DNA from: a virus
Length of the DNA stretch: 28,860 nucleotides
Virus record (IMG/VR): IMGVR_UViG_3300021137_000068
Span: 1-28,860 of that record
Reading direction: 5' to 3' (one strand)
The notes under the pieces: model-generated
Database searches by the model: none
Told to the model about the DNA's origin: nothing
The model's input: only the letters and a program-made list of their open reading frames with translations
Position numbers and translations under genes: made by a program
Shown: in pieces, positions 1 to 28,860 of the stretch
Position numbering within the stretch: position 1 is the first letter of the stretch
How the letters are laid out: every line of letters starts with the position of its first letter

Positions 1-1
1 C

Positions 2-1048
2 GACGATGATATTCCTGAATGGGTAGCAGAAAAGATGGGCGCTGCCAAAGGTATGTTGACCAGCGTTATGCAGTATTTGATCAGCGAAAAAGAAATGCAT
101 CGTGGCGAATCCGGTATGTTTGAACAAAGTGTGGCGGAAGGCTCACTCAACGAATTTGCAGTTGAACCATCAGATGGTGACAGCGATGATGAATATGATT
201 TGTTAGTTAAACTGGTAAAATTGTGGTGGTTAGGTAATGCACAGCAACACGCAAAAGCCGAAAAGACGTTAGCATCAATGGGAATTTCAATTGATGAAGA
301 TGAACCAAATATTATTTTACGCAGAGGAACACAATTCTTAACTTTCCCAATGGATGACTTTCAGCAAGGTGTGGCGGAGGATCCGGATGCAGGGATGATG
401 CCCTTCAATGAAGATGACATGGAAGAAGGTGTATTTGATTACTTCAAAAAGAAACCACAATCAAAACCTAAACTAGATTATGATGCAGTGCGTAGAGCAT
501 CTAGTCAAGGTTCAGCACCTAGAACCAATGGTGTTTATATGAAACCTGCACAATATTATGCTGACCAAAGACGCACATCAATGGCAGAATCTAAAGTTAC
601 AGGTAAAACTATTGAATCAATTTTTGAATTATCATTAGACGAAGTGTTTAAGGATTATGGTCAAAAAAAGATAAATGAAGAAATCAAAACTAGCAAAGAC
701 CATGCTATAATGAAAGAGTTCATTCAATGGACTAGTAGACGACTACATCTTAAAGAGCCGTTTCCAAGAATGATATTTAGTGATGACACTGAAAAAGCAC
801 AAAAAGGTCATCACACTGGAGTACATACTCCAGAAGATAATACAATTTGGATTTACACTGGTAAAAGAAACATGGTTGATATCATGCGTACAGTGTTCCA
901 TGAGTTAGTACACGAGAGACAAGCACAATTGGGTATGATTAAGCCTGGCGACAGCTATCCAGGTAGTCCAATTGAAGTCATGGCTGATATGTTAGCTGGT
1001 AAGTACATCAAGATTTTTGGCAAGAACCATCCGGAGATATTCCAGTGA
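2..1048 (+). CDS. HExxH metallopeptidase-like protein, 5' end missing
   Basis: The reading frame is open to the left edge, so the N-terminus is missing; 348 residues are visible. The C-terminal third carries a zinc-metallopeptidase signature, HELVH (codons at 899-913), followed about 20 residues later by an acidic segment (IEVMAD) that could supply a third metal ligand, as in gluzincin folds. The first half is acidic and low in complexity, with short phrases such as SLNEFAVE and GVAEDP. The next gene starts on a GTG overlapping this stop (GTGA), so the two are translationally coupled. The position beside proteins with capsid-targeting-like N-termini suggests a virion or lysis-related role, but that is inference. 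The substrate cannot be read from the sequence, and peptidase activity itself rests on the HExxH motif. Confidence 0.6.
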   Translation, partial: DDDIPEWVAEKMGAAKGMLTSVMQYLISEKEMHRGESGMFEQSVAEGSLNEFAVEPSDGDSDDEYDLLVKLVKLWWLGNAQQHAKAEKTLASMGISIDEDEPNIILRRGTQFLTFPMDDFQQGVAEDPDAGMMPFNEDDMEEGVFDYFKKKPQSKPKLDYDAVRRASSQGSAPRTNGVYMKPAQYYADQRRTSMAESKVTGKTIESIFELSLDEVFKDYGQKKINEEIKTSKDHAIMKEFIQWTSRRLHLKEPFPRMIFSDDTEKAQKGHHTGVHTPEDNTIWIYTGKRNMVDIMRTVFHELVHERQAQLGMIKPGDSYPGSPIEVMADMLAGKYIKIFGKNHPEIFQ

Positions 1049-1683
1049 GAGCAATTGAATTCTTAGTTGAGAGTATGAGTCGTAGAAACTTTATGAAAGG
1101 TGCTGCCGCTGCAGGTATGTTGGCAGCTACCGGTGCTAATGCTATGCAGTATAAGCCTCAACCAGAAGAATACAATGTATTAAGCCCTAACACTGACAAT
1201 GAACTTGTGTTACAAAAAGTAGCAAGACATAATGGATTAAAGGGTAGTGAACTTGCTCAGTTCTTGGGTCAGATGAAACATGAATCATGGGACTTTAGCA
1301 AAATGTCTGAGAAGCCAAAGTTCAAAGATTATTTTGCTCATAAATATGATATACGTTATGCTCCTAAAACAGCAAGAATGTTAGGTAACAACAAGCCAGG
1401 TGATGGTGAACGTTATCATGGTAGAGGCTATGTTCAGCTAACTGGACGTGACAACTATCGTATGGCAGGTGAAGCGATTGGCGTTGATTTAGTCAATCAC
1501 CCTGAACTAGCAGCAAAGCCGGATGTTGCTGCAAAAATTGCATTATGGTATTGGAAGACTCGTGTTAAGCCAAACGTTCAAAACTTCGGTGACACAACTA
1601 GCGTTACCAAAGCAATTAACCCGGCATTACTTGGCTTACAAGCCCGTCATCAAAATTTTAAAGACTATTTGAGGATATTATGA
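1045..1683 (+). CDS. GH19 endolysin/chitinase-like lysozyme with twin-arginine-like leader
   Basis: This 212-residue protein has a C-terminal glycoside hydrolase 19 domain (about residues 55-210) that should cut peptidoglycan glycan strands. Visible motifs are MKHESWDF with the likely catalytic Glu80, YHGRGYVQLTG (124-134) and a GVDLVNHPELA segment typical of phage GH19 endolysins. The N-terminus is composite. MRAIEFLVE resembles the T4 capsid-targeting type and is followed by SRRNFMK (12-18), an Ala-rich hydrophobic stretch and ANA, which together look like a Tat signal peptide ending at about residue 33. The start is GTG at 1045, inside the stop of the previous gene. The next gene starts on ATG at 1680 within this stop. 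It could be the lysis enzyme, a virion lysozyme, or both. The enzyme family is secure; the route of export or packaging is inference. Confidence 0.85.
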   Translation: MRAIEFLVESMSRRNFMKGAAAAGMLAATGANAMQYKPQPEEYNVLSPNTDNELVLQKVARHNGLKGSELAQFLGQMKHESWDFSKMSEKPKFKDYFAHKYDIRYAPKTARMLGNNKPGDGERYHGRGYVQLTGRDNYRMAGEAIGVDLVNHPELAAKPDVAAKIALWYWKTRVKPNVQNFGDTTSVTKAINPALLGLQARHQNFKDYLRIL

Positions 1684-2237
1684 AAATACAAGAAGTTATC
1701 ACAGAAGGTGAAAATTGGAGCAAACACAATCACAAACGTGTTGGTGGCATGAGCAAGAAAAGCGTGAGTGTTTATCGTAGAGAACACCCAGGTAGTCATA
1801 TTCAAACTGCTGTAACTACAAAACCAAGCAAATTGAAAAAAGGTAGTAAAGCCGCTAAACGCCGTGCCAGTTTCTGTGCTCGTATGCGTGGTATGAAGAA
1901 ACATCGCACTGGTGCTAAAACTGCACATGATCCAAATAGTAATATTAATAAGAGTTTGCGTAGATGGCATTGTGAGAGTGTTGAAGAAATGCAACAAATG
2001 CTAGAAAGTGCTACACAGTTTATCTCTGAAAAGAAACGAACCCAAGCACAACGCAATGCTGAAAAATGCTGGCCAGGTAAGCACAAAGAAGGAATGAAAA
2101 ATAGCCCAACACATCCAGGTATGAAAGTAAACAACTGTGTACCAAATGAAAGTGTTGAAGAAGCTGCCAATCTAGCACAACAGGCTGCAATTGCTATCAA
2201 CATGAAGAAGCATCATCAAAAGCCAAAATCAAAATGA
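1680..2237 (+). CDS. Basic DUF6321-like phage protein
   Basis: This 185-residue, very Lys/Arg-rich protein contains a central block RRASFCARMRGMKK followed by TAHDPNSNINKSLRRW (about residues 60-95). I recognise this as the DUF6321 type seen in marine T4-like phages; no biochemical role is known to me. The N-terminus MKIQEVITE matches the T4 internal-protein targeting type (T4 IPIII starts MKTYQEFIAE) and ends in I-T-E, a site that fits the T4 gp21 protease rule (Leu/Ile-x-Glu). A second such site, FISE, occurs near residue 117. High positive charge and a possible processed leader suit a DNA-associated internal head protein, but this is inference. It overlaps both neighbours by ATGA. Confidence 0.65.
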   Translation: MKIQEVITEGENWSKHNHKRVGGMSKKSVSVYRREHPGSHIQTAVTTKPSKLKKGSKAAKRRASFCARMRGMKKHRTGAKTAHDPNSNINKSLRRWHCESVEEMQQMLESATQFISEKKRTQAQRNAEKCWPGKHKEGMKNSPTHPGMKVNNCVPNESVEEAANLAQQAAIAINMKKHHQKPKSK

Positions 2238-2770
2238 GAGCAAGTGAACTAGTCAAGAATCGTTGGCAACTACTTGTTACCTCTAATGAGAAACATGAGT
2301 GGGCCAACAATTTGATTGACTTAGTTCATAACGCATATAAGAATACAAACTTGGGTTCGTTTGTTCAAAATAGTAGTCAAGTTGCAGCAAGTGATTGGGT
2401 AGCATTAGATTGGGACCCAGATCCAAATTTAGACTGTACTGTATTCTATCGTAGAGCAAGACCAAATGAATCTTGGACTGGTTACAAGATTCAAGGCATT
2501 GGTCATGATGGCAAAACTGAATCAAAACAAAAGGTTATTAATAGAGTTAAAAATCTATTGACTAAACCGGGTGTTTGGATTGAATCAAGTGATGCTATGG
2601 CAAGGACATTAGGTAAGCAAGGATTGAATCCTGTTACCGATGAACAAACATTACAACAACTGTTTCCAAATAGTAATCTAACACTATTAGATAATAATGG
2701 GAACTACGAACGAATCGTAGATGGTAGAAAGATTCGTGAACAAGTATTTGGGAACCCAGTAACAAAATGA
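2234..2770 (+). CDS. Unassigned phage protein with MRA-type N-terminus
   Basis: The protein has 178 residues and no function I recognise. It begins MRASELVKN, the same opening type as the flanking genes, but lacks a clean Leu/Ile-x-Glu site. The middle part (VFYRRARPNESWTGYKIQGIGHDG, split here as VFYRRARP and WTGYKIQGIGHDG) and the C-terminal part, with repeated references to DNNGNYERIVDG, look like a compact globular domain. I remember similar sequences in uncultured marine phages, always uncharacterised. It is coupled to both neighbours by ATGA overlaps, so it probably shares their expression time and possibly their fate in the virion. Confidence 0.6.
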   Translation: MRASELVKNRWQLLVTSNEKHEWANNLIDLVHNAYKNTNLGSFVQNSSQVAASDWVALDWDPDPNLDCTVFYRRARPNESWTGYKIQGIGHDGKTESKQKVINRVKNLLTKPGVWIESSDAMARTLGKQGLNPVTDEQTLQQLFPNSNLTLLDNNGNYERIVDGRKIREQVFGNPVTK

Positions 2771-3171
2771 GAGCAAATGAATTTATCAACGAAACAGTAA
2801 ACCCAGATATCTATCATTCTAACTTCAAACATGAATTAGAGATACATGGGCTTAGATATGTTGCTACAACAGAAAACAATACTGGTTGGGGGAACCAACT
2901 TATCATCACTGTATACGATGGTAAAAAAGTAGTTGCTGAAGCCGAACTTGCAGAAGAACCACATAACAAAGCGTTGATTAGTCAAAACACCTGGGTAAAT
3001 AAAAACTATCAAGGTCAGAATATTGCAACTAACATTTATGCGTATGCCAAGATGTTGGGCAACGACATTATTCCTAGTGACATGCAAACTGACCAAGGTG
3101 AAAGAATGTGGCAGTCATGGAACCGTTCAGGACAATCTAAACACATCTTACCTAAAGGTTACAAAGGGTAA
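2767..3171 (+). CDS. GNAT-like small protein with capsid-targeting-like N-terminus
   Basis: This 134-residue protein opens MRANEFINE, again the T4 capsid-targeting type ending in I-N-E. The segment VNKNYQGQNIATNIYAYAK (about residues 77-95) resembles the acetyl-CoA-binding motif A of GNAT N-acetyltransferases (Q/R-x-x-G-x-A/G), preceded by a beta-strand-like ALISQNTW. The fold seems short for a complete GNAT domain, so activity is doubtful. It is the last gene of the run; a new sigma70-type promoter follows at 3190. Family assignment is tentative; the coding call is good because of the ATGA overlap and codon use like its neighbours. Confidence 0.55.
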   Translation: MRANEFINETVNPDIYHSNFKHELEIHGLRYVATTENNTGWGNQLIITVYDGKKVVAEAELAEEPHNKALISQNTWVNKNYQGQNIATNIYAYAKMLGNDIIPSDMQTDQGERMWQSWNRSGQSKHILPKGYKG

Positions 3172-3189
3172 ATTAATTACGCAATAAGT

Positions 3190-3218
3190 TTGACTTTGTT
3201 GCGTAGCTTAAGTATAAT
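3190..3218 (+). promoter_or_regulatory. Sigma70-type promoter of the DsbA-like gene
   Basis: TTGACT at 3190-3195, a 17-bp spacer and a perfect TATAAT at 3213-3218. Transcription should start near 3225, leaving a leader of about 19 nt that contains AGGAGA (3231-3236) before ATG at 3244. This promoter also shows that the longer upstream reading frame is not translated. Confidence 0.85.
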
Positions 3219-3243
3219 AACTACTTCTTTAGGAGAATATTAT

Positions 3244-3504
3244 ATGGCAGCAAAAATGTTCAGCGGCGATCAAAAGGTTAAGTTGACCCAAATCATAAAT
3301 GAAGGTATGGCAGTAATGCACGAGATTGATACTCTCAACGAAGGTCTTAACGACACAGTTAAAGCTATCGCAGAAGAATTGGAAGTGAAACCTTCTGTTC
3401 TTAAAAAAGCAATTCGTATCGCACACAAAGCAAGTCTAACACAGACTAACCAAGAACACGAAGACTTGAATACTATTTTGGAAACAGTGGGCAAAACTTT
3501 GTAA
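3244..3504 (+). CDS. dsbA: DsbA-like double-stranded DNA-binding protein
   Basis: This 86-residue, mostly helical protein starts at the ATG 8 nt after AGGAGA. Longer starts would run through the promoter and are rejected. The C-terminal half (LNDTVKAIAEELEVKPSV, then LKKAIRIAHKA) matches the T4-type DsbA family, small dsDNA-binding proteins that in T4 bind near late promoters (89 residues in T4). Its own sigma70-type promoter suggests early or middle expression, before late transcription. The sliding clamp needed for T4-style late transcription is encoded nearby at 7011. The assignment rests on length, predicted helices and the conserved C-terminal pattern; biochemical role is by family. Confidence 0.7.
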   Translation: MAAKMFSGDQKVKLTQIINEGMAVMHEIDTLNEGLNDTVKAIAEELEVKPSVLKKAIRIAHKASLTQTNQEHEDLNTILETVGKTL

Positions 3505-3518
3505 ATTTTGATAACTCT

Positions 3519-3526
3519 GATAAATA
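3519..3526 (+). promoter_or_regulatory. T4-late-like promoter GATAAATA before the HNH gene
   Basis: GATAAATA differs at one base from the T4 late -10 consensus TATAAATA and lies 77 nt before the HNH start codon, in a non-coding gap. The minus-strand GIY-YIG gene has a perfect TATAAATA at a similar distance. There is no -35 box, as expected for this promoter class. Confidence 0.45.
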
Positions 3527-3531
3527 ATATA

Positions 3532-3602
3532 GGGCGAACGGACTGATCCTCCTTCTGTGCCGAATCACAGATAGCCCATCTATTACTATTCGGAGTATCA
3601 AA
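3532..3602 (+). promoter_or_regulatory. Structured leader of the HNH gene
   Basis: Two foldings compete. CTGTG (3555-3559) pairs with CACAG (3566-3570) over a six-base loop. Alternatively CCGAAT (3560-3565) pairs with ATTCGG (3588-3593), whose last bases are the start of the GGAG Shine-Dalgarno (3592-3595). The second form would partly hide the ribosome site. In T4, several homing-endonuclease mRNAs are held silent by such hairpins until late transcription; the parallel is inference. Confidence 0.4.
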
Positions 3603-4214
3603 ATGAGTTCAAGAAAACACAGAATTGTGTGGGAATCCGTTAACGGGCCTATACCAAAAGATGATAATGGTAGGAGCTATGAAGTTCACCACATTGACGG
3701 CAATCATAAAAACAATGACATTTCTAATTTGATATTAGTGACTATTGAAGAACATTATAGAATTCACTTTATTCAAGAAGATTGGAATGCCTGTAGATTG
3801 ATAGCACTAAGAATGTCCATAAGCCCTGAAGAAATTTCTACACTAAGTTCATTGTCAGCAATAAAAAGAGTCCAAGAAGGGACACATCATTTCTTAAAAG
3901 GTGGACCAAGGGAAGACCTTAAGGGGAACAATAATCCAATGAAAAGACCTGAGGTAGCCAAAAAAGTTAGTGATAATTCAAAGGGCAAACCTAGAAATTG
4001 GACAGATAAAAGAACCCAGGCTGATATCAATAGACGCGGAATTAAGCTACAATTATCAGAAGAAGGTTTACGGAAAAAGAAAGAACAAGGTAGAAGGCAA
4101 TTTACATTGAATAATCCAGCAAAAATAAAACTAAATTGTGACCACTGTGGTAAAATTGTTGATAAAGGCAATTTTACACGATGGCACGGTGACAACTGTA
4201 GGAGTAAAAAATAA
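3603..4214 (+). CDS. HNH homing endonuclease, free-standing
   Basis: This 203-residue protein has an N-terminal HNH nuclease domain: YEVHHIDGNHKNN with His29/His30, Asn42 in ISNLIL and a distal His (51 or 55). A middle NUMOD3-like region follows (GNNNPMKRPEVAKK, about residues 108-125). The C-terminal zinc finger is CDHCG with a final HGDNC (about residues 179-199). This order, nuclease plus DNA-binding modules, is typical of selfish phage homing endonucleases that cut the allele lacking them. The gene sits directly before DNA polymerase and its TAA overlaps the polymerase ATG (TAATG). The polymerase Shine-Dalgarno lies within its 3' end, so the insertion rebuilt the polymerase translation start. 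No intron is seen. Confidence 0.88.
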   Translation: MSSRKHRIVWESVNGPIPKDDNGRSYEVHHIDGNHKNNDISNLILVTIEEHYRIHFIQEDWNACRLIALRMSISPEEISTLSSLSAIKRVQEGTHHFLKGGPREDLKGNNNPMKRPEVAKKVSDNSKGKPRNWTDKRTQADINRRGIKLQLSEEGLRKKKEQGRRQFTLNNPAKIKLNCDHCGKIVDKGNFTRWHGDNCRSKK

Positions 4215-6931
4215 TGTCCTATGTGGACGCAATACATTCACGGGACGAGGATCGCATCTATGTAGTAGAACGTCAACCTGACGGCAAAAGAACATATAAC
4301 GAGTTTCCAGCTAATTACTTGTTCTATTATCAAGACCCAAAAGGCAAACAACGAAGCATATACGGTGATCCTGTAAGCAGATTCAGTACTCGTAAGAGAC
4401 AAGAATTTGAAAAGGAAAAACGAATCCACTCTAACAAAACATTGTATGAGAGTGACGTTAACATTATATTCCGTTGCTTATCAGAAAACTATTTAGGTGT
4501 TGAACCACCTAAACTACACACTTGTTTCTTTGACATTGAAGTTGACTTCGACCCAGTTAAAGGTTTCAGTCCAACAAGTGACCCATTCAATCCAGTAACA
4601 GCAATCAGTCTATACTTAGATTGGCAAGACACATTGGTAACATTGTGTATTCCACCTAAACACATGAGTGAAGAAACAGCACAAGAAATTGTAAGTAAGT
4701 TTGATAACACATTACTTTTCAAAAACGAAAAGGAAATGTTTGATGTTTTCTTCCAATTGATAGAAGATGCTGATGTTGTGACTGGTTGGAACAGTGAAGG
4801 CTATGACATACCCTACATGGTTAATCGTGTAACACGAGTAATGAGTAAGGATGACACTAGAAAATTCTGTCTATTGGGTCAGCTTCCAAAGCCAAGAGAA
4901 TATGAACGATTCGGTAAGAAAGAAATGACTTACGATTTAGTTGGTCGTATTCACCTTGACTATTTACAGTTGTACAAAAAGTATAACTATGAATCACGAC
5001 ACAGTTATAAACTAGACGCCATTGGTGAAATGGAAGTCGGTGAAAACAAAACACAATATGAAGGTACTCTAGACCAATTGTACAACAAGGACTGGGAAAA
5101 GTTCTTAGAGTATAACCGTCAAGATACTATGTTGTTGGTTAAGATTCACAACAAAACAAAGTTCTTAGAACTTGCTAACGCATTGGCACATGAGAATACA
5201 GTTCTTATGCCAACAGTTATGGGTTCAGTTGCTATGATTGAAATGGCAGTTATGAACGAGGCTCACAGTCGTGGGTTAGTTGTACCAGATAAGAAAAGGA
5301 AGAATGAAAATGATGAAGAACAACAGCAAGCAGCAGGTGCCTATGTTGCTACTCCCCAAAAGGGAATGCATGACTGGGTCGGAGCAGTTGACATCAACTC
5401 GCTATATCCATCCGTTATTCGGGCGCTCAACATGGCAGGTGAAACCATTGTTGCTCAGGTCAGACAAACATTAACAGACCAATACATGAAGGAAAAAGGT
5501 GCTAAACTAGCACGTGAAAAGAAATTCTTCAAAGAAGGTGATGAGGATGTTAAAGGTGCTATCTTGTGGGAAAACTTGTTTGGTGCACTAGAGTACACAG
5601 CAATTATGAACCAAGAACGTGGCACTATGTTATGGCTAGACTATGAAGATGGTCGTAGTGTTGAAATGAGTGCAGCCGAGATATGGAAACTAGTCTTTGA
5701 CAGTCATAAGCCTTGGATGATATCAGCAAATGGTACAATCTATACTTATGAAAAAGAAGGCGTCGTTCCAGGATTACTAAGTCGTTGGTACACTGAACGT
5801 AAAGCAACACAGAAACAAGCCAAAGAAGCAGATGCAGCAGGAGATAAAGAACTACACGCTTATTATGATAAGCGTCAATTAGTTCGTAAGATTTTGTTAA
5901 ACAGTGCTTATGGTGCATTGTTGAATGAACATTGTCGTTTCTATGACAAACGTATTGGTCAAAGTGTTACACTAAGTGGTCGTCAAATTGTACGACACAT
6001 GATGAGCCAAATCAATCAAAGTATTGAAGGTGAATATACACACGAAGGTCGTTCTATTGTTTATGGCGATACTGATAGTTGTTATTTCTCGGCGTGGCCT
6101 GCACTTAAAGCACAAGTTGAAGCAGGTGAGTTGTCATGGGACAAAGATGTTTGTATTGGCTTATACGACAGTATTGCTGATGAAGCAAACGAGAGTTTCC
6201 CAGCATTCATGGAGAAAGCGTTTCACGCTCCTCGTAAGAATGGTGCAATCATTAAAGCTGGTCGTGAATTAATTGGTGATCGCAGTATCTTCATTACTAA
6301 AAAACGTTATGCCATCAACATCTTTGATAAAGAGGGTAAACGTAAAGATAGTAATGGTAAGTTAGGCGATATCAAAGCTATGGGTCTTGACTTGAAACGT
6401 GCGGATACTCCTAAGTATGTGCAAGAGTTCTTGATGAACGTATTGCAAATGGTCATACAGCAAGGTAAAACACGAGATGAAGTTATCGAAACCGTAAAAG
6501 AATTCAAGCGTTGGTTGAGTGAACAAAAGCCTTGGACAAAGGGTTCACCTAAGTCAGTTAATAATTTGACTAAGCATACACAAAACTGGGAGAAGACAGG
6601 TAAATGTGGTGTTGGTCATGCTATGGCTGCGATTAACTATAACTATTTACGAAATCTTTATAACGACAACTACTCAATGAAAATTGTAGATGGTATGAAG
6701 ATTGTTGTATGTAAACTCAAACCAAATGCATTGAATATGAATAGTGTTGCTTACCCAACGGACGAACTACGATTACCGCAATGGTTCATTGAGTTACCAT
6801 TTGATGACAAAGAAATGGAAAAGACATTAGTTGATGAAAAGATTGATAACCTTTTAGGTGTGTTGGATTGGAAGATCCGTGAAAACTCAAACACTAAATC
6901 AACCTTTGACAACTTCTTTACGTTCGGGTAA
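4214..6931 (+). CDS. 43: DNA polymerase, family B (gp43 type) with 3'-5' exonuclease
   Basis: The protein has 905 residues, close to the 898 of T4 gp43, and replicates the phage genome. The exonuclease domain shows Exo I FFDIEVDF (Asp107, Glu109), Exo II VTGWNSEGYDIPY (about 190-203) and Exo III YNRQDTMLL (about 300). The polymerase domain shows motif A VDINSLYPS (about 391-400), motif B KILLNSAYG (about 559-567), motif C YGDTDS (about 617-622) and the TKKRY motif (about 695). All catalytic aspartates are present, so both activities should be intact. The start ATG overlaps the HNH stop and uses GGAG at about 4200. No intron or intein interrupts it. The C-terminus is LDNFF-like (STFDNFFTFG), suitable as a clamp-binding peptide as in T4; the clamp gene follows. 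Confidence 0.97.
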   Translation: MSYVDAIHSRDEDRIYVVERQPDGKRTYNEFPANYLFYYQDPKGKQRSIYGDPVSRFSTRKRQEFEKEKRIHSNKTLYESDVNIIFRCLSENYLGVEPPKLHTCFFDIEVDFDPVKGFSPTSDPFNPVTAISLYLDWQDTLVTLCIPPKHMSEETAQEIVSKFDNTLLFKNEKEMFDVFFQLIEDADVVTGWNSEGYDIPYMVNRVTRVMSKDDTRKFCLLGQLPKPREYERFGKKEMTYDLVGRIHLDYLQLYKKYNYESRHSYKLDAIGEMEVGENKTQYEGTLDQLYNKDWEKFLEYNRQDTMLLVKIHNKTKFLELANALAHENTVLMPTVMGSVAMIEMAVMNEAHSRGLVVPDKKRKNENDEEQQQAAGAYVATPQKGMHDWVGAVDINSLYPSVIRALNMAGETIVAQVRQTLTDQYMKEKGAKLAREKKFFKEGDEDVKGAILWENLFGALEYTAIMNQERGTMLWLDYEDGRSVEMSAAEIWKLVFDSHKPWMISANGTIYTYEKEGVVPGLLSRWYTERKATQKQAKEADAAGDKELHAYYDKRQLVRKILLNSAYGALLNEHCRFYDKRIGQSVTLSGRQIVRHMMSQINQSIEGEYTHEGRSIVYGDTDSCYFSAWPALKAQVEAGELSWDKDVCIGLYDSIADEANESFPAFMEKAFHAPRKNGAIIKAGRELIGDRSIFITKKRYAINIFDKEGKRKDSNGKLGDIKAMGLDLKRADTPKYVQEFLMNVLQMVIQQGKTRDEVIETVKEFKRWLSEQKPWTKGSPKSVNNLTKHTQNWEKTGKCGVGHAMAAINYNYLRNLYNDNYSMKIVDGMKIVVCKLKPNALNMNSVAYPTDELRLPQWFIELPFDDKEMEKTLVDEKIDNLLGVLDWKIRENSNTKSTFDNFFTFG

Positions 6932-6944
6932 ACTAACTGTTTAC
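6928..6944 (+). promoter_or_regulatory. Inverted repeat over the clamp promoter -35 box
   Basis: GTAAAC (6928-6933), five bases, GTTTAC (6939-6944). The right arm covers most of the -35 box and the left arm covers the polymerase stop codon. It could be an operator or a weak hairpin; no protein is known to bind it. Confidence 0.35.
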
Positions 6945-6968
6945 TTTCGCAAAAACTTCCACTATAAT
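6940..6968 (+). promoter_or_regulatory. Sigma70-type promoter of the sliding clamp
   Basis: TTTACT at 6940-6945, 17-bp spacer, TATAAT at 6963-6968. Transcription should begin near 6975 and give a leader of about 36 nt with AAGGA (7001-7005) before ATG 7011. A TAAATA core at 6985-6990 lies inside this leader and could act as a late start. Confidence 0.75.
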
Positions 6969-7010
6969 ACACACATAGTATTCCTAAATACATTTAACAT
7001 AAGGACAAAC

Positions 7011-7745
7011 ATGAAAGACATTTTACAAGACATTATTGAACACACCCGAGCACTAGAGGGTGTTGATTTGATTCGTATCGCAGGTACAGACACAAAAACT
7101 GAAATTATTACTTTCCCAGAAGATCGTAGTGTTATGGTTACAGGTGAATTCAAGAACCCAAACATTGAATTCAAAGGGTCGTTTGGTATGCCTAACTTAG
7201 GTAAACTAAGCACTATCTTAGGCTTTGAAGAATATGATACTGATGCAAAAATTAATGTTGTTACAAAAAATCGTGATGGTGTAGATGTTCCAGACACAAT
7301 TCACTTTGAAACAAAGAACGGTGACTTTGTTAACGATTATCGTTTGATGGCAGCAGTTGTTATTGAAGAAAAAGTTAAACGTCCTGTTATGGCAGTGACT
7401 CCAACTTTTAACGTTGAATTCGTTCCAACTGTTGCAGGCATTCAACGTTTGAAAAAGCAAGCAAGTGCTAACAGTGAACAAACTACATTTGTCACTAAAA
7501 TTGAAAATGGTGACTTGAAAATCTACTTTGGTGATGTTTCAACACACAGTGGTAACTTTGTATTTGCTCCCGGCGTTAGTGGTTCATTGAGTCGTCAATG
7601 GCACTGGCCTATCAAACAAGTTCTTGCTATTTTGAGTTTAGCAGGTGACAAAACTTTCAAAATTTCAGATCAAGGTTTGAGTGAAATTGTTGTTGATAGT
7701 GGTCTTGCAGTTTACACATATCGTTTGCCAGCACAACAAAAATGA
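7011..7745 (+). CDS. 45: Sliding clamp (gp45 type)
   Basis: This 244-residue protein is close in size to T4 gp45 (228), the trimeric clamp that tethers DNA polymerase and, in T4, also activates late transcription. The start at 7011 is chosen because AAGGA lies six bases upstream and a promoter sits in the preceding gap; a longer frame would begin inside the polymerase gene. Sequence features fitting the family are alternating beta-strands, FKGSFGMPNLGKLSTILGF (near residues 55-75) and a hydrophobic C-terminal strand (LAVYTYRLP). The gene follows DNA polymerase, its partner, and is coupled by ATGA to the next gene. Assignment is good by position and pattern, although clamp sequences are weakly conserved. 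Confidence 0.88.
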   Translation: MKDILQDIIEHTRALEGVDLIRIAGTDTKTEIITFPEDRSVMVTGEFKNPNIEFKGSFGMPNLGKLSTILGFEEYDTDAKINVVTKNRDGVDVPDTIHFETKNGDFVNDYRLMAAVVIEEKVKRPVMAVTPTFNVEFVPTVAGIQRLKKQASANSEQTTFVTKIENGDLKIYFGDVSTHSGNFVFAPGVSGSLSRQWHWPIKQVLAILSLAGDKTFKISDQGLSEIVVDSGLAVYTYRLPAQQK

Positions 7746-8131
7746 TAGATAATATTCTTTCTGGTAGTGCTTACCTTAACGTTGCTAGTTATGCCGGTAG
7801 TACCTATATCAATGGGTACGCCGGATTGCAAGGTGTAGGTAACATGCGATACAACACTACAAGTCAAAAGACAGAGGTGTTTGATGGTAACAATTGGATT
7901 ACTCTACAATCGGGTTCTGCAACTGTTTCTTTATCTGTTGAAGCAGTATCAATACTACATTGGGCAGAAAAGAAAATGATAGAAGAACAACAATTAGCAA
8001 AACTTGCACAAGAGCATCCTACTATTAAAAGTCTAGTTGATGAAATCAACAAAAGAAAAGAACAAATCAAAATGGTTCAAACTTTATTGAATAGTCCTGA
8101 CAACAATGTAACACCTTCAATGGTACCTTAA
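7742..8131 (+). CDS. Small virion-like protein with C-terminal coiled coil
   Basis: The protein has 129 residues and no assigned function. The first half is Gly/Tyr/Asn-rich, with GNMRYNTTSQKTEVFDGNNW (about residues 33-52), a beta-strand phrase often seen in phage tail-fibre and other structural proteins (RYN followed by a short turn and DG-x-W). The second half (about 70-115) is helical and charged and could form a coiled coil. It overlaps the clamp stop (ATGA) and the dpdA start (TAATG). A structural role is inference from composition only; its place among replication genes argues for caution. Confidence 0.5.
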   Translation: MIDNILSGSAYLNVASYAGSTYINGYAGLQGVGNMRYNTTSQKTEVFDGNNWITLQSGSATVSLSVEAVSILHWAEKKMIEEQQLAKLAQEHPTIKSLVDEINKRKEQIKMVQTLLNSPDNNVTPSMVP

Positions 8132-9615
8132 TGGAACAAGTAAATTTATCAAGTCAACATAACCCAGAATGGGCATTGTTCTTACCCGCAGTCAGTAGTT
8201 TCTACATTGCTGGCTTGGGTAAGCAACGAGAGGGAGAAGATTACTTTCCCAAAGAACGTATACCTGCAAGTTTCAACGGCGATGTAGAAAAACTAAACTT
8301 CTTAAACAGCAAAGAAGGCTTATACACTTATAAGTGGGGTTTGTATAGTGCAGGTCATGCTGACTTAGACACTACAAAAGATAATCCAAATGAAAGTATC
8401 ATTCGCAAGCGTGAAGAAGGTACATTCATGTTAGGTGATAGTGGTGGGTTTCAGATTCTCAAAGGTCAATGGCCTGCTGATTGGAAAAACCCCAACGATC
8501 CTAAAGCAATGATTAAGCGTAAAGCTGTGTTGAACTGGATGGACACATACATGGATTATGGTATGTGTTTAGATATCCCATCACAAAGTTTTTTGAATCA
8601 AGAAATGCATAAGGTTCATGGCATTACTAACATTCAGGATGCTATTGACGCTACACATATTAACAACGAATATTTTATTAAGAATCGTAATGGTAGTTGC
8701 AAGTTCTTAAACGTTCTTCAAGGTACTAATCATACTGAAAGTGATGATTGGTATAATGAAATGAAGAAATATTGTGATCCAAATATCTATCCAGACAATC
8801 ACTTTAATGGTTGGGCATTCGGAGGTCAAAACAAAATTGACATTCACTTGACACTACGTAGAATGGTTGACATTATCTATGATGGATTACTACAGCCAGG
8901 CAAACATGACTTGATTCACTGTTTGGGTGTATCCATCTTAGAGTATGCTGTGTTGTTTACTGATATCCAAAAAGCTATTCGTGCAAATCACAATCCAAAC
9001 TTGCAAATTACTTTTGACTGTGCAAGCCCATTCTTTAGTGCTGCTAAGGGTTTGGCATACTTTAATAACACAATTGAAAATAATAAAAAGTGGGCATATA
9101 GTATGACCAAAACAGCAGAAGGCAAGCATTATGGTATCACACCTACATACGCAGGTGATATGCGTAAGTATAGTGATGCTTGTATTGCTGACGGTATCCA
9201 TACTATGTTTACAGACAGTCCTGTAACTGATATACTACTTATGAAAGATATTTGTTACAGAGGACAGGGTTTCATCGGTGCTCATGGTAAAGAAACTAAA
9301 ACTAGTTGGGATACATTGAGTTATACACTGATTCAAAGTCACAATGTTTATCAGCATATCTATGCTGTACAGGAAGCAAATCGTAGATACGAGCAAGGTG
9401 TTATGCCTGCAATGATTCACGAACGTGATACTGGTAAAACATTCCGTGAAGTTGTTAATGAAGTGTTTGCTCAAAAGACCCGCAAAGATAGTATGGATAT
9501 CATTGATGCACACAGTCAATTATGGACACAAATGTCTAGTGGTAGTCAGGGGTTCAGCGGTAAGAAAGCAATTAACGCTAGAACAAAGTTTAACGAATTT
9601 TTTAAGTTTGAGTAA
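8131..9615 (+). CDS. dpdA: DpdA-type 7-deazaguanine DNA transglycosylase
   Basis: This 494-residue protein belongs to the tRNA-guanine transglycosylase superfamily. It shows GDSGGFQ (102-108, Asp103), NVLQG (194-198), GWAFGGQ (227-233) and FDCASPF (295-301, Asp296), which match the substrate-pocket loops and catalytic Asp region of Tgt. I do not see the C-x-C-x2-C zinc site of bacterial Tgt, which favours the phage DpdA branch. DpdA enzymes replace guanine in DNA by a 7-deazaguanine, blocking host restriction enzymes. FolE, QueD and QueE, which make the precursor, lie 3-7 kb downstream on the same strand. Which base is inserted cannot be told from sequence. A true tRNA-modifying role is the main alternative. 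Confidence 0.87.
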   Translation: MEQVNLSSQHNPEWALFLPAVSSFYIAGLGKQREGEDYFPKERIPASFNGDVEKLNFLNSKEGLYTYKWGLYSAGHADLDTTKDNPNESIIRKREEGTFMLGDSGGFQILKGQWPADWKNPNDPKAMIKRKAVLNWMDTYMDYGMCLDIPSQSFLNQEMHKVHGITNIQDAIDATHINNEYFIKNRNGSCKFLNVLQGTNHTESDDWYNEMKKYCDPNIYPDNHFNGWAFGGQNKIDIHLTLRRMVDIIYDGLLQPGKHDLIHCLGVSILEYAVLFTDIQKAIRANHNPNLQITFDCASPFFSAAKGLAYFNNTIENNKKWAYSMTKTAEGKHYGITPTYAGDMRKYSDACIADGIHTMFTDSPVTDILLMKDICYRGQGFIGAHGKETKTSWDTLSYTLIQSHNVYQHIYAVQEANRRYEQGVMPAMIHERDTGKTFREVVNEVFAQKTRKDSMDIIDAHSQLWTQMSSGSQGFSGKKAINARTKFNEFFKFE

Positions 9616-9618
9616 ATC

Positions 9619-10074
9619 ATGGAAGAACAAAGACAACAGGCACTTTTTGAACAACGTACACGTATCAAAGACAAAGCCATTCGTACAATTTTTGTAAGAT
9701 TTCAAAAAGAGGGTATTCACAAATACCCAGCAGCAGCGACAGACCCTAACTTGGCAACAGGTGATGAGTATGACGTTAGCTTTTTAGCAACTCCACATCG
9801 TCACATCTTTCACTTTGAAGTGACGATTGAAGTATTTCACAACGACCGTGATATTGAGTTTATTCAATTCAAACGATGGTTAGAGAATCAATATTCTCAA
9901 GGCATCCTTGCATTGGATTACAAAAGTTGTGAAATGATTAGTGATGACCTTTATGAGGTTATTGCAACTCGATATCCAGATCGTAATATCACTATCACTG
10001 TTTCAGAAGACAATGAGAATGGTGCTACGATTCATTACAAAACATCTCAACCTTACAACAACCTAAAAATTTAA
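9619..10074 (+). CDS. Conserved unassigned phage protein
   Basis: The protein has 151 residues. It opens with a charged helix (EEQRQQALFEQRTRIKDKA), then a beta-rich domain with HRHIFHFEVTIEVFHNDRDIEF and FIQFKRWLENQY (about residues 60-95), giving a helix-strand alternation with many aromatic residues. I recall such sequences from uncultured marine T4-like phages without a role. It starts 3 bases after the dpdA stop, so it is probably in the same transcript and may be linked to DNA modification or late functions by position only. Confidence 0.6.
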   Translation: MEEQRQQALFEQRTRIKDKAIRTIFVRFQKEGIHKYPAAATDPNLATGDEYDVSFLATPHRHIFHFEVTIEVFHNDRDIEFIQFKRWLENQYSQGILALDYKSCEMISDDLYEVIATRYPDRNITITVSEDNENGATIHYKTSQPYNNLKI

Positions 10075-10086
10075 TAGGAAAACAAA

Positions 10087-10293
10087 ATGGCAAAACCACA
10101 CATTCAACCTAATCACCGCGTCCGTCAAATCTTTGAAGACTTAGAAGCCTACAAAGAATTTTGTGTAGACTATGGGTTTAAGTTTGATGAAGCAACATTG
10201 TATGATATGCGATCATTTGTCTATCGTCAACATACAAAACAGTTGGCAGGTAAACAACCAAAAGATGGTTGGGCAGAAGCAATCACCCGATAA
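10087..10293 (+). CDS. Small unassigned protein
   Basis: The protein has 68 residues and is mixed-charge, mostly helical (VRQIFEDLEAYKEFCVDYG, then EATLYDMRSFVYRQ). AGGAAA lies six bases before ATG. The stop overlaps the start of the glycosyltransferase (TAATG), pointing to translational coupling. No motif or family was recognised. Confidence 0.6.
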   Translation: MAKPHIQPNHRVRQIFEDLEAYKEFCVDYGFKFDEATLYDMRSFVYRQHTKQLAGKQPKDGWAEAITR

Positions 10294-11480
10294 TGCGTAA
10301 ACTATATTACATGGGCCTAGAGCCTTACAAAGCAAGGTACACACTACAATTGACTGAGTGGAATACACGAGTCTTTGAAAGTCGTGGTATCAATTATGAA
10401 ATCGTTACAGGTGAAACACTAAGTAACGATCAAGCAATTGTTACTGGGCAAGTACTTGATGCACATGGTCGTTCATACTTTGGTATGAGTCAACTAATGA
10501 ACTTAGTTAAGAAGATGAAGGCGGGAGAAGTTACCAGTGACGATGTTATCTACTTTGAAGACATGTTTCAACCGGGCTTTGAGAGTTTGCCTTATATTCT
10601 TAATCAAGTTCCTCAGTCACATCGTCCAAAGATTTTTGTACGGTGTTTGGCGCAGTCAATTGACCCTGATGACTTTGTCCATGTCTGGGGCATGTCAAAG
10701 TTTATGGCATCCTACGAACAGATGGTATGTGAAGCTGTCCGCCAAAGTGAAGGTGGAATCCTCGCAACTAATGAAGAAATGGTCATGCACATGAAGATTG
10801 CAGGTTGGGAAGCCCCGATCTACAATATCAGTGGTCTTGCGTTTGGTAAGAGTGAAGTACAAAGTCGTGTTGGTTCGATCAAGCCATTCAATGAACGCAA
10901 ACATCGTGTTGTGTTTAGTGCAAGATGGGATCAAGAGAAGCAACCAGACTTCTATATGGATATCATTGAAGCATGGTATAATCGCCACCCAGGATCAAGT
11001 GTAGAATTCTGTATCTGTAGTGGTGCAAAACTCAAAAGCAATAATGATAGCTATATGGATCGTACTAAACGACTTCATGCTATTGGTATGTTGAGTATCT
11101 ATGAGGACTTAGATAAGAATGATTACTATAACATTGTTAATGATAGCCGCGTGGTATTTAACTGTGCGTTACAAGATTGGGTCAGTAATACTGTCTCGGA
11201 GGCAGATAGTTTGGGCTGTAATGTGCTTTATCCTGCTTATCGTAGTTTCCCAGAAACTTTTAGCAATGATAATACTCGCATGTATATTCCTTGGTCTATT
11301 GAAGATGCGCTTGACAAACTTGAAAAGTTACTTGAAAAACCAAGCGAGTTAATGGGTAAAATCAGTGACTACAATGACGGTACAATTAACCGTATCGTTG
11401 ACATTCTTGAGGGCAAGGGTGATACAATGTTACGCATGAGTACTGATTATCGCAAACACACTAAAGAAAGCAAATACTAA
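10293..11480 (+). CDS. GT-B type glycosyltransferase (group 1-like)
   Basis: This 395-residue protein has the two-domain look of a GT-B glycosyltransferase. The C-terminal domain has VVFSARWDQEKQPDFYMDII (about residues 209-228), the usual strand-turn-helix after the hinge, and VSEADSLGCNVLYPAYRSFPE (about 310-330), matching the E-x7-E-like nucleotide-sugar region of GT4 enzymes. The acceptor is unknown: it could be phage DNA, a virion protein or host surface sugar. The start at 10293 is the ATG overlapping the previous stop; longer frames enter the upstream gene. Being between dpdA and folE, sugar addition to a modified base is possible but unproven. A second glycosyltransferase lies at 16395. 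Confidence 0.75.
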   Translation: MRKLYYMGLEPYKARYTLQLTEWNTRVFESRGINYEIVTGETLSNDQAIVTGQVLDAHGRSYFGMSQLMNLVKKMKAGEVTSDDVIYFEDMFQPGFESLPYILNQVPQSHRPKIFVRCLAQSIDPDDFVHVWGMSKFMASYEQMVCEAVRQSEGGILATNEEMVMHMKIAGWEAPIYNISGLAFGKSEVQSRVGSIKPFNERKHRVVFSARWDQEKQPDFYMDIIEAWYNRHPGSSVEFCICSGAKLKSNNDSYMDRTKRLHAIGMLSIYEDLDKNDYYNIVNDSRVVFNCALQDWVSNTVSEADSLGCNVLYPAYRSFPETFSNDNTRMYIPWSIEDALDKLEKLLEKPSELMGKISDYNDGTINRIVDILEGKGDTMLRMSTDYRKHTKESKY

Positions 11481-11481
11481 T

Positions 11482-12051
11482 ATGGCTAATTGGGAATTAA
11501 CAACTGAATACAAAAAGAGTTCAATTGAAAGACAATTTTGGTACAAAGATGATAAGGTAATTATTCGTGAAGAAGGATATCGTTGGAGTACATTCACAAT
11601 TGAATCAGATGAAATGCCACTTACATTTGAGGAATTGAGAAACGAAGATGATTGTTATGAACTAGATTGGGTAGAATCTGCCGATTCTTCTTGGGAAATG
11701 GAAGACATGATTGATGGTTGCTGGGCAGAATCCGAAGCAGGTCGTAATTGCACTGATGAAGATTTAGAAGAATTTGACGAAGCCTGGGAAGAAAACTACT
11801 ATGAAGGTGTAGAAGAATTAGGTTGGTCACATGATGACACTGAATACTTCATGCAAGGCCCATTGAAACTTACTAATTTGGATACTGGTGAAGAATTTAA
11901 AGGTTCGGATCTTTCTAATGTAGTTCGTACCATTGAATTACCTACAGAAACAGTAGAAACTGAATCTGCTAACTGGGCGTTCCCAACAGAACGACCACAA
12001 GAAGGTCCTCAAGCTAAATGGCCTTTTGACGATACACAGAAAACTGAATAA
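11482..12051 (+). CDS. Very acidic, Trp-rich protein, DNA-mimic candidate
   Basis: In this 189-residue protein I count about 53 Asp/Glu against 15 Lys/Arg, a net charge near -38. Acidic residues cluster at about 40-125 (for example CTDEDLEEFDEAWEENYYEG) and Trp and Tyr are frequent; the C-terminal 30 residues are Pro-rich and probably disordered. No family was recognised. Phages often use such acidic proteins as DNA mimics against restriction or repair enzymes (T7 Ocr is the standard case), and the gene lies just before a histone-like gene and near dpdA. A mimic or histone-chaperone role is inference; it could equally be a scaffold-like acidic protein. Confidence 0.65.
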   Translation: MANWELTTEYKKSSIERQFWYKDDKVIIREEGYRWSTFTIESDEMPLTFEELRNEDDCYELDWVESADSSWEMEDMIDGCWAESEAGRNCTDEDLEEFDEAWEENYYEGVEELGWSHDDTEYFMQGPLKLTNLDTGEEFKGSDLSNVVRTIELPTETVETESANWAFPTERPQEGPQAKWPFDDTQKTE

Positions 12052-12069
12052 ATCCTAATATATTAGGAT
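12052..12069 (+). promoter_or_regulatory. 18-bp perfect palindrome before the histone-like gene
   Basis: ATCCTAATATATTAGGAT reads the same on both strands. It starts next to the TAA of the acidic gene and lies 31 nt before the next ATG. It is AT-rich and has no following T-run, so it is more like an operator or a small mRNA hairpin than a terminator. No clear sigma70 promoter accompanies it. Confidence 0.5.
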
Positions 12070-12100
12070 AGAGAAAATCGCTTAAACAAAGGAGAATACT

Positions 12101-12298
12101 ATGAGCGCACACAATGATATTAACACACACTTGGAAGCATACTTGGCTGAAAGTGAAAAATTTGAAAAAGGTAACAATGCAGCAGGTACTCGTGCTCGTA
12201 AAGCATTAGGTGAATTGGCTAAAGCAGTTAAGGCACGCCGTAACGAAATCACTGAAACTAAAAATGCTCGTGCCGCAGAAAAAGCAGCAGCTAAGTAA
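12101..12298 (+). CDS. Histone H1-like (Hc1-type) DNA-binding protein
   Basis: The protein has 65 residues. KGNNAAGTRARKALGELAK (about 23-41) followed by VKARRNEITETKNARAAEK matches the bacterial Hc1/histone H1-like pattern (K-G-N-x-A-A-G-T-R-x-R, then basic helix). Such proteins bind and compact DNA. AAAGGAGA lies seven bases before ATG, a strong ribosome site. The gene stands alone in a non-overlapping setting, with a palindrome upstream and a hairpin downstream, so it may be highly or separately expressed. It follows a very acidic protein of opposite charge. Packaging of the phage genome or remodelling of the host nucleoid are both possible. Confidence 0.75.
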   Translation: MSAHNDINTHLEAYLAESEKFEKGNNAAGTRARKALGELAKAVKARRNEITETKNARAAEKAAAK

Positions 12299-12302
12299 TT
12301 GT

Positions 12303-12335
12303 GATAAATACTTGTGCAACACAAAGGTTGCACAA
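12303..12335 (+). promoter_or_regulatory. Late-like GATAAATA followed by a 9-bp hairpin in the folE leader
   Basis: GATAAATA (12303-12310) is a one-base variant of the T4 late -10 box. Just after it, TTGTGCAAC (12312-12320) and GTTGCACAA (12327-12335) form a perfect 9-bp stem with a six-base loop. No T-run follows, so it is not a typical terminator. The 14 bases TAAATACTTGTGCA (12305-12318) recur exactly at 25384-25397, also followed by an inverted repeat. Confidence 0.5.
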
Positions 12336-12370
12336 CGTCAAAACAAAACCATCACAACGGAGGGTTATCT

Positions 12371-13048
12371 ATGAGTTTTAATAAAACAAAATGCGATCCA
12401 GAACTGGGTCTTAAAGTGCATGAGCACTTAGTCAAAATGGGTGTTGAAACACCTACAATACAAAACAATCTTGACCGTAAAGAAAAGATTGAAAAGATTG
12501 AACTTCATTTTACTGCTATAATGCAAGCACTAGGGTTAGATTTAACCGATGATAGCTTGATTGAAACACCTAAGCGTGTTGCCAAAATGTTTGTAAATGA
12601 GGTGATGTGGGGTTTAGATTATGAAGCATTCCCAAAATGCACCACAGTGGATAATAAGATGCATTACAACGAAATGGTTGTTGAGCGCAATGTGTCGGTA
12701 CAAAGCAATTGCGAACATCATTTTGTCGTTATCGACGGTCTTGCAACTGTTGCTTACGTGCCCAAACAGAGAGTCTTGGGCTTATCAAAAATTAATAGAA
12801 TCGTTGAATACTTCTCAAAGCGCCCACAAATTCAAGAGAGGCTCACTGAGCAAATCTTTCACAGCCTTCAGTACATTCTTGAAACCGAAGATGTGGCGGT
12901 TCTTATTGACGCCCGACACTACTGTGTTGCAGCAAGAGGGGTAGAAGATACTGGTAGTTCAACTGTTACTGTTCGTCTAGGTGGTGGTTTTAAAACTGAT
13001 CCATCTGCCAGAGCAGAGTTCTTAAGCATTGCTCGTCAGGGTAAATGA
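12371..13048 (+). CDS. folE: GTP cyclohydrolase I
   Basis: This 225-residue enzyme, near the usual length, converts GTP to dihydroneopterin triphosphate, the first step of both folate and 7-deazaguanine synthesis. The zinc site is visible as NCEHHF (Cys114, His117) and HYCVAARG (Cys185). GLSKINRIVEYFSKRPQIQE (137-156) and DTGSSTVT (193-200) match the E. coli enzyme closely. The start at 12371 is supported by ACGGAGGG seven bases upstream; an earlier in-frame ATG lies inside the leader hairpin and is rejected. Its product feeds QueD (14436), QueE (15108) and DpdA (8131). Strong similarity to proteobacterial FolE suggests capture from a host. Confidence 0.96.
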   Translation: MSFNKTKCDPELGLKVHEHLVKMGVETPTIQNNLDRKEKIEKIELHFTAIMQALGLDLTDDSLIETPKRVAKMFVNEVMWGLDYEAFPKCTTVDNKMHYNEMVVERNVSVQSNCEHHFVVIDGLATVAYVPKQRVLGLSKINRIVEYFSKRPQIQERLTEQIFHSLQYILETEDVAVLIDARHYCVAARGVEDTGSSTVTVRLGGGFKTDPSARAEFLSIARQGK

Positions 13049-13049
13049 T

Positions 13050-13247
13050 ATGTTAAAAGATAGAAGATTGTTGTTAGAACAAGAACTACGCAAAGCACAT
13101 GAGGCTGCTGCCAACATGTACTTGAGTATTGTTGTTAGCAATAGTGATCCACACAATGAAGAATATCAAAAATTAAAAGATCACATTACAGACTTGCAGT
13201 TTGATCTTGACATGGTCAATCAACTTATTTACAAAGGTTATGCGTGA
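13050..13247 (+). CDS. Small helical protein
   Basis: The protein has 65 residues and is almost wholly helical with heptad-like hydrophobic spacing (LLLEQELRKAHEAAANMYLS, then LKDHITDLQFDLDMVNQLI), so a coiled-coil dimer is likely. The start at 13050 follows the folE stop by one base; upstream starts overlap folE. The stop overlaps the ATG of the next gene. No family was recognised. Confidence 0.6.
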   Translation: MLKDRRLLLEQELRKAHEAAANMYLSIVVSNSDPHNEEYQKLKDHITDLQFDLDMVNQLIYKGYA

Positions 13248-13417
13248 TGTTTGAAATCTTCATCTATGGATTGATACTGGGTTATTTCCTTAACCCATTC
13301 ATCAGTATTGTAACAGCTATCTTAACTAATGCATGGCATCGAACTAACAATTGTAACGGTGACTGTAATCAAGGTAGAAACTGCACATGTTTGGATAAAC
13401 AAAATGGGATATCGTAA
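13247..13417 (+). CDS. Small membrane protein with Cys-rich tail
   Basis: The protein has 56 residues. The first 28 residues (MFEIFIYGLILGYFLNPFIS onwards) form one transmembrane segment. The tail has CNGDCNQGRNCTC, the C-x3-C-x-QGR-x-C-x-C pattern that I know from small proteins of many unrelated phages, with no assigned role; it could bind a metal. The ATG at 13247 overlaps the previous stop (TGATG) and the gene runs into the next start at 13404, so it fills what would otherwise be a gap. Confidence 0.6.
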   Translation: MFEIFIYGLILGYFLNPFISIVTAILTNAWHRTNNCNGDCNQGRNCTCLDKQNGIS

Positions 13418-13640
13418 ACCAATGGATTATAATTCAGTACATCATCAAATCTACATGAGCGGTGTAGAATTGAATAGTCGTTACAATGATGGCTACACAC
13501 AATGGATGATTAAACAAGACTTGTACAAACTCAAGTGGTTACTTGATAGTATCATTAAAGAAAGTCCTACATTTGCTGATGAACAAGAATTCTTAACTGA
13601 AAATGAAAAGAGAGTAATGTGGAGAACATTAAAAGAATGA
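13404..13640 (+). CDS. Small unassigned protein
   Basis: The protein has 78 residues. MGYRKPMDYNSVHHQIYMSG begins a mixed helical protein with an amphipathic helix (YTQWMIKQDLYKLKWLLDS). The start at 13404 is internal to the previous gene by 14 bases; further upstream ATGs would overlap the membrane gene entirely. The stop overlaps the following start (ATGA). No motif was recognised. Confidence 0.5.
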   Translation: MGYRKPMDYNSVHHQIYMSGVELNSRYNDGYTQWMIKQDLYKLKWLLDSIIKESPTFADEQEFLTENEKRVMWRTLKE

Positions 13641-13903
13641 ATCGTTCACCTTTTGGTTCAAAAGAAGAAGCACTTGCCTTTCTTAAAAGTATAGGCATGA
13701 AAAAGCGTAGGACATTAGAAGGTATTGAGCGTGAACACATGCTTACACTTCTTGCGTTAGTCGAGCCAGCTGAGTCAAGCAACAATCAACGAACCTTTAC
13801 TGAAACATATTTTCATGCAGGTAAAGAGTACGAATTAACATGGGGCTTCGGTGAATTTGGTGAACCAGAACCATTAGTAGAAGAACTTAGCGAGTTAATA
13901 TGA
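13637..13903 (+). CDS. Small unassigned protein
   Basis: The protein has 88 residues. The N-terminal half is basic (SKEEALAFLKSIGMKKRRTL), the C-terminal half acidic and aromatic (YFHAGKEYELTWGFGEFGEPEPLVEEL). I chose the ATG at 13637 (ATGA with the previous stop); a GTG six codons earlier is possible. It is coupled by ATGA to the cytidylyltransferase-like gene. No family was recognised. Confidence 0.55.
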   Translation: MNRSPFGSKEEALAFLKSIGMKKRRTLEGIEREHMLTLLALVEPAESSNNQRTFTETYFHAGKEYELTWGFGEFGEPEPLVEELSELI

Positions 13904-14361
13904 TATTCAACAAAATTAAAAAACTTAAACAGGATGGAAAGATAATTGGAATTACTTTCTCAACTTTTGACCTACTTCATGCGGGGCATATTGCTATGCT
14001 ATCTGAGGCTAAAAATCATTGCGACTATCTTATTGCAGGGCTCCAGACTGACCCCACAATTGATAGACCAGATACAAAAAACAAACCTGTACAATCAGTG
14101 GTGGAAAGACAAATTCAATTGGCGGCATGCCGTTATGTTGATGAAATCGTTGTTTACCAAACAGAACAAGATTTGATTGACTTGATATTGATTCTTCCTA
14201 TTGATGTTCGTATCTTAGGTGTAGAGTATCAAAGCCAAGACTTTACCGGTCGTGCTCAAGGTGCTCAAAAAGGTATCAACCATGTGTTCAATAGTCGTGA
14301 CCATTCATTCAGTTCAAGTGGACTAAGAAAAAGGGTCGCAGAAGCACAAAAAGGTAAATAA
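13900..14361 (+). CDS. Cytidylyltransferase-like nucleotidyltransferase
   Basis: This 153-residue protein has the HxGH-superfamily core. FSTFDLLHAGHIAMLSEAK (about residues 20-38) holds the HAGH nucleotide-binding motif, and near the C-terminus HSFSSSGLRKRV corresponds to the S/T-S-x-x-R-x-R-like closing motif. Such enzymes (TagD, RfaE C-domain, glycerol-3-phosphate cytidylyltransferases) join CMP or AMP to a phosphorylated substrate. Length equals a single-domain member. The substrate is unknown; with glycosyltransferases and an epimerase nearby, an activated sugar or alcohol for glycan or DNA decoration is plausible. It ends 74 bases before queD. Confidence 0.8.
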   Translation: MIFNKIKKLKQDGKIIGITFSTFDLLHAGHIAMLSEAKNHCDYLIAGLQTDPTIDRPDTKNKPVQSVVERQIQLAACRYVDEIVVYQTEQDLIDLILILPIDVRILGVEYQSQDFTGRAQGAQKGINHVFNSRDHSFSSSGLRKRVAEAQKGK

Positions 14362-14365
14362 AGAT

Positions 14366-14428
14366 AGCGGTCTTAGGCGTCAACCCGCTTGATAAATTCT
14401 GCCGCCTATGCTATAATTAACATAGGAG
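14366..14428 (+). promoter_or_regulatory. Candidate preQ1-I-like riboswitch of queD
   Basis: An H-type pseudoknot can form. Stem 1 is AGCGG (14366-14370) with CCGCT (14385-14389); stem 2 is TAGGCG (14374-14379) with CGCCTA (14403-14408). Loops are 3, 5 and 13 bases. The shape and the loop end CAACCCGCT resemble class I preQ1 aptamers. CCTATG (14405-14410) can instead pair with CATAGG (14421-14426), which covers the TAGGAG Shine-Dalgarno (14423-14428). The two pairings exclude each other, so forming the pseudoknot would free the ribosome site. This is read by eye, without alignment or folding energies. Confidence 0.4.
14389..14417 (+). promoter_or_regulatory. Sigma70-type promoter overlapping the queD leader
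   Basis: TTGATA at 14389-14394, 17-bp spacer, TATAAT at 14412-14417. Transcription would start near 14424, at the Shine-Dalgarno itself, so this transcript would lack the pseudoknot described at 14366. CCTATG and CATAGG flank the -10 box symmetrically and could also be a DNA operator. Confidence 0.65.
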
Positions 14429-14435
14429 AAAATTA

Positions 14436-14933
14436 ATGCAACCAATAACATACAAATATACAAGTACTAAAGAGTACCATGACGCATTTCCTTGCGCTTA
14501 TCGTCAATGGCGAGCAGATAGCCATTGTAATTTGATTCATGGCTATAGCTTCAGTATGAAGTTCTACTTTGGTACAAACGACCTTGATGTTCGCCACTGG
14601 GCCGCAGACTATGGCGGACTAAAAGAATTGAAGAAGTTGTTAGAGGATATGTTCGACCATACCCTTCTGGTCAGTTCTGATGACCCGGAACTTGAAACAT
14701 TTAAACTATTACAAGAAAAAAACATGGCAAAAATTGTTGTGCTATCCAAACTAGGTTGTGAAAGTCTTAGCAATATGCTTTATAAGTATATCAATGGAGT
14801 TTACATTCCTGACATGTGGGGTCCAGGAGAAGCAGAACGACTTTGGTGCTATCGTGTAGAAGTTAGAGAAACACAAAGTAACATGGCTTTTAGGGAGGGG
14901 CATAGGTGCTGGAATGAGGATTTATTCGCATGA
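14436..14933 (+). CDS. queD: 6-carboxytetrahydropterin synthase-like (QueD)
   Basis: This 165-residue protein of the QueD/6-pyruvoyl-tetrahydropterin synthase family uses the FolE product to make 6-carboxytetrahydropterin. Visible are the catalytic Cys in SHCNLIHGY (Cys31, His35), [21 protein letters not shown] with the conserved Asp-His pair, and [12 protein letters not shown] near the C-terminus. Two usual zinc ligands look changed: the HGH motif reads HGY, and the FxAAH position reads FPCAYR. Other His residues (15, 30) may compensate. I have seen this variant in marine phages. TAGGAG lies eight bases before ATG. It overlaps the following dfrB-like start by ATGA and is expressed with it and queE. 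Confidence 0.85.
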
Positions 14934-15121
14934 GCAAATTTAAATTAGGTGATTTAGTAAAAAAGGTTTCAGGTTCACAGTGGCACGGAACAGTTGTTGG
15001 TACATATTCAACTGAGTTAACTCCGGAAGGTTATGCAGTTGAAAGTGATACAGAAAAAGGCTCTGTTCAGATTTATCCTGCCAAAGCACTTGAATTGTGG
15101 AGTAAAAATGAGCAAAATTAA
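14930..15121 (+). CDS. Type II dihydrofolate reductase (DfrB/R67-like)
   Basis: This 63-residue SH3-like protein is very similar to plasmid R67 DHFR (78 residues). [23 protein letters not shown] and [12 protein letters not shown] align with R67 [23 protein letters not shown] and GSVQIYPVAALE. The active-site VQIY (46-49) is intact, as are the equivalents of Lys32 and Trp38; R67 Trp45 is Thr here, and the disordered R67 N-terminus is absent. R67 forms a tetramer with one central pore and is naturally trimethoprim-insensitive. The position between queD and queE suggests a folate or pterin reduction step, or a product-channel partner. It overlaps queD by four bases and queE by 14. Confidence 0.85.
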
Positions 15122-15950
15122 AGTATCAGAACTGTTTTACAGTATACAAGGTGAAGGTCGTTACATGGGTGTACCAAGTGTGTTCTTACGCACATTTGGT
15201 TGCAACTTCAAGTGTGATGGCTTTGGAATGCCTAAAGGTGAGTTGTCAGTAGAGAGATTTAATGTACAACCAGAAAAATATAACTCATACAAAGAACTTC
15301 CTCTCGTCAGCACAGGATGCGATAGTTACGCTAGTTGGGACCCTCGTTTTAAGGATCTTAGTCCTGTGATTGAGTCAAGTGGTATTGTTGATAGCATTAT
15401 GGATATACTTCCTCACAAGCGTTGGATGGATGAGCACTTGGTTATCACAGGCGGTGAACCGTTATTAGGTTGGCAAAAAAGCTATCCTGATTTATTGAGC
15501 AACTATCGTATGGCTGCTCTTAAAGAACTAACATTTGAAACAAATGGTACTCAAGAATTGAGTGGTGATCTAGTTGAGTTTTTACAAAACTGGAAACGAA
15601 ATCGTGAAAAGAACGCACTTACCTTTAGCGTAAGTCCTAAACTATCAATAAGTGGAGAAGATTGGAATGAAGCAATACGCCCTGATGTTATACGTCAATA
15701 CCAAAATGTGGGCTTTGTATACCTTAAGTTCGTGGTTGCATCAGAAGAAGACTTACAGGAAGCAGAACGGGCTGTAAATGAATATCGTAGCTGTGGCTTT
15801 ACCGGTCCTGTTTATCTTATGCCTTGCGGTGGGGTTGAGAGTGTATACGCCCTAAACAACAGAGCAGTGGCAGAAATGGCAATGCGAAAAGGATGGCGTT
15901 ACTCAGATAGACTACAAGTGCCCCTCTTCAAAAACGAATGGGGAACATGA
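15108..15950 (+). CDS. queE: 7-carboxy-7-deazaguanine synthase-like (QueE), variant radical SAM
   Basis: This 280-residue enzyme is predicted to form CDG from 6-carboxytetrahydropterin. The opening [17 protein letters not shown], the GG(E)P motif VITGGEP and FETNGTQ fit QueE. The radical-SAM cluster motif is unusual: Cys32-x3-Cys36 is present in GCNFKC, but the third cysteine is not two residues later. It appears as Cys71 in [10 protein letters not shown], where CDSYA equals the canonical CDTxYA. A 32-residue insertion therefore splits the motif. The start at 15108 lies inside the DfrB-like gene. The next gene overlaps by ATGA. With FolE and QueD it completes the route from GTP to CDG; no QueC is seen. 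Confidence 0.9.
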
Positions 15951-16174
15951 TGGAGTATGACCAGGGAATATCCCTAATTGAATGGGAACGCATAAATCGC
16001 AACTGGGTATACAAGTTTTGTTTTCTACCACATAAATGTTTAGAGACTGATAAATGGATATGGTTAAAAGGCGCTTATTGTGGACACAATAAACATCATT
16101 GGCAACTTTTTACTGATTACAAATGGATTTGTAGAGAAGAATTTATTAAACTGAGACTGTTAGAAAAAGTATGA
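15947..16174 (+). CDS. Small aromatic-rich protein
   Basis: The protein has 75 residues, with many Trp and Tyr (WVYKFCFLPHKCLETDKWIW, then HHWQLFTDYKWICREEF) and three Cys plus several His, so a metal or cluster site is conceivable but no spacing is diagnostic. The ATG at 15947 overlaps the queE stop and has GGGGA nearby; an ATG three codons earlier or one later is possible. No family was recognised. Confidence 0.55.
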   Translation: MMEYDQGISLIEWERINRNWVYKFCFLPHKCLETDKWIWLKGAYCGHNKHHWQLFTDYKWICREEFIKLRLLEKV

Positions 16175-16398
16175 AAGAAAAAACAAAAGAATTGGTAAAC
16201 AAAGTAGGGACTGACACTAGCGGCAAGTGGATCTACTATGACCGCCTTGATGATCTGATCCAACTAGTTGTTGATGAATGTATCATTTCTGTTAACGAAG
16301 CAAAAATGACTTTTGGTGGCACTACTTACGACTACGACCTAGCTAATGCAACAAAAGAGGCATGCGTAAATGCAATAACAAGTAAGTTTAGCAAATGA
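16171..16398 (+). CDS. Small unassigned protein
   Basis: The protein has 75 residues. It is helical at both ends (TKELVNKVG; LANATKEACVNAITSKF) with DDLIQLVVDECI in the middle. I recall this pattern (YYDRLDDLIQLVVDECI) from small phage proteins without known role. ATGA overlaps join it to both neighbours, so it is part of the queD-to-epimerase transcript. Confidence 0.55.
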   Translation: MKEKTKELVNKVGTDTSGKWIYYDRLDDLIQLVVDECIISVNEAKMTFGGTTYDYDLANATKEACVNAITSKFSK

Positions 16399-17747
16399 GA
16401 ACATACGACAAACGCATTGGCTTCTTGGTAAGCTATCAGACATTGATACCACACGGTGGTATAGGTCAATTTGCAAAAAGTTTTTGTGAGTTGATGGATG
16501 AACACAATATCAAAGTTGACATCATTACTGACAAAGACCCTAAGGATAATGAGTTCGTCAAGTCACTTAAAGCCAACATCATCAGTCCAAAAGAATCATT
16601 GCCATATACCACACATAGCAACATCTTTATGTATGGTGATACATTCTGTTACGAGCGTATGGCTAACTTTCGTAATGCAATCATAGAAGCATTAGAAAAT
16701 AACCTTTACGATGCATTTGTCTGTAACACATATGAGACTATTCAAGTAGCAAGCACAATGGGTCTTGAAGATTGTGTTCAAATTATTGCGTATACTCATT
16801 TGGAAAGTCAAATCTTTAATTGGACAAAGAATCCTTTCTTAAAGAACACCAATGAAATGATGCGCCTGCAGTTACAGACAGGTTCATTGTATGTTGGAAC
16901 ACAAAGTAAGTTTAACCAGCTTGAATTAGAAGATAGAATTCAAGTAAACAATGTTTGTCATCTACCTATTCCTATCACTGAACAAGACTTACTTACAGAA
17001 TACACAGGTGAGCGTGAAGGTATCTTGTTTGTAGGTCGTTGGGAAGAAGGCAAGAATCCAGAACTGTTTATTGAGTTGATTGAACAAACAAGACTACCTG
17101 CTAAAGTAATGACTAGCCCCAACGGTGTTAAGAAGTTTGAAGAACGACTAGCAAAGATTGGTGTTAAGTATGATGTACGTGCTAGTATCGTTGGACAAGA
17201 GAAGGTAGACTTCATTAAGTCAAGTCGCATTGCTTTCAATCCTAGTACAGTTGAAAGTTATGGTATGGCTTTCTATGAACAACATATTCAGTTACCCACA
17301 CTTGTATTAGATGAACAACGTTGGACTAACAACTTCAATGGTGATTACTTCTATACATGTACTAAGAAAGACATGGCTGAACGAGCAAAACAGTTATACG
17401 GTAGTTTTGAAAAGGCAGAAACTTGGTACAACTTAGGTTCATTAGACCATACAAAACAACAAGAATCAAAAGTGTTTCACAAGTGGAACGAATGCTTCAA
17501 CCTGTTTACTACTAAACAATCTAATAGCAATACCGCTAAAATTTTAGAAAATACTACAGTTAAGTACAGAGATTATATTAAAGATTTGGATCGTAAGATT
17601 ATTTGCATTGATGATGCACGTAGTGCCTTAACTAACAGACACAAGTATCGTATTATCTACACTGACAATGATACTTACCTGTCTAAGGATCCTAGCTTTG
17701 AACCAATAGAGGAAGTTTCAGGCGCGAGTCTGTTCACATTTGCATGA
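16395..17747 (+). CDS. GT-B glycosyltransferase (GT4-like)
   Basis: This 450-residue protein has the N-terminal glycine-rich loop HGGIGQFAKSFCELM (about residues 19-33) and, after the hinge, ILFVGRWEEGKNPELFIELI (about 210-229), both typical of GT4 enzymes. Later FNPSTVESYGMAFYEQ (about 280-295) corresponds to the nucleotide-sugar-binding E-x-x-G-region. The last 90 residues are extra and unassigned. The acceptor is unknown. It is coupled by ATGA to a sugar-nucleotide epimerase downstream, which could supply its donor. Together with the cytidylyltransferase-like gene this suggests a small glycan-making set, for virion, host surface or DNA. Confidence 0.82.
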   Translation: MRTYDKRIGFLVSYQTLIPHGGIGQFAKSFCELMDEHNIKVDIITDKDPKDNEFVKSLKANIISPKESLPYTTHSNIFMYGDTFCYERMANFRNAIIEALENNLYDAFVCNTYETIQVASTMGLEDCVQIIAYTHLESQIFNWTKNPFLKNTNEMMRLQLQTGSLYVGTQSKFNQLELEDRIQVNNVCHLPIPITEQDLLTEYTGEREGILFVGRWEEGKNPELFIELIEQTRLPAKVMTSPNGVKKFEERLAKIGVKYDVRASIVGQEKVDFIKSSRIAFNPSTVESYGMAFYEQHIQLPTLVLDEQRWTNNFNGDYFYTCTKKDMAERAKQLYGSFEKAETWYNLGSLDHTKQQESKVFHKWNECFNLFTTKQSNSNTAKILENTTVKYRDYIKDLDRKIICIDDARSALTNRHKYRIIYTDNDTYLSKDPSFEPIEEVSGASLFTFA

Positions 17748-18580
17748 AGAAAATATTAATCACAGGCAACAGTGGCTATATTGGGAGCCACTTAACAAAG
17801 TTGTTAGAAACAGATTATGACATTCATGGTCTTGATATCAACCAACCACAACGTAATGTGAACCTGCATTATGCACAAGACATTCGTTCATTGTATGGTA
17901 GTAGATTTGAGTATGATGCAGTTATACATTTGGCTGCACTTGTCAATGTAGGAGAGAGCGAATCAAATCCTGAAAGTTATTACCAAACAAATTTGATTGG
18001 CACACTGAATATATTGAAGAATATCAAGTACAAGAGTTTTATACTTGCTAGTACAGGTGCTGCACAAAACTGTGATAGTGCATATGGTACAAGCAAGAAG
18101 GCAGCAGAAGATGTTGTGCGTGAATACTGTACCAAAAAAGAAATACCCTACACTAGTTTTAGATTTTATAACGTAATAGGTAGTGAAGGATATCAACCAA
18201 CCAATCCTGATGGACTAATGACCAATTTAATCAAAGCTATGGATACAGGTGAGTTTACTATCTATGGTAAAGACTACGATACTATCCACGGTGACGGTAC
18301 ATGTGTTAGAGACTATGTACATGTTATGGAAATATGTGATGCTATCCGTACTGCAATTGAAAAGCCAAGCAATAGTATAGAATGTTTGGGTCACGGAGTA
18401 GGATACACAGTTAAAGAGATTGTCAATTTGTTTTGTAAAGTCAATAATGTAGACTTTGATATTAAGTATGGACCTCGTAGACAGGGAGATAGTGCTAATA
18501 GTGTACTAGAAGATGTTAGTCCGTATATGAAATCATTATACACAATTGAGGAACTATTGAGTGTTGACAATAAAGCATAA
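17744..18580 (+). CDS. NAD-dependent sugar-nucleotide epimerase (GalE-like)
   Basis: This 278-residue short-chain dehydrogenase has the extended family pattern: GNSGYIGSHL (8-17) NAD loop, VIHLAALV, the catalytic YGTSKK pair (Tyr and Lys near residue 120), FRFYNVIG and the DGTCVRDYVHV motif (about 184-194) typical of UDP-glucose 4-epimerases. It is shorter than E. coli GalE (338), mainly at the C-terminus, though RRQGDSANSV is retained. It should interconvert UDP-sugars, probably for the adjacent glycosyltransferase. The stop lies within the uvsE promoter. Confidence 0.88.
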   Translation: MKKILITGNSGYIGSHLTKLLETDYDIHGLDINQPQRNVNLHYAQDIRSLYGSRFEYDAVIHLAALVNVGESESNPESYYQTNLIGTLNILKNIKYKSFILASTGAAQNCDSAYGTSKKAAEDVVREYCTKKEIPYTSFRFYNVIGSEGYQPTNPDGLMTNLIKAMDTGEFTIYGKDYDTIHGDGTCVRDYVHVMEICDAIRTAIEKPSNSIECLGHGVGYTVKEIVNLFCKVNNVDFDIKYGPRRQGDSANSVLEDVSPYMKSLYTIEELLSVDNKA

Positions 18581-18592
18581 ATATGCTACTAT
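18564..18592 (+). promoter_or_regulatory. Sigma70-type promoter for leaderless uvsE mRNA
   Basis: TTGACA at 18564-18569, 17-bp spacer, TACTAT at 18587-18592. ATG of uvsE is at 18599, seven bases after the -10 end, where the first transcribed base is expected. No Shine-Dalgarno is present. The spacer holds the perfect inverted repeat AGCATA-AA-TATGCT (18574-18587), a possible operator. Confidence 0.75.
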
Positions 18593-18598
18593 ATTGCA

Positions 18599-19627
18599 AT
18601 GACTAATCAATCTATCAAACGTATCGGCTTTGCTTGCAAATGGGCAGAGATTAACAAAAAAGGCGAGATCGCCAGTGCTGAAGGTCTTAACACCGGCGGC
18701 ACTACTATGGCATGGGCGAATCGCAACAAGCGTAGTATAGTGGAGGAAAAGATTATTGACGTTGCAAAAACAAACATTGTCAATACCCACAATCTCATTA
18801 AGAAGGTCGCAACACTTCCTAATGAACTACGCATGTTACGACTAACCAGCGACATGTTATCATTCTATACACATGATGACTACAAAGACTTCTGGCAAGA
18901 TTCAAACACACAAACTTTACTCGCTAAATGGTTCGCACCATTAGGTGAAACTGCTCGTGCTAATGATGTCCGTGTTAGTTTTCACCCCGATCAGTTTGTT
19001 GTATTGGCAAGTGATCGTGACGAAGTTGTAAACAAATCTATTGAGGAGTTTGAGTATCATGCAGACATGGCCCGCTTTATGGGTTTTGGAAAGTCATTCC
19101 AAGATATTAAAATCAATGTACATATCTCAGGACGCCGTGGCCCGCAAGGCATTAGGGATGTATACCAGCGTCTTAGCCCTGAGGCACGTAACGGCTTAAC
19201 ATTGGAGAACGAAGAATACACACATGGTTTGTCTGACTGTTTATCATTGTCTGACTTAGTTCCTGTTGTATTGGATATTCATCATCACTCTATTCGGGAA
19301 GGTGAATATATTCAATCTACTGATGACCGCATTAAAAAGGTTATTGACAGTTGGCGCGGTGTTCGTCCTACTATCCATTATTCCCTCAGTAGGGAAGATG
19401 TACTTGTTAACCATTCCAGATCAGTCTTACCCGATGTTAGTGCGTTGATTGAATCAGGACATAATAAACAAAAGTTAAGGGCCCATAGTGACTATATGTG
19501 GTCAGATGCCGCTAACGATTGGGCATATACTCATTGGGATTGGGCCGATGTTATGGTGGAAGCAAAAGCCAAAAATCTAGCTAGTTTTAAACTGTTTGAG
19601 TATTGGAAAAGCCTCAAAATGAAGTGA
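18599..19627 (+). CDS. uvsE: UV-damage endonuclease (UvsE/UVDE)
   Basis: This 342-residue TIM-barrel nuclease nicks DNA 5' of UV photoproducts. Family motifs are visible: KRIGFACKW at the N-terminus, RVSFHPDQFVVL (about residues 125-136), INVHISG, the metal-binding LTLENEE (about 200-206), VVLDIHHHS (about 222-230) and TIHYSLS (about 260). The His, Glu and Asp ligands of the trinuclear metal site all seem present, so the enzyme should be active. The start at 18599 is forced by a promoter ending just upstream and implies translation of a leaderless mRNA. Its last 51 bases are antisense to the end of the GIY-YIG gene. Confidence 0.93.
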   Translation: MTNQSIKRIGFACKWAEINKKGEIASAEGLNTGGTTMAWANRNKRSIVEEKIIDVAKTNIVNTHNLIKKVATLPNELRMLRLTSDMLSFYTHDDYKDFWQDSNTQTLLAKWFAPLGETARANDVRVSFHPDQFVVLASDRDEVVNKSIEEFEYHADMARFMGFGKSFQDIKINVHISGRRGPQGIRDVYQRLSPEARNGLTLENEEYTHGLSDCLSLSDLVPVVLDIHHHSIREGEYIQSTDDRIKKVIDSWRGVRPTIHYSLSREDVLVNHSRSVLPDVSALIESGHNKQKLRAHSDYMWSDAANDWAYTHWDWADVMVEAKAKNLASFKLFEYWKSLKMK

Positions 19628-20242
19628 TGGATCTTTTTTGATGGATGCGACAAGTGTTTGGCTACATCCTAATATTTTAGAAATTTTTTTAACAGAATAT
19701 CCTTCTGCGATAAATCTGAATATTTCTATTAACGTATCTAGTCTATGCTCGTTTTTAGATTTGATGATAGAAATTTTTCTATCAATGGAACAGGGCAGTT
19801 TCTTACCAAACATCCCGTTTCTGTCTCCTTTCTTAGAAAGAGATAAATTTTCTTTCCAAGATGAACTCATTACCCTTCCTGCAAAAGCCCGAGACCATTT
19901 TTCTTTTGTTTTGTCCGACGGTTTCCATCCTTCTTTGGTCGGGGGTTTACTTCCTCCTTTATTAGCATTCCAGCCAATATTTCTATTTGGTCGTAGTGCT
20001 TCTTCTAATAAGTAACATCCTTCTTCGGTACCTTGAAAAATAATAGTTTGAGTTATCTCATGTGTATGTTTCTGTAATACCCTACCAAAAAATGGATTTT
20101 TATCATTATGTGTTCTTGAATCATTTAAATGTTCAGAGAGTCTGCGTTTGGGATTGTTAGAAACACCTACATACCCTTCTGAGTTGATATCAGTGTGATA
20201 CGGCAAATGAATCCAATAGACGGAATGCGTATAAATAGTCAT
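19577..20242 (-). CDS. GIY-YIG homing endonuclease, free-standing
   Basis: The protein has 221 residues and is the only minus-strand gene. The catalytic domain shows VYWI and GYVGV (the GIY and YIG strands, residues 8-11 and 23-27), catalytic Arg33 or Arg34 in PKRRLSEH, Glu80/81 in YLLEEALRP and NIGWNANKGG. GMFGKKLP (about 144-151) is a NUMOD3-type DNA-binding motif, and the C-terminus has a helix-turn-helix (YSVKKISKILGCSQTLVASI). AAGGAG lies about 7 bases before ATG on the minus strand. A perfect late promoter box lies 63 bases upstream. The 3' end runs 51 bases into uvsE, in convergent overlap. It is probably a selfish element that landed between two phage genes. Confidence 0.9.
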   Translation of the reverse strand: MTIYTHSVYWIHLPYHTDINSEGYVGVSNNPKRRLSEHLNDSRTHNDKNPFFGRVLQKHTHEITQTIIFQGTEEGCYLLEEALRPNRNIGWNANKGGSKPPTKEGWKPSDKTKEKWSRAFAGRVMSSSWKENLSLSKKGDRNGMFGKKLPCSIDRKISIIKSKNEHRLDTLIEIFRFIAEGYSVKKISKILGCSQTLVASIKKDPSLHFEAFPILKQFKTS

Positions 20243-20312
20243 GCTGATTGCTCCTTGTTAGCATTAGAGAGGGTGGGTATTTCCAGTACCGCGATCCTCA
20301 CTATTATTTATA
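20243..20312 (-). promoter_or_regulatory. T4-late-type promoter and leader of the GIY-YIG gene
   Basis: On the minus strand a perfect TATAAATA occupies 20312-20305, followed by a 62-nt leader. In the leader GAGG pairs with CCTC and inside it GGTA pairs with TACC, giving an interrupted hairpin before AAGGAG. Late promoter plus leader hairpin is the arrangement known for T4 homing-endonuclease genes. Confidence 0.6.
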
Positions 20313-20321
20313 CCGATTTGA

Positions 20322-20350
20322 TTGATTTATGTATTTCGGTGCGTTATTAT
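20322..20350 (+). promoter_or_regulatory. Probable sigma70-type promoter
   Basis: TTGATT at 20322-20327, 17-bp spacer, TATTAT at 20345-20350; start near 20357, about 19 nt before ATG 20376. It lies back to back with the minus-strand late promoter, so the two genes diverge from a shared gap. Confidence 0.5.
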
Positions 20351-20375
20351 AAGCTATACGAGAAAGCGAAACAAG

Positions 20376-20807
20376 ATGGGATTATTTGATAAACTATTTA
20401 GCAAGAAGCAGGATGAGACTCCTGCTGTTGCTCCTAAGAAAACAAAACGAGCAAAGAAAGAAAAAGCTCCAGAGCCAGTACTAACTGAAAAAGAACGAGC
20501 AACGGCTGCAGGTGAACCTTATGTTAGTATTTTAACTTTTGAACTTGATCCTAACAATGTAAACTCAGGTGCTTTTGAATTAGATTGGAACAGTGTCTTC
20601 ATTACTCAACTTGTAAAAGCAGGGTATATGAAAAAGAAAGAAGATACGGATCAGGATATCGTGGATCGTTGGTTCAATGACGTTTGCCGAAATGTTGCAC
20701 TTGAATTGTATGAACAGGTTCAAGCGGATCCTGATAACAGAGATATGGCTGATATGCGTACCATCATAAATCGTGACTTAGGCAACGGTCGTACAGAAGT
20801 TAGTTAA
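20376..20807 (+). CDS. Conserved T4-like phage protein, unassigned
   Basis: The protein has 143 residues. It begins MGLFDKLFSKKQ, then a Lys/Pro/Glu-rich linker (about 12-45), then a globular part with ILTFELDPNNVNSGAFELDW and WFNDVCRNVALELYEQ. I recall the same order (short amphipathic helix, basic linker, FELDWN domain) from marine cyanophage T4-like genomes, always without known role. The start is set by the N-terminal MGLF motif and the promoter upstream; longer frames run into the promoter. The GIY-YIG gene is inserted just before it. Confidence 0.65.
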   Translation: MGLFDKLFSKKQDETPAVAPKKTKRAKKEKAPEPVLTEKERATAAGEPYVSILTFELDPNNVNSGAFELDWNSVFITQLVKAGYMKKKEDTDQDIVDRWFNDVCRNVALELYEQVQADPDNRDMADMRTIINRDLGNGRTEVS

Positions 20808-20827
20808 AAGTAGTACAAATAAAAAGG

Positions 20828-20856
20828 TTGACAACAAATGGTTTTGGTTGTATAAT
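20828..20856 (+). promoter_or_regulatory. Sigma70-type promoter with TTTTGG spacer motif
   Basis: TTGACA at 20828-20833, 17-bp spacer, TATAAT at 20851-20856. The spacer contains AAATGGTTTTGGTTG, which is also found, nearly unchanged, in the promoters at 26943 and 27190. Predicted start is near 20863, 21 nt before ATG 20884, with AGGAAC between. Confidence 0.88.
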
Positions 20857-20883
20857 TTAACTATTAAACAACTAGGAACAGAC

Positions 20884-21675
20884 ATGCCAATGTCAATGAC
20901 ATTTGAAACTTTCAAACAAGAATGCGAGGACCGTGGCTACGAACCACGGAAACACGAAAATAAAATTTGGTATATCTTTAGTAACAACGGCATTAAGTGT
21001 GAAATTAAGGTACATCACTATACTGTTGGATGGTCTTCTAAACTAGAAGATATGGCTGAAATTCGTAAGCGATTGTTGGACGTGGGGTTTACTGAGAAAA
21101 AAGGCAAGAGATCCGAAAAAAGAAAAGATGAAAAAGATTTTATGAACATACCATTTGATGGTGATGTTTCTGAAAACTTTTGGGTTATCGTTGGTATAAT
21201 TGAATCCATAGAATCAATCGTTAAAAAAGTTCGCGGACAAGCAATCAAGCCAATTGCACGTGAGGTATCTGAACGTAACATTTTTGAAAAGATTGCCAAA
21301 CGTTTCCGATACTTTATTGACAACGAAGATGGGTTTGGTTTAGAAAACGCTCGTGCATTACTTGAAGGTGATAGTATTGACCACTTGATTACAATTGGAG
21401 AATCAGTTAATCGTACAAAAGAAAATAGTTACCGAGAACATATTGTACCTTGTATTTTGGTGTTTAATCAAGCAGTGACTATGACAATGGAGAAACGTAG
21501 TATCACCGAAGTTGCCCAAATGATTAAACACAATCTAGCCATTGTGTTGATTACTAGAGAAGAAGCTGAACTGCTAGACAATGAATTGGACATGCAAACA
21601 AGTATGCCTGAAGGATGGGAGTTTGGTCATGATGTGTTTGCTAGATTGAATGTTGCCCAAATTAAATTGAAATAA
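20884..21675 (+). CDS. Unassigned phage protein
   Basis: The protein has 263 residues. The ATG at 20884 is chosen because the promoter -10 box lies at 20851 and AGGAA precedes this start; earlier in-frame starts lie inside the promoter. The N-terminal region (about 1-85) ends in a Lys/Arg-rich stretch (KKGKRSEKRKDEKDF); the middle and C-terminal parts are helical, with IIESIESIVKKVRGQ and VAQMIKHNLAIVLITREEAEL. No motif was recognised. A separate early-type promoter suggests a role soon after infection. Confidence 0.6.
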   Translation: MPMSMTFETFKQECEDRGYEPRKHENKIWYIFSNNGIKCEIKVHHYTVGWSSKLEDMAEIRKRLLDVGFTEKKGKRSEKRKDEKDFMNIPFDGDVSENFWVIVGIIESIESIVKKVRGQAIKPIAREVSERNIFEKIAKRFRYFIDNEDGFGLENARALLEGDSIDHLITIGESVNRTKENSYREHIVPCILVFNQAVTMTMEKRSITEVAQMIKHNLAIVLITREEAELLDNELDMQTSMPEGWEFGHDVFARLNVAQIKLK

Positions 21676-21676
21676 C

Positions 21677-21705
21677 TTGACAAAATCTAAATATACGTAT
21701 ATAAT
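21677..21705 (+). promoter_or_regulatory. Sigma70-type promoter for leaderless nuclease mRNA
   Basis: TTGACA at 21677-21682, 17-bp spacer, TATAAT at 21700-21705, six bases, then ATG at 21712. The start codon coincides with the expected first base of the transcript and there is no Shine-Dalgarno. ATATACGTATAT (21691-21702) is a perfect 12-bp palindrome over the spacer and -10. Confidence 0.8.
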
Positions 21706-21711
21706 ACACAC

Positions 21712-22725
21712 ATGAAATACGCACTAATCGACACCGCTAACACCTTCTTTCGTGCTCGTCATGTTGCATCACGCAATAGTGATCCATGGGAGAAGGTGGG
21801 TATGGCCCTACATTTAACACTTGCTAGTGTCAATCAAGCAGTGAAACGTTTTGGTATTGACCACGTAGTCTTTTGCCTGGAGGGGAAATCGTTTAGAAAG
21901 TCTATCTACCCACAATACAAGGCACATCGTGCAGTTGCAGTGCAAGCAATGACTGAGGAAGAACAGATTGAGAATAAACTTTTTTGGGACACTTACGCAG
22001 AATTTACGGATAATTATTTAAAGACTAAAACAAATTGTAGCGTATTGCGTCATCCCGAAGCAGAGGCTGATGATGTGATTGCACGTTTCATCCACTTGCA
22101 TCCAAACGATACACACTATATTATTAGTACAGACACTGATTATGTACAACTAATTGCTAACAATGTTCATCAGTATAATGGTGTTAGTAACGAACTTATT
22201 AAACTTGATGGCTACTATAATGATAAAGACAAACTAATCATTGACAAGAAAACTAATGAGCCTAAACTATTAGAGGATCCTGAATACTTATTGTTTAAGA
22301 AAATTATTAGAGGTGATACTTCCGACAACGTTTTTACTGCATATCCAGGTGTGCGTGAGGTTGGAAGTAAGAATAAAGTTGGCATTCGTGAAGCGTTTGC
22401 GGATCGTCACAAGCAAGGATTTAATTATAATACTTTTATGTTACAACGTTGGACTGACCATGATGGTAACGAGGTTCGTGTAAAAGATGCTTATGAACGA
22501 AACAAAACATTGATTGATTTGAAGGCACAACCTCAGGACATTAAGGACAAGGTTGATTCAATGATTAAGAATGATGTCCGTTCTACAACTATCCCAATGG
22601 CGGGAATTCACTTATTAAAATTTTGTGGTAAGTATGAACTTAAAAAAATTGCAGACAATGCTGAGAATTATAGCAAGTGGCTTAATAGCCCGTATCAAGG
22701 TGTACTACATGAAGAAACTACCTAA
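21712..22725 (+). CDS. rnh: 5'-3' exonuclease / RNase H (T4 Rnh, FEN type)
   Basis: This 337-residue flap-nuclease family protein is close to T4 RNase H (305) and should remove RNA primers from Okazaki fragments. Metal-binding acids are visible: Asp7 (LIDTANTFF), Glu57 in CLEGKSFRKSIYPQYKAHR, EAEADD (116-121), STDTDY (Asp141, Asp143) and RGDTSDN (Asp202, Asp205). YPGVREVGSKNKV marks the helix-hairpin-helix-like region. It has its own promoter, and its 3' end overlaps the next gene by 17 bases. It fits functionally with the polymerase and clamp at the left of the window. Confidence 0.9.
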   Translation: MKYALIDTANTFFRARHVASRNSDPWEKVGMALHLTLASVNQAVKRFGIDHVVFCLEGKSFRKSIYPQYKAHRAVAVQAMTEEEQIENKLFWDTYAEFTDNYLKTKTNCSVLRHPEAEADDVIARFIHLHPNDTHYIISTDTDYVQLIANNVHQYNGVSNELIKLDGYYNDKDKLIIDKKTNEPKLLEDPEYLLFKKIIRGDTSDNVFTAYPGVREVGSKNKVGIREAFADRHKQGFNYNTFMLQRWTDHDGNEVRVKDAYERNKTLIDLKAQPQDIKDKVDSMIKNDVRSTTIPMAGIHLLKFCGKYELKKIADNAENYSKWLNSPYQGVLHEETT

Positions 22726-22936
22726 TCAATTATATTCGGGTCTTTTTGAGATTGTAAAAGATCACACAATGTATTATTATAGCAGAGTTGGTCCTGAATA
22801 TTGTCATTTAACCGATGAAGGTAAGGAGGCTGTATTACAGTGGATAGAAATCATGGCACCGCAAATGCATAAAAAAGAACAAGCAGAATTAGACCTTCGT
22901 GCTAAACAAATGGTTTGGAATGAGTTGAAGAAATGA
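22709..22936 (+). CDS. Small unassigned protein
   Basis: The protein has 75 residues. Aromatic N-terminal half (LYSGLFEIVKDHTMYYYSR) and helical charged C-terminal half. ATG at 22709 has AAGG upstream and overlaps the nuclease gene by 17 bases; a longer frame would overlap much more. The stop is shared with the next ATG (ATGA). No family was recognised. Confidence 0.55.
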   Translation: MKKLPNQLYSGLFEIVKDHTMYYYSRVGPEYCHLTDEGKEAVLQWIEIMAPQMHKKEQAELDLRAKQMVWNELKK

Positions 22937-23139
22937 GTACAGTAAAAATTGTACAGGGTGATAGAGATTTTTATATGGTAGATGGTATCAAGTTGGTACC
23001 TCGTGCCTGTATTGAAATTTCAGAATCATGTCCTGATTATTTAAAGAGTATGATTTTAAATGCTGTAAGTAACGGTGAACTACAAGCAGTTGCGTATGTA
23101 CCTGAAAAAGAATTATTTTGGGAGAAGCTATCAGCATGA
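22933..23139 (+). CDS. Small unassigned protein
   Basis: The protein has 68 residues, with a beta-like start (VKIVQGDRDFYMVDGIKLVP) and helix DYLKSMILNAVSNGE. It ends in an ATGA overlap with the next gene and begins in one with the previous gene, so the three genes form a tight translational unit. No motif was recognised. Confidence 0.55.
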   Translation: MSTVKIVQGDRDFYMVDGIKLVPRACIEISESCPDYLKSMILNAVSNGELQAVAYVPEKELFWEKLSA

Positions 23140-23621
23140 CTAAAGAAGTATTTTATAAGAAAGTTGGCAAACGTTATATACCTGTAAGTGAATATGACAG
23201 TGAGTGGTCAAAATCATTTACTGAAGGTGCACATTTAGTAGTGGTGGAAAAGCCCGGTGTCACCAGCTATAAGTATAACATTCAACCTAACTATGCAGCA
23301 TTGATTGCTGCCGGTCGTGTTGCTGAGGAAATGATTAGCAAAACAATCATGGATGCAACCGAGTTACGTTTTACTAATAAAATAAGAGCAAAAGACATTA
23401 CGCCTGAACAACGAGCAGCATGGGAACGTCTAGTAGAATTGCTTGGCCCTGAGGCACAACAACTAGAATGGCCCAGTGCTAGAGAAGCTGCACAACGTGC
23501 AGTTAAAGTTTTAGAACATGAAGCAGAGAAACTATTGAATGTTCCTGCTGTAAAGAAAGCCTACGAACATTTTATGTTTGTAGCAGCATTAACAAAGGAT
23601 GAAAATGAACCTAAAAGCTAA
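23136..23621 (+). CDS. Conserved unassigned phage protein
   Basis: The protein has 161 residues. KKVGKRYIPVSEYDSEWSKS and GAHLVVVEKPGVTSYKYNI form an N-terminal beta-domain, followed by long helices (ALIAAGRVAEEMISKTIMDA; REAAQRAVKVLEHEAEKLL). I have seen the YIPV-x-EYD plus AGRxAE pattern in uncultured phage genomes, never with a role. Start ATG 23136 overlaps the preceding stop. The next gene begins 17 bases before its end. Confidence 0.6.
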   Translation: MTKEVFYKKVGKRYIPVSEYDSEWSKSFTEGAHLVVVEKPGVTSYKYNIQPNYAALIAAGRVAEEMISKTIMDATELRFTNKIRAKDITPEQRAAWERLVELLGPEAQQLEWPSAREAAQRAVKVLEHEAEKLLNVPAVKKAYEHFMFVAALTKDENEPKS

Positions 23622-24066
23622 ACCAATTATAAACGGAGAATACTGGGTAATTACTGATGGACAAAAGAAGATCGGTAATGTACTTAGTGATGGTAGTGGA
23701 TTTGATGTTAAGATTGGCAACAACATTGAACATTATGCGTCCACTAAACAGATTGAAAAGAAAATCAATATTGAGTTTGAAAAGATTGCAAAGAAAGCAA
23801 AGAAAGATATTCAAGCACCTTTCGCAGTCTTTCCTACTGATTCAAATCGCATCTATAACAGTTTCTATGATGTGCAACGTAAACTACACATCTTTACAAA
23901 GACTGCCAAAAGTAAATGCTATCATGTTGCTGGTTGGTTTGCAGTTAAGCAAGGTGAAGAATTTCAACCAGTTTTTTGTCCAAAGTATATCTTTATTCAA
24001 CGTTATGAATACATTGGCCCCTTCAAAACAAAAGACGAGGTAAATAGTAGCATAAATAACGTATGA
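23605..24066 (+). CDS. Conserved T4-like phage protein, unassigned
   Basis: The protein has 153 residues. AKPIINGEYWVITDGQKKIG, then a basic helix (FEKIAKKAKKDI), then AVFPTDSNRIYNSFYDVQRK and YEYIGPFKTKDEV. This order occurs in marine T4-like phages; function unknown. I chose ATG 23605 over 23599 because AAAGG is six bases from the former and directly abuts the latter. It ends in ATGA with the next gene. Confidence 0.6.
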   Translation: MNLKAKPIINGEYWVITDGQKKIGNVLSDGSGFDVKIGNNIEHYASTKQIEKKINIEFEKIAKKAKKDIQAPFAVFPTDSNRIYNSFYDVQRKLHIFTKTAKSKCYHVAGWFAVKQGEEFQPVFCPKYIFIQRYEYIGPFKTKDEVNSSINNV

Positions 24067-24248
24067 GTCAAATTAAGAAGTTTATGGAGCGCATCTCTTT
24101 GGCAGAAGCTAGAAGCAGTAAGGATGTTTCTATGACTTTGAATGATGCCAAACTATTGCGTGATGAAATCATGACCATGCTATTGGATAAAAAATCTAGT
24201 AACAAAGAAGAGGTTATAGAAGTAGTCGTGCGAGGAAACAAGTGGTAA
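24063..24248 (+). CDS. Small helical protein
   Basis: The protein has 61 residues, largely helical (IKKFMERISLAEARSSKD; LLRDEIMTMLLDKK), with a basic/acidic C-terminus (VIEVVVRGNKW). Similar short proteins occur next to the preceding family in other T4-like phages; I know no function. Confidence 0.55.
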   Translation: MSQIKKFMERISLAEARSSKDVSMTLNDAKLLRDEIMTMLLDKKSSNKEEVIEVVVRGNKW

Positions 24249-24251
24249 GTA

Positions 24252-24545
24252 ATGAGCAGAACACAACCAAAAGTTCTACTTGAGATAGTAGACAAGACAA
24301 CTTATAAGTGCGACCAGATTGTAGAAGCAAGTGGCATATGGGCTGTGTTCTTTGACGGACAACCTATAAATCTAAAGAGCCAACACTACCTGGATAATGA
24401 AGCTGTGCCTAAATATAAGAAAACAAGTTTTAGTAATCCAGGTCACGCTCGTAACCTGTGTCGTAAACTGAACAAGCAATTTAAAAGTGATAAATTTACT
24501 GTGGTGTTTATGAACAACGGCACCGTGGTTTATCCAGATGAGTAA
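24252..24545 (+). CDS. Small unassigned protein
   Basis: The protein has 97 residues, beta-rich (VLLEIVDKTTYKCDQI; WAVFFDGQPINLK; FTVVFMNNGTVVYP) with a basic central helix (HARNLCRKLNKQF). The fold could be a small nucleic-acid-binding domain, but no motif proves it. It starts 3 bases after the previous stop and overlaps the next gene by 8 bases. Confidence 0.55.
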   Translation: MSRTQPKVLLEIVDKTTYKCDQIVEASGIWAVFFDGQPINLKSQHYLDNEAVPKYKKTSFSNPGHARNLCRKLNKQFKSDKFTVVFMNNGTVVYPDE

Positions 24546-24924
24546 GCCAACATACAAAGAACAAATAACACAAACTGTTTTTGAACAGATTAATGATCCA
24601 GTGTTGACCATTGAACAGGCTTACAAACAATGGTGGCAAAATCCCAGACGTGACGGTGGACTAAGATTAACACAATTAGGTGATCTTAGTTTCCGCCTTG
24701 TTGGCTTAGAATATCACGACCACCCGATCAAGACAAAGAATCAAAGTTATTACCACTTTGTGTTAGAGCTTGATAAGAAAATCAAATGTCCCTATTATGT
24801 TGATGTAAATACTAGTGACAAGGCAAACAAGCCTTTCATTAGACTATACGATGACCGTATTAGCATGATGCTAAATTTATACGGGGACTTAGATAGTTAC
24901 TTACAATCAGTGAGAACAAAATGA
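24538..24924 (+). CDS. Conserved unassigned phage protein
   Basis: The protein has 128 residues. AYKQWWQNPRRDGGLRLTQLG (about residues 28-48) followed by FRLVGLEYHDHPI is a combination I recall from many T4-like phages, without assigned function. The C-terminal part (CPYYVDVNTS; IRLYDDRISMMLNLYGDLDS) is a mixed fold. It is coupled to a 56-residue gene by ATGA. Confidence 0.6.
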   Translation: MSKPTYKEQITQTVFEQINDPVLTIEQAYKQWWQNPRRDGGLRLTQLGDLSFRLVGLEYHDHPIKTKNQSYYHFVLELDKKIKCPYYVDVNTSDKANKPFIRLYDDRISMMLNLYGDLDSYLQSVRTK

Positions 24925-25091
24925 CCGAACAAAAGAAAAGCAAAAACCCATTCATTAACATGGCTAACGAAGCCAAAAACAAAAATCAAAATCAACATCC
25001 TGGATTAGGTAAAGCTCCAAAATCTCAGGGTCCTAAACCAACAAAAGGTTTTGGTTCAAGTGTCATGCGTAAAACAGGGCGAGGTGGTTGA
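24921..25091 (+). CDS. Small basic, disordered protein
   Basis: The protein has 56 residues, rich in Lys, Asn, Gln, Gly and Pro (NKNQNQHPGLGKAPKSQGP) and without hydrophobic core, so probably disordered; it ends RKTGRGG. The ATG overlaps the previous stop. A DNA- or RNA-binding tail-like role is possible from charge alone. No family was recognised. Confidence 0.5.
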   Translation: MTEQKKSKNPFINMANEAKNKNQNQHPGLGKAPKSQGPKPTKGFGSSVMRKTGRGG

Positions 25092-25102
25092 TATAGTTGT
25101 CA

Positions 25103-25110
25103 ACTAAATA
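25103..25110 (+). promoter_or_regulatory. Late-like promoter core ACTAAATA
   Basis: ACTAAATA lies 40 bases before the ATG of the secreted peptide gene, in a 58-base gap. The same octamer recurs at 25382-25389 before the phasin-like gene. No good -35/-10 pair is present in this gap. Confidence 0.35.
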
Positions 25111-25149
25111 GACTAGTAAGGCGTTATATAACATTAAGGAGTAAACCCT

Positions 25150-25323
25150 ATGAAACAAGTTCTAACAATCATTTTGGCATCAATGTTCGCATTGTGTGCA
25201 ATGGCAGAAGAAGGTACTAATGGTCCAGTTAAAGAAGGCAAGATGTTGCTTGCTAAGAAAAAGGATCATAGCAAAGATAAGAAACCAGAAGCACCTAAAA
25301 AGGCTGAACCAAAAAAGAAGTAA
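25150..25323 (+). CDS. Secreted lysine-rich small protein
   Basis: The protein has 57 residues. MKQVLTIILASMFALCAMA is a Sec signal peptide with a likely cut after AMA (residue 19). The mature 38 residues are Lys/Glu/Pro-rich and disordered, ending PKKAEPKKK. Similar small periplasmic proteins are common in betaproteobacterial and other aquatic genomes. The Cys at 16 does not sit in a lipobox. AAGGAG lies eight bases before ATG, a strong site. Role unknown; periplasmic action during lysis or superinfection control is speculation. Confidence 0.6.
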   Translation: MKQVLTIILASMFALCAMAEEGTNGPVKEGKMLLAKKKDHSKDKKPEAPKKAEPKKK

Positions 25324-25361
25324 TTAGAGACAACTCTCTACACTTTTATTACAAAGTATTG

Positions 25362-25397
25362 TATAATACAGTCTCACAGGTACTAAATACTTGTGCA
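25362..25397 (+). promoter_or_regulatory. Promoter region of the phasin-like gene
   Basis: A perfect TATAAT (25362-25367) has only a poor -35 (TACACT, 25339-25344). ACTAAATA (25382-25389) is a late-like core, and TAAATACTTGTGCA (25384-25397) is an exact copy of 12305-12318. Immediately after, CAGTTACAG and CTGT plus AACTG form an interrupted inverted repeat (25396-25418). Two start classes may serve this gene. Confidence 0.45.
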
Positions 25398-25447
25398 GTT
25401 ACAGTTCTGTAAAAACTGATACACTTAAACACACACAGGAGAAAATT

Positions 25448-25723
25448 ATGTTTAGTACATTCGCACATTCCGGCGTTGACGCCATTCAAACAGCAAAGAA
25501 ACAATTCGTTGATACTTTCGCTCCAACACAAGAAATCAAAAAAATCAGCAATGAATTTGTAGATGCTCAAAGTGAGTATACAAAGAAAGCTATTGATACA
25601 GGTGTTAAAACTGCTACTGATTTTATGGAATTGTTGACAGACCGCACCCCTTATGTAGAAGCACAAAAGTTTTTTCAAAACTTCTTCCCTTCTACTGCTC
25701 CAGTAGCCAAGAAAGGTAAATAA
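25448..25723 (+). CDS. Phasin-like small protein
   Basis: The protein has 91 residues. The start at 25448 follows AGGAGAAAATT; longer frames cross the promoter region. FVDTFAPTQEIKKISNEF, VDAQSEYTKKAIDTGVKTAT and DFMELLTDRTPYVEAQKFF look like the amphipathic helical core of phasins, proteins that coat polyhydroxyalkanoate granules in bacteria. The protein is shorter than most phasins (about 180) and the C-terminus is basic (VAKKGK). A host with storage granules would fit, but the match is by pattern only; a generic coiled-coil protein is the alternative. Confidence 0.5.
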   Translation: MFSTFAHSGVDAIQTAKKQFVDTFAPTQEIKKISNEFVDAQSEYTKKAIDTGVKTATDFMELLTDRTPYVEAQKFFQNFFPSTAPVAKKGK

Positions 25724-25725
25724 TC

Positions 25726-25911
25726 ATGTTTATCGTTCTAGTCATTTTGGCTTTGGTATTTACTGCGGGGTTAATTGTTAACTTCTTTAAAGAGAAGACT
25801 TATGGGTCTAGCTTGGAACAATATATCCTTGATAATAACCCACAAACTACAAGTGATGTAGAACGATTAACTGTTGAATATGACTTGAAAACTTCAAGAG
25901 GTTCATTATGA
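25726..25911 (+). CDS. Small membrane protein
   Basis: The protein has 61 residues. An N-terminal transmembrane segment (MFIVLVILALVFTAGLIVNF) is followed by a cytoplasmic-type tail with LEQYILDNNPQTTSDVERL. The phrase YI-x3-NPQ-x3-DVE-x-L is widespread in small phage proteins of unknown role. It starts 2 bases after the phasin-like stop and ends in an ATGA overlap. Confidence 0.6.
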   Translation: MFIVLVILALVFTAGLIVNFFKEKTYGSSLEQYILDNNPQTTSDVERLTVEYDLKTSRGSL

Positions 25912-25991
25912 AAAAGTTTTTTAAAGCATTATTAGAGGCAATCATTGCCGCTCGTATGGCTAAGGCAAAACAAATCATTCGTGGATCATGA
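25908..25991 (+). CDS. 27-residue amphipathic mini-protein
   Basis: MKKFFKALLEAIIAARMAKA with seven further residues forms a single positively charged amphipathic helix. It overlaps the genes on both sides (ATGA at 25908 and again at 25988), so removing it would leave a gap in an otherwise continuous coupled run. I recall similar short AARQA-type peptides beside the same kind of membrane gene in other phages. Function unknown. Confidence 0.5.
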   Translation: MKKFFKALLEAIIAARMAKAKQIIRGS

Positions 25992-26554
25992 TTAGCCATA
26001 CCAACATATATCGTCTAAAAGACTATGCGGCTCACTTGAAAAGTCTGACACCAGAAGATAAAGCAAGTCGCTTTGGTCACATCGTCAATGATACTGTCAT
26101 TGACCAATTAATACTGCAAATGGTCTATCATCCTTTAGACCATGAATTGTGGTATCATAAAATAGATGATAGTATTGTTGGTTGGGGACACATGGCAAAG
26201 AATAATGATGGGTCTTGGGAACTTGCTGTATCAGTAGAATATGATTATCAACGACAAGGTATTGGTAACAAACTTATTGTTGAAATGATGACATGGTCTA
26301 AGTTTCACAAGATTCCTGAAGTATTCATGCACTGCATTGAAGATAACAAGGTTATTCAACATCTAGCATCAAAGAACGAGTTAAGAACAAAAGAGCGTGG
26401 ATACGGTGAGCGTACTGCTGCTATTGAAGTTACTGAACCAACATTCTTTGAAACCAATTCACAACTCTGGAAAGAGCAAAGTGAAATCATGCATGAGTTT
26501 GGTAGGCTACGCAAGCGTTTAACAAACTTATGGGGTAATGCAATATTACCATAA
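25988..26554 (+). CDS. GNAT N-acetyltransferase
   Basis: This 188-residue protein has a GNAT fold over about residues 5-135. ELAVSVEYDYQRQGIGNKLI (about 75-94) is motif A, with Q-R-Q-G-I-G binding acetyl-CoA pyrophosphate. It is followed by the helix VEMMTWSKFHK and the strand EVFMHCI. The C-terminal 50 residues (helical, TNSQLWKEQSEIMHEFGRLR) are extra. The substrate is unknown; phage GNATs may modify host proteins, small molecules or DNA bases. Two short inverted repeats lie at and after its 3' end. Confidence 0.8.
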   Translation: MISHTNIYRLKDYAAHLKSLTPEDKASRFGHIVNDTVIDQLILQMVYHPLDHELWYHKIDDSIVGWGHMAKNNDGSWELAVSVEYDYQRQGIGNKLIVEMMTWSKFHKIPEVFMHCIEDNKVIQHLASKNELRTKERGYGERTAAIEVTEPTFFETNSQLWKEQSEIMHEFGRLRKRLTNLWGNAILP

Positions 26555-26581
26555 TGATTGAAACAATAATGTAACAATCAT
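26534..26581 (+). repeat. Two tandem inverted repeats at the end of the GNAT gene
   Basis: GGTAAT (26534-26539) with ATTACC (26545-26550), then ATGATTG (26554-26560) with CAATCAT (26575-26581). Neither is GC-rich or followed by a T-run. They may slow transcription or protect the mRNA end; low certainty. Confidence 0.3.
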
Positions 26582-26613
26582 AAAATAAACACACATACAC
26601 AAGGAGACATAAA

Positions 26614-26886
26614 ATGTCAGATAAAGAAAATTCATTCACACCAAAACTTCCAGAAGTTAAATTCAACAAAAATGGTTACGAGATTCGTGCCGATGTACTA
26701 GCAATGGCTAAAGACATTGTGATGCAAGATTATCAAGTCAAGTTCGCAGGATGGGAAATGACTGCTAAGAAAGTTGATGGTCAAGTTATTAGTACAGTTG
26801 CTATGCCAGAGTTTCCAGGTATGGACAAGATCATTGAAACTGCTGAAAAGATGTATGGCTTTGTGAATCAGAGTAATAAAAAGTAA
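26614..26886 (+). CDS. Conserved T4-like phage protein, unassigned
   Basis: The protein has 90 residues. YEIRADVLAMAKDIVMQDYQ (about 24-43), KFAGWEMTAKK and MDKIIETAEKMYGFVN form a pattern I know from cyanophage and other marine T4-like genomes, without role. AAGGAG lies seven bases before ATG. The gene ends 31 bases before an intrinsic terminator, so it closes a transcript. Confidence 0.7.
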   Translation: MSDKENSFTPKLPEVKFNKNGYEIRADVLAMAKDIVMQDYQVKFAGWEMTAKKVDGQVISTVAMPEFPGMDKIIETAEKMYGFVNQSNKK

Positions 26887-26917
26887 TACTTAGTACTACT
26901 GTTACATTTTTACAACA

Positions 26918-26935
26918 CCCCGCTTGCGGGGTTTT
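26918..26935 (+). terminator. Intrinsic terminator
   Basis: CCCCG (26918-26922), loop CTTG, CGGGG (26927-26931), then TTTT. It is the only GC-rich stem with a T-run that I found in the window. It ends the transcript of the 26614 gene and lies eight bases before the next promoter. Confidence 0.9.
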
Positions 26936-26942
26936 CCATTTG

Positions 26943-26971
26943 TTGACAATAAATCATTTTGGTTGTACAAT
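26943..26971 (+). promoter_or_regulatory. Sigma70-type promoter with TTTTGG spacer motif
   Basis: TTGACA at 26943-26948, 17-bp spacer, TACAAT at 26966-26971. The spacer ATAAATCATTTTGGTTG matches the promoters at 20828 and 27190. Start expected near 26978; AAGGAA precedes ATG 26999. Confidence 0.88.
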
Positions 26972-26998
26972 ACATGTATTGAAACGAAAAGGAAAAAC

Positions 26999-27193
26999 AT
27001 GTTTACAGTCAAACAAACAACTTTGATGAACACCTTGGGTATTGTGTCTGACAAAGAACGCATGGACACTTATATGAATTATTGCGAGATTGAGTGTGAG
27101 TTGCGGGCAAACGGAATTAGTACTATTTCATTCACACAATTCCTTCAAGCAACAGTTGATTATGAATTGAGCAAAGCCAAACAAGAGGCTTGA
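26999..27193 (+). CDS. Small unassigned early-type protein
   Basis: The protein has 64 residues, helical (LMNTLGIVSDKERMDTYMNY; TQFLQATVDYELSKAKQE), with three Cys/Met-rich spots and no recognised motif. It has its own promoter upstream and the next promoter begins within its last codons, so it is a single-gene transcription unit that could also read through. Confidence 0.6.
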   Translation: MFTVKQTTLMNTLGIVSDKERMDTYMNYCEIECELRANGISTISFTQFLQATVDYELSKAKQEA

Positions 27194-27218
27194 CAATAAA
27201 TCGTTTTGGGCATATAAT
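27190..27218 (+). promoter_or_regulatory. Sigma70-type promoter with TTTTGG spacer motif
   Basis: TTGACA at 27190-27195, overlapping the previous stop codon, 17-bp spacer, TATAAT at 27213-27218. The -35 and first 12 spacer bases (ATAAATCGTTTTGG) are nearly those of the promoter 250 bases upstream. Drives the 27252 gene, start near 27225. Confidence 0.9.
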
Positions 27219-27251
27219 AGAGTCTTAATCAGTTGAAACAAGGAGTCTGAA

Positions 27252-27458
27252 ATGTCGTTTGAAAAAGAAGTTCTCGCTAAAGTTGCTACAGTTCTTAAAG
27301 ACGAAGATTCTGCTAGTTTCTTTTGTGGCTCATTGAGCGTGATTTGTGACGAAAATCAAGCCCGCAAAATCTTTCACAAACTTACAAAAGACTACAAAAA
27401 CAAAGTTCAAGTTTCCAAAGATGGCTCTTACGGCTATATCTACGACTTCATTGCTTAA
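27252..27458 (+). CDS. Small unassigned early-type protein
   Basis: The protein has 68 residues. SFEKEVLAKVATVLKDEDSA is helical, then SLSVICDENQARKIFHKLTK and VQVSKDGSYGYIYDFIA form an alpha/beta end. AAGGAG lies eight bases before ATG. No family was recognised; a strong promoter suggests early expression. Confidence 0.6.
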   Translation: MSFEKEVLAKVATVLKDEDSASFFCGSLSVICDENQARKIFHKLTKDYKNKVQVSKDGSYGYIYDFIA

Positions 27459-27471
27459 TAAGGAATTGAAA

Positions 27472-27777
27472 ATGTCTCTCACACCCTTGACAGAACGCCA
27501 AAAGTCTTTGATTGTTTCTAACATCGTCAAAGCATGTCGTAGTATTGATAACCTCAACAAAACTGGTTACAACTTCATTTACCTGTGTTCAGGCTTTATT
27601 GCTCATTATGACTTGTATGGTTTCATTGCAAGCTATACAGGTGAATCGTTGAAGCGTGACATTTTGTCCTATGCTGGTCAAAATCAGTGGCGCAACTTCC
27701 ATGAAGGTGAGCGTGACTATGAATATTACATGAGCAAAAAAGATGTGTACAATCGTATTCTCGCACAAATCGTTTAA
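27472..27777 (+). CDS. Unassigned phage protein
   Basis: The protein has 101 residues. LTERQKSLIVSNIVKACRSI is helical, followed by an aromatic middle (YNFIYLCSGFIAHYDLYGFI) and WRNFHEGERDYEYYMSKKD. The start at 27472 has AAGGAA upstream; the longer frame overlaps the previous gene fully and is rejected. No motif was recognised. Confidence 0.6.
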   Translation: MSLTPLTERQKSLIVSNIVKACRSIDNLNKTGYNFIYLCSGFIAHYDLYGFIASYTGESLKRDILSYAGQNQWRNFHEGERDYEYYMSKKDVYNRILAQIV

Positions 27778-27786
27778 GGAGTTAAC

Positions 27787-27915
27787 ATGAAAACATTTAT
27801 TCTTGGAACAATTTTCGGTATCATTGTCTCTACTGTGGGCTTCTCAGGCATCGCTAAAATGCTTGATAACGGTGTAGAGAAAACAAAGGCTATCGCAGTT
27901 GAAGGGGCGAAGTAA
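27787..27915 (+). CDS. Small membrane protein
   Basis: The protein has 42 residues with one transmembrane segment (FILGTIFGIIVSTVGFSGIA) and a short charged tail. AAGGAG lies six bases before ATG. The TFxLGxIFGI-x-V-x-TVGFSGIA pattern is familiar from small phage proteins with unknown role. The stop overlaps the next start (TAATG). Confidence 0.6.
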   Translation: MKTFILGTIFGIIVSTVGFSGIAKMLDNGVEKTKAIAVEGAK

Positions 27916-28064
27916 TGGATAAATGGATTTGCATCTGCCTTGTGGGCTTGATTGGTGGTATGTTTGCTCCAGTATGCGTAAGTGAATATGCTAAAGGACA
28001 ATGTCGTACGGAGGCAATCCACGCAGGTTACACAACTGACGACATTCTCAAACTTTGTAAATGA
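27915..28064 (+). CDS. Small membrane or exported Cys-rich protein
   Basis: The protein has 49 residues. MDKWICICLVGLIGGMFAPV is a hydrophobic signal or membrane segment; the rest (SEYAKGQCRTEAIHAGYTTD, then a Cys near the end) carries paired cysteines suitable for a disulfide outside the cytoplasm. I recall this SEYAKGQC-x-EAI-x-AG pattern in small phage genes. It starts on the previous stop. Confidence 0.6.
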   Translation: MDKWICICLVGLIGGMFAPVCVSEYAKGQCRTEAIHAGYTTDDILKLCK

Positions 28065-28093
28065 AATTCAAACGACAACAACTGGAGGATAAA

Positions 28094-28531
28094 ATGGGTT
28101 TAGATATGTACTTGGATGCCAAGCGTTTTCTTTGGTTCAATGAAAACGACTTGAGTAAAAATATCAGTGACAATTTCCCTGAACTAGGTGAAGTTCGCAT
28201 TAAAAAAGTCACCGCCGAAGCCGCATACTGGCGCAAGTCAAATGCTATTCACAAGTGGTTTGTTGATAATGTACAAAATAGTGTAGATAACTGTGGTACA
28301 TACGATGTGTCCAGAGAACAACTAACTGAGTTGCTTGAATTGATTGAATGTGTTCTTAAGGAACGAGGCAGGGCATGTGAATTGTTGCCAACTCAAGGTG
28401 GTTTCTTTTTTGGTACAACCGATTACGACAAGTACTATTTTGAAGACCTTGAAGATACAAAAAATACATTGACCAATCTACTTACTGACAAGTGGAAAGG
28501 TTGGGAGTTTTCATACCATTCAAGTTGGTGA
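28094..28531 (+). CDS. MGLDMYL-type conserved phage protein
   Basis: The protein has 145 residues. The start at 28094 is set by GGAGG at 28084-28088 and by the MGLDMYLDAKRF opening, which begins this family in many phages; an ATG 11 codons earlier overlapping the previous stop is less likely. AAYWRKSNAIHKWFVDNVQN (about residues 42-61) and YDVSREQLTELLELIE are the conserved core. The family is common and uncharacterised. Confidence 0.75.
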   Translation: MGLDMYLDAKRFLWFNENDLSKNISDNFPELGEVRIKKVTAEAAYWRKSNAIHKWFVDNVQNSVDNCGTYDVSREQLTELLELIECVLKERGRACELLPTQGGFFFGTTDYDKYYFEDLEDTKNTLTNLLTDKWKGWEFSYHSSW

Positions 28532-28532
28532 A

Positions 28533-28790
28533 ATGAATATTACAGACAACGATATTTCAAGTCTTTATCCACATACCATGGACATAAAAAAAACAAAACC
28601 TTTTGAAAAAGTTGATGAAGGTGTTGTTGATGGTGAATTATGGCACACTGTATCTACCACTAGTGGTAGTGAAGTAGATAAATGGTTGCGTAAGAACGGG
28701 GCAATTCAAATTACTACAGTGTGGCCTACTACCCAATATTTTGATTTGTCCGATAAACTTTACATGTTGTTATTATTGAGGTTTCAATGA
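28533..28790 (+). CDS. Small unassigned protein
   Basis: The protein has 85 residues. No motif was recognised; the middle (VDGELWHTVSTTSGSEVDKW) and the end (YFDLSDKLYMLLLLRFQ) look like an alpha/beta domain. It starts one base after the previous stop and ends in ATGA with the next gene. There is no strong Shine-Dalgarno, so coupling is likely. Confidence 0.5.
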   Translation: MNITDNDISSLYPHTMDIKKTKPFEKVDEGVVDGELWHTVSTTSGSEVDKWLRKNGAIQITTVWPTTQYFDLSDKLYMLLLLRFQ

Positions 28791-28860
28791 CTAAGGAATG
28801 GTATAACCCAATTAAATTGCCATGTGGTGGCACTGCATACTTTGATGAAGGTGCTGGCTA
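28787..28860 (+). CDS. Start of a gene cut by the right edge
   Basis: ATG at 28787 overlaps the previous stop and the frame is open to the end (24 codons: MTKEWYNPIKLPCGGTAYFD and onward). Too little is visible for assignment. Confidence 0.5.
   Translation, partial: MTKEWYNPIKLPCGGTAYFDEGAG

Follow-up and report, generated by a model that had tools for sequence, protein, structure and literature searches.

The locus raises the question of whether the short leader in front of a queD-like gene of a virus is a regulatory RNA and, if so, of which class. The window, i.e., the whole 28,860-base virus contig IMGVR_UViG_3300021137_000068, had been predicted from its letters to carry in this leader an H-type pseudoknot resembling the preQ1 class I (preQ1-I) riboswitches, with loops of 3, 5, and 13 nucleotides, and a hairpin covering the Shine–Dalgarno (SD) site. 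Both stems, all three loops, and the SD hairpin were recovered at the positions given in Table 1, and the strand at 14405-14408 is indeed common to the pseudoknot and the hairpin, making the two forms mutually exclusive. The knotted RNA is about 43 letters long and is predicted to lie at the 5' start of the queD mRNA. The nested fold of 14362-14438 is unremarkable for the window sequence alone (z = -1.24); it is the pairing conserved across homologs, and not the single-sequence fold, that shows the element not to be a chance occurrence.

Table 1. Features of the queD leader and the neighboring pathway genes in the window
Feature	Position	Strand	Remarks
folE, GTP cyclohydrolase I	12314..13048	+	NF006824, above cut-off
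T4-late-type promoter motif GGTAAATA	14353..14360	+	Predicted start ~14366, the first P1 base
P1 5' strand AGCGG	14366..14370	+	Pairs with CCGCT, 14385-14389
L1, TCT here (N-C-U), 3 nt	14371..14373	+	Loop counts in 243 elements
P2 5' strand TAGGCG	14374..14379	+	Covaries with 14403-14408
L2 TCAAC, 5 nt	14380..14384	+	Final C where preQ1-I has its specificity cytosine (PMC11625349)
P1 3' strand CCGCT	14385..14389	+	Pairing and covariation
TTGATA, -35 of internal sigma-70 promoter	14389..14394	+	Overlaps P1/L3
L3 TGATAAATTCTGC, 13 nt	14390..14402	+	Consensus NUANAWAYUCUGC
P2 3' strand CGCCTA	14403..14408	+	From 14405 common to the SD hairpin
Anti-SD arm CCTATG	14405..14410	+	Pairs with CATAGG, 14421-14426
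TGCTATAAT, extended -10 of internal promoter	14409..14417	+	Predicted start ~14424
Hairpin 3' arm CATAGG	14421..14426	+	Includes part of the SD
SD TAGGAG	14423..14428	+	Partly covered by the CATAGG arm
queD-like PTPS gene, 165 aa	14436..14933	+	PF01242, E=4e-15; phrog_2389 QueD-like, E=3e-34
queE-like radical SAM gene	15033..15950	+	phrog_2076, E=7e-51

A search of IMG/VR with the QueD protein gave 80 loci whose leaders carry the same element, and pattern scans enlarged the set to 243 parsed elements, of which 240 were distinct; thinning to 90% identity left 126. IMG/VR phage contigs are the source of almost all of the 243. A covariance model recovered the element before 79 of the 80 queD homologs, the remaining one being cut 23 nt upstream. 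The bases on which the parser was anchored (GG in P1, UCA, CC in P1', and most of L3) are not independent evidence, as the parser required them; P2 as a whole and the three outer P1 pairs are independent. P1 was paired in 98-100% of the 126 thinned homologs, its middle pair being C-G, A-U, or U-A and its outer pair A-U or U-A, and the 5' variants AGCGG, AGTGG, AGAGG, TGCGG, and ACCGG each occurred with a matching partner. The first four pairs of P2 formed in 90-94% of the 126, compared with 46-76% for shuffled partners, and sliding P2 by one or two positions reduced the pairing from 91% to 16-44%. In a MAFFT alignment of 48 sequences built without structure, the covariation score was 0.545 as opposed to 0.167 after shuffling (0/500) and 0.018-0.121 for the slid registers. 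The comparison with leaders of related phages, which the original prediction had put forward as its check, thus showed covariation in both stems and a collapse of the register-shifted controls. Diverged leaders found by the model alone kept P1 and P2 with new pairs and had new SD hairpins (ACUCC/GGAGU, CCUC/GAGG), and a change in the SD hairpin of one homolog, L048, was compensated (CCTATA/TATAGG). It is virtually certain that the element is a conserved structured RNA. In many of the diverged members (L385-L405, L430, and L444) L2 reads UCGNC and L3 contains UUCCGC, and their SD hairpins differ; together the diverged members could form a second type of the same class.

The unpaired bases are nearly invariant, which points to a binding pocket. 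Positions 2 and 3 of L1 were C and U in 240 of the 243 elements each, while position 1 varied (T 90, A 88, C 65). L2 was mostly UCAUC (UCANC overall) and ended in C in 243/243, the UCA itself being a search anchor. L3 followed its consensus almost without exception, with the final C in 242/243 and the UCUG partly a search anchor; the diverged set carries UCCGC at the L3 end instead of UCUGC. Position 4 of L3 was A with an A-U or U-A middle pair in P1 and non-A with C-G in 68/68 cases, counted in sets selected for neither feature though among related sequences that are not independent. This coupling fits L3 running along P1 in an H-type fold. A first count of the same coupling was confounded by the search patterns and was set aside.

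Downstream of P2 we found at least four unlike platforms, every one of them using the P2 3' strand. Subtype A, to which the window belongs, pairs CCUAUG with CAUAGG and covers the SD; subtype B pairs GUCAUC with the start-codon sequence GAUGGC and encloses CUACCUU/AAGG..UAG; subtype C pairs GCCAUUG with CAAUGGC and covers the start codon; and subtype D has short forms such as AAGUCAUC with GAUGACUU. Complementarity between the P2 3' strand and the initiation region was 15.3, in comparison with 9.2 after shuffling of the letters and 12.3 with permuted partners. We computed openness from nested folds before and after withdrawing the pseudoknot strands, and pseudoknot energy did not enter the calculation. 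On withdrawal, the predicted SD openness rose from 0.28 to 0.88 in the window leader and, on average, from 0.26 to 0.76 in subtype A and from 0.35 to 0.71 in subtype B, and that of the AUG from 0.07 to 0.30 in B, 0.12 to 0.38 in C, and 0.14 to 0.58 in D. A gain of more than 0.1 for the SD or the AUG was seen in 117 of the 125 thinned leaders. In the same nested calculation the AUG openness of subtype A falls from 0.52 to 0.25, which counts against a simple reading. As the P2 3' strand is complementary to the SD or start codon through unlike hairpins, formation of the pseudoknot should turn translation ON; the ON polarity suggested for the window is borne out across unlike platforms by predicted openness and complementarity. 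We consider it highly likely that the element is a translational switch acting through mutually exclusive pairing. Comparison of the leaders shows an H-type pseudoknot with nearly invariant loops, conserved before PTPS/queD genes, whose P2 3' strand is complementary to the SD or start codon.

The element is tied to a single gene family. A gene with the PTPS motif stood directly 3' of it in 234 of the 243 cases, and four more were cut by contig ends; of the remaining five, four have queD as the second gene and one (L161) is truncated or broken, so that the element precedes PTPS/queD in every case open to judgment. The genes inserted between element and queD in L148, L136, L188, and L198 look by eye methyltransferase-, cupin-, and endonuclease-like. 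The PTPS proteins behind the element are diverse, ~20-55% identical to that of the window, and with a threshold of 25 bits the element was found before 42 of 79 more distant PTPS genes, whereas other such genes lack it. Exactly one strong copy was present per record in 26/26 large phage records. A UvdE-type UV endonuclease gene lies at 18599-19627 of the window; UvdE may be the same family as the second-commonest gene family near the element (42/126 thinned loci).

Such constant linkage is also what could be expected of autogenous control, with the pseudoknot bound by QueD itself or by some other protein of the phage. The leader of T4 gene 32 is an H-type pseudoknot near the mRNA 5' end through which a protein-nucleated repression of gene 32 takes place, and T4-like phages use autogenous translational control of this sort; the queD element resembles it in its fold, in its predicted place near the 5' end of the message, in its predicted translational control, and in preceding a gene of T4-like phages, the T4 capsid family gp23 being present in 10 of 20 large records. 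The invariant loops could equally serve protein binding. Against this, the loops stay near-invariant in front of PTPS proteins as dissimilar as those above, which would need an unchanging RNA-binding surface, and the pseudoknot is predicted to free and not to cover the initiation site. We know of no mutually exclusive SD hairpin in the gene 32 leader. We regard binding of a protein as possible though unlikely and favor a small-molecule ligand, which we find fairly likely.

FolE (GTP cyclohydrolase I) supplies the substrate of QueD, and the window carries folE upstream and, likely on the queD transcript, the queE-like gene. The queD-like product scores below the NCBIfam QueD cut-off; by eye it has AYRQ and HGYS where L302 and L338 read GHRV and HGHE, and two zinc histidines that are usual in PTPS seem to have been replaced, although MAFFT aligns that stretch differently. 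Among the 20 large records, FolE was found in 19, a strong QueE match in 19, and QueF matches in two; matches to QueC were partial and weak, none of them convincing, and no TGT/DpdA was found. In two of the largest phage records, a QueF-family gene stands without clear QueC, at G009:14886-15113 and G013:457835-458062 (L301-L303 region; phage records of L238 and L300). The presence of FolE, QueD, and QueE without clear QueC or TGT suggests a product at or near CDG, which these phages appear to make. By analogy with Campylobacter phages, for which deazaguanine placement in DNA without DpdA has been proposed (PMC6884629), a CDG-like product might be put into the phage DNA without that enzyme.

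Among known RNAs, preQ1-I riboswitches, of which types I-III are described (PMC11625349, PMC10622847), come nearest, and the element could be a new type of that class, sensing preQ1 or preQ0. It shares with them the small H-type pseudoknot, a P1 of about 5 bp, predicted translational control near a que gene, and, in 243/243, a C where the preQ1-I specificity cytosine stands, just before the P1 3' strand (PMC11625349). P1 of preQ1-I ends in a G-C pair at the pocket floor; in the element, GG/CC was found at this end of P1 in 243/243, where the anchors demanded it, and it was the same in the leaders from the protein search and the covariance model. The pocket looks different: preQ1-I has a conserved U (the U6 contact) as the first base behind the P1 5' strand, whereas the element has N-C-U, and an A-rich L3 with a pocket adenine next to P2, whereas the L3 of the element is A-rich in its first half and then nearly invariantly UCUGC, in agreement with the less A-rich tail noted at the outset. 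P2 is longer and variable in comparison with preQ1-I, and the preQ1-I pseudoknot buries the initiation site, which the one here is predicted to open. The phages lacking a convincing QueC and TGT/DpdA also fit poorly with preQ1 or preQ0. Rfam gave no match at gathering scores over the whole window, and its preQ1 families, the search of which had been named as a check of the original prediction, gave none at E<=10 when three short leaders, one of them that of the window, were searched. The matches obtained at E 0.1-10 belonged to unrelated families, lay far under the gathering scores of these, and were rejected. Thus, the preQ1-I likeness held for the architecture and the invariant C and failed for membership: with two features of the class present and three absent (the L1 uridine, the A-rich L3 end, and an Rfam match), we do not file the element as preQ1-I. 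Membership in that class is improbable, but the mechanism may be related, with a pocket of another make-up.

Other known RNAs are more distant. SAM-II is a ligand-stabilized H-type pseudoknot riboswitch; it and other riboswitches of this fold are like the element in the ligand-stabilized fold proposed here and differ in sequence and genes, with no match in Rfam. Glutamine (glnA-type) riboswitches occur in marine T4-like phages (PMC9004378) and are thus likewise found in environmental T4-like phages, but they differ in fold, ligand, and gene, and none matched here. In the literature searched, which covered few subscription papers, we found no description of a phage riboswitch preceding queD or PTPS. 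BLAST of the element consensus against cultured phages gave no match, and a model scan of six cultured-phage queD loci and L082 no convincing one. A pattern scan of bacteria and archaea gave 31 matches, by our own estimate not above the chance expectation for ~16.5 specified bases; the element itself is present in only one of them, L209, where it lies at the end of a contig of 5.9 kb that is probably phage.

The element also lies among putative promoters, both those that would set the 5' end at P1 and the internal one being additions to the original prediction. TAAATA or TAAGTA was found at -26..-10 of P1 in 26 of the 32 thinned subtype-A leaders, with 1.1 expected, and a sigma-70 -10 TATAAT upstream of P1 in 12/26 subtype-C and 21/53 subtype-B leaders; these motifs would set the mRNA 5' end near P1. 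Such a position would also suit an RNA thermometer or a constitutive 5'-end structure with no ligand that protects the mRNA or keeps translation at a set level. This reading leaves the invariant unpaired bases and the recurring unlike hairpins on the P2 strand unexplained, and we think it very improbable. The predicted internal promoter of the window, TTGATA-N17-TATAAT, spans 14389-14417 and is overlaid on L3 and the loop of the SD hairpin. It recurs at one offset with a 17-nt spacer in 24 of the 32 subtype-A leaders, with the TG of the extended -10 in 28 of the 32, and none scoring at least 10 was found in the leaders of the other subtypes; mRNA started from it would have neither the pseudoknot nor the anti-SD arm. 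That the conservation reflects this promoter DNA and not RNA is almost certainly wrong: although subtype A keeps the promoter, this reading is largely refuted as the sole cause because P1, P2, and L1-L3 are also conserved in subtypes B, C, and D, which lack the promoter, and interleaved compensatory changes are not expected from a promoter.

Taken as a riboswitch, the leader would work as follows. Without ligand, the P2 3' strand would pair downstream and hide the initiation region; a ligand bound at the invariant bases of L1, L2, and L3 would stabilize the pseudoknot, take that strand away, and so open the region. More tentatively, the invariant C that precedes the P1 3' strand may read a guanine-like face of the ligand, which makes an intermediate of the pterin or deazaguanine kind (dihydroneopterin triphosphate, CPH4, or CDG) the leading guess; deazaguanine sensing is plausible. 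In the subtype of the window, early transcription from the internal sigma-70 promoter would yield mRNA that escapes regulation, and the regulated mRNA would come from the late promoter upstream. As one gene family alone follows the element, the ligand cannot be triangulated across pathways. To our knowledge, an ON response to the end product is unusual for a biosynthetic gene, which counts against the riboswitch reading.

The leader holds a conserved, structured putative aptamer and an expression platform, as generally asked of riboswitches, and the element is a candidate new riboswitch class. We conclude that the queD leader is probably a cis-acting translational switch of an undescribed RNA class, most likely a riboswitch. 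We see an even chance for the complete picture: a new class confined to uncultured phages, in which a queD ON switch senses a pterin or deazaguanine from an early step of the pathway by means of a pseudoknot like that of preQ1-I but altered in its pocket, and in which the same 60 bases hold a switch-free early promoter. The set displays one fixed putative aptamer joined to several unlike expression platforms. Riboswitches have been described as rare in phages (PMC9004378). If true, the class would be specific to phages and widespread among environmental viruses, and it would belong to a pathway from which phage DNA can receive substitutes for guanine; its ligand would reveal the real product of phages that have FolE, QueD, and QueE and lack a clear QueC or TGT.
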